From: Venturia oleaginea | Taxonomy: Eukaryota > Ascomycota > Dothideomycetes > Venturiales > Venturiaceae | NCBI GenBank assembly: GCA_013176395.1 | Contig: JABMLP010000009.1 | Coordinates: 1,054,001 to 1,118,000, forward strand | Reading direction: 5' to 3' | Length of the DNA: 64,000 bases | Part shown: in pieces, positions 1 to 64,000 of the stretch | How the letters are laid out: every line of letters begins with the position of its first letter | Position numbering within the stretch: position 1 is the first letter of the stretch | Translations under genes and position numbers: made by a program | The notes under the pieces: generated by a model | Seen by the model: the letters and a program-made list of their open reading frames with translations, nothing else | The model's database searches: none | Told to the model about the DNA's origin: nothing

Positions 1-530
1 CCGCCTTCAACGTTAAACAACAAACCTTCTCCGATCGCGTCAGAGGAGTCCCATTTATCCAGTTACTGCCCAGGCAGGCTTTTCCCAGCTTGTCAAGGGC
101 GCTGAATTGATGCTGCACCAAAACTCTCTACTTGTTGCGCGCAACCGCGAACTTGAAGAGCAATTGGCAGTAATGACGAAGCGAAAATGGCGCAAAAGGA
201 AGTGGATCCAGCAAGGTGGTACTATAGAGTATGGGACTGCAGCAGCGCAGGTAGCTGCAGAGGCGTCTGTAGCGCCTCAGGGATCGAAGAAGGCTCGTGG
301 TAGTGGTGATCAAGAAACAGCCCGACCAACTCAACGACGCTGTGAGAACTGCGGCGCAACTGGGCATATTGCGCGAACTTGTAAAAAAGATATCGAGATA
401 TCTTCTGAATCAGATAGCAGCACGACGGACTTAGAATCTATTGTTAATAGCGATGAAATTGAAGAGTCGTAATTTAAGATGGTCGTGCCAAATCTTTTTG
501 ACGGGTTGGGTGATCGAATCGAATCCTTTA
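1..530 (+). pseudogene. Decayed pogo/Fot1-type transposase, C-terminal remnant
   Basis: The open stretch 107-472 matches, nearly residue for residue, the C-terminal tail of the pogo transposase at 32275-33837 (-): shared ELMLHQN, RNRELEEQLAV and KWIQQGGTIEYG. It continues into a CCHC zinc knuckle (CENCGATGHIARTC) that the other copy has lost to stop codons. Upstream of 107 the frame holds a stop (14-16) and the similarity changes frame near 60, so the copy is frameshifted. The DDE catalytic core lies outside the window or is lost. Downstream DNA to about 530 resembles the end of the other copy, but no clean terminal repeat remains. Family membership is clear; the element boundary is not. Confidence 0.75.
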
Positions 531-642
531 TAGCAAAAGATTAAGCTTTTTAATAGTCAATGCGAATTGGTGTTTCTACTCTGCGGCAGCACCAATTCCT
601 TTTGGTAGACCAGCCATTGGGCCGGAGCGTGCTGTGGGCTGG

Positions 643-2264
643 TTAATATTGAAGATTGAACGAGAGCGGAGTTGATCTCTTACCCATGATTACATTGATC
701 GCATCATTGCTATTTTCATACTTTGAGCACTCCGCGTCATACTCATCCACGTTGCCGAAGTTTGCATCCGCGCTCCCTTCAAATCCAAACTTGATCAACG
801 TCTCTTTCTTCGGGTCATATTGTGGGTATCCAAGTTTCGACAGGCCATTCTCAGGATCCTTCGCAAATGTTGCCCAAGCGGTCATCATTTTCTTTGTCAG
901 TTCGGCCTCCACAGCTGTATCAGTACTGGGAGCATTGATCTTCTCCTTGGCCTTTGGGGTGCCGAAAACGAGTGGTAGTTCGGAACCATGGTAGGCGCCC
1001 TCTCCAGCGAAGTGTCGATTGTTGTCGAAATCTCCAAAAAACCTGTAACGCCAGATGGGTACTTTGTGGTCGACTCTTGCCTTGGCGCTTTTTAGCGCAA
1101 CGCAGGTAAAGCATCGATTCATAGCTTGCACATCCGGACCCGACATGGCTGGTCTCAACAACTTGAAAAAGCCACCTTCGTTATTCGTGTTGCCTGTGAA
1201 GACGGGTTTTTTGGAAAATAATCCGGCTTTCGCTCGCGCATCGTAGTCTTTGAAGATGATCTCTTCATCATAGGTCGGTCCGAAGGTCAATTTTGGGGCG
1301 CGCGGTCCTGTGGGCACTAGTTTCATGATCTCCTTCCAAGGCTTGCCTCTCATGCATTTAACAGTCTTTTCTCCAGCCTCGGTACCCCCGCATCCAAGCT
1401 TGCTAGTGACATTAAACCAGAAATCGAGATTGCTGTCATCGGCAATCCCTCGTGTCCACACGGAGCCAGACTGCGGAATGAAAGCATTAACAATGGGATC
1501 CTTTTCGTACGCAAAAGAATAATAATCTGTAGCGCCACCACCAGCGCTCTCTCCAAACAGAGTAATTCTTTTGGGGTCTCCGCCGAATCGCGCAATGTTA
1601 TCGCGGATCCACTCGACTGAGGCGCGGATGTCTCTCATTCCAAGGTTTTGATGTTTGAGTCCTGGCGCTCCGGCAAATCCGAATACATTGAGACGGTAAT
1701 TCATACTGACCACAACGACATCCTGCTGGTTTGCGAGAGGTGAGCCGATGAGGTATCGAGTGTTGCTGCTTCCTGAGTTGAAACCTCCTCCGTATATCGA
1801 TACCAAGACTGCTTTAGACTTTTCACCGATCTGGGGCTTGGTCCAGATATTCAATGTCAAACAGTCCTCGTCCATGCTTGCAGCAATTCCTTGTGGACAG
1901 CTCCTGTGACACAGTTAGTCTCGAGTTCAATAAGGAGAGACGCAGTCCATACGGGCCCTAAACAGTGTTAGTTTTATCATGTGTGAGACGATGCTCCAAA
2001 CGTACTCACAAATTTGTTTGCATCAATTGTGCCATTTGCTTTGTAAGGCTGCGGGGCAAGCCATCTCAAATCTCCTACAGGCGCAGCAGCATATGGGATT
2101 CCCAAGTATTCCGAGACGTCTTCACTGCCTACATAGCTGGCTGGTCTTCCTGTGACGTATCCACTCGTTGTCTTGACAGCTTGGCCAACCTGCCATGTTT
2201 GCTGCGTAGCGTCAATGGCTTTCAGAGAGAGCGCAGCTACGCCAAAAAGCAATGAAGACTGCAT
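643..2264 (-). CDS. Secreted type-B carboxylesterase/lipase with a 5-nt micro-exon
   Basis: An alpha/beta-hydrolase that would cleave carboxylic esters outside the cell. The model has exons 2264-2010, 1957-1953 and 1903-643, giving 506 residues. An N-terminal hydrophobic signal sequence (MQSSLLFGVAALSLKA) is followed by YLGIPYAAAPVGDLRW and EDCLTLNIW, both family signatures. The nucleophile elbow FGESAGG puts the catalytic Ser near residue 206; the acidic residue is probably Glu in TNNEGGFF and the His lies in AYHGSELPLVFG. Introns of 52 nt (1958-2009) and 49 nt (1904-1952) both carry CTAAC branch sites. The 5-nt exon ggccc between them is needed to restore frame and yields KFGPSCPQG, the usual motif of the family. 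Length is typical. The substrate cannot be deduced. Confidence 0.9.
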
Positions 2265-3244
2265 TGTGAGGAAAAGGAGAAATGTTTCAGGATAGTCAAA
2301 TTATTCATTGCGGCTCTAACAGAGTGTACCTTTTAACATATTCAATGTACTCGATGTCAGGCCCTGGATTTGCAGGGGTTTGGTGGGTCTTGTTGGGTTG
2401 TGTCTGTGTACATGCACACTGACCGAATACGAGGGCGTAGGCGGACAAAAGCGTCGATAGCAAAATCTACCTACTGATCATGTTCAGAACTAGAGAGATA
2501 GCAAAAAGGGTAGGCATTGGCTCAACGTCGGCCAGGTCTTTTGGCCGCAGTGAAAAAAGGCTACTTCATTCTCTTCGTTCTCGCGTAATAAATCTGGGCA
2601 CCATCACGGGCCGAAGCGCCGCTCTCGTCTCTGGTTAGAGAATGCCAGATGTGGAAGATATGTCGGCGTGGTGCTGATGTCGGTGATTGAGATAGATTAC
2701 TCGAGCCTCTTTCCGAGGACTTTCCGATGAGCGAGCAATTACCGTATTCTATCGAGGTGCAATACTGTTCCAACAAGTAGAACGAGAATTAGTAAGGTCT
2801 AAACGAGTCGCGATTTGTCCTTTCCACGGAACCTGTGGATAGAGATAGCTGTCCGCGGTAAGCGTCTGGTGCATTGTGAATGTCCATGTGCGTAAGGCTT
2901 GATGTGATGATGGTGTTGAGAATACAAGATGAGATTGGCGATGGTGTTGAAAATAGACGAGATTGTCGACGGTGTATAGGTATCTTACCTTATATCCTAG
3001 CCAAGGAACTAGGCCCCGCTCCATCCATCTCCTCTCACCTTCGTAACTGACACCAACTATCTAGAACGGTATGTTTGAAGTTTCAACGGCGCGCCTCCTA
3101 TCAAGTTCCAAACCTCAGGAAGCATTCCAATTTTGTCCCACCTTCACTGCCTTATTTGGCATCGTGTTCAGCTGAAAGCATACATAAAGCGTCGTCCTTT
3201 CGCTATTCTCGCCGCTCGTATCAGCATATCGAGTCCCCCACCCA
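2265..3244. other. Intergenic region between divergent genes
   Basis: About 980 bases separate the starts of the carboxylesterase (leftward) and the DUF1772 gene (rightward), so this stretch should hold both promoters. Short open frames here resemble no family I recognise and lack splice structure. No repeat was seen. Confidence 0.5.
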
Positions 3245-4003
3245 ATGCGGCCTGAGCCCACTAAGATGCCCTGGTCACTGGCAGATCTAGCCGGAATCGC
3301 GAGGGTTACAGGAATAGCTTCATCGGGAATATTTGCTGGTAGAGACCATGTCTGCCTCCAGCGAAGACCTTCTGTACTAACGAATCAAATTCAGGATACA
3401 CTTGGTCGCTCTCAGACGCTGCAGTCCCAGCGATTCTGGCTGCCAAAGATGAGTCAACCATGGCCAGCCAATGGAGAATTCAATATGTGCGAGGATTTAT
3501 CGTGAGTTTCCTCGATATGAAGGCTTTCGAAAGTCAAGCACTCGGAACTAAGAAATTTAGCTTGCAGTACCCTCTACGATAATCAATATCTTCAGCTGGG
3601 GACTTCTTGCGTATATGAGTATGTAAATCTCCGCCTGATCCACCAAAAATATAAATGACGAACGTTCAAAGCCAAAAATCCGTTGGCACGCCAGCTATAC
3701 ACCACAGCAGCTATAACTACAGGCTGTGGAACAGTTTTTGCCTGGACGGCACTACGCCACATCAATGGTGCCCTCTCGATCCGATCTGCGAAGGTTGCGG
3801 GACCTTGGACAGGAGTTGGCAACCTGCCTTTGACGTATAGTGGAAATGAGAAGAGGTCTATTGATACAGAAAAAAAGTACAGCACTGCTGAACTGGTGGT
3901 CAAGTGGAAGAACTACAATCTGGCAAGGTCTATCATACTGCTTGTGGGAACTTTCATTGGGGCGTATGCGTTGGCTTTCACCGACTCTTTGGCCTATCAT
4001 TGA
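3245..4003 (+). CDS. DUF1772 (anthrone oxygenase-like) membrane protein
   Basis: The model has exons 3245-3338, 3395-3501, 3561-3618 and 3672-4003 (196 residues; 189 if the second ATG at 3266 is used). Introns are 53-59 nt; the first has TACTAAC before its acceptor and the second AACTAAG. The joined protein has the DUF1772 layout: an N-terminal membrane segment around ARVTGIASSGIFAG, a QWRIQYVRGF stretch, a third-exon hydrophobic segment, and a C-terminal W-x(3)-N-x(2)-R motif (KWKNYNLARSIILL) leading into the last membrane helix. Some family members act as anthrone oxygenases in polyketide pathways; most are uncharacterised. There is no polyketide synthase nearby, so a specialised-metabolism role is unsupported. 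The family call rests on motif layout. Confidence 0.7.
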
Positions 4004-4713
4004 GATCGAGGCTCCAAAACTCTCGATTTCTTTCCACGACACAGTGGCTTCAACAATTCAGTGGCCCCCTAGCCTCCAGGAATCCCGATATTGTCTTTGA
4101 ACTTTAACTCTAATGCTTGAAGATCGGTATCGATGAATTTCTGGCGAACTCGTTTCTTGAGGTGGCCAGAAATCTATCGATACCAATCTTGAGTCGAAGA
4201 GGATAATATTAGTCAAGCTATGCCATGAGGGATAATGAATTGATCAAGCTACTGTGGCGGTGCTACGTCAAGATCACAAATGCTACGTGTTTCTACAGTC
4301 ATTCCATTGGTAGCGACAAACCCAAATCCCCCACAAACCAAGAAGAATTCTTCTCTGGTGTGGAAGTATAATGAAGACACGTTTATTCACCAATATTCTC
4401 TGCTGCACACACTTACCACCAGAGGAACGCTCCGGAGCATAACTTGAACATACAAAGACGGCAAACTAGGCTTGGTAGCTAAGACCACAACCCTCGTCTA
4501 CCTGGAATTACGATAGCACCAGCTTCGGTGCACGCAATCTTCTACAACAGAGTAAGTTTTCACACGAGCACCGAGATTCAAATTGGATGACTGATCTTTT
4601 TCTTGTTTCAGCGATGTCTCTGGTGATTTGCGGTGCTGAAGCAGCAAGGTTCAAAGCGCAAAAGAATTATCCAGGGTGAGTTTTCCCGTTAATCCCTTTG
4701 TCTCGCCGTCACC
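4004..4713. other. Gene-poor stretch before the MITE
   Basis: Nothing here looks convincingly coding. A CAG with a plausible upstream polypyrimidine run near 4611 resembles a splice acceptor, but I could not connect it to a gene. The last nine bases (4705-4713) are the left target duplication of the element that follows. Confidence 0.4.
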
Positions 4714-5115
4714 AGGCCTTTTTACATTCGGACTAAGCCAGTCCAGCTAAGGGCGCCGGATGCTAAGCGGTCTGTAGACTGGGCTTTGGTCGGCGTCGAG
4801 ACGTGTCGCCCTAGATATCCTTACCTTGTCGTCAGGAGGAGATGGAAGCTATATAGAATTATCCTAATTAGGAAGTGGATACGAGAATTTTTATTGGAAA
4901 TTAATCTAGGTAAATGACTAAGATTAAAAGCGGGATACTTGAAGATTTTCTACTTCCTAATTGGGACAATTATGTAGAAGAACCTACCTCCTGACTGCTT
5001 ACGTGGCCTAGCCGCCAGATAGCAGAGTCTATACTTTAATCCGACGGCGGGCGGAGACTGGGTCGCCCAGACGTCCTAAGATTGTAAGCTCCCGGCGCGA
5101 ACTGTCAAAAGGCCT
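4714..5115. mobile_element. MITE of Mutator type, about 402 bp
   Basis: A non-coding element bounded by 13-bp terminal inverted repeats: 4714-4726 is aggcctttttaca and 5103-5115 is its inverse with one mismatch. The 9-bp sequence gccgtcacc flanks it directly at 4705-4713 and, after one extra base, at 5117-5125. A 9-bp duplication is typical of Mutator-like elements. The interior contains no transposase frame and is partly self-complementary beyond the 13 bp, as expected for a miniature element mobilised in trans. Confidence 0.75.
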
Positions 5116-5156
5116 AGCCGTCACCTTATGAACAAAAAGGGTTTCCTGGATCTATC

Positions 5157-5833
5157 GTGATGCCGCTCTCAACTCCTCAAGCTTTTATTACGGCATCAAC
5201 CATTATCGGCTATGCGAGGTCAGCAAGCAGCTGGATTTCGAGTTCCTTGAGGCAATCCTCCCGTGTTTCTGTCTGGACCTTGGTTGGTGCGACCACCCTG
5301 GGCTTGCTTTCATCAACTGTCGAACCAGAACATTGGCCCCGGTATCCTGACGATTTCGACGCTTGTCGACTCAATGTCAGATCGATAACGGAAGGAGACC
5401 TCGAGGCCACAAAGTCTGGTTAAGAGAAACCACGAGAGAAGTGGCTATCGAATTGCAGTATTCAAGTTGACTGCAGCGACTCCACATAAAATTGGTTGCT
5501 TCGTCGGATGAACCGGAGGCCGCCCATGACAGCTTGGAAGCTGACGTGAAGACCATCTCGGAAAGCCTGAAATTTTGCACTGCGCTCAAGTGGATGCACT
5601 TAGAGACAGGACCCTTTCGAGGGCTTGTAGCATCAGTGACGGAGGACTTCGAACTCAAGGAAAATGAGTGGGCTCTCCCGGTTCTACACTTCAAGTATTA
5701 TGGAGCTGCTGAACAAAGTGTTCATAAGGTCAGAGTCTCTGAGTTTGTAGGACACTTTCACAGCCAAAGTGTTATTGAAACTTCGTTAAGATCAAGCAAG
5801 ACTCTATTGTCTTTCACACTCCATCACTTCTAG
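5157..5833 (+). other. Coding-like remnant of unknown identity
   Basis: Two adjacent open stretches in different frames (about 5157-5423 and 5492-5833) have protein-like composition, for example SLEADVKTISESLKFCTALK in the second. I could not join them with a convincing intron and recognise no domain. They start just downstream of the MITE, so a gene damaged or displaced by the insertion is possible, but this is a guess. Confidence 0.25.
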
Positions 5834-5858
5834 ACACTGGTACCAGCAAAAATGGAAG

Positions 5859-6269
5859 ATGAAACATACTCTAAAACAAGAAGCGCCAGATCACCTCGCG
5901 ACGATTCAAATGGCTCCCGGCATGCCTCCTACTGACGACTCAACGACGTCGGATCCAGAACTCCAATCCCAATCAAATAGACCACTCTACCCGCTCCCCG
6001 GTCTTAAGAGGAAGAAGAAAAGCTTCCTCGATCTACCACGCGAACTGAGAGATATCATCTACGAATATAGAACCCTCGAATTGCAAAACCACTCGAATCT
6101 CAACCGAAATCCACCAGCCGTCCGTGTCTCTCCTCGAAATGGCCAGATGCAGCTAGGCGAAGTCAGCAGGCAAATATATTACGGTTTCATTCCCTTCGTC
6201 ATACCATATTTCACCTTTGTCCAACGCTTGGATACTCCCAACACACGCCTGGTCGGTCCTCACTACTAG
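5859..6269 (+). CDS. Short F-box-like / 2EXR-type fungal protein
   Basis: A single-exon frame of 136 residues. A low-complexity N-terminus rich in Pro, Ser and Thr is followed by KKKSFLDLPRELRDIIYEY, the opening helix typical of the F-box-like domain in a very large family of uncharacterised filamentous-fungal proteins. That domain normally sits at the N-terminus of 250-450-residue proteins, so at 136 residues this is short and may be truncated. The first ATG is 5859; a second at 5910 is equally possible. F-box-like domains can link substrates to SCF ubiquitin ligases, but this subgroup has no proven function. Confidence 0.55.
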   Translation: MKHTLKQEAPDHLATIQMAPGMPPTDDSTTSDPELQSQSNRPLYPLPGLKRKKKSFLDLPRELRDIIYEYRTLELQNHSNLNRNPPAVRVSPRNGQMQLGEVSRQIYYGFIPFVIPYFTFVQRLDTPNTRLVGPHY

Positions 6270-6745
6270 GATCTATATCGCCGCGGACCTACGACGAACC
6301 CCTTCGTGTTATTCCCAACGATGTACCGCCCCTATCTTACCCGGCGCGTCGATTGAGAATTGATGCGCCACGTTCTGTCCAACTTTTCGATTGAGCTGGT
6401 TGTTGGTCTCCAGTGTCTTGGAGCTTGATGTTCAAGCCGAGGATTAGTTATGCGGAGTGAAACGAGACGCTTCCGTATCGAGGATTACTCTAGAATCAGA
6501 GAAGGGAAGTCTGAAGATTGTTATGTTTCCTAAGGTTTATGCATTATCTCATTGCTGTGCATATTCATTTGTCGCTCCTTCGCCTTCAGCGTCACACTCT
6601 GAATGTAACTCGTAGTAAAACATTATCGGTATAAAAAGTCGCTCATCTCCACCAAACAAGAATCGAGAAATTCGTAAAATCATGACCTTGCGTCGTTCAT
6701 GTTTTCCTCCTCAGCGCAAACGCAAATTACCAAAGCTGTCTTTCC
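6270..6745. other. Intergenic, 3' ends of convergent genes
   Basis: The F-box-like gene and the lipase gene converge here. No coding frame, repeat or RNA gene was seen. Confidence 0.5.
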
Positions 6746-8624
6746 TCAGGTATATCCAGTAGCCGTCACAGCCCTCGTAGCCAGGATCTCAATCCTCTTC
6801 GCGTAAAGCGTCATGGTATGACAGAGCGGGTCTCCATACACAACCTTCCTCAACATCTCATCGCTGACCTGACACGCCTCAATGTCATCAGGACTCTGAC
6901 CGCCATACCGCTGCCTTAATAAAATGACCTTGCCACCAAGACTGAGTGTGGAAGACGGTACATCCCACATCGGCGCTGGATTCGAGGTTTGTATTGAACT
7001 TGCTTGGGCGGCTAGTTTTAGTCTGCTCTTCTTGCTTCTGAGAACGCCGGGGACTACGCTGTTCATAATAGCGCAGGGAGCGTCCGGCGTTGGTGTGACA
7101 TAGAGCTTGAGGAGAGATCGGACAATGGCTCGATCCGCTCGCACGACTGGGTCGCCTTCGTTTGCGAATGCGAAGAAGAGACTTTTGTGATGTCGCCTTG
7201 CTGTGGATTTTTGGAGCGGGAGTAGTGTAACAGGAGGTGCCCCGAAAGTGACGCAGTGGACTCGTTTGAAGAAGCCCGTCAGATAAGTGAGCTCGCTGCT
7301 CACCGTTTCCGACAGCATATGAGTATACAGAAGCTGTGCGACTGCTCCTCCTGCGCTATGTCCGGTGATGAGCAAACTGGCAGCACTTCTGGATGGATCG
7401 TTCTGAAGCAATTCTCTCAAACGTGCCGCAACCGGTGCAATCATGAATCGTGCCACACAAAGAAAGCCAGAGTGGCAAAGGTTTCCCGTATCATCAAGGA
7501 AATCAGTGGGAGCAGAAGGAGCCTGCGCAAAATTCACGGTCCAATCTAGGAATGTCTGGGTTCCTCGGACAGCAAAAACAATGGTATTCATATCATCGAC
7601 CGGCATCGATTTGATGACCATAGCTTTCGTCCCGTGAGTAATAGACGCTTTGACATGATCCTCGCGTTCACTCTTCTTCGGTTTGTCGTATGCTCGAAGT
7701 GAGTACTGCGAAGCCAGACACAAAAGCGGGTATGTTGGCATGTAGACCTTTAATGGAGGCAGATATGGTGGTAGTCGTGAATTGCTATATGACCATACTT
7801 TTGAAAAATGGTTCGTGCTGTTGGATGAGTTTGACCCCGGAATGGACCAAGTCTGGCTGATATTTCTAGACCCGTCTCGATAGATATCTTGCGACTCGAC
7901 GAGCCCTGATGCAATGTTAGCTGAGATTTAATGTCTCCCCAACTGACTACTCACTCAGATCTCGCTCATCGCCAATGAATTTTTCCTCGTCCATGCACGT
8001 GATCACAGTATCTAGTTTCGAAGACATGCGATCGTACAGAGCTGCTCCTTGAGTGAGATATCTGGCATTCAAACTGGTGACAGATTTTGACGCCTGATGT
8101 AACTCCCCTGTCACGGCGGATGGTATATGGAGTAACGATTGCTGATTCGACGACTGATTCTGATTTAGATACACAGCATTTGGCGAATTCGGCGGCGAAG
8201 GCCATTTAATCATATGTCCAGGTGGAGGTCCATAAGATTCAGGTGCACAAGGCGAGGTGTGAGGCGGCCTCATGTTCATACTTGGTCGAGTCAGTGTGGC
8301 GTGTGGATTTCTGTAAGGGCTGCCTTGCGCGCCATTCCATGGTCGACTCGGTGGTCTTGATTGATGCTGCTGGACAGGCTGTGGCTCAATAGATGGCTTT
8401 GAGAGGTTCACTGTCGAGACAGAATAGTTGTTTCCTCCATATCCAACCTCGTTGGACGGAGGCGGTCGTGAAGCTGGCTTCAACCTCTCCTTCCGCTTCT
8501 TTCCGTGAGAAGCTCCAAATATCCAAAATGTCATCTTCCAGTCCCAACCCTGGCGGTTCCTTGGACCCGCCGATTTGGGTAATATTTCATGCCAAAGAGA
8601 GTCAAATGCGGGGGGCGGAGTCAA
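6746..8624 (-). CDS. Class 3 lipase with long disordered N-terminal region
   Basis: Exons 8624-7955 and 7905-6746 are joined by a 49-nt intron (7906-7954) that keeps frame, giving 609 residues. The first 270 or so residues are rich in Pro, Ser, Asn and Gln and look disordered. The lipase_3 domain follows: oxyanion region FAVRGTQTFLDW, nucleophile elbow LLITGHSAGGAVAQLL (Ser about residue 407), acidic residue probably in NEGDPVVRAD, and a late His in the C-terminal part (PLCHTMTLY). There is no signal peptide, so an intracellular or membrane-associated lipase is more likely than a secreted one. Substrate is unknown; the family hydrolyses mono-, di- and triacylglycerols and related esters. Confidence 0.85.
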
Positions 8625-9123
8625 GGCCGGTGTTTTGTGTGCTGGAAATGGCAGCCAAGATAACGGGCAGCGGATTTGCGTGTATAGTCTGTCTTTCGGA
8701 TAATGCTCGTGATATGGATATGTCGATAGGGGTCAAAATATGGAGTTGTTACAGATATGTTGCAGAGTTGCTGCAGAGGACGGGAATCAGGCTCGTTGAA
8801 TCGAGGTTGAGGCCGTTTTGCGAAGAACTGACTTGACACAGCCACTGTGCATTAGCGGCTACATAATAGCATTTTGATTGGCCACATCGCATGCATTAAT
8901 CTTAGGGCTCGCTCGTACATACTGTAACATTATTACCATTCTTGTCTTAGCTCAGCCAAGCGCCGGGAATTTACATGTGCTTTCCGTCATCTATGTACTT
9001 TTCAGTTTTGAACAACAACACCACCATTATTTTCATCATCAACCACAATTGACCTCTGAGAACCTATCGTCACCTATGTGAAACAAAACTCCATCTTCAC
9101 CACCTCATATCTTGCACAACCAA
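8625..9123. other. Intergenic region
   Basis: This stretch lies between the lipase 5' end and the glycosyltransferase 3' end. A 74-residue frame on the minus strand (8845-8621) overlaps the lipase start and probably represents leader sequence. No other structure was seen. Confidence 0.4.
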
Positions 9124-10503
9124 CTACATTCCAGACTCCGAGTCCGAGTCCTTGTCCGAGTCCTTGTCCGAGTCCTTCGAGCCAAACACCGACAATCCAT
9201 CCTTTTCCTCCTCCTTCTCCTCCTCTTCATCTCTCTCAACACGTCCACCTCCACAAGCCACAATTTGGACTAGATTCCGAGTTCCCCATCCAATATTCCA
9301 AAATGTAAACAGCGCCCACAGCTTGATTAGAGAATGGAAATATCCAAATAGAACTTGGCCAGGGAAGAACATCAAATCTTTTGGATGTCTCTTGAAATGC
9401 GGTATAATCTTCGCTATCTTCGATGACACGATCCAGCAACCCAACAACACTAAATTATCTGTCGAGCCCCATTTCGAGGTGTATAGTAGGTACAAGAGCG
9501 TGGGATCGATCAGAAGTGCGAAATTGAACAGGCTCGTGAGGTAGACTGCGTATACGCACCAAGGCTGTGCTTTCCAAACGGTGCGGTCGGTAAACAAAGA
9601 GCAAGGATTGCTGCGCCATGTCGTCCTCACCCACCGGAAGCATTGCATCACATACTTTGGATATTCACCGAGTATAGTCTCAATGGTAGCATCTTCGCTA
9701 TTTTGAAACGCCATTTTATACCCGTTGGTGACATTCCATCGGGTAACAAAGTTATCGTCATCGGGGTTGATTGGCCCTATCAGGCCGAAGAAACAATACT
9801 CGTTCCGGAAGGCGTGGAGGAACTTGGGGTCTTTGATGATGCTCGTGCGATGGAGACTTGTACGCCCGGAGACTACGAACGCACCACCGTCCACATAGTT
9901 GGTGGCGGTTATTTCGAAATTATGACGCTCGAGGTAGACGCAGCCGATGAAATTCCAGAAGTTCTCGAAGAAGGTTCCTTGATCCTTTCTTCGCACCCGT
10001 TTACTCGTACCGGCAATGCCAACCTTGTCATCTTCGAACGGGGCCATGGCGACAAGGAGGAAATGTTCCGACGGCAAGAAAACGTGATCATCTACCCAAA
10101 CAGTGATGTCGGTCTCGACTTTCTCAATAGCAACTGCGAGTTGCACCCGTTTATTCGCCTCATGTGCTTTAATAACCTCAACGGTGGTCGCTACTCCGGG
10201 ATTGGAGGCTTTGAAATCCCGAAAGACTTGCTTGCACATCCTGTCTGTATTTCTAACGCATTCTTCTCCCACGGTGACAACCACAATCTTGAAAGGCTGG
10301 TTTTTCAGCACAGAACGGATGCATTCTTCGAAATCCGGGTTCTCTGGTTCTACCGTAGGTATAATGACCGTGGCATCAGACCTGCTGTGTTTCGGGTTTT
10401 GAGGAACGGGCGTGGGCCTGTATAAATTATACGCGATGATGTGTACAACCAACCGGACGTACCGAAGAAGAAACAAACCACAGAATAGTAGCTCCGATGA
10501 CAT
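9124..10503 (-). CDS. Family 2 glycosyltransferase (processive polysaccharide synthase-like)
   Basis: Single exon, 459 residues. An N-terminal membrane anchor (LLFCGLFLLRYVRLVVHII) is followed by a GT-A domain with DATVIIPTVEPEN, VWVDDHVFLP (the nucleotide-sugar/metal-binding Asp pair), GPINPDDDNF (acceptor-side Asp) and QCFRWVRTTWRSN, the Q-x-x-R-W motif of processive synthases. Several membrane segments follow. This is the architecture of hyaluronan-synthase/Cps1-like GT2 proteins of filamentous fungi; such a GT2 is needed for hyphal growth on solid surfaces in some plant pathogens. The C-terminus ends in an acidic low-complexity tail with DSDK repeats. The sugar donor cannot be inferred. 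Confidence 0.88.
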   Translation of the reverse strand: MSSELLFCGLFLLRYVRLVVHIIAYNLYRPTPVPQNPKHSRSDATVIIPTVEPENPDFEECIRSVLKNQPFKIVVVTVGEECVRNTDRMCKQVFRDFKASNPGVATTVEVIKAHEANKRVQLAVAIEKVETDITVWVDDHVFLPSEHFLLVAMAPFEDDKVGIAGTSKRVRRKDQGTFFENFWNFIGCVYLERHNFEITATNYVDGGAFVVSGRTSLHRTSIIKDPKFLHAFRNEYCFFGLIGPINPDDDNFVTRWNVTNGYKMAFQNSEDATIETILGEYPKYVMQCFRWVRTTWRSNPCSLFTDRTVWKAQPWCVYAVYLTSLFNFALLIDPTLLYLLYTSKWGSTDNLVLLGCWIVSSKIAKIIPHFKRHPKDLMFFPGQVLFGYFHSLIKLWALFTFWNIGWGTRNLVQIVACGGGRVERDEEEEKEEEKDGLSVFGSKDSDKDSDKDSDSESGM

Positions 10504-11552
10504 GACTGTTATCGACGCGAATCGCTCGGAAGGTGTGGAATATCGGAGGCTTTGTCGAATGAATTTGGAAGCGTGATCGAGAAGGATTAAACTATCAAAG
10601 CTATTGTATGACCCTGCATATTCGCGAATGTAAGTCGGTTAAGTATCCTCCTCCCGTAAACTACTGTGAATTGTCTCATTCATTGTGTTGAGTGAGGTTG
10701 ACGTTTGCAGAGTTCCGATTATATGCGTCGCAACAATGTCATTGGCCATATATTAAACAACAACTGGTGCACAATGCTGATGTGAATGCTTGCGTCTCTA
10801 GGTATAATGATATGGCCAAGTATTCGTGGTCTTCGTCGGCCCCGAGGGTTTCCGGTCGGGAATCAATCCTTCACAGAAATATCTAGAGACGCTTAAGAAA
10901 GGAACACGAAGTGGAGCGCTGGAATAACAGAAGTAGAAGAAGATGTCTGACGCATAGATAATCTGTACAACAACCTGAATCGACTTCCAATGCTAGATAC
11001 ATCGAAATGTTTGCCCAAGATATAAAATACAATCACAATCTGGTAATCACTTGCAACACACTCGCCGACCTCGATACTACCGCAAATTCATGCACAGAAA
11101 ACTACACAACTATCGAAGATGTCGGGCAACAGGAATGGATAATAAAATTGAATACTTATCTTCAGTCGGTCGGTAACCGGCGAATCGAACGCTGCCTCTA
11201 TATTCCTCTATTATACCAAGCTCTTTTCTATTAACTTATCCAGGTAATTTTATATGATACTAGGGAAAAGACCCACAGCATCAGTGAAGAAAGCTTACAC
11301 CCTGCATTTGGTCTCTTTGCAACAGAGGTCAATCTTAATCGAGGGTTTAGCATGTAGAGGTAAAGGCAAGTCAAGACAAAGTGATTCCCATTTTCTCTCC
11401 TTACTTCCTTCCCATTACAAATCATTCGAAATCGCTATCGAGATATCATATCGTACAACCACATACCCATCCACCAATATCGTACAACCCCAACCCCATC
11501 ATCATCCCCACCACCACCCCATCCTTCCATCCTCCAACCCATCCCTCAACCT
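10504..11552. other. Intergenic region without clear genes
   Basis: Only short frames without recognisable motifs are present. Near the right end there is a C-rich low-complexity tract (about 11480-11545) that forms the 3' flank of the small secreted-protein gene. Confidence 0.45.
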
Positions 11553-11841
11553 CTAGCGACAATGTCCCCGAATAGTCTCACAAGACTTGCTACAGCACTC
11601 GTTGTCAAAACGGCAGTTACTATAACCCCATTAGCCATCCCCAATCCCAAATACGGCACACTCAACACCCAAACTGTAAAACTCACTCATCATGATAACC
11701 CTTAGTCTGTCCAACTTGCGCTGTACCAGCAGGGCAAACCCCCCGTTTCTGCGTAGCCATGTGTGCCTCACCGACAACAGCCATACCTTGGGAGACGGCT
11801 ACGAGGGAGAGCGTGGAGAAGACGAGGGTGAGGAGTTTCAT
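11553..11841 (-). CDS. Small secreted six-cysteine (knottin-like) protein
   Basis: Exons 11841-11687 and 11619-11553 flank a 67-nt intron (11620-11686, gtgagt..tag, GCTAAT branch) and give 73 residues. Residues 1-19 form a signal peptide (MKLLTLVFSTL..). A Lys-Arg pair at 32-33 looks like a Kex2 cleavage site and would leave a peptide of about 40 residues beginning GVCPAG. The cysteines fall at about 36, 54, 60, 61, 65 and 72, i.e. C-X17-C-X5-CC-X3-C-X6-C. The C..CC..C..C tail is the inhibitor-cystine-knot arrangement, although the first loop is longer than usual. All six cysteines and the stop appear only after splicing, which supports the model. Function is unknown: such proteins include effectors, antimicrobials and surface peptides. 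Confidence 0.7.
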
Positions 11842-13449
11842 GATTGTTGTTTTGGATGTGTGGTTTGAGAAGAGAAAGAGTTGTTAGACTTGAACTTTGC
11901 TTTTGGTAAGAAGAGATGATATTGATCTGAGTTGAATAGTTGTGGATTGAAGGATTGAGGCTGAATTCAAGTGCCAAGTTCCGTTCTTATACACCACCAC
12001 CACCACCACCACCACCATCACCATCACCATCACCATCCATCAACGTCTCCATTTGAGGACCTCTGCCGTCATATTTCCCACTGCCAGGAACACACTGTAC
12101 ATGTATCAAAACCAAGTGAGGCCACTCTCACAGAAAACCCATCCCAGTGAAACAATAGCTTCAAGTTGAGGCATTTCACCAGAACTCAGCTCAAACCTAT
12201 GCCCCGCTGTCGGAAAGATTCTTCAACAGGTGGGAGAAGACCGAGATCCTGGAATATCAGCTCGGTAGCTCCAGTAACGACATCTCTTTCGAGTTTGAAA
12301 GTAAAAGTCAAATATGGCTGATTACTTCAGTGGCTGTCTGAGCCACTAGGAGACGTCATAGGGCTGTTAGGGTTAGACCTCTGAAACGCGAAGCCGCGCG
12401 AGGTGTGGAAGCCTGATGTGGACGTTCATGTCCGAGGAGAGAAATCGCTTTGCAGAATGGGGAATTTGATATATTATACGAGTTTCAACTCTTGGCTTTC
12501 TGGAATCTGGAACGCGTCGCCAGAAGGATGTGACTGTCGAAGACGGTGCGGAAGTATCCGTAGATCGGCGTGATCGAAACACATCGTTTCTAGAAGCAAT
12601 ATATTTCATCACAACCTCGGTTGGCGGAATTGGGAAATAGCTCGTGTCAATTATGAAGACCAGTTGAGGTATATCGTCGCGTCCATACCTACTACCCAAG
12701 CTCTCGTCTCTATACCTCCCTTAAAACCTCTCAACCTCCCCAATCTGTTACACCTTCTCGTCTACAAGAAATAGACCGTCCCTGAATTCATGACCCTCAA
12801 AAGCCCAGATATCGATTAGAAATGAGACCCAATTAATGTATACCGTACTAGATTCCAAGAAAACTTGTACGCGAGACCAGGTCCGCACGGCTACGTTTTG
12901 TATGAGAAAATACTCATCTATAAAAATGCGAGCAAAGATCAGCCGTGCCACCCTTGCCTCGCGTACAGCTTTGCACGGAATCTACTATCACGGTACCCCG
13001 TATCGTTCTTGGACCACTCCTCGTGAATGAACAAGGAAACGTCTTAATTGCCAGGCCCCCAACGGAAGAATGAGTTTAAATATTTAATAGCCTGTGAGCA
13101 CGTTGCCAATCCCCCAGATTATTCCGAGCCAACTCAGTGGTCCATCGCGTCGCGCTAATTGGTCGCTGCCATCTGATCAACCGTTCTTGTCTATACACGT
13201 TGCGGCGAGACTATCAAAACCCCGTAAAGGTCTTGGGCAATTCCACTTGCTTATGGTGTTCGTGCCGGCCAACCATAACGCTTTGTGTCTCCTTGGCCCC
13301 TTCCACCAACACGGGTGCTACCATGGTAGTCAATCTGTAGTACTTAGGTCGTGGCATCTGTGGTGCTCTCTGAAGATTACTCTCCTTCCTTCACGCCCAT
13401 TGTTTCTTTCCACTTTCGTTAATTGTCCGATTCTGCGGACAGCCAAATC
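11842..13449. other. Intergenic region with a (CAC/CAT)n microsatellite
   Basis: A trinucleotide tract of CAC then CAT units runs from about 11992 to 12037, upstream of the small secreted-protein gene. Frames at 12373-12699 (-) and 12748-12951 (-) have no recognised motif and no splice structure. The last few hundred bases should contain the sedolisin promoter. Confidence 0.45.
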
Positions 13450-15419
13450 ATGGTGTCCAAGACGATCCTTGGGGCCTTTGCGCTCTCGTTCGCAGCTGGA
13501 AGTAATGCTGCGACAGCGATGAAGCAGGTGGAATCTGTTAGCAATGCTGCTTTGGCTTCACAGGGCTGGGCAGTCGCACGAACGCCTCCGTCTGAGGAAC
13601 CACTTACTCTTCAAATTGGCCTCACCTTCCAGAATATCGACAAGATGTTTACCAAGCTTCTCGATCTCTCGAATAAGAAATCCCCAAACTACGGCAAGTG
13701 GTTGGATCGGGACGACTTGATTGCGATGGTGCAGCCAAGTCTGTCAGCCAACGAGGCTGTCATCAATTGGCTGAATTCGGAGGGCGTCTCGAAAGTTTCC
13801 AGCGATGGCACCGTGGTTACGTTCAGCACTACCATCGAGACGGCGAACAGGATCTTGAATGCCGATTTCCGGGGATATGAAAGGTCGGGAATATCGAAGG
13901 TTCGGACGGTCGAGTACTCTGTTCCACAAGATATCGCCGAGCATATCGATGTAATTCATCCGACAACTTTCTTCGGAAAGACCCAGGCTTTTGCTCCAGT
14001 TCATACCAAATTCGGCCATGAAATCGAGACAATCAAGACAGCCAACTTTGCGAGGAGTGAACAGGCTCCGTCCACTGAGAGTCCACCCACCAAACAGCAG
14101 ACAGTAGCAAAAGAATGCGCAGAAGGCATCACGCCATCATGTATTAATCAACTGTACAATATTGGAAATTACACAGCACTGGCAACCTCTGGCAGTAAGG
14201 TCGGCTTCGGCAGTTTCCTGAACCAAACCGCAGGAGGAGAAGAACTCCGACTTTATAACGAGTACCACCACCTTCCAAAACACAACTTCACCAAGGTCGA
14301 GGTCACCGTAGGTGCCGCGAAACCTCTAAAACCAGACACTGGCGAGGCCAACTTGGATGCTCAAACCATGGTTGCAGTGGCTTACCCACTTCCCATCACT
14401 GAGTTTTTGACCGGTGGCTCTCCGCCATTTGTCCCAGATCTGGAGATGTCAGATCCCTCGAAGAACACCAATGAGCCGTATCTGCCGTATTACCAGCACC
14501 TTCTCTCCCTCAAGAATTCACAGCTACCACAAGCCATCTCGAACTCGTATGGAGAGCCCGAGCAGACTGTTCCCAAACGCTATGCCGAGCGTACCTGTAC
14601 ATTAATGGCCATGATGGGAATACGTGGTATAACGGTGTTGGAATCTTCAGGTGACACGGGTATTGGTGCCGCATGTTTGAGCAACGATGGCAAAAAGAGG
14701 AAGCGATTCGACAACCAATTCCCCAGCACTTGCCCTTGGATCACTTCGATAGGAGGAACTCAGGCGGTGAATCCCGAAGTCGCCTGGTCTGACTCTAGTG
14801 GCGGCTTCTCGGATTATTTCCCTAGGCCAGCTTACCAGTCGCGTGCGGTTGAGACTGTAAGTGGGCGCACAGTTTTGATGTTTGCAAAGCTAACATTGCT
14901 CTTAGTACTTCACCAAACACGCTGCCCCAGCGGTGACAACCACTTGGCTACAATACTATAACAACAAAGGTCGTGCCTTCCCGGACATTTCTGCCCACAG
15001 TCTTTCACCCCCCTTTGTGGTAAGTAATGGCTGCCTGCCGGCCGAATACTCGATCGCTGACCTACCAAATTCAGATCTTTGACGATGGACAACGGACGGA
15101 GAGCGGAGGTACGTCTGCGGCGGCGCCGTTAATGGCAGGAATCTTCGGACTCCTCAATGATGCTCGTCTCCGAGCCAATCTTTCAACGCTGGGCTTTGTC
15201 AACCCATGGCTATACGAGTATGCAAGTGATTTTGTTGTAGACATCACTGCTGGCGCTGGTCGTGGCTGTGACGGCACCAATCACCAAACCGGCAAGCGTC
15301 TGAACAACAGCGGTCTCATTCCTGATGCATTCTGGAATGCCACGGTCGGTTGGGACGCTGTGACGGGATTGGGGATTCCAGATTTCCAGAAGATGGTCAA
15401 ATCTGCCCTGGCCAAGTGA
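13450..15419 (+). CDS. Sedolisin-family serine-carboxyl peptidase (S53, tripeptidyl-peptidase-like)
   Basis: Exons 13450-14856, 14906-15019 and 15075-15419 (introns 49 and 55 nt) give 621 residues. A signal peptide (ALSFAAGSNA) precedes an S53 pro-domain (residues about 30-200) with NYGKWLDRDDL. The catalytic Glu and Asp are in GEANLDAQ (about 299 and 303). The oxyanion Asp is in ESSGDTGIG, and the Ser in SGGTSAAAP (about 521) is created by joining exon 3. The C-terminal calcium site is represented by DITAG and GWDAVTGLGIPDF. All residues needed for activity are present. Family members are secreted, work at acidic pH and remove tripeptides from the N-termini of proteins, or act as endopeptidases; which applies here is open. 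Confidence 0.93.
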
Positions 15420-15421
15420 TT

Positions 15422-15475
15422 GCGATTCTACTAGTGTCTGCGATTCTACTAGTGTTTGCGATCCTACTAGTGTTT
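15422..15475. repeat. 18-bp tandem repeat, three units
   Basis: Three head-to-tail units of gcgattctactagtgtct, with one or two substitutions, lie directly after the sedolisin stop codon, in its 3' flank. Confidence 0.85.
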
Positions 15476-15645
15476 GCTTGATACTGAAAGCTAGCACATC
15501 AGCCTGTTAATGAAGCTGATGCCTGATGAATTGGTAACCTTCTGGTGCGGAAAGCGAAGAGGGAAGAAAGAGGTCGGTCCTGTATCAGGCGAGTGGTCAT
15601 TGTTATGTCGATGCCTGGTGATTCGCGTACCGTATGGGCTTGTGT

Positions 15646-15707
15646 AATGGATGGTTTTTCGTGCTCGGATGTCGCCTCTGCACCTCACCCCTATCTGGAC
15701 GCACGGC
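15646..15707 (+). repeat. Left terminal inverted repeat of copy A (62 bp)
   Basis: It begins aatggatggtttttcgtgct and is repeated in reverse complement at 20301-20362 with a single difference. The equivalent position beyond copy B's 5' end has no such sequence. Confidence 0.65.
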
Positions 15708-16312
15708 ACGGCTCAGTGAGCGGAAGAACAAGTCTGACAGGATATATAACTAGGGATTCTCGCTGTTTTCATTGTTTCATAGCTCAAACTCCCGGGTTGA
15801 CTGTCATCATTGTGGTATCGCATCATTTGCATATCCAACATAGTTGTCCAATTGGCAATTCATTTATCTTATCGATACCCTTACCGCCTCTCTTGACCAA
15901 TCAAGTCAATTCATTTTGCCCGTCTATCTCCAGATCTTATTCACCAAAAGTAGCTTGCTACGTCGCCAAAATTGCGCCGTCCAATCCCTTTCAGAGATCC
16001 AGCAGGATCCAAAGGTCTCCAGTTATCGACGCTACAGCTAGATTACGCAGTCAGACACCTCGGGCTCGCCGCCCTTCTGCTGCTACCTCTGAGGAGATTG
16101 AGGCAGCTCTTGCGAGTCCTACAAACCAATTACAGGACGAATGAGACGAATCAGACGTACCTGAGACTCTCCTTCCGTCTCCATCAGACAAGATAGCCTA
16201 TCATCTCTTAGGAACGCCTCAAGCAGCAACTCCTAAAGCTGTAACTCTCAAACCAGCGGTTTCGAAAGCTACCACCCTACCTCTACCTCTACCTCCGAAG
16301 GAAACCTCTACA

Positions 16313-17187
16313 ATGGTCGACGGTCCTTCCGGCAAGCGCCCGGAATCCAACCTAGGAGGCATCATGTACACTGAGGAGGAACGTAGGGAACTTGTACAAC
16401 TTCACCTGAGAGAAGCTAGGGCTCGAACTGCTACAGCTGAGGCCGCTGCCAACGCTCCAGCACCTCCAGTCGTCAACAGGCCTGGAGGTATCATGGAGAT
16501 TGAAGACTCTGCTGGTGAGTTAGTCTCTATTCCAGAAGTTCAGTCAGCAATGGACCTTCTTCCTCATCTGCCACGCAAGGAATTGGTGAAAATCTGGAAG
16601 GGTACCTTCGACCCAAGGAACCTACCTCTCTTAAGGCTCAAAATTTACAGATTCTGGATACTCCAGAAGATCGCCTAGGCGTCTCAGGCGATCAATGGAC
16701 TGTCAGGCGTACTCACGTCGATGAGAAGTACTTTGGCAATGATCCAGCTATATGGTCTCAAACTTTCCTGAACTACGCGCGGGTTTTAAGTCACTACCAT
16801 GTAGCCAAGTTCCCTCGCCTGATCGTGTCAATGATGGACTTTCATGCCCAAATTATGAGCTATTACGACACATACGTCTGGCAGGGAGGTGTCCTCCGCC
16901 TCGCGCTTCGTTGGTATCAGGAAGCTATTGTCCGAGGCGTCACTCTCGATTCCAACTGGCAGGTCCCTCTCAACTGGGAACGACAGATGCTTCAGGCTCC
17001 TATGGTCAAAGGCTCCCTGTCCAACAGAGCCGCCAGCGCTCGTGGCGGCAGCGACAATATCGCGGGAGTTGTCTGCATGAATTACAACACCAGAGACAAG
17101 GGCTGCACTTGGGACACTTGTGTGAGAGACCATATCTGCTTGCGCAGAGGCTGCGATAAGAAACATCCAGCCTTTGAACACAAGTAG
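16313..17187 (+). CDS. Gag-like protein of copy A, in two frames
   Basis: An upstream frame (16313-16678) has an Ala/Arg-rich helical stretch (REARARTATAEAAANAPAP). A second frame, open from before 16640 to 17187, carries a zinc-binding C-terminus with the pattern C-X9-C-X4-C-X4-H-X-C-X4-C-X4-H (start VVCMNYNTRDKGC; end CDKKHPAFEHK). Such Cys/His clusters end the gag-like ORF of other tyrosine-recombinase retrotransposons. Around 16600-16640 the sense passes from one frame to the other, so either a programmed shift or a fixed one-base lesion exists. Copy B has exactly the same arrangement. No canonical slippery heptamer was found in frame. Confidence 0.55.
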
Positions 17188-17325
17188 CCATCACGGCTGC
17201 GATCTGAGCCTGCCAACAGACAGCTGAAACCTCAGAAATCGCTTAGCCTTCAGCTACCTTATTCACATTCCAGTTCATCGCTTTCGCTGCGTCCAAATGC
17301 AATATCCTTTTATCCTTTTCGCACG

Positions 17326-19407
17326 TTGCCTCCGGCTAGGCCTAACACCACACTTTCCTTCAAGGTCTTTGACCCATCTACACCCTCCTTACGCAACTCA
17401 CCTTCCCCCTTCGTGCCTTCAGCATGGAGAACACGCCTGGCGCGTTATCCAGGTAACTTACCTCATATTCTGGGTGGCATTTTGAGACACGGTGTCCAGA
17501 TTGGGTATGGCCCTATCCAACATCTACATTCGAAAAATCTCGCCTCAGTTTCTCTGGCACCTCATATCATTGAAACCCAGGTCCAGCAAGACCTCATACG
17601 TGGCCGCATCTCTATTCATAATGGAAGCGCGCCCTTCATATCATCACCCTTGGGTCTTGTCCCAAAAGGTGATGGTGGTTGGAGAAGAATTCATCATCTT
17701 TCTCACCCTAGCACCCATTCGGTGAACGACCACATTCCAGCCTCACGGGCGGCCATTCATTACACTAGATTCGACAGCATTCTGTCATCTATTCGCCTCA
17801 CGGGTAGAAGCTCCATTCTCATCAAACGCGACATTGAGAGTGCCTTCAGGAACATCCCAGTTGCCTACAACCAAAGGTGGCTCTTAGGCATGAAATGGGG
17901 CCTATTCTACACCGAAAATTGCCTACCATTTGGCCTCCGCACGGCGCCCTTCCTATTCAACCTCTTTGCTGAGGGTTTTCATTGGATTCTACATCACCAA
18001 TTCTCATGGCGCGTTAAGCATTACTTAGATGACTTCGTTATGATCTTTCCACCTTCTGCCCAGCCTGCCCACCTTATTCGATCGGTCTCCGATGACTACA
18101 AGCTCATCACTGACGAACTAGGCATTCCTAGGAATGACTCGAAGGATGAACAAGGTACCACAGTTGTCACCCTAGGCCTCGAGATTGACACGGTCAAGAT
18201 GGAAGCGCGCCTACCAGCGAAAAAGATCACCAAAGGTATCGCTATTGCTGAGGCCCTGCTCAAAGCCAATTCAGTCACTAAATACGACATGGAATCTGCT
18301 GCCGGATTCTACTCATTCTGCTCTTCAGTAGTCCACCTTGGCCGCGCCTTTCTACGCAGAATCTGGGATTTCACTGCTTCATTCAATCGATCGAAGGCGC
18401 TACGCCAATCTCTCTCGCCTGGAGCGCGTCAAGACCTCATTTGGTGGCGTGATCTTCTTACCAAGTTCAATGGAATCTACTTCTTCGAAGATAATGAGCG
18501 CGCTGCAGTCACTCTCTTTTCAGATGCCTCATCTTTCGCCTCCGGCGCATACTTCATCTCTGAAGATGACAAGTGGCCTTTTGCCCAACATGCCTACGCC
18601 TGCCCTCACACCCATCCTGCTTTTCACATCAACTATCACGAGATAGACGCGATCTTAAGGTCCTTCCAATGCTGGGCTTCCTTATGGTCGCACAAAGAAG
18701 TTCATATTATGACAGACAGCACCACGGCATTCTATGCAATCAAAAACCACTCAGTTCGAGGTTTGGCAATGGATTCTCTACGTCAACTTCTGCTTCTAGC
18801 CGCCCAGCATGATGTCAAGCTCACACCTCACTGGATTTCTTCGCAGAATAACCGCCTCGCTGACGCTCTCTCTCGCCTTGACATTGACACCATTGCTGAC
18901 TTAACTGGCTGGCAGAACCTCTCGCTTTCAAACCTCCTATCTGGTATATTCGCCAGATCAACGAAGACCGACCGGGTCACACCTCCAACTATATCAGGAT
19001 GCTTTGGTATCGCCTCTCTGCAGACACCCAGTCTGGTTACCGCACCGCCGTCACCTCGTACGAAGTCTCTTGCGCAATCGATGGACATCCGCCTTGGCCG
19101 TCTACTGAGACCACAATTGGGCGATACATTGAGCGAAGAGGCTTTGGAACTGACGGTATTACACAAGTTAAGCCGTCTAAAATCGACTCTAACCTCTCTG
19201 CCATCCGCGCATATCACGTCGACAGATCCCTCTCAACCTCCCACTTCTGCTGCGAACACCTCCGGGGCCTTATCAAAGGCCTTAAGAGGCTGTTTAATGG
19301 ATGCCAACGAGAAGACGTTACGCCTGAACTTTTGTACCAGATCTCAGCACCTTTTACGGACAGCATGGACAAGGATGAAGTCAACATTACTGCTGCCCAT
19401 ACAGTAG
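17326..19407 (+). CDS. Reverse transcriptase/RNase H of copy A
   Basis: A 693-residue protein. The fingers/palm begin around FISSPLGLVPKGDGGWRRI; RDIESAF holds the first catalytic Asp and HYLDDFVM (about residue 232) is the YxDD box. An RNase H domain follows, with FSDASS, NYHEIDA, MTDSTTAFYAI and NRLADALSRLD supplying the acidic residues. After RNase H the reading frame continues without a known domain, overlapping the recombinase ORF by about 400 nt. No integrase or protease was seen. It would copy the element RNA into DNA. The ORF is intact, with no premature stop. Confidence 0.92.
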   Translation: MPPARPNTTLSFKVFDPSTPSLRNSPSPFVPSAWRTRLARYPGNLPHILGGILRHGVQIGYGPIQHLHSKNLASVSLAPHIIETQVQQDLIRGRISIHNGSAPFISSPLGLVPKGDGGWRRIHHLSHPSTHSVNDHIPASRAAIHYTRFDSILSSIRLTGRSSILIKRDIESAFRNIPVAYNQRWLLGMKWGLFYTENCLPFGLRTAPFLFNLFAEGFHWILHHQFSWRVKHYLDDFVMIFPPSAQPAHLIRSVSDDYKLITDELGIPRNDSKDEQGTTVVTLGLEIDTVKMEARLPAKKITKGIAIAEALLKANSVTKYDMESAAGFYSFCSSVVHLGRAFLRRIWDFTASFNRSKALRQSLSPGARQDLIWWRDLLTKFNGIYFFEDNERAAVTLFSDASSFASGAYFISEDDKWPFAQHAYACPHTHPAFHINYHEIDAILRSFQCWASLWSHKEVHIMTDSTTAFYAIKNHSVRGLAMDSLRQLLLLAAQHDVKLTPHWISSQNNRLADALSRLDIDTIADLTGWQNLSLSNLLSGIFARSTKTDRVTPPTISGCFGIASLQTPSLVTAPPSPRTKSLAQSMDIRLGRLLRPQLGDTLSEEALELTVLHKLSRLKSTLTSLPSAHITSTDPSQPPTSAANTSGALSKALRGCLMDANEKTLRLNFCTRSQHLLRTAWTRMKSTLLLPIQ

Positions 19408-20000
19408 CCTTTGCAGGCATGTTCCGCATGGGGGAACTCTGCTATGAACACAAGGAAACTAAGAATGCCTTACTTTTCAGATCGACTCGAGTCCTGCGCA
19501 GCGATGTCACCATTGCGCCCAACGATTCTTACGCAACCCTCCATTTGAAACGCTCCAAAAGCGACGCTAATCACGAAGGTGCTACGGTCTACCTTGCAGC
19601 CTCACCTCATTCACCAGCTACCTGCCCAATCCGAGCCCTCCGCTGCCTCTTTACTATCGATCCTAAGCCTGCCAACTCACCTCTCTTTAACGTGCGAGGC
19701 GCCTGCACCAAACTTAAAGTCAACAGCGCTCTCACCGCACGAATGGACCTCGCCGGGTTGCCTACAACAGGTTATTCAGGACACAGTTTTCGCAAAGGCG
19801 CTGCCTCGGCAGCGGCCAGGCGTGGAATCTCGTACGAGGACATTCAAATCATGGGCAGATGGCGCTCAGATTCTGCACGTTTGTACATTAGGCATGACCC
19901 GGCGCGAATGGCTCACCTCGCCTACCAGGCAGTCAATGGCAAGTTGCCCATCATTACTGGCCTGCCTACACCGCCGGCTTCACAACCTCCGCCAATCTGA
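18999..20000 (+). CDS. Tyrosine recombinase of copy A
   Basis: A 333-residue protein in a frame different from the RT ORF, overlapping its end by 409 nt. An N-terminal SAM-like core-binding part (TQSGYRTAVTSYEVSC) leads into the catalytic domain, with Arg I in AGMFRMGELCYEH, a Lys-containing beta-hairpin (LHLKRSKSD), the H-x-x-R box GHSFRKGAASAAARRGISYE, Trp in MGRWRSDS and the nucleophile Tyr in SARLYIRHDP. All five key positions are present. In DIRS-type elements this enzyme integrates a circular DNA copy by strand exchange, without target duplication. It is not like the DUF3435 captains of Starship elements in length or context. Confidence 0.9.
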   Translation: MLWYRLSADTQSGYRTAVTSYEVSCAIDGHPPWPSTETTIGRYIERRGFGTDGITQVKPSKIDSNLSAIRAYHVDRSLSTSHFCCEHLRGLIKGLKRLFNGCQREDVTPELLYQISAPFTDSMDKDEVNITAAHTVAFAGMFRMGELCYEHKETKNALLFRSTRVLRSDVTIAPNDSYATLHLKRSKSDANHEGATVYLAASPHSPATCPIRALRCLFTIDPKPANSPLFNVRGACTKLKVNSALTARMDLAGLPTTGYSGHSFRKGAASAAARRGISYEDIQIMGRWRSDSARLYIRHDPARMAHLAYQAVNGKLPIITGLPTPPASQPPPI

Positions 20001-20300
20001 GTCGATTGGCGCAGTCTTCGACTTCGTACATTGTACGAATGCCGTTTACCCACCCTGGCCGCTAGCCCAATCACATACACACACACTCTTTTTTCTACTC
20101 ATTTCACTCAATCTCCCTCAGTTATATCCTCAGCCTTGCTGCCGGCCTCGTCACCTTCCTTCCCTCACAATTGGGCCTTTCCTTGGGCTTCTTTTCGTGC
20201 ATTGCCTGGCAGAATGGCACAGCTCATTTGGCCTAGCTCCTAGGCCAAGCTTGCTGTACTACCCTGCCGCCACACGGCTTTGCCGAAAGGCCTGCCAATT

Positions 20301-20362
20301 GCCGTGCGTTCAGATAGGGGTGAGGTGCAGAGGCGACATCCGAGCACGAAAAACCATCCATT
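20301..20362 (-). repeat. Right terminal inverted repeat of copy A (62 bp)
   Basis: Reverse complement of 15646-15707 with one mismatch. It lies in the centre of the palindrome, directly after copy A's gccaattg end, and copy B lacks its own version. Confidence 0.65.
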
Positions 20363-20393
20363 TCGTGCATACACATATTGAGCGATTGAGAGG

Positions 20394-20416
20394 CTTAAAA
20401 TCAAGTAGATTTTAAG
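20394..20416. repeat. Small hairpin at the centre of the palindrome
   Basis: cttaaaatc and gattttaag form a 9-bp stem around the loop aagta. It adjoins the 3' end of copy B. Confidence 0.6.
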
Positions 20417-20575
20417 CAATTGGCAGGCCTTTCGGCAAAGCCGTGCAGCGGCAGGGTAGTACAGCAAGCTTGGCCTAGGAGCTAGGCCAAATGAGCTGTG
20501 CCATTCTGCCAGGCAATGCACGAAAAGAAGCCCAAGGAAAGGCCCAATTGTGAGGGAAGGAAGGTGACGAGGCCG

Positions 20576-20767
20576 GCAGCAAGGCTGAGGATATAACTGA
20601 GGGAGATTGAGTGAAATGAGTAGAAAAAAGAGAGTGTGTGTATGTGATTGGGCTAGCGGCCAGGGTGGGTCGGCAGCAAGGCTGAGGATATAACTGAGGG
20701 AGATTGAGTGAAATGAGTAGAAAAAAGAGTGTGTGTGTATGTGATTGGGCTAGCGGCCAGGGTGGGT
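20576..20767. repeat. Tandem duplication of about 97 bp in copy B only
   Basis: The block from cggcagcaaggctgagg to cggccagggtgggt occurs twice in a row here but once in copy A (about 20047-20143). The two units differ in the GT-rich run (agagagtgtgtgtatg versus agagtgtgtgtgtatg). It lies in the untranslated 3' region after the recombinase stop. Confidence 0.85.
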
Positions 20768-20814
20768 AAACGGCATTCGTACAATGTACGAAGTCGAAGA
20801 CTGCGCCAATCGAC

Positions 20815-21816
20815 TCAGATTGGCGGAGGTTGTGAAGCCGGCGGTGTAGGCAGGCCAGTAATGATGGGCAACTTGCCATTGACTGCCTGGTAGGCGAGGT
20901 GAGCCATTCGCGCCGGGTCATGCCTAATGTACAAACGTGCAGAATCTGAGCGCCATCTGCCCATGATTTGAATGTCCTCGTACGAGATTCCACGCCTGGC
21001 CGCTGCCGAGGCAGCGCCTTTGCGAAAACTGTGTCCTGAATAACCTGTTGTAGGCAACCCGGCGAGGTCCATTCGTGCGGTGAGAGCGCTGTTGACTTTA
21101 AGTTTGGTGCAGGCGCCTCGCACGTTAAAGAGAGGTGAGTTGGCAGGCTTAGGATCGATAGTAAAGAGGCAGCGGAGGGCTCGGATTGGGCAGGTAGCTG
21201 GTGAATGAGGTGAGGCTGCAAGGTAGACCGTAGCACCTTCGTGATTAGCGTCGCTTTTGGAGCGTTTCAAATGGAGGGTTGCGTAAGAATCGTTGGGCGC
21301 AATGGTGACATCGCTGCGCAGGACTCGAGTCGATCTGAAAAGTAAGGCATTCTTAGTTTCCTTGTGTTCATAGCAGAGTTCCCCCATGCGGAACATGCCT
21401 GCAAAGGCTACTGTATGGGCAGCAGTAATGTTGACTTCATCCTTGTCCATGCTGTCCGTAAAAGGTGCTGAGATCTGGTACAAAAGTTCAGGCGTAACGT
21501 CTTCTCGTTGGCATCCATTAAACAGCCTCTTAAGGCCTTTGATAAGGCCCCGGAGGTGTTCGCAGCAGAAGTGGGAGGTTGAGAGGGATCTGTCGACGTG
21601 ATATGCGCGGATGGCAGAGAGGTTAGAGTCGATTTTAGACGGCTTAACTTGTGTAATACCGTCAGTTCCAAAGCCTCTTCGCTCAATGTATCGCCCAATT
21701 GTGGTCTCAGTAGACGGCCAAGGCGGATGTCCATCGATTGCGCAAGAGACTTCGTACGAGGTGACGGCGGTGCGGTAACCAGACTGGGTGTCTGCAGAGA
21801 GGCGATACCAAAGCAT
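20815..21816 (-). CDS. Tyrosine recombinase of copy B
   Basis: Identical in translation to the copy A recombinase (333 residues; Arg, H-x-x-R and Tyr all present). It overlaps the RT ORF of its own copy in the same way. An intact second copy doubles the potential source of recombinase. Confidence 0.9.
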   Translation of the reverse strand: MLWYRLSADTQSGYRTAVTSYEVSCAIDGHPPWPSTETTIGRYIERRGFGTDGITQVKPSKIDSNLSAIRAYHVDRSLSTSHFCCEHLRGLIKGLKRLFNGCQREDVTPELLYQISAPFTDSMDKDEVNITAAHTVAFAGMFRMGELCYEHKETKNALLFRSTRVLRSDVTIAPNDSYATLHLKRSKSDANHEGATVYLAASPHSPATCPIRALRCLFTIDPKPANSPLFNVRGACTKLKVNSALTARMDLAGLPTTGYSGHSFRKGAASAAARRGISYEDIQIMGRWRSDSARLYIRHDPARMAHLAYQAVNGKLPIITGLPTPPASQPPPI

Positions 21817-23489
21817 CCTGATATAGTTGGAGGTGTGACCCGGTCGGTCTTCGTTGATCTGGCGAATATACCAGATAGGAGGTTTGAAAGCGAGAGGTTC
21901 TGCCAGCCAGTTAAGTCAGCAATGGTGTCAATGTCAAGGCGAGAGAGAGCGTCAGCGAGGCGGTTATTCTGCGAAGAAATCCAGTGAGGTGTGAGCTTGA
22001 CATCATGCTGGGCGGCTAGAAGCAGAAGTTGACGTAGAGAATCCATTGCCAAACCTCGAACTGAGTGGTTTTTGATTGCATAGAATGCCGTGGTGCTGTC
22101 TGTCATAATATGAACTTCTTTGTGCGACCATAAGGAAGCCCAGCATTGGAAGGACCTTAAGATCGCGTCTATCTCGTGATAGTTGATGTGAAAAGCAGGA
22201 TGGGTGTGAGGGCAGGCGTAGGCATGTTGGGCAAAAGGCCACTTGTCATCTTCAGAGATGAAGTATGCGCCGGAGGCGAAAGATGAGGCATCTGAAAAGA
22301 GAGTGACTGCAGCGCGCTCATTATCTTCGAAGAAGTAGATTCCATTGAACTTGGTAAGAAGATCACGCCACCAAATGAGGTCTTGACGCGCTCCAGGCGA
22401 GAGAGATTGGCGTAGCGCCTTCGATCGATTGAATGAAGCAGTGAAATCCCAGATTCTGCGTAGAAAGGCGCGGCCAAGGTGGACTACTGAAGAGCAGAAT
22501 GAGTAGAATCCGGCAGCAGATTCCATGTCGTATTTAGTGACTGAATTGGCTTTGAGCAGGGCCTCAGCAATAGCGATACCTTTGGTGATCTTTTTCGCTG
22601 GTAGGCGCGCTTCCATCTTGACCGTGTCAATCTCGAGGCCTAGGGTGACAACTGTGGTACCTTGTTCATCCTTCGAGTCATTCCTAGGAATGCCTAGTTC
22701 GTCAGTGATGAGCTTGTAGTCATCGGAGACCGATCGAATAAGGTGGGCAGGCTGGGCAGAAGGTGGAAAGATCATAACGAAGTCATCTAAGTAATGCTTA
22801 ACGCGCCATGAGAATTGGTGATGTAGAATCCAATGAAAACCCTCAGCAAAGAGGTTGAATAGGAAGGGCGCCGTGCGGAGGCCAAATGGTAGGCAATTTT
22901 CGGTGTAGAATAGGCCCCATTTCATGCCTAAGAGCCACCTTTGGTTGTAGGCAACTGGGATGTTCCTGAAGGCACTCTCAATGTCGCGTTTGATGAGAAT
23001 GGAGCTTCTACCCGTGAGGCGAATAGATGACAGAATGCTGTCGAATCTAGTGTAATGAATGGCCGCCCGTGAGGCTGGAATGTGGTCGTTCACCGAATGG
23101 GTGCTAGGGTGAGAAAGATGATGAATTCTTCTCCAACCACCATCACCTTTTGGGACAAGACCCAAGGGTGATGATATGAAGGGCGCGCTTCCATTATGAA
23201 TAGAGATGCGGCCACGTATGAGGTCTTGCTGGACCTGGGTTTCAATGATATGAGGTGCCAGAGAAACTGAGGCGAGATTTTTCGAATGTAGATGTTGGAT
23301 AGGGCCATACCCAATCTGGACACCGTGTCTCAAAATGCCACCCAGAATATGAGGTAAGTTACCTGGATAACGCGCCAGGCGTGTTCTCCATGCTGAAGGC
23401 ACGAAGGGGGAAGGTGAGTTGCGTAAGGAGGGTGTAGATGGGTCAAAGACCTTGAAGGAAAGTGTGGTGTTAGGCCTAGCCGGAGGCAA
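21408..23489 (-). CDS. Reverse transcriptase/RNase H of copy B
   Basis: Identical in translation to the copy A protein (693 residues, YLDDF box and RNase H acidic residues intact). There is no nonsense codon, frameshift or run of C-to-T changes between the copies. Confidence 0.92.
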   Translation of the reverse strand: MPPARPNTTLSFKVFDPSTPSLRNSPSPFVPSAWRTRLARYPGNLPHILGGILRHGVQIGYGPIQHLHSKNLASVSLAPHIIETQVQQDLIRGRISIHNGSAPFISSPLGLVPKGDGGWRRIHHLSHPSTHSVNDHIPASRAAIHYTRFDSILSSIRLTGRSSILIKRDIESAFRNIPVAYNQRWLLGMKWGLFYTENCLPFGLRTAPFLFNLFAEGFHWILHHQFSWRVKHYLDDFVMIFPPSAQPAHLIRSVSDDYKLITDELGIPRNDSKDEQGTTVVTLGLEIDTVKMEARLPAKKITKGIAIAEALLKANSVTKYDMESAAGFYSFCSSVVHLGRAFLRRIWDFTASFNRSKALRQSLSPGARQDLIWWRDLLTKFNGIYFFEDNERAAVTLFSDASSFASGAYFISEDDKWPFAQHAYACPHTHPAFHINYHEIDAILRSFQCWASLWSHKEVHIMTDSTTAFYAIKNHSVRGLAMDSLRQLLLLAAQHDVKLTPHWISSQNNRLADALSRLDIDTIADLTGWQNLSLSNLLSGIFARSTKTDRVTPPTISGCFGIASLQTPSLVTAPPSPRTKSLAQSMDIRLGRLLRPQLGDTLSEEALELTVLHKLSRLKSTLTSLPSAHITSTDPSQPPTSAANTSGALSKALRGCLMDANEKTLRLNFCTRSQHLLRTAWTRMKSTLLLPIQ

Positions 23490-23627
23490 CGTGCGAAAAG
23501 GATAAAAGGATATTGCATTTGGACGCAGCGAAAGCGATGAACTGGAATGTGAATAAGGTAGCTGAAGGCTAAGCGATTTCTGAGGTTTCAGCTGTCTGTT
23601 GGCAGGCTCAGATCGCAGCCGTGATGG

Positions 23628-24502
23628 CTACTTGTGTTCAAAGGCTGGATGTTTCTTATCGCAGCCTCTGCGCAAGCAGATATGGTCTCTCACACAAGTG
23701 TCCCAAGTGCAGCCCTTGTCTCTGGTGTTGTAATTCATGCAGACAACTCCCGCGATATTGTCGCTGCCGCCACGAGCGCTGGCGGCTCTGTTGGACAGGG
23801 AGCCTTTGACCATAGGAGCCTGAAGCATCTGTCGTTCCCAGTTGAGAGGGACCTGCCAGTTGGAATCGAGAGTGACGCCTCGGACAATAGCTTCCTGATA
23901 CCAACGAAGCGCGAGGCGGAGGACACCTCCCTGCCAGACGTATGTGTCGTAATAGCTCATAATTTGGGCATGAAAGTCCATCATTGACACGATCAGGCGA
24001 GGGAACTTGGCTACATGGTAGTGACTTAAAACCCGCGCGTAGTTCAGGAAAGTTTGAGACCATATAGCTGGATCATTGCCAAAGTACTTCTCATCGACGT
24101 GAGTACGCCTGACAGTCCATTGATCGCCTGAGACGCCTAGGCGATCTTCTGGAGTATCCAGAATCTGTAAATTTTGAGCCTTAAGAGAGGTAGGTTCCTT
24201 GGGTCGAAGGTACCCTTCCAGATTTTCACCAATTCCTTGCGTGGCAGATGAGGAAGAAGGTCCATTGCTGACTGAACTTCTGGAATAGAGACTAACTCAC
24301 CAGCAGAGTCTTCAATCTCCATGATACCTCCAGGCCTGTTGACGACTGGAGGTGCTGGAGCGTTGGCAGCGGCCTCAGCTGTAGCAGTTCGAGCCCTAGC
24401 TTCTCTCAGGTGAAGTTGTACAAGTTCCCTACGTTCCTCCTCAGTGTACATGATGCCTCCTAGGTTGGATTCCGGGCGCTTGCCGGAAGGACCGTCGACC
24501 AT
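23628..24502 (-). CDS. Gag-like protein of copy B, in two frames
   Basis: Same two-frame layout as copy A: the upstream frame is 24502-24137 and the zinc-cluster frame ends at 23628. Because both copies share the frame change, it was present in the parent of both and is not a lesion acquired after duplication. Confidence 0.55.
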
Positions 24503-25031
24503 TGTAGAGGTTTCCTTCGGAGGTAGAGGTAGAGGTAGGGTGGTAGCTTTCGAAACCGCTGGTTTGAGAGTTACAGCTTTAGGAGTTGCTGCTTGAGGCG
24601 TTCCTAAGAGATGATAGGCTATCTTGTCTGATGGAGACGGAAGGAGAGTCTCAGGTACGTCTGATTCGTCTCATTCGTCCTGTAATTGGTTTGTAGGACT
24701 CGCAAGAGCTGCCTCAATCTCCTCAGAGGTAGCAGCAGAAGGGCGGCGAGCCCGAGGTGTCTGACTGCGTAATCTAGCTGTAGCGTCGATAACTGGAGAC
24801 CTTTGGATCCTGCTGGATCTCTGAAAGGGATTGGACGGCGCAATTTTGGCGACGTAGCAAGCTACTTTTGGTGAATAAGATCTGGAGATAGACGGGCAAA
24901 ATGAATTGACTTGATTGGTCAAGAGAGGCGGTAAGGGTATCGATAAGATAAATGAATTGCCAATTGGACAACTATGTTGGATATGCAAATGATGCGATAC
25001 CACAATGATGACAGTCAACCCGGGAGTTTGA

Positions 25032-25109
25032 GTAACGTTGTAATGGTACAGGCTTGTGTAACGTTGTGATGGTACGGGCTTGTGTAACGTTGTAATGGTA
25101 CGGGCTGAT
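25032..25109. repeat. 26-bp tandem repeat, three units, beside copy B
   Basis: Three units of the form gtaacgttgtaatggtacgg plus gcttgt start exactly at the outer edge of copy B and lie in the 5' flank of ETP1. A 12-bp piece of the unit, gggcttgtgtaa, also occurs at 15636-15647, immediately outside copy A. Confidence 0.8.
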
Positions 25110-25298
25110 ACAACGTAATGATGAATTGCTGTTCCATTGTTTGCAACGGAAGCAAACTGGAGTAATAATACGATCCTGGCCTCCCCATCAGCTGACCAAC
25201 GATTGCAGTTGGCCCTTACCTTCACAATCCAAGGCCGTAACAAATGCATAGTCGTACAAAGAAAAGATGACTGCAGATGTCCTAGTTCCCGATTCCCG

Positions 25299-27356
25299 AT
25301 GCCTCCAGCCTACTTCTACCACTTAGCCTTTGAGCTCTACCCAGCCCATTCCAAAGACTGTGAACAGCTCTATATCCCCGCCCCAGGCACCGACATCTTC
25401 ACCTCCGACTTTCCCGCCCATAGAACCTACGCCTTGGACTCCAGAACTCCCAAAAGACCTGGCCACAGACGTACCAAAACTGATACCCCACCCAATAGTG
25501 GCCTGGACAAACTGCGATCCTCTTCCTTTGCCCGCTCCAACGACGACCGCAAAGCAAACCTGGGCCCTGCCGCCACCTTTCCCAAAAACACCTCCACTTC
25601 TCAACCGCACACGATTCCTGTGAAAGACTGGCGTCTTGAGGCCGTCACAATCGACAGCATAGACATGGAGGAGAGGATAGTGCAAGAACGTCGTCCCGCT
25701 ACAAAGAAGGCCGCTGCCGCTTCCGAGGGAGAACTAATAACAAGAGCCACCTTCTACCCGACAGATCCCAAGAGCACCGATGTAGGATGGGGCGTGGTAC
25801 ACCTCTATCGAGACACTGAAAAAACCCCACGTCCGTACGATGAAGGATATATCCCCACTGGTGACATCACATTTGATGAGGAAGAATGCACTACATTGTG
25901 CATTTTAGCCGTGCCATTCTATATGGCCCCGTACGATCTCCTTGGCTGGGCTGGACCGCAAGTGCAGGACGACATAAGCCATTTCAGATTCGTTCGCTCG
26001 GGAATGGCAGACTACTATATGGCTCTGATGAAGTTTCGGGAGGCAAAGAAGGCAAATGCATGGCGCAAAGAATACAATGGACGCTCGTACAATTTCATGG
26101 AGCCGCAGACTGCTCATGTTGTCTTTGTTCGATCCATCACATTCCAAACGGGCGACAACATGCAGAAACCGTTGAGCTTCCCAAATATGAGCAACGACCC
26201 TTTCATTCCGGATTCTCAACCATCCATAAAAGCTGCAGCTCCTGCATCTACAGAATCATCCCTCACCATTGGCCACATCACCCAACCCGAAGCATCGTCC
26301 AGCTCGAACGTCGTTGAGCTCCCCACTTGTCCAGTCTGCTTAGAGAGAATGGATGAGACAACCGGGCTGATGACCATCCTCTGCCAACACGTCTTCCACT
26401 GCAATTGTTTGGAGAAGTGGAAAGGAAGTGCCTGTCCTGTTTGTAGATACACCCAAGTTCGCAGCTACCCTGGCCGGGGCATTCTTACATCACCTCACGG
26501 GGGTTCGGGTAATGCCTGCACTACGTGTGGTGCGGAGCAGAACCTATGGATATGCTTGGTTTGTGGCAATGTTGGTTGTGGCAGATACGACAGTGCTCAC
26601 GCTCACGCTCACTACGAATCGACTTCACACTGCTACGCAATGGACATAGCTACCCAACATGTCTGGGACTATGCCGGTGATGGCTATGTTCACCGTCTGA
26701 TTCAAAACAAGGATGAGTTGAAACCAAGGGCACCTGGCTCCGAACCCATCGACAGCAAGGCCGTTGATGGCGGCATGGCAGCATTTGGAGCAGACATGGT
26801 ACCGAGAGAAAAGATGGAAGCTATGGGAAACGAGTACGCCTATCTCTTGCTAAGCCAGCTTGGCAACCAGCGGATATATTACGAGGATACATTAGCGAGA
26901 GCAAATGAGAAAGCAAAGAAGGCATGCGCAGCCGCGGACAAGGTTGCTGCAGCTTTGGATGCTGTTGCCCAGAAGCTATCGGACATGCAGACACAACATT
27001 CCGAGGCCCTGGCCACCATCAAGGACTTGGAGAAGAACCTGGATCGGACGACAAAAAAGGCCGACAAGACCAATGCATTGGCTCAAAAGCTGGCCAAGGA
27101 CTGGCAGGCGGAGAAGACGATGAATGAGGCGCTGTTGCAAAAGATCAAGTTTCTTGATGGTAAACTCAAAGACAACGAGAAGAAGAACGCAGGATTGCAA
27201 GCTGAGAAAGCCGAGCTAGAAGAGCAGAACCGAGATCTCATCTTCACTATCACGGGCGGCGAGAAATTTAAAGAGCTGAAGGAGGCCGGTGAGGATGTGG
27301 ATGGCCAGATTGAGATTGGCACCAAGGGGAAGAAGGGGAAAGGCAGGAAGAAGTAG
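25299..27356 (+). CDS. ETP1: BRAP2/Etp1-type RING ubiquitin ligase
   Basis: A single exon of 685 residues from the ATG at 25299. The frame is open from 25137, but family members start with a short leader before YFYHLAFELY, so I chose 25299. In order: N-terminal BRAP2 domain (ITRATFYPTDPK; FVRSGMADYYMALMKF), RING finger with CPVCLERMDETTG and CQHVFHCNCLEKW (about 344-385), UBP-type zinc finger CTTCGAEQNLWICLVCGNVG plus H-rich HAHAHYESTSHC (about 407-470), then a coiled coil to about 665 and a basic tail (KKGKGRKK). Human BRAP2 and yeast Etp1 share this order; they act as ubiquitin ligases in signalling and stress tolerance. The retrotransposon pair ends 267 bp upstream and probably sits within or next to the promoter. 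Confidence 0.92.
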   Translation: MPPAYFYHLAFELYPAHSKDCEQLYIPAPGTDIFTSDFPAHRTYALDSRTPKRPGHRRTKTDTPPNSGLDKLRSSSFARSNDDRKANLGPAATFPKNTSTSQPHTIPVKDWRLEAVTIDSIDMEERIVQERRPATKKAAAASEGELITRATFYPTDPKSTDVGWGVVHLYRDTEKTPRPYDEGYIPTGDITFDEEECTTLCILAVPFYMAPYDLLGWAGPQVQDDISHFRFVRSGMADYYMALMKFREAKKANAWRKEYNGRSYNFMEPQTAHVVFVRSITFQTGDNMQKPLSFPNMSNDPFIPDSQPSIKAAAPASTESSLTIGHITQPEASSSSNVVELPTCPVCLERMDETTGLMTILCQHVFHCNCLEKWKGSACPVCRYTQVRSYPGRGILTSPHGGSGNACTTCGAEQNLWICLVCGNVGCGRYDSAHAHAHYESTSHCYAMDIATQHVWDYAGDGYVHRLIQNKDELKPRAPGSEPIDSKAVDGGMAAFGADMVPREKMEAMGNEYAYLLLSQLGNQRIYYEDTLARANEKAKKACAAADKVAAALDAVAQKLSDMQTQHSEALATIKDLEKNLDRTTKKADKTNALAQKLAKDWQAEKTMNEALLQKIKFLDGKLKDNEKKNAGLQAEKAELEEQNRDLIFTITGGEKFKELKEAGEDVDGQIEIGTKGKKGKGRKK

Positions 27357-27875
27357 AAATACGACATGATCTTTTACAGCAACAGAAAGCATAGCGATGG
27401 TGTTTGTGGCTGAGTAGTTAGGCTCGCCATTGGTTTTGAGCATTTACATTGATACCCATGATCGGATGAATATTACATCCAACTCCAACTTATAAGAGAC
27501 TTGCTACATCGGACCTCAAAAGTTTCTTTCATCATCTCCTCCCCTCGGGTTTATATCCAGGCGCTTTCTTGAATTCACGTGGCCGGGATTGGCTCGGCTT
27601 TCCAACAAGGTTGCGACTGCACATTGTTAGTTCTGCACCAAATTTGCACACAGGTTTCGGTCGCGTACATGTTTTGGTTGTTCTCTGTCAGCCATAGTTC
27701 TGCTTCCCCATCCTCTCGACGACAGGCCGAAATATACAAGGTCTTTGAGATACGAACATGTTTTGGTTGTTCCTCCTGGCCTCAAATCTGCTTGCCCATA
27801 TTTTCGACGAAGGTGTTGAGACTGTATCGATTTCTTTCAGTCCTTGGAATGGGAACCTGAAATTCCCGGAAGGTA
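27357..27875. other. Intergenic, downstream of ETP1
   Basis: A GTTTTGGTTGTTC-containing phrase with 'cgtacatgttttggttgttc' flavour occurs twice (about 27666 and 27757), a weak direct repeat. No gene was recognised. Confidence 0.35.
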
Positions 27876-28223
27876 TCATACGGATGGGGCGAGTCCTTGC
27901 ACCACTGCGTTCTTCTTAAAGGCCAATTCCAAGGCCGTGATTTTCTCTTCCAGATTCGCGTTCTTCCCACTGTTGGCATGGATTTCTTCGACGAGGGATG
28001 ATTCGTTGTGGATATTATTTCTTTGCTGATGGGTTCGAGGAGTTGGAATTTTTGGCTGGTGGATTAGTTGGGGGTTTTTTGTAGAGGAGAGGGTGATGGC
28101 TTACTCGAGGTTGTTGAGACGGGTGTGGATGTTTACGTTGTCATTGTCGATGGTCATTGATGAGAGTGACTCTGCGAGGTCGAGCTTGTTTACGGAGACG
28201 TTGTTGTTGTTATTGATACTCAT
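27876..28223 (-). CDS. Possible small coiled-coil protein, frame uncertain
   Basis: Exon 1 runs 28223-28105 (start MSINNNNNVSVNKLDLAESL). A 47-nt intron (28058-28104, gtaagc..cag, CTAATC branch) follows. Directly after it the spliced frame reads DQKFQLLEPISKEI, while a neighbouring frame further on gives a convincing coiled coil (EEKITALELAFKKN) ending at 27876. One extra base near 28010-28025 would explain this, so it is either a recent pseudogene or a base error. No homologue is recognised. The heptad pattern recalls the coiled-coil proteins at 36500-39800. Confidence 0.35.
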
Positions 28224-29907
28224 GTTGATGGTGGAAGTAGGAGGTTTAGGGGTATGATAAAGGGTGATGCGAAGCGATGTGGTTGAGGTCCGTATTGAAG
28301 AAGTTGCGGAATGTTTGTGCTTTGATGTCTAGAAGCCGTTGTTAGTGAGGAGTGCAGTGACTTGGGCAATGTATATATCTATTGTGAGTTTTGGATCTCT
28401 GTGTTATGTGCATTTGATTGTCACCTGGAGGATTACCCGTCGAGGAATTGGTCAAGTATTTAGTGGTAGGTTATTTTGACGGGTCACTCTATGATGAGAG
28501 TCATTGCTTGAAGTTGGATTGCTTTGGAAGATAACTTGACGAAGTGCCATTGTACGGTGATTAAACCTGATCGATGAACAAAGAATTTCCAGCGATTTGA
28601 GGGGAAGATAGGTTGGAAGTTTTCGATACTTGATTTCCTTTCACACTTGGACCTTGGGGTGGGAGTTCATTTGTATCTCATCCTGATTCTAAGATCAGAA
28701 CAACCAAATAGGAAACCGATCGTCATAGTAGTTGTGAAATCAGCCGATCGTTAATTAGATTCAACCGTTGACTTCCGAAGTGAAAACACCGTAAATTCAT
28801 TTCTTCGAGAAGCAGAACGTATCGTCATAATGTTCAGGGGGAACTATACCTCAGAATAGGCTTGAAATTCTAGGTTATCTAGCTTTTGAAGACGGAAGGC
28901 TTTACTATATTGTAAACAACAGAGGAATCGAATCTAGACTAGAGAATTTTCTGAGCCGTGGCACCGTGCCAATCGAAAGGCTCCGGCTTCAAGGAAATGA
29001 ATAGAGCATCCAAGATTCTAATCGGTCAAAATAACAGTGCGGAGTATCGCACATCGGTTTGAGCAAAAAGTGGCGATGTTGGAATTCTTGAGTATACCCA
29101 AGTTCGCTGCCTCTGGAAAGAGCAAACTGGGTTGTCTCTGGTTTTCCTGGTTTTCGGGTTGACCACATCGGCCACTTTTCCTCATGCTGATGAACCCATT
29201 CAAAACACACCCCTGGCTCTTCGATTATGTACTTTAATTAGAAGAAACTACGAATACCGATACTGCTAGGCCCCGGTTCCAGAATTGGTGACATAGTCAA
29301 CAACGATAGTACCAGAAAGGTCGTGGGCGAGCTTATTCAGGTTTCCTCAAAACTTGCTAGCAGGCGTTTCGCGGCTCTTTACCACTGTGAAGAGCATGGA
29401 AACATCAAAGACCTTTAGGGAAAGATGGTAGCTTCGGTACGGTTGATGAATGTGCGCTGAAGTAGACTGCAAAACGAGTGACTGCAAGAAGAGATACTTG
29501 GGATTTGATTTCAAAGCGCTCTCTTACCGAGATCGATAGCGTGCTGCGATAAAGCTTATCGTGGCTTAGTTCGAATGGTGGGAGATATGTCGGAAGATGG
29601 GCAGCTCGAATGTTGATACTCGCATCGCTAGATTTAGATACTAGGCAAAGAGATCATCAGATCAACTCTCAATTTAAAATGTATTATGGACAGTCTTACA
29701 TATTGATATTCTCCATTCTACTACAGCTGATATATTTCTCAGCACTTCAGCATGAGAATTAACTTTTATAGATGCTAGGAAAGTTTCCACTATTGATTTA
29801 GAGACGAGTTTACTAAACCAATGAAGCCATTGATTTGGCACATTGGCTGTACCACCTGCACCGCCCACAGCTAATACCCAGGACTCGGCGCAATACTCGA
29901 ACTATTC
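28224..29907. other. Gene-poor region
   Basis: About 1.7 kb of mostly AT-rich DNA with short unrelated frames. A pair of overlapping frames at 29210-28989 (-) shows no motif. Nothing else is supported. Confidence 0.4.
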
Positions 29908-30431
29908 TTAATCCTCGGATGCTACACCAATTATTAGCTCGTCTTCCACAAGAAAATCCTACCCCATATCAAACATGATTGAGTGGGTAAAGGAAAGAGA
30001 CTTACAAACGAATTTACCTTCCTATCAAAAATCAACCACGTCCCATCCACCTCCCTCAATTTATCAACGTAATACCCAAAAACACTAACATGATTCAACT
30101 TTCCCTCTTCCGTCGTGAACGTATTCGCAGTAAAATAAGTCAGCGCCTCACAAATCACCTCTCCACCTGTCGTCTCAACAAATTCCAGCCTCTGCGTGCT
30201 AAGGGCATGTTGCGTGATCCGTCTTTCAAGAATAATCTGGATTCGTTCCAGGAACTTTTCGATGCCGATTATGGAGGGATTTGTGGGGGAGACAGCAGTG
30301 TAATCGCAAACCACATCTTTGGTGAAGACGGAATGGAGGAGGGAGAAATTTTTGGTGTCCAGAGCGATGCAGTAGTTTGAGATGGTGTTTTTGACTGCGT
30401 TGAGCGTTGCAGTGCTGGGTTCGTATGGCAT
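29908..30431 (-). CDS. SnoaL-like (NTF2-fold) protein
   Basis: Exons 30431-30018 and 29958-29908 with a 59-nt intron (29959-30017) give 154 residues, normal for the family. Without splicing the frame reads on to 29934 with an atypical tail. The protein shows the single-domain SnoaL_4 pattern: helix AVKNTISNYCIALDTKNFSL, strand DVVCDYTAV, RITQHALSTQRLEF, and the C-terminal strands VFGYYVDKLREVDGTWLIFD. NTF2-like folds of this type include cyclases, dehydratases and isomerases, and also many proteins with no known reaction. The usual acidic and His residues cannot be assigned safely, so no reaction is claimed. Confidence 0.72.
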
Positions 30432-30824
30432 TTTGGATAGCTTGATGGCAATTGCAGTACGTCCCTAGTGATATAGACCGGATTTATGATTATGATTACT
30501 TATTTGTGGAAAGATGGATTGATGGAAAGTTATTGGGAGATCGCGAGACGAAGTTGCTTTGCCGTTGGGGTTCCGATGAGGCCGTGAAACCAATAATCCG
30601 AATCAAAGTCCGAGATCATAACGTCGAGAATTCTCTAAACTACTATGGCATCTTACAAGTTGAAGATCCTGTATCTCAGTTCAACAGTAGAGCTATCGAG
30701 ACTCGTCCATTCTAGACCCGTGATCAGCAAGTTCTGCTTGAAATTATCCTCTTCTGTCTGTACATAACTTTTTGTGATTTATGATTTGTAGTTTAGAGAC
30801 TAGTGTTATGTTGAAGTGAACCAA
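30432..30824. other. Intergenic, upstream of tRNA-Lys
   Basis: An 87-residue frame (30452-30715, +) has no recognised motif. This region is the shared 5' side of the SnoaL-like gene and the tRNA gene. Confidence 0.35.
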
Positions 30825-30905
30825 GCCCGGCTAGCTCAATCGGTAGAGCGTGAGACTCTTACATAATTATCTCAAGGCTAGCGGGTTCGACCCCCGCGTT
30901 GGGCT
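30825..30905 (+). tRNA. tRNA-Lys (anticodon CTT) with a short intron
   Basis: The cloverleaf can be drawn by eye. The acceptor stem is GCCCGGC with GTTGGGC; the D arm GCTCAATCGGTAGAGC; the anticodon stem TGAGA with TCTCA; the loop CT-CTT-A; and the T arm GCGGGTTCGACCCCCGC. The anticodon loop is 7 nt too long, consistent with an intron (about cataatt) one base 3' of the anticodon, the canonical position. Box A (TAGCTCAATCGG) and box B (GGTTCGACCCC) are intact. CCA is not encoded. Confidence 0.93.
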
Positions 30906-31203
30906 CATCCAGCGCCTACGTTAGACGTAGAAGGAGTCTCCTTTTGTCGGTATGGATCTGAGGTTTGTCATACTGGAGGTTAGGTTTCAAATTGCGGGAA
31001 GACACGTTGTGAATCTCAAGATCTAGCGTAGCTTCCACGCTTTTATTCTAATCGATCATGACGTCAATGAGATTACACCTTCGTTTTTGTGCCTCGGCCC
31101 TTAATTTTGACTCTTGAAAACTCCTTCATTCTTGGAAACATCGAGTTCCTGTTTAGGACGCAATATCAATCATCTTCCAATTATAAATTTCGACATACCA
31201 TCC

Positions 31204-31771
31204 TCAGAGACCTACCAGCCCGGATGGCTCCAGCGGCAAAGCGTCTTCCCAATTACCAGCTCCAACACCGTTGGCCTCTTCTATTGTAATCAACCGAGCC
31301 CGAATGAGGACGACGCCTTTACACAGAAACTCGCTTTGACCATTGCATACCAATTTGCGCTTGTAACACGTGAAGATACTTTTGGTCTTTCCCGCTTGTA
31401 TTTTGCCGAGTAATTTGCCTTCCCTGTCCCGAATATTACCTTCTCTGTCGCAACCAAGGCCTTCCAGTATCTCAAGACCAGGTGCAGAAGCCTCGGAGAT
31501 AACCGATGCCACTGGTGAAGCGACCTCGAAGAATGGCGATTCATGTTCTGATTCCGGCAACAGCGTCGAGATATCGAGTCCCAGCCCCTGAGCAATGTCC
31601 TCAAAACTCTGCTTCCATCTGAGATGACCACCGACGGATTCTTGCCGTTGAATTTCACATTCTATCAACTGGGCTCGGCCAAGAAGCCTTCCGTGGTAAC
31701 AAAATTCTCCATGGTCATTGGAAGTCAACCTCGCTTTATTAATCGTCTTTGCATTCCCTTTGATCAGCTCC
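31204..31771 (-). pseudogene. DUF3659-repeat gene fragment cut by a hAT element
   Basis: Reading leftward from the hAT target duplication, the frame gives VGELIKGNAKTINKARL, EFCYHGRLLGRAQLIE and later a complete unit starting ILEGLGCDREGNIRDREGKL. These are DUF3659-type repeats, found in many secreted or surface-associated Pezizomycotina proteins. The frame continues only artificially into the hAT end (to 31881). It stops at 31204. The 5' half of the first unit is missing, so the gene was truncated by the insertion or belonged to the broken gene on the other side of the element (36457-38312). Confidence 0.65.
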
Positions 31772-32068
31772 CCAACGAGCAGTGCGTTCAATAAGCAATT
31801 GAATTGATTGACCGACGCCGTCAGGCGAACGAAAATCGGCCTATTTAGGCCATCAATCAAGCTATGATATATATGAACCAATCAATCAATTGAAGCCTCA
31901 AAGATTGAGTGATTGCTTAATCCATGGTGTTGAGTTCGCTTAAGTAACGTGACGTAGTTTTAGAAGGTAGCCCCTAGAAATTAGTGGGATGATCCACTAA
32001 ATTTAGCGCCGACCGGCGCCGAAAATCGGGTTTTTCCTATGCTTCGAATATGTTTGAACATTGGATTA

Positions 32069-33917
32069 ACGTACTCCACCACCGAACCGCTCAAACCACC
32101 CAACCGCTCAAAATTTCTTGGCACGACCATCTCATGTTACGACTCTTTAATTTTTTCGCTATCAACAATAGATTCTAAGTCCGTCGTGCTACTATCTGAT
32201 TGAGAAGATATCTCGATATCTTTTTAACAAGTTCGCGCATTATGCCCAGTTACGCCGCAGTTCCCACAGCGCCGTTAAGTTGGTCGGGCTGTTTCTTGAC
32301 CACCACTACCACGAGCCTTCTTTGATCCCTGAGGCGCTATAGACGCCTCTGCAGCTACCTGCGCTGCTGCAGTCCCATACTCAATAGTACCACCTTGCTG
32401 GATCCACTTCCTTTTGCGCCATTTTCGGTTCGTTGTTACTGCTAATTGCTCTTCAAGCTCGCGGTTACGCGCAACAAGCAGAGCGTTTTGGTGTAGCATC
32501 AATTCAGCGCCCTTAACAAGCTGGGAAAAGCCAGCCTGCGCAGTAACTGGTGACCGAGTAAAAGACTCGCTTACGAGCTTGTATTGGGATCCAAATTCAT
32601 AATTATTACTTGGAGTCTTGGACTGCCACGGCGTTTCTGGGAGATGGGTTTCTGGCGGGGTTCGTAGCCGTACTTCAAGGCGATCCAACACCACCTGCGC
32701 GTCGATAGGGACTAGCCCTACTGCCTCAAAAGCCTTTTGACAGTTCTCTTTCGTAAACACGTCGAAAAACGCGTCTTTGAAGGCAGGGAGAAAGCCTTCC
32801 TTGTTGATATGGTACACGCGTCGGCGTGCCAAGTCCCGGACGCGTTGGGAGTACTTGCGCTTCAACGGCGAGAAGCAGACCACGTCAAGGGGCTGGAGTA
32901 TATGCGACGAGTGCGATGGCATGCAGAGGGTTATAATCTTGTTTTCGAGGCAGTAGTCCTTGAAATCCTGGCTGAGATGGCTCTCATGGCCGTCCAAAAT
33001 AAGCAGCCTGTATACCCCCACCTGCCGCGCCTTTGTATACGCGTTAAAGTGCTTTAACCACTCAAGACCAAGCGCGTTGTTTGTCCAGCCGTTCTCAGAG
33101 ACCGAGAGCTTCCAATTCCGTAGTATATCTGCCTCCTCATACCACGCAGAGATATGAACGCGTCCTTTGTAGATAATGAAGGGCGGGGTCGCATACCCAG
33201 CGGCGCAGATGCTCTGGATAACTGTAACCCACTCGCGATCGCCTGGCTGGATTAAGTTAGGCCGTGTACGTCTTTCAGAAGCTGTGACGACCTTCATTGA
33301 CCCAATAACGCCCATCTGGAAGCCAATCTCGTCAAAGTTGTGCGTATCCTCGTCGTGGATACCGTACTTTGCCTTGGTGTCTGTAACGAGCTTGAACCAC
33401 GCGCCAATAATCTCTGGATCTTCCTGTAGTATCCTCTGCCTATCCTTAGCTCGATTGAAGGCCATCTTGAGCTCATCTGAGCGCGTTATGAACCTCTCAG
33501 CCCAGTTTTTCCCTACTGGCTCTCCACCGCGTATACCCAGTAGTTTATCCGCCATATCTGCTACCTCACACAGCCGGGGCGCGAATCCTCGCGAATCGAG
33601 GTCGAGGATGTATTGGACAATTGTCTGCTCTTCAGTCGTAGTGAGCTTGTGTCGGGCGTTGCGAGTATCTAGGCGATACGTAATTCCGTTATATCGCCTA
33701 GTTAATGTTGAAGGAGGTATATCAAACGCCTCAGCAGCGCGCCGGAGGCTTCGGAATTGGTGGGTATAGTAGGCAGAAAGGGCAAGCTGGATTCTGCCTT
33801 CTCTGTTAGATGATTGCGCGTTTTGTTGTTGAGACATATTGTGTTGATAAGGGAGCAGCTGGTCTTGGCATAAACTGACCCGCTCGATGGGTTGACCCGC
33901 TTGATGGTGGAATACGT
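32069..33917 (-). mobile_element. pogo/Fot1-type element nested in the hAT element
   Basis: The ends acgtactccacca (32069) and, inverted, acgtattccacca (ending 33917) are flanked by TA at 32067-32068 and 33918-33919, the duplication of the Tc1/mariner superfamily. Just inside both ends are short repeats with the core CCGCT. The element lies in the 5' part of the hAT element, upstream of its transposase gene, so it inserted after the hAT element. Confidence 0.82.
32275..33837 (-). CDS. pogo/Fot1 transposase (DDE_1), C-terminally shortened
   Basis: About 520 residues from the ATG at 33837 (MSQQQNAQSSNREGRIQLAL). The longer frame from 33930 would start outside the element. An N-terminal psq-type helix-turn-helix and a CENP-B-like DNA-binding region (GGEPVGKNWAERFITR) precede the catalytic core, with acidic residues in NFDEIGFQMGV, LLILDGHESHLS and QPLDVVCFSPLK. 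The reading frame ends in a TAA at the place where the related copy at 1-472 has CAA, just before its CCHC zinc knuckle; a second TAA follows the knuckle. The catalytic part is intact, so activity is conceivable but the tail is lost. Confidence 0.85.
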   Translation of the reverse strand: MSQQQNAQSSNREGRIQLALSAYYTHQFRSLRRAAEAFDIPPSTLTRRYNGITYRLDTRNARHKLTTTEEQTIVQYILDLDSRGFAPRLCEVADMADKLLGIRGGEPVGKNWAERFITRSDELKMAFNRAKDRQRILQEDPEIIGAWFKLVTDTKAKYGIHDEDTHNFDEIGFQMGVIGSMKVVTASERRTRPNLIQPGDREWVTVIQSICAAGYATPPFIIYKGRVHISAWYEEADILRNWKLSVSENGWTNNALGLEWLKHFNAYTKARQVGVYRLLILDGHESHLSQDFKDYCLENKIITLCMPSHSSHILQPLDVVCFSPLKRKYSQRVRDLARRRVYHINKEGFLPAFKDAFFDVFTKENCQKAFEAVGLVPIDAQVVLDRLEVRLRTPPETHLPETPWQSKTPSNNYEFGSQYKLVSESFTRSPVTAQAGFSQLVKGAELMLHQNALLVARNRELEEQLAVTTNRKWRKRKWIQQGGTIEYGTAAAQVAAEASIAPQGSKKARGSGGQETARPT

Positions 33918-33984
33918 TAATTACATTCATTTTCTACTAATTTTACCATCACAACCACTACGTTTTCTCTACAGACTATTCAAG

Positions 33985-36306
33985 ATGATGACTAGATTCG
34001 TACAGCGGAGAAGGCCTGAAGGCTATTCTCAAAGATCCGGTACAGCTATCGACGAAGCCTCACTGTCGCAAGATCTGCCTCCAGAACCCGAAAGCCCTAT
34101 ACCAGTAGCTTCTATCCTTCCTCATAGGGTTATTACAACTCCCTTACGTCCTCTCAATCTCCAGCGTTGCAAGTTCGATATACAATGGTCACGGCTTCAA
34201 AAGGACGGCCAGAAACTGCGGAATCCAAGGCTCAGGCCTGTTACCAAGCAGCAGCTATCCCGACTCGACTCTTACATTTGGGAGCACGGCGCAGAGATCC
34301 AAGCGGATGGTGAGAAGCATAAGAGACTTTGGGTCTGTAAGAGGTGTCATGAATTGAGGAGTTGGCATACAGGAATCTACGTGGCGACGTCTACCGGCGG
34401 CATACAAGGACACCTTCTCTCTCGGCACGGCGTCAAAGATCCAGGAGATTCCATTGAAATGAATGGATTGCAAGAGGAGGAAGTAACTGAATCGCCGTTG
34501 ACACATTGCGAGACTTGTGGTCTCAAAAAGGACGATAATTTCGATGCCATCGTGTACAGACAGCAATATATTGACTGGACTATCAAGCACAATATTGCCT
34601 TCCATACAGCCTCCCATCCCGATACCGTCTCGCTACTCAAGGCCGGCGCAATTGAGACTCTTACAGCGATTCTACCAACCGCAAAGTCCTCCGTTAGTAA
34701 ATGGGGTTTTGAGTCCTACGAAAAACGGTTACCGACCATCCTACACGAGATCAAGGGCGCCAAAAGTCGAATCAATATCTCAGTAGACGCCTGGAAGGGA
34801 GGAAACCATAAGAACTACCTTGCTGTCTGCTCCCACTTCATAAATTCAAACTACAGGCAGTCACGGATTCTCATCGGCTTCCCGCGCGTTTTTGGCTCAA
34901 AATCTGGAGAGAATCAAGCTAAACTGATCGCCTCAGTGCTCACTACATTCGCCATCGATGGGACAAACTTGGGAGGCTTCACAGCAGATAATGCATCAGA
35001 TAACGACGCCTGTGTTGCTCACCTTGAGGTTCTGATCTCTGGGCTATCCTCCGGGTGGTCCAGAAGATGGCGCATTCGCTGTATTGGCCATATCATCAAT
35101 CTTATCGTAGAGGACCTTCTCTTCGGCGATAATGAGCAATCTAAGCACAATAAGTCACTTGCCGCGGCCGGCGATGATGAACAGTTTGAGGTCTGGGCGC
35201 GCCTAGGACTTATCGGTCGCGTACACAATCTCTGCATATTCATCAATCGCTCACCTGAGCGTAGAGAAGCTTTTGAAGCGCTTCAAAAGTATGCCAGACT
35301 CGATGTTTGGTATGCACTTCTCGTTGGCGGCGGAATCCGATGGCACAGCACTTTCGAGATGATATAACGTGTCCTTTCGCTCAGGGCGGTTATTATCAAG
35401 TGGCAGAGGCTCTACAACTACACCGGTAAAGGCGTTGATATTAGGAAGTCCTTCCTCACAAATGACGACTTCGAGATGCTTGAAATTTGGTGTGCGATAC
35501 TAGAAGACTTCAAGACGTTCTGTCTCAAAGAGGAGGGTGATGCGACAGAATCTATACAAGGCACAGCCGCCGGAGTCATTAAAGGGTTGACTTGCATTCA
35601 CGAGAGACTCACTGACGCGCAGAATGAGGTTGCTTCTCTCAATCTTGCTACTGAGTTTGCTGAACCTTACGTAGCCGGGCTCAAAGAAGCGCTTCTGAAG
35701 ACCTCAAAGTACCAGACGATGATTGAAGAGTCAGATCTCTACTACGCCGCCATTATCTGCGACCCAAACCTACGATTACTGTGGTTCGAAGACCACTGGG
35801 CTAAGTACAACAATCGTACCTGGTACAAACGCGCCGAGAGAGGTATGCAGCGCCTTTTTGACGAATACTGCGACGAATACGGGACCTTACCTTCACCATC
35901 ACCGTCACCTACGCCAGAACCATCCTCAGAAGCGGAGAGTGAACCCAGCGGTAAGCGGCCCTCATATTACGACAAATTCAACAGATTATCAGTCCACGTG
36001 ATCACCAAAAAGCGCCGGGTAGTCACCAAAGAAGACGAGTATACGAGATACATCAAATATTTCGACCCTACCACCTGGAAGCCAGTTCACGACGTTGTTG
36101 GGTGGTGGGAGCAGCACCGCAATGACTATCCGATCTTATCTCGTCTTGCTTTCGATGTATTATCGATTCCTGGTATGTCTGCAGAGGTTGAGAGAGTATT
36201 TTCACAAGCTGGTAGGCTCATTACTGATGCTAGAAACGGTATGAGTGATGATACAATTGAGGCGTGTCAGATACAGCATCAAGGGCTTAAAAATGGTGTA
36301 TTTTAG
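33985..36306 (+). pseudogene. hAT transposase with one premature stop
   Basis: One reading frame runs from the ATG at 33985 to 36306, about 770 codons, broken only by TAA at 35365-35367. It has an N-terminal BED-type zinc finger (CKRCHELRSWHTG, HLLSRHG), an RNase-H-like core with ISVDAWKGGNHKNYLAVCSH and GFTADNASDNDACVAHL, and the C-terminal hAT dimerisation domain with DYPILSRLAFDVLSIPG and AEVERVFSQAGRL. The sense resumes directly after the stop in the same frame, so a single GAA-to-TAA or CAA-to-TAA change could have caused it. Unless it is read through, no full transposase is made. Confidence 0.85.
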
Positions 36307-36456
36307 ATCTCTCAATTGACCGATCACTCAAGCCATCAATCTCACTGACACCGACTCAATCAAGCCGTCAATCAAGCCATATATTGGCCGAATCGGGCAA
36401 TCAATCTTGAGAATGGCTCAATCGATTGATTATCGAACGCACTGCCAACGAGTACT

Positions 36457-38312
36457 CTACACCGATAGTCCATCTTTCCTCTGAGCGAGTGTCGATGCCT
36501 GGGCTATGGGCTTGCCAGTGTAGTTTCTAATACAGCCTTCTGGATCGCACAAGTACATCATCTGGAAGCACTCTCTGCGTGGACCATGTCCTCTTCCACC
36601 AATTTAAGGATCGAAATATCCGGAACCTGCTCTTTCTTTGGCTGCGGCGCTTCGGCTTGTGCCTCGGGCTTTGCCTCATCTGACGCTTCCTCGTGGCCAA
36701 CAGTTCTGCCTCCATCGTCTTTTATAGTGCCATCTGATTGGCATGTAAAGCCTCCGAGAACCGCAATAGGTGGAGTGACGCTGGGGTGCAAGTAATAGAT
36801 CGTGTCGTTGGCTTGAAGCTTATCAGTCAATTCCTTGAACCTATGCGTTGGTGTTAGCTAGATCACAGGCAGACCAGTGTACAACCTACAACTTCTGGGT
36901 TTCTTCCGCTGAGGCCTTCAGGATAGCGACTTGCTCTTCAAGATCTCCGTTTCCTTCTTTGCCCGCGGCCGATTGGGTTGCGATTGTGTCTTCGATGATT
37001 ATGACCTTGGAGTCAAGCTTACTATGAGCAGCTTCCAACTCATCGATAAAGCCGTGCATTTCTCCGTTATAGCCCTCGATGTTATCGATTGATTGCCGAA
37101 GGTTAATTTGCTCATCGCTGAGCTCGGAGAGCTCGTCAGAAAACTGTCCCGCCATCATCTTCTCCATGGTCTCGGTTCTGGCCTGGATATCATCGTTGTT
37201 GTCTGAGAGTTTGTGCACCTGATCACAAATTTGTCCATACTCACGGTTTCGGGTGAGACTCTGTCCGGCCATCTTCTCTTCCATCATCTTGACTTTGTAC
37301 TGAAGCTTCTCATTCTCTTTCTTGACCTCGACGATCATCTGAAGCATATCCTTGTAATCGTCTCGAAGGTCGCTGCGGAGTGTTTCAATTCGCTGACGGG
37401 TCTTTTCGTTGCTGGCTGTAGCTGCCTCGGAGAGTGATTCGGTCGTTGTAACGAATCTGTGGACCTTTTCTTGAAGCTTTACATTCTCAACTTGAATTGA
37501 CTTCATGGTCGTGACTTCTGCTTGGAACTTGCCATTGTCCCTAGCCAGATCACCTACCGCTTGCCGCAGAATTTCATGGTCGTCTCTGAGAGCGTTGAGT
37601 TCCGAACCGGATGTCCCATTGACGGATTGTGCAGCTATCTTCTCAGTGCTAGCTTGGAGCTTGTCATCATGGAGAATGAGACTATGGACTACCTTAAACA
37701 GATAGTTGAAATCATCGCGAACATGGAGGGGGATCTTTCCAAGCCGCAGTAGGGTTCTGGAGTGTTGTTCGTCAACCTCGATTCGTAACTTGTCGTTGTC
37801 CTTAGTGAGATCGCTGACCACTTGACAGAGAGACTCGTCATTGTCCTTGAGAGTGTTCAGTTCTGGATCAGATATTCCATCGACGGATCATGCAGTCATC
37901 TTCTCTTTCGTCCTCTCGATTCTGGCTTCGAGCTTGTCATCGTCGAGCCTGAGATTATTGACTATCTCATATAGATTGAATATCTCATACAGACGTTCGA
38001 TATCCCCGCTGATTTGGGTGGGGATATATTCAAGCCGCTGTCGGGTTTTGGCGTGTTGTTCGTCACCCTTTTCGATAAGATTCTGGAGCTTCTCATTCTT
38101 GTCGTTGTTGGTCGTAGCTGTCTCGGAAAGTGACTGAGTGACCAGGACAAGTTTATTGATCGTCCAATCTCTTCTCCATTGCTTCCACCGTGCTGTGGAG
38201 CTTGGTGTTGGCGCCCTTGGTCTCTTTCATTTCCAGTTCCATGGCATCGAGTCTCGCGCGCAGCTGTTCGTGATCTGCCTTGTCGGCCGGTGTCTGAGTC
38301 TTTTTGGTCATC
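36457..38312 (-). pseudogene. Broken coiled-coil/DUF3659 protein gene
   Basis: From ATG 38312 (MTKKTQTPADKADHEQLRAR) the sequence encodes a long coiled coil with internal repeats, then after an intron (about 36838-36887) a DUF3659 unit (PIAVLGGFTCQSDGTIKDD) and its second half (MYLCDPEGCIRNYTGKP). Lesions are visible: a one-base frameshift near 38155 (stop TAA 38153-38155, sense continuing in the next frame), TGA at 37888-37890 inside a repeat whose sister copy reads through (AAQSVNG), and a frameshift near 36554. The last stop (36457) lies 5 bp from the hAT target duplication. The intact paralogue upstream has the same architecture. Confidence 0.75.
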
Positions 38313-38857
38313 TTGGCGTTGTCGCGATTGTGGTTGCAATTTGTTTGGGCGGAGTGTGAGAGTGCTGTCGAAGTGCACTTGACGTCTATTTGCTTCCTGT
38401 GCTGTTCCAGGGTCTAAGTTGAGTCATAGGTATTATCAAATGTTGTCATTTTCGAAATCGCGAGGCTTGGGTTTTTGCATCTCAACACTCGATCAATTCC
38501 TGGTGGATTCCGATACCTACTTGGATAGCGCTGGGAATTTATCACTGTCAATTTGTGGTCAGTTGTGAAAGGAGATTGAGATGCTGGTTCGTGAAAATTG
38601 ATGAGAAGTACCTGAGCCTCAAATCAGTATGACATTTCTTAGCTATTGGACATTGAGATGCACATGACGCCAAAATGGCGATAGTAGAATGAAATTGATT
38701 CAGACTAACCTAGCATGATGCCTTTATATTGCAGAAGTAGGTCAGCTTCCCTGTCCTTGACTTCCTGTCCACAAGAACGCCTGAAAGTTTACCGCAACCA
38801 GTACTCCTGTCACCCTCGAATCAATCGCCTCCTCGCACCAACCAAGCTATACACCTC

Positions 38858-39773
38858 TTAAACTTCCACCGAATGTTCCAGGCCAGCTTTCTGCTCCTGG
38901 ATAACCATAAGGACCGCTGCCTGAATTGGGGAAAGTGTCTGAGACCGAGCCACGAGTGCGCCGTCCGACCTACGGAATTGACCTTGTGCATCACATTTGT
39001 ACTGGCGTCGATACACACGAGCCATGTCTCCCTCGACGATACGGCCGACAAATTTACCGGCTCGGTAGTCCTGGATAAGGCCGTCACGTCGGCAACGAAG
39101 ACCTTCGAGGGTCGCGAGGGGTGGAACGATGCTGAGGTCCTGACCTTTCAGCTGCTCAGTTAAGGTCTCGAGCCTGTAATCATATTGTCAGTTTGAAGTC
39201 TTAGTCCATGTGCTGATATTGGATTGCTTACTGCTGTTGGGTCGCGACCTCGAGTTCTTCCGCGTTCTGAACCTTGAGCTCAAGCTCGCCGACTTTCTCG
39301 ACTAAATTGACGATTTTCATGGTGGATGCTTTGTGGAGCTGGTCAACGTTAGGATACAGGTCGTCCCGAACATCAGCACTAAGCTGTCTAAGCTGCTGAC
39401 GGGTCTCATCGTGCTCGCCATCCACGTCTTCAATGTATTTATCGAGCTGCTTGGCCTGCTTGTCGCTATCTTCGGCTCCCTTGGATAGCTCGTTGACCAT
39501 TGCCTTCAGGTTGCCGACCGTGATGTGAAGGCTATCGTTCTCGGCCTTGCTGGCTTGCACTGTTGCCGTGAGATTGCCAACCGTTTCGTGAAGCTTATCA
39601 TTCTCGATCTTGCTCTTTCGTGCCTGTCCATTCATATCCACCATAAGCGTATCGATCTGCTTAGCCATGTTCCTAATATTGCTCCTCATCTTGTTGTTTT
39701 GTTTCGTCGCAGGAGAATCGAAGATCACGAATTCGTCGTCCGAGTCCATGGAAATATCCTGTGGGAATGACAT
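38858..39773 (-). CDS. Coiled-coil protein with C-terminal DUF3659 repeats
   Basis: Exons 39773-39232 and 39173-38858 are joined by a 58-nt intron (39174-39231), giving 285 residues. The start MSFPQDISMDSDDEF was preferred over the in-frame upstream ATG at 39950, which is followed by a Thr-rich stretch. Residues about 30-190 are heptad-like with two similar segments (ENDKLHETVGNLTATVQASK and ENDSLHITVGNLKAMVNELS). The second exon holds a DUF3659 unit: LATLEGLRCRRDGLIQDY, FVGRIVEGDMARVYRRQYKC, GALVARSQTL. No signal peptide or membrane segment was seen. Function is unknown. It is a tandem paralogue of the broken gene at 36457-38312, same strand, and may have been its template or survivor. Confidence 0.75.
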
Positions 39774-40997
39774 ATTGCTGTTCGTCTTTGTTATGGTAGT
39801 AGTCGTAGTAATTGGGGTAGTTCCTGTGGTTGTTGTTGTTGTTGAGGAAGATGGGCGATGAGCGAGGCGAAAGAGGCAGACTTTATAGCCTGCGTCGCTG
39901 TCTCCAGGTTCAGTGTTAACTGATCTCCTGTGTGTTCTCAAGGCCACCACCCTTGAATTGATGTTAAGGTGTTTTCAACTAGGTAGCAACGCGGTCGCAA
40001 AATCCTGCCAATCACGATAACACGCCTGCCACAAACCTGTCTCACAACTCATCTTATCAGCTTCTCTCTATCAAGATGGAAGATTGAGGGTAAAAGAAAT
40101 TTAATGAGCGTACCAATTCCTATTCCGTTCTAGCACAGCCAGGACTACAACGACATCACACATTTCTGCTCTGTACACATACTTTATCTATCCTTAAAGT
40201 TGAAATCCTGGAGTCGCCACCCACGCTCCTCTGCCGAAAGGAAATATTGTGAGCAGGATTTCTATGCTATACTGGGGATCGTGCGGGCTAATTGTGTAGA
40301 CGCCTCAGAGACCATGAGTAACTGACGCAAACTACACTCAGCCATCGCTCAGAACTCTTGAACCCCCAGTTTCTTCCCTGTTGGAGACACTAGCCATGCC
40401 CGCCATGCCCGTAGGGATGGTCGTCGATTCAGATTGCTATCCACAAAGAAGAAGAAAACCTGCACCATACTAACTTCAACCGAAGTAAGGCATCAATCGA
40501 GAGTGAAGGAACGTGGTTGTGAACCTTCCGACGAAACAAATGATGCGTTCGGCAAGGTTTTTACAATTGAGTGCTTCATCTGCGCCTCGAGCCTCGAGCC
40601 TCGAAGCTAGGATTGTTGTAATTAGTTGCTTTGAATATTTGAATGTAAAGAGTCAACAAAGTAACCACTCACCACCTTAATCCAATTCCGATCCCGATCC
40701 CGAGAAACTTTGAAACGATATCAAATACTATCCACTCATGTACCTTTGTTTCCCACGATGCCACAACGTGTAGATTTTCGCTCCATTAGAAAGTAAAGTT
40801 GAAAAGATAGTGATAGATGAGCATGACGACTTTTGTCGGATTTCAAAAGGGACATAACCCGTGGTTTTTCTGCCTGTCTAATTCATGCGTGACCTGCATG
40901 CCAGTATAACATGCCATAACACGTACCCCACTCATTCAAATGCATCGTGAGCCTTGCCTTCATCACATCACCTAGTATATCAACAATTCCAAATAAT
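39774..40997. other. Intergenic region of about 1.2 kb
   Basis: No gene recognised. A short direct repeat of gcctcga occurs three times near 40590-40612. The right end is the 3' flank of SUP35. Confidence 0.45.
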
Positions 40998-43467
40998 TTA
41001 AGCGGCATCCGCATCAGTGATCAGCTTCGTGATCTTACCAATAGCAATGGTTTGTCCTTTGTCTCGCAGCGTAAACCGACCCATCTGTGGGTAATCCTCA
41101 AATCGCTCCACACAGATGTTTCCTGCACCACCTTGGATCTCTAGTCTGGCGATAATGCTCATGCCTGTCTTTGCGAATCCTGGCGGCTTTTTGCTCTTTC
41201 GGCCAGTTCCCTTTTCAAGTTTGTGCAGAAGAGCGGCGAATGTGACTTCTTCTGTTGCGCTGTGTACGTGCATGACGCAATTAAATCCTGCGCTGAGAAT
41301 GGATGGAAGGTCGATGAGGACAATCTATCAGGGTGTTAGTAAAGAGGATGGATTTGAGTCAAGTTTGAGTTCCTTACCTGTGCCTCGAAAGCGTTGACGC
41401 AATGTACCGGTCTGCTCGGCGCGCAAAGCACAAAACCAGGCATGATGTCTTCTTCTTCCACTCCTCGGATGCGTAGACGAACTTGCTCACCGCAAGCGGC
41501 TTGTGCAACTTCTTCCTCAGTCTCACCATACAAGGCTGAAATGGTCACCTTCTCTCGGTTGGGCATCATGAGGTATGAGTTCTCCTTCTTGATAACACCA
41601 GCCTCGATCTTTCCTTCTATCATGGTACCCATGTCTTTGTACTTCGCGGAAATAGGCATCATGAAGGGTGCGTTGAGCTTGCGCTCCAGAGCGGTCATGC
41701 CGTCCAGGTATTCGAGTAGCGATGGGCCGTTGTACCATGGGCATACATCTGTGGGAACACGGTTTTTGATGCCCAAAGTCGTCTGTGCACTGATTGGCAT
41801 GAACATAAGGTCTGTCTTGGGGTTGTAGCCAAGGCCCTACGGGATAATGTTAGCGAATTACTCATCCGGGTGTAAGAAAATGTATCATCAGGTATTTTCC
41901 TCACCTTCAGGAAGTTGGAGAGCTTGGTTGTGCACTCCTTGTATCTAGCTTCGCTCCACTCGACAGTGACGTCGTCCATTTTGTTGACAGCGATGACTAG
42001 CTTGTTCACACCTTGGGTTTTGGCGAGCACAGCATGCTCTCGCGTTTGACCACCTTTTTCGAATCCAGTCTCGTACTCGCCCTTTCGAGCCGAAATGACA
42101 AGAACACCAACTAGCAACTCTGGTTAGCCTATCCTATTAGATGGACTCGAGTTCACCAACCATCAGCTTGTGATGCACCACCAATCATGTTTGGCACAAA
42201 TGTTTTATGGCCAGGCGCGTCAAGAATGGAGTATCGTCGTTTCTCGGTTTCAAAGAAGCCTCTTCCGACTTCGACTGTCTTTCCCTTCGATCGCTCCTCT
42301 TTGGTAAGATCAAGTGCCCATGAAAGGTACCACGTCTCTCTTCCTGCCTCTTTCGCTTCTCGCTTGTATTTGTCCATGGTTCGCTCGTCCACCATGCCCG
42401 TAGCATATAATATAGAACCTCCCAATGTAGATTTGCCGGCATCGACGTGACCGAGGAAAATAACATTAACGTGTTCCTGTAGATATGTCAGCTGTGCCCT
42501 TGTGTAATCCAACCTTTGAATGGAAAACCTCGTACCTTTCCATAGACCTCGTTTAGCACTGATTCATCGATATCTTCGGCCTGTTCTTTAGCGACATCGT
42601 CCGCGGCTCGTGCAGCAGCTTTTTTTTCGGCCATACTGGGTGAATTTCGTCCGGATGATGGCGCTGGCGAAGTTGCTCCAGATCGTGAGGCAGCTGCACT
42701 CGTTGGCTCTCCAGTTTTCTCCATAGCCTTTGCCGCTGCAACCTTGGCTCCTGCCTCTGGAACTCCCTTGTTTACGTCCTTCTTCGCCGCTGATTCTGTT
42801 GCGGGCTTTGTTGCGCCAATGGACAGGACTTTTGTTCCTCCTGTCTTCTCCAACTTGGGCGTGCTGTCACCACCGATGCTCAACACCTTTGCTCCAATTG
42901 GTTTTTCGACCTTTGGCGCTCCGTCTCCACCTATAGATAAAACTTTGGCCTTTGGTGCTGAAGCTGCGGGGGCTGCCTCTCCTGCTTGTGGCCGTTTTGC
43001 GATCTTCACAGGTGCCTGTTGTTGCTGCCCGGCCACTGCTGGTTGTTGGGCATTATAAGCCGGGTATTGCTGGAATTGCTGGCCTTGTTGGCCGTAACCC
43101 GCAGCCCCATACTGAGGATATCCCTGTTGGGCACCATATTGCTGTTGCTGTTGGTAACCACCTTGCTGATAGGCTCCGTATTGGTTCTGGCCGTATCCTC
43201 CGTACTGTTGATACTGCTGTTGTCCGTATTGTGGGTACTGTTGATATTGAGGTTGGAATGACTGAGCGCCTGGTGTAAACTGTGCGGCGCCTGGCGTAAA
43301 GGTCGACGCAGTCTGAGGATTTCCGAGATTCAGGTTTCGCTGTGCCTGCTGGGCGAGCTGCTCGTCTTGGGCATCTTTATCGTCTATGGCAAAATTGTCA
43401 GTTTGGCATTTACCAATGGATGTGCTGTTCAATTCCAAATACCTTCCCATGAATTGAGGTCCGACAT
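40998..43467 (-). CDS. SUP35: Translation release factor eRF3 with prion-like N-terminus
   Basis: Six exons (43467-43443, 43383-42536, 42476-42161, 42110-41905, 41836-41378, 41324-40998) give 726 residues. Introns are 50-68 nt. The protein is the GTPase that acts with eRF1 to end translation. Residues about 45-130 are a Gln/Tyr/Gly-rich region of PQYGQQQ/GGYQQQ-like repeats; the M region has three copies of KVLSIGGD. The EF-1-alpha-like part starts EHVNVIFLGHVDAGKST (P-loop), then DAPGHK, NKMDD and the two beta-barrel domains, ending GKITKLITDADAA. Splice joins reproduce invariant family text such as EVYGK|EHVN. The first exon is only 25 nt. Confidence 0.96.
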
Positions 43468-43980
43468 GGTGGCTGATATGTTGTGATTCGGTTTTGTTCG
43501 TCTTCTAGGTGTGATTCAAGTATATCGACCAAAGGTCCCCTCGTTATATGTTGGTATGGGGAAAGCCCAATTCCATATAACCTTTGGACAATCGGGCAAA
43601 ATCCGGATCACGTGCAGTCCTCCAAATTTCGAGTCACAATCACTGGTACTTGCAGGAGACAAAGAGGCAATTTGGTCGCAGCCCAAAGTCTCCATTAGAG
43701 CAGGTTTCTTCGATCGGGGGACCACATCAATGTGAACAGATCACGTGGAAAGAACAGCTATGTAATATTAATTACCATCTTTTGAATTTTCACAATTAAG
43801 AGTGATAACAGCTCTCAGAGCCATAGGTCCCATGGGTATTATCCATCGTTCTCGCCAGACGCAAAGAATGAAAGGAGAAAAACAGCCGTCAGCTCATCAC
43901 CGTACTCCACCAGCGCCACGCCGAAAGCAGAAAGCCGCCCTAAGCAGAAAGCCGCCCTGCTACTATCGAAACGTCGGAAC
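43468..43980. other. SUP35 upstream region
   Basis: Lies between the SUP35 start and the end of the acyltransferase gene, both on the minus strand. A direct repeat cagaaagccgccct occurs twice around 43928-43957. No gene was seen. Confidence 0.45.
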
Positions 43981-46480
43981 TTAATTACCTTTCTTTCCTG
44001 CTGTACTAGTCATTCTCAACCCACCTCCATCCTCTTCACTTCCGGTCGTGTAACCACTTTCAGTCCCATCGAGTCCATCACGATGCATCCGCGCCATTTC
44101 TGTCTCACTGCGTCTTCGCTGGCCCCTCTCTTTCATAGCACCACGAATTCTCTTACTGACCTCATCGAACGATTCTTTGCCGTCCAGACTGCTAAATGCC
44201 GTTACTGGAAAAGCATTCGAATTAGTCCTACTTCTTGAACGTGCGTGATGAGGGGTAGATGGTTGGGAGGCGAAGAGACCAATGTGTGAGAAATTATTGA
44301 ATGATTCGTTTCGGGAAATATGGTGCTGTCCATTTGCTGCTGTAAAGGTGGCCTGGTCGCCAGGAGTGGGGGACGTGAAGGAGATGTGCGTTGGGGATGT
44401 GGGAGTAGTTGGATCACCAGAAACAATTGAGTTGTAAGAATCCTGGCGACTTTGCTTCCGGAGGCCGCCGGGAGTGGGAGGGCCTTGGAATGGATCCACG
44501 ATGATGCGTGCTGAGTCGAAGTCTGGAAACATTTCTGGGCCGAGTGTGTTGATCACGTCCGTTACTTTTGCTGCCAGCGCAGCCCGTCGTTCTCTGAGTT
44601 TCACGAGCATAGAACCATGCCATGGACTAAGGGCGACGAACAGTGGCCGCAGGGACTTGACAATATCCATGCCCGTTTCTCCAAACCGGAGGGCGCCGTA
44701 TGTGATGAAGGGGAACACTGTGTATCCAGCTACAACCACAAGCCAGAGTGGTATCCAGTCCGGAGCATAGCCCTGCATGCGATTCCGATGCATCCACCAG
44801 GTGAGTAGCATAGTGTAGACTGTGTATAGTGTCGGTGCCAGCGCCAGTGAAACAAGTAGTTTCCAGGTTGCCATCACGTCTCGTGCCTCAATCTTGACCG
44901 TGGATGCGGCCAGGGCTTCTTTGGATTTCTTGATCGAGATCAATTTTCCAGCAATGAATACAGGTGCGAACAAGAACAAGCCTGGAAGCACTGCCACAGC
45001 TAGCAATAGGATTTTTCCAAGTCGGTAGAACAAAGTTGAGATGACCTTGATAATGGGGAGTTTGGCGTAATCAACTTGGTGGTCTCGAATATTCAATTCT
45101 AGCAGACTTCGATTGTATTCCAGCACGGATTTCTTGAGCGTGATGATTCGTGCATCGTCCTTGTAATGTTCGTAGCCCTTGACGAGACGGCGGTTGAGCT
45201 CAACTACCATTGGCAGGGGAAGTTTCTTGCCTTTGGGGTTGTAAAGTCGCCGCACAGCTTGGATCAGCTGTTCCAGAGTCAGCATATCTGCAGACGTGGT
45301 GGTCTTATCAGTCTTACCATGAGAGTGTCGTAATCTGGAGCAGTGACAGTGACAGAAACAAGCGCATTGTACACATCGTCAAGCAACTTTCCAACTGCGG
45401 CTCTTCTGTCACCCGTCTTGTACAGCTCAATCAATTCTGTCGGAACGTCCACAGGAGTGCCAAACTCCACGACTGCTCGAGATCGGAATTTGTGAGCATG
45501 AAAATAATTCATGCCGCATGGAATGATGGTAAGTCCACAGTCGGGGTCCGCGGAAAGTGCTCCAAGTGCCATAATAGCCACGCCAGCTAAGATTCACGGT
45601 TAGTGCTTTGCTTACAGCCTTGAGCGTGATTGTGGCAATACCTTTCAATGGCAATAGCTCTGTCCTGTCATGACTACCACCCTCTGGAAATATACCAACA
45701 CATCCTCCCTCGTGTAGCTTTTCAAAGACGGCATCGTATACCACTGTCTGATCGACCTTGGGAGCCACTTTGAAAGTTGTACCACTGAATTCTCCATTTG
45801 GCCAGCTCTTTCGCACGCTCTCTTCGGTCTCGCCATCAGGCACAACCAGAGCTCTGCCAGTCAGTTGACCCAATGCCGTGTTCCCCTTGAAAGGCTTCTT
45901 TAGCCTCAGTTCTTCTGGGCCTTTGATCTCCAGTATTTCTGCATTGGCGCCCGAATGATTCACGTTCGGCAGCACCACTAATCCACCGACTTGAAAGTCC
46001 TTGCCTTCAAAGTTTGTGCCTACGCCACGAAGTAGTAGTGGATCGTTCTCTGGGTCCGGTAGGTATATTCTTCCTGGCACCTTCTTCGTGCTGTCGAGAG
46101 CTCTGCCAACTGGTACAGCGCCTACCAAACGAGCGAAAAATCCTATGGCCTTCCTTCTCATAGACTTTTCTGCTATCAAGAATGCAATTCGACGATGTGA
46201 TTCATTACGGACTACGCGCATAAGAATGAGAGGATCAACAAACTGAGTTACCCATCAGTTGCAATGCACAAAGTAAGATATTGACCATACGTACCTGATT
46301 GGCATGAGGAGCTGCCACAAAAATGACAGGCCCTTTCCTGGGTATCTTCCATGAACTTCGAGGGTGTATCTCGCGAAAGAAAAGCTCGACGACAATGGAA
46401 AAGATCCATAAAAAGAGATCGTAGACAAAGTTGTTCATAGGAGCCAACTTCTTCCTCTTTCCAGCTCTTTCAGGCGCCAT
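43981..46480 (-). CDS. SCT1/GPT2: Glycerol-3-phosphate/dihydroxyacetone-phosphate acyltransferase
   Basis: Exons 46480-46295, 46242-45642, 45586-45318 and 45267-43981 give 780 residues. The start MAPERAGKRKK was chosen over an upstream in-frame ATG at 46513. The enzyme would perform the first acylation step of phosphatidic acid synthesis at the ER. It has an N-terminal membrane segment, block I VAAPHANQFVD (formed across the first intron), GVG and FPEGGSHDRTELLPLK (block III), GLTIIPCGMNYF, and conserved TLM-LIQAVRRLY across the third intron. Two C-terminal hydrophobic pairs (LLLAVAVLPGLFLFAPVFI; WIPLWLVVVAGYTVFPFI) follow. The Ser-rich cytosolic tail is likely to be phosphorylated, as in the yeast proteins. 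Ascomycetes have one or two such genes, so the exact yeast orthologue is not decided. Confidence 0.93.
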
Positions 46481-47674
46481 TGTGAGGATATGATAGACAG
46501 TTGGGAGAATCAAATCCTATTCAAAGATCTCTCTGGTTTAAGTGACGCGTGCAGACTGTGCATGCGAACAGTGGCGGCGGAAGGATAGGATCACTCGGTG
46601 GTGGTGGGACCTCTTTGTCTGTCTGTTATCGGGATCGAGGTGTGGCCGGCTTGTGCTATCACCATGATACTCGATATCGTATTGCTCGAAGGATGGCGTT
46701 GTCCTAGGTTTGCCGACTGCAACATCAACAAAAGACTCTTCTTGCGGCGGATGGGGTCGAAGCAGCGGAAGAGAACAGTCGATAAGAAATTCCGTGGGGA
46801 TAGATGTTTTTAAGCTGGTGTTTGGTTGGGAACGTGAGGTCTGTCCATGACATGAGCTCTCTCCAGCTTCTGCGCTCCACCACACCTGGCTCCACATCAT
46901 CGTGCATCCGGCCTATTAACGCCGACTCAACTCATTCAACACTATTCGACGACCGAGCATCAACACTGCTTACAGCCGTAAACCAAAGGGTTAGTCATCG
47001 TTCTGCGCTACTCCCATCAATACGAGTATCTCGTACAGACTCTTCACAACACAACCATGGTCACATCCAAGCCATCCATGTTTTTCTCACAACACAGTCA
47101 TGGTATTTGTGCACCATTACGACTACGGTCTGAAAGGTTGTCTTCCGTTCGTACAACCTGGCGAGCATCACAATACAGCTCGCTACGGTAACAAAGTCGC
47201 GAAATCACGTTACGTTACAAGCTAAATCTCAAAATCTCGTTTCCTCTCTACTCAAACAGACTTTCCAACAGGCAGAATAGATGTTCATATCGATCAATGA
47301 CATTCTACGGGCAAACTCCTGTCCATGGTCTTGTTGACAGCCAAAAAGAGAATTGGACGTGGCCTATCTTAATTTCGATTTAGTGGAGATTCAGGAACGC
47401 GCTGTCACGAGGCTATCAAAAGCGCCTATGAGAGAGAAGACTGTCTCCTGTAGCGAGTCCTAGTCCTACAGTTCAGACATATGAGGACCTTCTTCGCAGC
47501 TCTTATCATGACCTCATCCATTACAACAGGTCCAACGCCAGCCTTCAGGATTATCCCTCCGGTCCTCATTCTCCCTAGGCCCTTCAGTATCAGAATCTCA
47601 TTCGTCCCAGACGTCATTAGAGTAGTTGGCTATACATATTCATGTTCTACGTTATCATTGATTCTCTACCCTAT
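46481..47674. other. Intergenic region
   Basis: About 1.2 kb with short frames only, including several that mirror the acyltransferase 5' region. A frame at 47617-47426 (-) might be a 3' exon of the zinc-finger remnant to its right, but no splice link is convincing. Confidence 0.35.
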
Positions 47675-47944
47675 CTAGTGGGAGGTATCGGTTTTCGTAC
47701 CAGGGTGATATTCACATCCATCATCCTCATTGTCGTGTTGGAAAAAACTCTCATCACATCGTGCGCATGCCAATTTCTGTCTTTTCACTTTGATAAGTCT
47801 CGATGAAGACTTATGATACCTAATAGTGTAGCCAGGCTCTTCTCCACTCCCGTCGTAGTACGACCAGATATATCCCTCGGGAAACTCCTCCTTCTGATCT
47901 TCAATTCTTCCGTGGCCCCCCTCACTTCCCCAGATTATCCTCAA
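47675..47944 (-). pseudogene. C2CH 'YHPG' zinc-finger fragment
   Basis: An 89-residue frame containing CARCDESFFQHDNEDDGCEY followed by HPG: Cys-X2-Cys-X13-Cys-X2-His. The same spacing and the YHPG ending occur in the frame at 48526-48780 on the same strand. This motif marks a fungal family of unknown function that usually also has a W-x-C-C element downstream; that element is not intact here (IWSYYDGSGEEPGY). The piece is probably a decayed gene. Confidence 0.45.
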
Positions 47945-48525
47945 CTATTCCCTCCCTGTAAATTTCATGTGCACCAAGCGCGATCTGCTGCACAATTCGA
48001 CTTCAATCCCGGAATAGAGGAATAGGTACCGCTGAGTTCTGTACACTTAATGTTGAAACCTGCATGACAACCTTGAATATACCCTAACTGGGTGGTAAAG
48101 ACTTAAGTCTATGTTGACAGTTTTTCCATAGGCAATATTTCTATTAACGCTGATACAAGCATATTGCGTCGCTCAAATATCAATTGCCCCATTCGGATCT
48201 CCACCTGCTCTATACTGGTATGCAAAAGCCGATCTAGAAAAGTAACGTCGGCTTAAGATTGTAGGCTGCGTATAACTAGTAGTCTACTACTTACCCAGAT
48301 AGCGCGAGGACGAGCAATTGCTTTAACGAGTACATATTTAGATCGGGTTCCGAAGAGCGTTTAATGCGTTTGCTGTAAACAGGAAGAATCAGCCGTGCAG
48401 TCGAGGTCGTTTGGTGTGGGAAATTGGAGCAGAGACGTCTAGCTTTGTAGATCAAGATATATCTTATCCTCTTACCGATCCGATCTCAGTTCCCAGGATA
48501 GATCCACCTCCGCCCCTCACCTCCC
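47945..48525. other. Spacer between two zinc-finger fragments
   Basis: No convincing coding sequence. Splice signals that would join the two flanking fragments into one gene could not be found. Confidence 0.35.
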
Positions 48526-48780
48526 TCATAGGAGTTGGCGGAAGTAATACTGTGTATACTCCATCCGGAGCAACTCGGAATAACGAGGATAGTCCTCGTC
48601 GTGATCGGCCCAGAAGTCTCCATCCCAGTTAATTTTCATTTCTCCTAGATTTCTGTCAGGTTTAGCTCTAAGATATGAATCTTGAAGAGCCTTGCCTGGA
48701 TGATAATGACACTTATCTCTTGTGATTCTGTCCGTTAGAAATAAATCGTCGCACACGGTACATTTTCCAAATCATACAAC
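48526..48780 (-). pseudogene. Second C2CH 'YHPG' zinc-finger fragment
   Basis: The frame reads FGKCTVCDDLFLTDRITRDK then CHYHPGK, the same Cys-X2-Cys-X13-Cys-X2-His pattern as at 47675-47944, followed by an acidic MKINWDGDFWADHDEDY segment typical of the family. A stop lies three codons upstream of the first Cys (V-V-stop-F-G-K-C), so no start is available without an unseen intron. Confidence 0.45.
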
Positions 48781-50200
48781 CTCAACCACATCTTCATGTT
48801 TACATTTCCTGGCTGCTGATGCTGTTACTGCTTGCGTAGTGTAGTAGTAGAGGTTCTGCTCATAACCAGAAGTTGACGAGTCAAGTACGCAGCTCAGGTA
48901 TTTGATCTGATAATTCGTTTCAAAATGGTGGCCACAACCTGATCAGAAGAAGTATCAATGTCTCGGTCGAATTGCATGAAAGATGCGAAGTTGAGTAAAT
49001 GTAGGTGAGGTGAGAGAAGGTGAAGCAGCGAAATGTTTACGCGTCGCACGTAAATTACGTTTCCAGAAGAAGCAAGAGTATGGTCACGAAGTCACGAGCA
49101 GCTAACTGGATTGAGTTCTGATTATTGTGATCAACGGTGCATGCCTGCCTTCCACCTGCATCAAACATCTCTTCCTCACGCTGCTCCATCCATCCCGATC
49201 CTTCAAATTCCCTTCATAGCATTCAGCACTCTTGTCCGCTGTCAACTGATCTTCTTTGGCCACCTCTGAGCTTCCAGCGTTGCAAATTTGAAGAGTTGGG
49301 GAGGCCACATGCAACATGGAAACTACTGCAACTCCTGGCTTATACTTGCCTTGATTTTGCTATGACGTGATACTCGATCTTGCGGCTAGCAAACACCGCG
49401 TTCGGCCGGCGATTTTGCTCTGGCTCGTGCCTACTTCCTGCCATCACTGCCGGTTCAATATGTTACTCAAACCTCACGGTTGTCTGAGACTAAGACAGTG
49501 AGAAAAGCTATTGAAACCGATCACTGAGGTTTGTAGAGACTGGCTCGACTGGCCCGCATAACCATCTCAGCGCTTTGACTTCCCCACATCTCGTGGTGTA
49601 CTCCGAAAAGATCTGAATTTATACCGAGCAACCCGTTGTAAAATATGCTAAGAAATGCTATAGTATATTTCCAGCACTGGAACCTCGGAGGTGCTGTTGG
49701 CCCTCCCTTTTGAGTTTATGGCGAGGATATTAAATTTCCCACGCCCAGATCAAGCTAACTGTTAATGGTACTTTTTAGATGAAGGCTGACCAAAACAGTC
49801 ACCCCATCCTCGCTAAACGAGGGAACGACCTCTAATCATTGGACCGCATCCAACACATCTACATCCAGAAGATTTGGAGCTTGATGCGAGCGAATGGTTT
49901 TACACGGATTTTACTGAAAATCAAGACCCTGTGAAGTTGGAATGATTGAGATCGATCGACATCCTGGAAACAATCTTTCCGCCACGATTTCGAGATCAGA
50001 CCATAAACTCGGCGAGCTGGACTGCCGAGAACCTTGTGGGTCACGAGTTGAAGACGATGATGGTTTATCTTATGTGAGTAACGGCCGAATTTCAAAGACG
50101 ACAAGATAGAGCCAATTCTTGAACACAAAATGGGCCTTCTGGACCCATCTTGTTCTCTACTGCTAGCGATTGTTGTTCCCGATAGTCCAGCTCGGCAAAG
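48781..50200. other. Gene-poor region of about 1.4 kb
   Basis: No frame with a recognised motif. A 162-residue frame on the minus strand at 49859-50347 is antisense to the oxidase pseudogene and has the composition of a shadow frame. Confidence 0.4.
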
Positions 50201-51590
50201 CTTCTCATACAAAGTCATCGTGTAGAGTAATTCCTGGGACTCCCAACTGGCCATCGGATGCAGATTGGGCAAGTCTAAACAAAGCCGTGGGTGGAAGATT
50301 GCTGAAGCCAGCTCCGCCAGCGGCAGTCTGCCATCGAGGCTGGGCAACCTACAGCGCTGCTGCTTGTTCCGATCTCAATTCAGGATGGAAAAACTCAGGT
50401 ATGCCGAACAGAGGTCAGCATCGAAAATTTCGCTGACCTAGCTAACAGATTGGCATGCTGCAAATCCAACAAGTTCTATGTGGCAGAACTACAATAATTA
50501 TGGCTGCCCACCCGAGGCTATCGTTGCCAACGAGTGTCAGAATTCGGAATATTTCTGGGCAACGCGTGGGGTAGGTCAACCATCCGAGTTTATCTTAAAC
50601 ATGCTGAAGCTTTATAGGGTGGCGGATCAACTTACGGATTGGCAATGTCCTACACTCTTCAAGGCATTCGATCAGGTCCATCGGCCCTGTACCGCTCCAC
50701 TATCAACGGCTGAGACCAGATTGCTTATATGCACTCCCAATGGCCAAATATCGCCGCCGCTGGTGGTAGCGGCTATATCAGAGGATACCCAGGGAAGAAT
50801 TCGTCCAGTGTCGTAACAGTTGAGGTCCATCTTCCCAACGCGACATCTGCGGCTCTCCATCGCATCGTAGACCCTATCATGAATGCCCTCCGCCGCCGCT
50901 CGTCAGACGCTGTCTGCCATACCAATACCACGGTGATACGCGGCGACAGCACCGTCCTCTCGGAATGCAACAAAGTCAACCCTGGAGAGTACATAGACTT
51001 CCCAACTTTTGAGGCCGCCCAGAGAGTCCTCATGGGCCAGGACATCGAGTACCAACCTCTTAATCCTACAGACACTGCAGGTACGTTTCCTGGCCTTGGA
51101 GCAAACAAAATAGTAACCTCATGGCTATGGTCCGCCGCCGACGTCGCAAGTCCCAGACTTCGCGCTGCCCTCCAAGGCGCCTTCGATGCAGAAGCTCAGC
51201 TTTTAACCGATGCAACGATGGGTATAGGTATCCAACAACCGCCCTTTATGCGTGGAGGTGGTAACGCAGTCAACCCCGCTTTTCGCACTGCTGTCATGAG
51301 GCCCGCCTCGGAATTACAATGGGAAGGAACAGATCCCAAGAAATGGCCAAGAGGAAACAAGACACGCTGAGATTCGGAGAGAGTCTGAAGAGTCTCAGTC
51401 CTGGAGGTGGGACGTATTCTAATGAAGCGGATCCTGATACGCCGGATTGGCAGCATGCTTTCTGGGGTAGCAATTATGAGAAGCTTCTTGAGATTAAGCG
51501 GAAGGTTGATCCGACGGGAGTGTTTTATTGTAGGGCTTGTGTGGGTAGCGAGCTTTTTAGTGATAATGATGGAGTTTTGTGTAGGAGATG
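50201..51590 (+). pseudogene. Berberine-bridge-type FAD oxidase, core deleted
   Basis: The N-terminal part is recognisable: CRVIPGTPNWPSDADWASLN, then across a spliceable intron (about 50399-50449) DWHAANPTSSMWQNYNNYGC. The next words, IVANECQNSEYFWATRG, belong after the FAD-binding core in intact relatives, so roughly the whole FAD domain including its flavin-attachment His/Cys is missing. Frame changes separate this from GGSGYIRGYPGKNSSSVVTV and again near 51350 from the C-terminal BBE domain (PGGGTYSNEADPDTPDWQHA, GSNYEKLLEIKRKVDP). Secretion signals were not found. The gene cannot make an active oxidase. Confidence 0.8.
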
Positions 51591-52175
51591 AATGAAATCT
51601 GCTTGTTCGCTGGGTCACTTCATCTATTCACGTCACGTTGGGCATTATCAGCGAGGAAAAAGAAACCGAAAGATTCGAGACCCTTCCGAGTCTGATCCGC
51701 GCGGCTAATTCTGGTCCGAGCCGGCGGCTTTCTGACAAACTAGATCGCTTCCAAGACTTGAATTCCATCTCAACACCTTACCAGCTGCTCGATCTGTCCG
51801 GTTTTCATTACACTCTTGTCGGCTTCGGGAGCATATCCAAGTTATTTTAAGCCACCGGTCGTTAAGATAGCTTCTCCGTCCTGAGGATATTCTCTATCTA
51901 AACCAGAAAAGACTACTAGATAAGTAGTTCTTTGTGATCAAGGCATCCAATTGAACAGCCCAGAAACATCAAGCACCTGATGCAATCACACAATCTCTAA
52001 TGATACAAATCGCTAAATGCCCTCCGAATACTATCCAAACAGAAAACCAAACGAGGTCCAATTCCAAAGGACAGTGTCGAAACAAAATACTCTGTCATCC
52101 AATGCAGTTTTCATACCCGCTTCATTCAATCCAAACAAGAGTGCCCAAGATCCCATGCGCTCTAAAATTCATTCA
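51591..52175. other. Intergenic region
   Basis: Lies between the oxidase pseudogene and the 3' end of the Uds1-domain gene. No coding frame or repeat was recognised. Confidence 0.45.
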
Positions 52176-54884
52176 TCAGGCCGTCATGCTATTACTTAAA
52201 CTCGACCTTCCACCGCTTTTCTTCAGCGTGCGAACAAGCGCCTCAAGCCGTCTTCGTTCATCCTGTTCAGCCTAAGAAGTAAAGTTAGCAAAGGACGCCC
52301 AGATCGGATGATAAGCGGAGACACATACCCTCATAGCCTTCATATGCTCAGTCCTAGTCTCCCTCATCATCTTCTTGAACTCGTTCTTCAGCACCATAGC
52401 ACCACTTCCCATCCCTTGCAAACCCCTCCCTCCTTCCGTCTCGTGCATCATCCCCAACCACTTAACCTGCTCCTCCGCAAGCCTCGTCTCCAGCTCCGCT
52501 TTCTTATCTCTCTCTTGGTCTAATTGTAATTCCAACTCATCCCTCTCCTTCTCCTGCTCAACACTAGCCTGTGTCAGTTCCTCAAATTCCTTGAGCGTAT
52601 TTGCTAGTTCTCTCTTAAGCTCTTGCTCGTGAGAAGGGTCGCCTGAAGAGGCCATTCGGAGGGCGGAGAGTTCGGCATTTGCAGCGTCGAGTTTCTTTGC
52701 TGCATCGGTATTGGCTGCCAACGCAGCATCGGCCTGGCGTTGAGAACGACTTCCAAAGGCAGCATCGAGTTCAGCTTTGCAAATGGTGAGTTCGGTGGTC
52801 AATCTGACAACCTCACCTTCAAGATCCCTCAACTCAGACTCGGTCTTGCGGAAGACATGTTCTTGGTCTTTTTGCTGCTGCGTCTCGGCCTCACGTGCGG
52901 CAGCTAGAGCTGCAAGTTGTTCTTCCAACGCCTTTGCGTTTTGTTCTGCGGCGGCGATCTTGGCATCTGCTTCCGCAATGGCGATACGTAATTCGTCCTG
53001 GGCTTTTTGTGTGGCATTTTCGAGGTCCAGGGAGAGCGATTGAATCTCAGCATTCTTTTTCTCGTGCAGCATTTCCAGTTCCGCGTGACGAGAGGAAACC
53101 TTCTCTAGTTCTTCTTTTGTCGTAGAATGTTGCTCGTTCAAGCGGTCGAGCTGAGCCTGTAGATCGTCGACGACTGGTCCAGCCGTCATGCCTCGTGACG
53201 CTATGGCCCGGTGCTGGCTGACTTTACGACGTAGGCTGGTCTGCTTTTCCTTGAGATAAGATGATTTGCTGATAAGCAATTGTACTTTCGTGTTGAACGA
53301 CTGCAGCGAAAACTCTTCGGGCAGTCCATCGTCCTCGTCAGGTGACGACTCATCATCAGAATCGTCTTCTCTGCCAGCACCGCGTTTGGCGATTATTTGA
53401 TCGCGCTCGGCTCGTTTTCGATTTCTCAAGTCTTCCTCAGCACCAAGAATGAATTGCCACAGTCCCTGCAAAACGACATCTGTTTGACTGTTTTTTTCTG
53501 CGTTGGCTGCAGAATTTTGAACAATGGTCTTGATAGTGGCCAGTCTTTCATTCGTGTACTGTATTAGCGCCAAAGGACCTTCATCGTATGGAATTGGTGG
53601 CAAAGTGCCAGCATTGCTCGATGGATTTAAGGAGTTCAGCAGCTCAAAAAGCTGCGAGTTCACGTTACCAAGCTGGTCAGCCAGGCGATCTTCCATGGCC
53701 ATGTTTTCTTGTAAGCTAGCTTGAAGCTCAATCTGAAGTTCAGCCTTGTCTTTCTCTAACTCATCGATCACCGCAGTACTGGTCGACTGAGACTCCGACT
53801 GTTGTTGCATGTAGGTTTGCTCGATGTTCAGATCTTCAATACCCTGGCCAAGTACTTCAAGCTGCTGAGTTATCGTGGCATGGGTGACGGTTTCCAGACT
53901 GGGTTGCGGAAATTGAGGATATCCATGTGCTTTTCCAGGATTGCTCTGTGAAACCATGTGCTTTACTTGACCATTCAATTCATCTAGGCGCTTTGCCACT
54001 GGAAGCAGAGCCTCTTTCTGTATATTCGAATCGCCTTCAGAACTCCGCCTTCGTGGTATGACCCCAAAACTCTCCAGCATGCCATCAAAAGTGCTCTCGC
54101 TATTCTGGAATCCGCGGTCCTGCGTCGTGTAGCCGTCAAGACTAGCAGGGCTTTCCGGTCGCCCATCCGGTACAAAACGTCCCTCGGGCTGTGTCTTCGC
54201 AAGTCCTTTGTGCGTGAGTTGTAGTATCCCGGCTGTGTGTTGCAATATTTTCGTTTGCGCATCTCGCGACCTCTGTTCCATAGAATACAGCTCCCGACTC
54301 AGCTCGTCGCATTTCTTCGCAGCAGAAGCAAGTTCCGCATTTGCCTTGTCCTCGGTCTCTTTCCTGGAAAAGAGACTACTCCGCCTATTCGCCTTGGCTG
54401 GAGATGATGCTACTGACGAGGGACGCGAATTCAAATGTAACCGCCTGAGTGATTTGGCCGCATCGCGAACCTTTGTTTCCAGCGCCAGTCTCCTCCGCAG
54501 TCCATCTATGCGCTTCCTCAGCAGTATGTCCTCCTTCTTCAAGCTTTCCAACTCTTCAAATGAGAGCACATCGTACTGCTGGCAGTCGCCAATGGCTGTC
54601 TCGACCAGTAGATGCGTTTGTATGGGATCGCTCAGTGTGGGAGATCTTCGCCGTCTCGTTTGTCGCGGTTCGCTTTGGCGTACGGAACTTTTGCTGCTCT
54701 GGTATCCTCCTAGGAGTATTTCCGGCGAGAATGGCTGTTTGTGCAAGGGCGTGCCATAGTAGCTGGATGGGGGTACTACCGACATGCGGTCCTGCTCAGG
54801 GTAGTGAGAGGAGGCGACAGAGTATGTCATGGCCGCGTCTGGCAGCATGTGCTGTTGAGAGGTACCATTCTGCATGTCGCACAT
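52176..54884 (-). CDS. Uds1 (up-regulated during septation) domain coiled-coil protein
   Basis: Exons 54884-52329 and 52271-52176 with a 57-nt intron (52272-52328) give 883 residues. The last exon adds AEQDERRRLEALVRTLKKSG and a short tail in place of an intron-derived ending. A Ser/Pro-rich N-terminus contains YGTPLHKQPFSPEILLGG. The Uds1 domain is seen as TAIGDCQQYDVLSFEELESL and RKRIDGLRRRLALETKVRDA (about residues 95-145). A long coiled coil from about 580 to 850 follows (DLQAQLDRLNEQHSTTKEEL and similar). Proteins of this family are induced at septation in fission yeast and are general in filamentous fungi; a structural role at septa or cell tips is inferred. Confidence 0.88.
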
Positions 54885-55533
54885 ATGTCTCTGCTAGAAC
54901 TTCATCTGGGTTGCGCTTTCTAGCGGAATCGAGGTGTGGCAGTTAGGAATGGTGGTGCAAATAGAGACATGAACTCTGGCCGCTGCCTTGTCTCACAAGC
55001 CAAAAGATAGGAATAGGACGTTCAATATCTGCTGAACTCCCCTCGCACTGAAAGATGGAGGTGGAACAGGGGCGAAGCCAGCTACTAGAGTACTATGTAT
55101 TCTAGGAAGAACGCCACAGCCGCAATCAAACGCGTCCTGCCCTGCAACCGAACACAACCATTTGTCAGCCCTCTGGAAGTTTGGAAGCCTGGATCGGGTT
55201 GGCATTGGCATTCCATTTTTATCGATTGTGCCCCTCCCCTGTCCATCCCTCAGCTGAAGTCCGTACGGCTCTGATCGATGGGCTAGCCACGCTTACACAT
55301 CTGATACATAGCACGTATCAATATTAGACCATTTGCTCCTTCCAAACATCTTGACCCCAAGAAAGCCTTCAATCTCAAGAGGTGGGAAAATAAATCAAGC
55401 GATTCTTGGAGAGAAAATAGTCAGCTCCTGTTTCGAGTCGTGAGTAGAATATGGACCCGAGCTTGAAACGACAGACACTTGGACCTTCAGGGCTGACATG
55501 TACTTGGCAGGATACTACTTCGAATTTGATACA
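54885..55533. other. Divergent promoter region
   Basis: 650 bases between the starts of the Uds1-domain gene (leftward) and the N-acetyltransferase gene (rightward). A short minus frame at 54993-55211 has no motif. Confidence 0.45.
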
Positions 55534-56915
55534 ATGGCATCCCAATATTCCAAAGAAGAGATCACCCAGTATTACGATCGGATCAGCGTCCCAGAGGCTT
55601 TACGAATCTACGATGTCTCCGGATTGAGCCCCAAAGCTGCCCTGAGCTACCTCAAGGAATTACAAAAACATCACTTGGTTTCCGTGCCATTTGAGAACAT
55701 CGTGAGTTTATCTTTCAATTACAAGGGTGCGGCTATAATTGTCGTTTGTTGTGATGAGCTCCACGATCGTCGCATGGTTCTGTTTTTAGCCCCAGCAATG
55801 CTTGACCTTTCAGAGTTCCATCTTCCAAATTGGATCTCGAATGTGTAGTCTTTGCTTTGAAAGCTACTGGGGTTCTTCCATCCTCTCAGAATAAGATCTA
55901 TGATTGACCGACCTCAAGGGGTGGAGTTCGATGCAAGCAGATTCTTGGAAATATCTTTCATACTATGCCGGGAATATTTAGTACTTCACTTGGATCAGGA
56001 TGCAAGTCGCATTGATTTGATCGTTGCACACATGGATATAACATTGGAAGATATAACATTGGAAGATATAACATTGGAAGTGCTAATCATTCCTTTCAAA
56101 GTCCCTCCATTACTCTCCAAGTAGAACAGTAATACTCCACCCCGAACAACTTTTCCGAAAGATTGTTCACGGCGGCCGAGGAGGCTACTGCATGGAACTG
56201 AACGCCGTTTTTGGTGTCCTCCTTCGCTCTCTAAAATACAACCTCTACCCAACAGGCGCCCGCGTCCATGATGGTCGAGAATTCGGAGGCTGGTAAGTCT
56301 TCCATACAAAAGAGTCCCGATCTCCGCATTCTGATCTGATCATCTGTATCAAGGGACCACATGCTCAACCTCGTCACCATCGGCGACTCCCGCTATGTAG
56401 TCGACGTAGGCTTCGGCTCCAACTACGTCCCCACAGCCCCCCTCCGCCTAATCCACGACGCAGCTGGCGTCCAAAACGTCTCCCCCGCCTCCATCCGTCT
56501 AATATACAAAAACATCGAGGGCTCTCTAAACGCCTACCAAAAAATCTGGGTCTTCCAACATCGCATCAACGATACCACCGAGTTCAAAGACATGTATTGT
56601 TTCACCGATACCGAGTTCCGACCGAGAGATTTCGAGATGATGAATTTTTGGACGAGTAAGAGTCCGAAGATTATTTTTACGCAGAGGTTGATTTGTAATA
56701 AGTTGATTTTGGGGGAGGGAGAGAGAGAGAAGGAGATTGTGGGGACGTTGACGCTGATAGGGGAGTTGAAGAGGAGGGTTGGTGCTAAGAGTGAGGTTGT
56801 GAAGGATTTCAAGAGTGAAGAGGAGAGGATTGAGGCGTTGAGTGAATGCTTTGGGATCACGCTCAGTGACGTTGAGAAGGAGGCTATTACGGGGACTGCC
56901 AATGAGATCAGGTAG
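55534..56915 (+). CDS. Arylamine N-acetyltransferase
   Basis: Exons 55534-55701, 56102-56292 and 56354-56915 give 306 residues, normal for the family. The enzyme transfers acetyl or other acyl groups from CoA to aromatic amines and hydrazines. The Cys-His-Asp triad is present: Cys in GGRGGYCMELN, His in WDHMLNLV (formed across intron 2) and Asp in RYVVDVGFGS. Other family text is SVPFENI|SLHYS across intron 1 and HPEQLFRKIV. The first intron is 400 nt, about seven times longer than others in this window, and contains a 15-bp tandem repeat. The upstream in-frame ATG at 55498 was not used because MASQYSKEEITQYYDRI is the usual N-terminus. Fungal members detoxify compounds such as plant benzoxazolinones. 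Confidence 0.9.
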
Positions 56916-58124
56916 ATTGTTGAGGAGTTGTCTAGTATATACATTGTTGCTGCCTCACACCACTGCCACACACCACTGCCAGACTTGCTCTTGATCTTTG
57001 CATTGTGATTCTCGCTCAGATGATGCGCTTCTCGACCTAGATTTTGTGTCAGTACACCTGCCTTACTCATGCCATATCTCAAAGAAGATCCATACCTTCC
57101 ATGGATTGTTCAACTCGAAACCCTTTGGTGCAATGGGCTTATCCGACTGTCCCCTTAGATATCCAGTCAATCGTCTGTCCCTCTCCATCACTGTCGCAGG
57201 TCAGTATGTCGCAGAATTGTGGTATTCAGGGGCTAGGAAATCGTACTTTGCTATCCATAAGTCAGTCGTCACAGCTCTATTTTCATTCTACAGAGAATCT
57301 ATCTTACCCTGTCCCATGAGTCGATTCCCCATCTTCCGCGCTTTCCGCCGTTCTTCATGTGATCGAGTTTTGCGAGAGTTCCGCCAGTGACGGCGAACAT
57401 CTATGCCATGGTGTCAGTCCTCTGCGGGTTGTAGTCGAAGGGTTGATTCGTACGCCGACCATGATGCCATAGGGAATGAGGGCTTCAAATGGGACACCCA
57501 TGATGGTTAGTGTTTTTTGGGAGTTTATGCCAGCGGCTAGAAGTTATTATTCGCTCGTCGGTCGTGAGTGAGGGCGCAATTGAGTTCAATAGCAGTTGGC
57601 GATGTCGTGAAGTGGAAGGTCACGAAGGTTGGCTTAGGAGGGCCCCACGCATGAGTAACGAACACCCGGCACTTCACGAAACCATGAATTTGAGGCCAAC
57701 GACGACCGGTAGACACAGTTTCTGAATTATTTCGCGACTCGAAAACTCCTAACACAGCCTATGAACCAGATTTCCCACCAAGTTCCATCGTAAAGTCCCC
57801 GAATCACTCCTACAGACGCGTTCGATCGACTCCCGCTTCACCTCACCACGCGCGACAGCCTGGAAATCATCGCCATACGGCAGGAAACACTGTCGCAAAC
57901 ATCTTTACAGTCATAATACAGGAAGAGAAGGTCAAAAAATCTACAGCACAGCCCATACCGTCACCTAGCGTCCGCCTGCGATCAGAGCCTCCACACCTTT
58001 AGCCTGCGATCAATGAACGGTTTCAGGCCGCGAATTGCGGCAGAGGCACTATTCTAGCCTTTCCAGACCAGGAAACTACGTGAAACTGGAATATTTCAAT
58101 AGACTGGCGACAGTCATTTCGGCC
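56916..58124. other. Intergenic region of about 1.2 kb
   Basis: No recognised gene. Frames at 56998-57390 (+) and 57510-57725 (+) lack motifs. The right end is the 5' flank of the acetyltransferase gene. Confidence 0.45.
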
Positions 58125-61100
58125 ATGGCTGGAGAGCCTAGCAGTCAAATGGACCACCGCTACAACGTAGGAGATACAGTTGCAAAGTCGGATGACGACG
58201 CTATGGATTTACTTCCTGTGACGGCTGAGGAGGTCCACGATTTGCAGGACAAGGCCGAAGATTTGGACCTGGATGCTGAAGGCGAGGACGATGATGCAGA
58301 TGCAGATGCAGACTCGGACCCGGATGCGGACATAGATGCCGAGGGAGAGGAGGACGAAGAGGCTGTATTACTGATTCGTCGGCCACCAAAACTTGCAGAA
58401 GAAGAAGATGGCGATGTGGATGCTGAGGTCGAAACAGCTTCTGAAGTGCATCCTGAAAGTGAGAGCGAACATGATTCGGATACAAATACAGATACCGAAG
58501 TGGAAAATGAGTGGGAAGCCGAAAGTGATACTGCTGCAGAAGTGGAAGCAGAGATCGTGGACCCCAACCAGTGCATGTCAGTACTTCCCATCCTGCACTG
58601 GCTCAAGAACAAACTAATAGAATGGCTAGATTCTGTGGCGGAGACGAAGAACATGATCCGAGTGAAGAATTCGAAGAATACCTTGCATGCGCGGTTTGCG
58701 GAGATAACTGTAGGTTTTTTGTTTCCTTTTCGAGGCGAGCATTTATATTTCTCGAGTGGACCCCAGGCTAATCAATGTCACGTTCCTGCAGCTCATAGGC
58801 AATGTGCACGAGACGCTAACTCTCTTGGGCCGGACGAGGGTATGTTAAAGACATGACAAACACGAGACAAACAGAAATTGACAATGGAATACAGATGCCG
58901 AACATTGGCGATGCAAAACATGTGTTACCAACGGACTAGAGGCCGATGCAAAAGAAAATGGCGAGAAGTCAAGTTCAAGAAGGCGTTCCTCTGCACCAAA
59001 GCTAACCAAAGAGCTTCTCCCAGGTGGCCGTGGAGCTATTAAGCCAGACTCGCATTCAGTCTTTGCTAAGCTCATTGTTGACGGGGATCCTATGGACGGT
59101 TCGCGTTCACTCCGGAAACGGAAACCGTCGGATGAAGGAGAGCCTGAACAACACCCAAGGCTGCCACGTAAACGTAGGAGGCCTTCAGAAGCGCCGCTTA
59201 CATCTACTGGTGATAAACCCTCTGCCTCTGCTACATCATCACCGAGAGCAACACGCGCAGCCATGAGTGAGGAAGCTGTTGTCAACGGTGACCATGCAGT
59301 GACGTCTGGCGAGGAAGGCTCTCTCAAGCTCCGAACTCGACCACGGCGTGCAGGAAGAAACCCTGAAAAAGGCTTCTGCCACCTGGTCACGTCAGAAGGT
59401 ATCAGTGTCATTGTCTCGTTCAACCTAGATCCAACCAAAATGCAGAAAATTCTGGCTTCGCGACCGAGGAAAGGTCGAGCGCGAGATCGTTCGCGGAAGA
59501 AAATCATACCGCCCGTCATACAGGAGCCAGAAATTTCACATTATCCGGCCATACCGTCTGGATTTGCTTCCCAGCTGCTGGCCATGGCCGACCGAGAACA
59601 AGACGAATCCAAGATGAAACCGTATGGTGGCATCCTTTCGGAAATCGAAGCAAACACTGAAAAGACTTTCCCACAAGAGCCTGATCGCAAGCGGTTCGAA
59701 GATGCGCGCCTTAAGGCGGAAGACGATTGGAGGAAAAAGATGGCGGCCGACAATGCCTTGCAAGAAGCCGCCAGATCCGCCCAGAAAACCTCTGGCCCTC
59801 CCAGCAAAATCAAGTGCATCGCTTTTGGAAATTATCAGATCGACACGTGGAATGCTGCGCCTTACCCTGAAGAGTACAGTAGAAATAGGCTGCTTTATAT
59901 TTGCGAGTACTGCCTAAAGTATATGAACTCTGACTTTGTGGCTTTCAGGCACAAGGTATGTTACTCTCCTTTTCTGCACAAGATGTTTCTAACAAAGACA
60001 AGTTAAAATGCCCCGCAAAGCATCCACCTGGCGATGAAATCTATCGCGATGGCAAATATTCGTTCTATGAAGTCGACGGCCGCAAGAACCCAGTTTACTG
60101 CCAAAACCTCTGTCTACTCGCCAAACTCTTCTTAGGCTCGAAAACACTCTACTACGATGTCGAACCCTTTCTCTTCTACGTCATGACAGAAGAGGATGAG
60201 TTTGGCTGCCATTTCGTTGGTTACTTTTCGAAAGAAAAACGGCCGAGTAGTATGAATAACGTTTCATGTATTCTCGTACTGCCCATCTTTCAACGTCGCG
60301 GATTTGGTCATATGCTCATTGACTTTTCGTACTTGCTCACCAAGAACGAACAGAAGATGGGATCGCCTGAGAAGCCATTGTCAGATATGGGATTGGTTTC
60401 CTATCGAGGCTACTGGCGGCTCACGCTTTGCGAGTTGCTGCGGAAACACCAGGGCACGATCAGTATTTCGAGAATTTCGGAACTCACAGGAATGACGCCG
60501 GATGATATTGTGTCAGCGCTTGAGGGGTTGAGAGCGCTTGTTCGCGATCCCATCACCAAGACTTATGCTCTTCGTATCGACCATGCATATTTCGCCGAGT
60601 ATGTCGAGAAGCACGAAAAGAAGGGATATCCAAAGATTGATCCCGAGGCTTTAATCTGGACACCGTACGTCATGAACCGTGGACTGACATCACACTACGA
60701 AGAAGGCGGTCCTATGCACGCTGTCGCGCCTCGAGAAGAGGAAGAGGAAGAGGCCGCAACACTACCCGAAGAAGAAGACTCCAAGAAAGATGACAAGGGC
60801 AATGAAAAGATGGTCAACGGTCACGGCGGCAAACCCACAAACGGCATCACCATATCCAAGGTCGCCGTCAATAGCGACGAAACACCAAGAGCAACCTCTC
60901 AACCCCTGCGAGCGGGATCTCAAACTCGCGCAGTATCGCAAACTAGAGCTGCTTCTCAGACGCGGGGTTCTGGAAGTCCAAGATCCCATCCTACGACCCC
61001 TCCACCGCTGCAAAATGGACACTCACATGTCTCCACGTGGAGTGTAACGTCACACCCTGGCTCCAATGCCCTCTCCATCCCACCTCATCGCTTCGAGATT

Positions 61101-61568
61101 TTCCCGCCTGTGCCGGGTATGAATAACAGACGTCGCCCTGGCCGTCCCTTTGGCTCGAGAACGCGGAGTACTCGGAATCCGAATGGAACGCCTAGTAAAA
61201 GGGCGATGAGTTCACATCAAATGAGTCAGACTGTTGGTGCGATACCGAGACAGAGGAGTAGGGGTTTCAGTGGGAATGAGCATTTTAGGACGGGCAGTCC
61301 GAGGAGTTTGGAAGGGCTTCGGAGGACTAGGAGTATGCTTGGTGAGGAGTTGGTTGGTGGGGATGAGGAGGCTGTTGAGGGGGGTGGGGAAAATGGCGAT
61401 GATAATGATGGTGAGGATATTGATGCCGATGGCGAGGGCGAGGGCGAGCAAGATGCTGAGGGTGAGAATGATGTCGATGCTCAAGATGATGAAGATGCGG
61501 ATGCGGATGCGGATGCGGATACAGATGCTGAAGGCGAAGAACTCTGGCAGGAGCTCCAGGCTGGCTAG
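58125..61568 (+). CDS. SAS3: MYST histone acetyltransferase with PHD finger (Sas3/Mst2 type)
   Basis: Exons 58125-58570, 58621-58709, 58792-58839, 58895-59955 and 60003-61568 give 1069 residues. The start is MAGEPSSQMDHRYNVGD. An acidic Asp/Ala/Glu tract (about 50-150) precedes a PHD finger assembled over three introns (CAVCGDN, HRQCARDANSLG, EHWRCKTC). The MYST domain has the C2HC finger YICEYCLKYM..FRHK|LKC, SCILVLPIFQRRGFGHMLID (catalytic Cys region and acetyl-CoA loop) and SPEKPLSDMG. The C-terminus ends in an acidic DADADADTDAEGEE tail. A PHD rather than a chromodomain separates it from Esa1 and points to the histone H3 acetyltransferase of NuA3-like complexes. The splice join in exon 2 is the least certain. 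Confidence 0.9.
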
Positions 61569-62443
61569 ATATGGAGGACAAGTTGATGCACAGATGTAAT
61601 CTGTCAAGCTAGAATATGGAAGGCAGTTACCGGTATGGGTATATAAATGGGGAATAGTATGGTCTTGCTATTGAGCACAAATATAAGTACGTATGTTCTT
61701 GTGGTAAGTACGCATATCCTCAAGGGTGCGTACGCATATAAATTTCACAAGTAAAAGAGGATATCATACCAATAGAGGGATTAACGACGCGATAGATAAG
61801 CCTTAGGTCTCTATCGCCATGGCTTCAAAATATATAATACCTCGTCTTTATTTCTAGCAGGGAGTTCTGTATCTGTAATATACGGTACTGGGTTGGATTA
61901 GTCTACAAACTTTCGAAACGGGAAGGATTCTGTGGGAGGCGTTTTCCTTCTTCTTCTTCTTCTTCTTCTATATGTGAGTGTATAGGCTCTGTTTATCAAG
62001 GCTTTGTTCATCAAGGCTTTGTTTATCAAGGCTTGTCTATAGTACACAGTTCTATTTTCTAGTACATAATTCACCGGTTTTCATCTATGCGTGCTAGAGT
62101 GCGAGATGGTACGTCCTATTCCTAGCCTCCAATATTATCCCGGTCTGGGTGAATATCTTTTACGTTCAGATTGTTTTCAAAGGTCTGTACATTCTTTCTA
62201 GGCTTTCTTGGTACAATTTTCTTTCTTTTGAGGGGAAAGTAAGTCACAGCGATATACAATAGTTGAGGCTTCAATTAGAGGGATATCCTAACTTCTTATC
62301 GGTAGAAGATGTCACAGGCTATGGCCTAGATTGTGGTTCTCGGCTATGCCCTCAACCTTTGGAAACTGCTGGAAGATTCCACAACCCCACCACCACTGAT
62401 TATAAAACCATGTATTCTAGTCTTTCTCTCTTTTCTTCAAGTT
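61569..62443. other. AT-rich intergenic region with small repeats
   Basis: A CTT microsatellite at about 61945-61969 is followed by three units of a 16-bp repeat around tttatcaaggctttg (61990-62036). No gene was recognised. Confidence 0.55.
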
Positions 62444-62669
62444 TGTAATACTCGTCAATCAGGATAGTCAATTGAAAAACATATCGACCACGCTATTACG
62501 GGACGGTAGCTGGAAAGACGCAGCATACTCGTAGCCAAAGATTGTTTAGATTCAGTTAAAGAGTGAAGGTATCTACAAACAGAGAACCTCAATGAGGTTC
62601 TTTCTCTATACTAGGCTCAATCAGGCTTAGGCTCTTAGCCTATACCAACCATGGGCCATGCCCATAACA
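62444..62669 (-). repeat. Candidate 3' LTR of the Ty3-type element
   Basis: On the minus strand a purine run (ggaggggggtaa) just after the pol stop is followed by TGTTATGGGCATGGCCC, a plausible polypurine tract and LTR start. A matching end, TATTACA, occurs 226 bp further on. The partner LTR lies outside the window, so the limits cannot be confirmed. Confidence 0.45.
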
Positions 62670-62681
62670 TTACCCCCCTCC

Positions 62682-64000
62682 TTACCGGGTGTGCAGGACT
62701 AAAGAGGGTGTGGTAGGTGGGATAATCAAACAGACAAACGCCATACATCGCTTCTGCCAGCTTGTAGCAGATTCGAAGGCGCTGGCCACCGCTACTCGGT
62801 TTCTTCGGGCCCCTGTTTGAGCTCCTATATCTTCGCCGACACCGTCGCCCTTGCCATACTCTGCCTCGAAGCGGTCTAAGTCCTCGACTTCTGTGAATAA
62901 TGAACGTGGCTGCCAATCGGGATCTGCATAGCCTTTCCATTTGATTAATAACTGACGAACCCAGCCTCGCCCAACCCGTTTCTTCTCTGCGCGAAGTATA
63001 CGTTCTACTTCAAACTCAGCCTCTGTTTCTTCGGTTTGAGGCACTAATGGTGGCGGCTGGGTATCATCGGATTCTTGTGAGGGCAGTGTGTCGGTTGCAG
63101 CTCGGCGGAGTAGGTCAACGTGGAAACGGTTATGGATACCACTTGGCAGGTCAGCCAGCTCGTATACCATCGGGGAGATCTGGTTCTCGACAGTGTATTT
63201 GGCTTGCGTCCACGACAGTTTCTTTGATAGCTGCGGAGTATTGATATTCCTAAGGTTCAACCAGACTTTGTCGCCCTTTTTTAACGTTTCGGCAGCTTGA
63301 CGTGACCTGTTGGCGTCGTTCTCCATCTTCTGCTGGGACCAGGCCATCGCTGCCTGTGCATATTCTTGTGCCTCTTCTATTCGTTGCACAAAGGTCTCGG
63401 CATCGGCTGTTGGTGAGTTACTGGGTGAGATTCGTTGTACTTTCTGGATTGGTTCCGCATGGTAGCCGTGAGTTAGATAGAATGGACTCATCCCTGTGAC
63501 TGAAGAGTCACGATTGTTCAGTGCTAACATAGCCGTAGGTAGTAGCGTTGGCCAGTCTAGTTGGGAGTATGCGATGAAGGCGCGGAGATAGCGTAGAACT
63601 TCCTGGTTCATACGCTCGGTCGCGCCATCGGTCTGTGGATGAAAGGCTGTAGAGAGTCTCTGCTCAATCTTTGTAAGTTCGCAAAGCTTCCTCCAAAAAC
63701 GACCTGTCCAATTGCTGCCTCTGTCCGACGTCAATGCCATGGGAAATCCGTGGTAGCGATAGTGGCATTGTAAGAACCTTTTCGCGCACTCTTTGGCGCT
63801 CATTGTAGTCATAGCCTCCAACGTAACACTTTTGAGGAGGCGATCTGTGATAACCATGAGGTATTTTGGGCCGTTTTCCTCCGCGGGCAAATCAGTCATG
63901 AAATCGATTGATAGCTCGCTGTGGAAGCGGGCCGGGATTGGAAGTGGTTTCAGAAGACCTCGCTTCTTATCACGCCATATTCCTGTTCTCCCACATACGT
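62682..64000 (-). CDS. Ty3/Gypsy chromovirus integrase with chromodomain (partial)
   Basis: The frame is open to the window edge and stops at 62682. The integrase catalytic core shows LSIDFMTDLP (first Asp), ALTSDRGSNWTGRFW (second Asp) and STAFHPQTDGATERMNQEVL (Glu). A C-terminal GPY-like region (GDKVWLNLRNI, KLSWTQAKYTVENQIS) is followed by a chromodomain (FEVERILRAEKK, QLLIKWKGYADPDWQPRSLF). This order is diagnostic of chromoviruses, the commonest LTR elements in ascomycetes; the chromodomain directs integration to marked chromatin. No disabling lesion is seen in the visible part. Confidence 0.93.
   Translation of the reverse strand, partial: VCGRTGIWRDKKRGLLKPLPIPARFHSELSIDFMTDLPAEENGPKYLMVITDRLLKSVTLEAMTTMSAKECAKRFLQCHYRYHGFPMALTSDRGSNWTGRFWRKLCELTKIEQRLSTAFHPQTDGATERMNQEVLRYLRAFIAYSQLDWPTLLPTAMLALNNRDSSVTGMSPFYLTHGYHAEPIQKVQRISPSNSPTADAETFVQRIEEAQEYAQAAMAWSQQKMENDANRSRQAAETLKKGDKVWLNLRNINTPQLSKKLSWTQAKYTVENQISPMVYELADLPSGIHNRFHVDLLRRAATDTLPSQESDDTQPPPLVPQTEETEAEFEVERILRAEKKRVGRGWVRQLLIKWKGYADPDWQPRSLFTEVEDLDRFEAEYGKGDGVGEDIGAQTGARRNRVAVASAFESATSWQKRCMAFVCLIIPPTTPSLVLHTR

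Follow-up and report, generated by a model that had tools for sequence, protein, structure and literature searches.

Retrotransposons that encode a tyrosine recombinase are little known in ascomycetes. According to the available part of a 2013 survey of 177 fungal genomes, they contained one truncated Ngaro element, in Neosartorya fischeri (PMC3783388). The available text of a 2015 study reports that the dothideomycete Zymoseptoria tritici has one complete family of Ngaro elements (PMC4502367). An earlier note on the DNA analyzed here stated that surveys had found such elements in Ascomycota at most as remnants, which is true of the 2013 survey and has been overtaken by the Z. tritici family. 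In Cafeteria burkhardae, Ngaro elements are accompanied by solo AB repeats at scattered genomic locations, as described in the accessible sections of PMC8547959. The SIRE sequence of Trypanosoma cruzi has been equated with the A2-B2 part of the element VIPER, and the portion of PMC6681497 at hand does not decide between SIRE as a mobile sequence and SIRE as a remnant. A 2014 survey states, in its available text, that forms intermediate between split and inverted repeats are not observed (PMC4157794).

The locus described here is located in a 64,000-nucleotide stretch of the genome of Venturia oleaginea (contig JABMLP010000009.1, positions 1,054,001–1,118,000), which is called the window. Positions 15647–20361 of the window are probably one of the two arms in a mirror-image pair, 9.4 kb long, of elements with the gene order gag-reverse transcriptase (RT)-RNase H-tyrosine recombinase. 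In this joint reading, the elements are likely of the Ngaro type, the pair is likely the product of a strand switch in the course of reverse transcription, and both halves would have been integrated together into a minisatellite by means of a recombinase-type left end. The recombinase retrotransposon itself is of a known type; the new part is the fold-back anatomy. Word searches of open-licence PMC papers found no description of fold-back or palindromic copies of such elements.

The mirror-image pair in the window

Copy 1 of the element, a member of family A, is encoded by the plus strand. Its gene for RT and RNase H at positions 17326–19407 (open frame 17188–19404) matches the Pfam family RVT_1 with an E value of 2.5e-10. 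The RT contains the motif YLDDF at residue 233, and the RNase H motifs are present with the residues D, E, D, and D. The tyrosine recombinase gene (18900–20000, plus strand, open 18900–19997) overlaps the RT frame, and its product has the complete catalytic set R143, K187, H262-x-x-R265, W288, and Y296. The Pfam Phage_integrase score of the recombinase is 14.8 bits, which is under the family cut-off of 27.1, and its top match in the PDB is Cre with an E value of 0.038. Therefore, its identification is based on the catalytic residues and on homologues. The gag region (16145–17187, plus strand) is a broken frame with open pieces at 16145–16675 and 16519–17184 and a cysteine-rich motif near its end. 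The gag frame is disrupted in both copies in the window, which have intact RT, RNase H, and recombinase, and at least two other family-A copies have open gag, RT, and recombinase frames. At the gag–RT boundary of two family-A copies (L030 and L032), the gag stop codon is followed by RT that is open in the same frame, so that read-through or re-initiation would be needed.

Four family-A proteins were scanned against Pfam; their matches include no DDE integrase, and no methyltransferase at E values of up to 1. No long terminal repeats (LTRs) were found at the window element. The combination of RT and RNase H with a tyrosine recombinase and no DDE integrase match is that of the order DIRS. A classification as an LTR retrotransposon was rejected, because neither long terminal direct repeats nor a DDE integrase was found. 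The RT with YLDDF, the RNase H, the overlapping recombinase frame, and the lack of an integrase and LTRs had been read from the sequence previously, and all are borne out. The description of the element as intact holds for its RT, RNase H, and recombinase; by contrast, its gag is broken, and the element is one arm of a palindrome.

The inverted second copy, which the earlier note missed, is on the minus strand at 20416–25032 and begins at position 137 of repeat A, not at position 1. The list of open reading frames (ORFs) places its recombinase at 20815–21816 and its RT and RNase H at 21408–23489, both on the minus strand. The identity of the two arms is unbroken over 4365 nt. Their 4617 aligned columns include two substitutions, both within the last 32 columns, and a single gap of 97 nt, which corresponds to a tandem duplication present in copy 2 alone (20571–20764). 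C>T and G>A changes account for 17 of the 24 private substitutions of window copy 1, possibly as a result of mild repeat-induced point mutation.

Copy 1 starts with a 185-nt A repeat (A1, 15647–15831, plus strand) that is common to full copies and to 417-bp solos. A1 contains the sequence TTTCGTGC, which forms the right arm of the putative recombinase core, as well as a TATATAA box that starts at 15743, corresponding to element position 97. The B repeat of copy 1 (20183–20302, plus strand) comprises the first 120 of 175 nt, and its normal end is absent. It is followed by the first part of an inverted A repeat (20303–20361, minus strand), which pairs with 15646–15708 as a 63-nt inverted repeat, and by the terminal 56 nt of the copy 2 B repeat (20361–20416, minus strand). 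The segment 20303–20416 is the reverse complement of the end-to-start, circle-type B–A junction of the family, and the center of the window pair matches the two ends of copy L030 in 61 of 62 and 56 of 56 bases. The 63-nt inverted repeat marks the limits of 15646 and 20362 that were previously assigned to the element. It is best read as a fold-back product and not as the normal terminus of family A, since all eight other family-A loci with both ends terminate otherwise.

The right side of the palindrome adjoins a minisatellite with a 26-nt unit (25033–25123). The last 12 bases of the left flank (tail GGGCTTGTGTAA) recur in this minisatellite, and the left and right flanks joined by a 3-nt overlap (TAA) rebuild its unit. 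This suggests that 15647–25032 arrived as one piece, with the 9.4-kb palindrome inserted whole into the minisatellite. Directly to the left of the palindrome is a gene with several exons (13423–15419), which we take to encode a sedolisin-like protease.

The pair could also have been formed by two insertions, if a collapsed element that already had inverted A ends received a second circle at its right end, and this second copy was later truncated. A B–A junction such as that at 20361 would be expected from an insertion beside an A end, and locus L044 provides an example of a full copy directly adjoined by an A-spacer-B module. However, copies 1 and 2 show no difference along 4365 nt, whereas most other copies differ from each other by 0.7–1.3%. 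Furthermore, copy 2 stops at A position 137 and not at a recombinase end, and there it directly abuts the minisatellite that also flanks copy 1. Two insertions are therefore an unlikely origin of the pair, and a strand switch is the preferred one.

Host genome, element families, and further fold-back copies

The genome assembly that was searched has 46.1 Mb in 61 contigs, with the window on contig C61, and all counts obtained by searching it are minimum values. A BRAP2-like host gene flanking the pair (25299–27353) encodes a product with 90% identity to a metagenome protein; its nearest named matches are from Tothia fuscella (56%) and Verruconis gallopava (55%), which belong to Venturiales, Dothideomycetes. 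The HET domain is expanded in Pezizomycotina, and the at least 140 HET-domain matches in the genome fit a host from this group. The attribution of the element to an ascomycete genome thus holds. The earlier note had considered that the contig might be a contamination, which is very unlikely because coding copies of family A are spread over ten contigs.

At least three related families of recombinase retrotransposons are present on many contigs: family A, to which the window element belongs, and families B and C. Family A has at least nine coding loci besides the window. Its copies differ pairwise by 0.13–1.31%, and two copies at separate sites differ in five of 3894 columns. Loci L031 and L033 have common flanks on different contigs and represent a segmental duplication. 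The copy pairs L056 and L057, and L061 and L064, are also located on different contigs with identical flanks, and are segmental duplications. Nine loci of family B were fetched, which have about 70% DNA identity to family A; in the better matches, the recombinases of the two families are 57–58% and the RTs 60–68% identical. For family C, the identities are 40–42% (RT) and 34–35% (recombinase). Family C is the youngest, with at least 51 of 88 recombinase matches having its 388-residue open frame. About eight 201-nt tandem repeats are located between the RT and recombinase ORFs of family C (L051, positions 3097–4796, and also L053), and the repeat unit is similar to part of the RNase H coding sequence.

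Trees were constructed by quick searches, with SH-aLRT values as the only support, from 57 recombinase rows (54 of 119 matches) and 65 RT rows (62 of 120 listed, of 774 matches). Apart from the element families themselves, the rows of both trees are search matches, few of which are named. In the recombinase tree, families A and B join two other proteins (support 100) and then three more (97), and family C is positioned deeper (89). Proteins from Termitomyces, Pleurotus, and Mycena form a separate group (94). In the RT tree, families A and B are sisters (100) with other proteins near them (92). Family C groups with one protein (99) and, together with three more, joins Penicillium, Talaromyces, and Aspergillus (97). 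The named proteins among the RT relatives with 42–43% identity are from Penicillium odoratum, P. subrubescens, Talaromyces stipitatus, and Aspergillus fischeri. Neither tree nests families A, B, and C within a basidiomycete clade.

Horizontal acquisition had been offered previously as one of two readings of the element, and a basidiomycete or mucoromycete donor would be in agreement with the named recombinase matches, which are from basidiomycetes, and with a distribution in ascomycetes that looks patchy. However, all three families are outside the agaricomycete recombinase clade in the quick tree, the RT of family C groups with Eurotiales (SH-aLRT 97), and the named fungal RT matches are from ascomycetes. 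A transfer from basidiomycetes is not supported by these sequence comparisons, and acquisition from either group is improbable.

Fold-back copies are not limited to the window. Copy L035 starts at A position 135 (A 135–185) and ends in a complete inverted A, which provides it with 51-nt inverted termini. The family-B copy L050 is palindromic, with arms of 1777 nt that are 100% identical. Some long-read libraries are known to yield perfect long palindromes as artefacts, which counts for the window pair being an assembly or library artefact of a single real copy. By contrast, the ends of the arms differ (15783 versus 15647), the center is asymmetric, copy 2 has its private 97-nt duplication, the two flanks are different, and family B holds a second palindrome of the same kind. 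An artefact is thus very improbable.

Terminal repeats, solos, and the putative recombinase core

Family C has the order A1-genes-B1-A2-spacer-B2, which is that of Ngaro split direct repeats, with lengths of 117, 235, 117, and 236 nt for A1, B1, A2, and B2, respectively. The search for the B1-A2-B2 block of family C scored 40 of 164 candidates and provides minimum counts. Forty of the 43 matches listed are complete, and three are A-spacer-B only. Three pairs among the complete matches listed overlap by one module, so that they represent 37 loci, three of which have an extra module. All eight family-A loci with both ends are collapsed to A1-genes-B1, and none of them has A2-B2; therefore, the full split-repeat order of family A is deduced from families B and C. 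Solos of family A are 417-bp A-spacer-B modules (185 + 57 + 175 bp) at two sites, with 411 of 417 bases equal, and two older ones are also present. Of the seven family-B loci for which a right end is present, six are collapsed, and the seventh, L044, has the order A1-genes-B1-A2-spacer-B2. Its A1 and A2 differ by about 4%, and B1 and B2 by about 2%; L044 may therefore consist of a collapsed copy with a solo next to it.

At least 15 further near-complete solos of family B were fetched. The A-spacer-B solos occur in all three families, and in each family the spacer begins near CCCACCC. All 15 fetched family-B solos, with 13 distinct flank sets, carry A-part haplotypes of full copies, which favors repeated solo formation. 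That the 405–417-bp modules are one independent mobile lineage was rejected, because the family-B solos share the haplotypes of full copies and have no single diagnostic type. The view that families A and B are without any terminal repeats was also rejected, because family C, L044, and the solos show A and B to be halves of split repeats. Collapsed copies and solos may be formed by the recombinase or by ordinary recombination of A1 with A2 or of B1 with B2, with the same products either way.

The B–A junction reads GCACGAAA-TGGATGGTT-TTTCGTGC in family A, TACGAAA-TGAGTGGTT-TTTCGTA in family B, and AGATAGA-TGCTAGTG-TCTATCT in family C. This core consists of 7–8-nt inverted arms flanking an 8–9-nt spacer; the letters of the arms vary by family, and their complementarity is kept. 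The arms were equalled in 5, 10, and 7 of 20000 shuffles for families A, B, and C, respectively. Inverted arms around a spacer are the expected anatomy of a lox-type crossover site of a tyrosine recombinase, and the core is a putative site of this kind. The base before the left end equals the base after the right end in all 11 family-A rows (10 flank sets). As read by eye, this 1-nt match is not general in families B and C, and therefore no target duplication is claimed. Near the B end, a hairpin is preserved although its sequence differs between the families, with GCTTAAAAT/ATTTTAAGC in family A and GCTTGAAATTGA/TCAATTTCAAGC in family B (for example, in L030 and L042).

No common inverted 9-mer was found between the first 200 nt and the last 400 nt (family A) or 500 nt (family B), and full A and B copies contain no 10-mer complement of their first 60 nt that could belong to an internal complementary region. 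One 10-nt complement of the B end is present inside family-A elements near the 3′ end, which is far shorter than known internal complementary regions. Inverted termini were seen only in fold-back copies. By their anatomy, the elements are likely of the Ngaro type. The window element was previously called a DIRS-like tyrosine-recombinase retrotransposon, of which the recombinase retrotransposon stands, and the DIRS-like part is abandoned. A DIRS-like element with inverted terminal repeats, as the 63-nt inverted repeats bounding 15646–20362 might indicate, is scarcely credible, given that these repeats are absent from the eight other family-A loci, that full A and B copies are without long inverted or complementary repeats, that the Pfam matches of the four scanned proteins include no methyltransferase, and that family C has split direct repeats.

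Proposed replication cycle and comparison with known systems

The anatomy of the elements suggests how they may replicate. The RNA would start inside repeat A, roughly 38–40 nt downstream of the first base of the TATA box. The A positions at which window copy 2 (137) and L035 (135) begin are 38–40 nt past the TATATAA start, where the beginning of an RNA would be expected. The transcript would span the genes, B1, A2, the spacer, and B2, and A2 would supply the missing start of A. The DNA would then circularize to form a B–A junction holding the lox-like core, which the recombinase would join to genomic DNA with no target-site duplication longer than 1 nt. Collapsed copies and 417-bp A-spacer-B solos would be the two products that arise when the split repeats recombine with each other or when recombination takes place at the B1–A2 core, and a polymerase jump to the complementary strand would generate fold-back copies. 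Read on the minus strand, the window pair continues from A position 137 through the genes, the whole of B, and 62 nt of A, and then turns at a 3-nt overlap into antisense sequence that reaches the start of A. Synthesis of this pair would have proceeded in the sense direction from A 137 through B1 and 62 nt of A2, jumped at the 3-nt overlap, and returned in antisense to the start of A1.

It is possible, as a tentative extension of this cycle, that a Ngaro element with split direct repeats acquires inverted termini through strand switching in reverse transcription, with window copy 1 and L035 as intermediates. Copy 1 is bounded by inverted A and A′ sequences and includes a complement of the B–A circle junction; the complete inverted A at the end of L035 resembles the inverted repeat of DIRS with its right extension. 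If this were true, intermediates between split and inverted repeats would have been caught within one genome. The presence of full split-repeat, collapsed, solo, and fold-back copies in one fungus makes the inferred Ngaro cycle testable with regard to the RNA start, the recombinase core used, the origin of solos, and copying slips that would convert split repeats to the inverted repeats of DIRS.

DIRS1-like elements, as presented in the available text of PMC3266345, are also recombinase retrotransposons with a circle junction, overlapping ORFs, and no target duplication. By contrast, they have inverted termini of 66–316 bp and internal complementary regions of 85–130 bp, whereas none such are present here except in fold-back copies. 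SIRE, with approximate parts of 185 + 30 + 220 bp in the accessible portion of PMC6681497, is similar to the family-A solo of 185 + 57 + 175 bp; however, VIPER and SIRE belong to a kinetoplastid lineage, and the gene order given there is Gag, YR, RT/RH. The A1-genes-B1-A2-B2 order of Ngaro elements is matched by family C. The Ngaro family of Z. tritici, likened here by its description in the available part of PMC4502367, shares the gag-RT-RNase H-recombinase order and a host from Dothideomycetes, and a methyltransferase was not found in it either. Unlike the situation described in that part, three families occur together here, and family A is represented only by collapsed copies, solos, and fold-backs. 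Isolated A-B modules are shared with C. burkhardae, as far as the accessible text of PMC8547959 describes its solo AB repeats; however, the solos reported here occur in three families of one fungus, and their shared A haplotypes point to a repeated origin.
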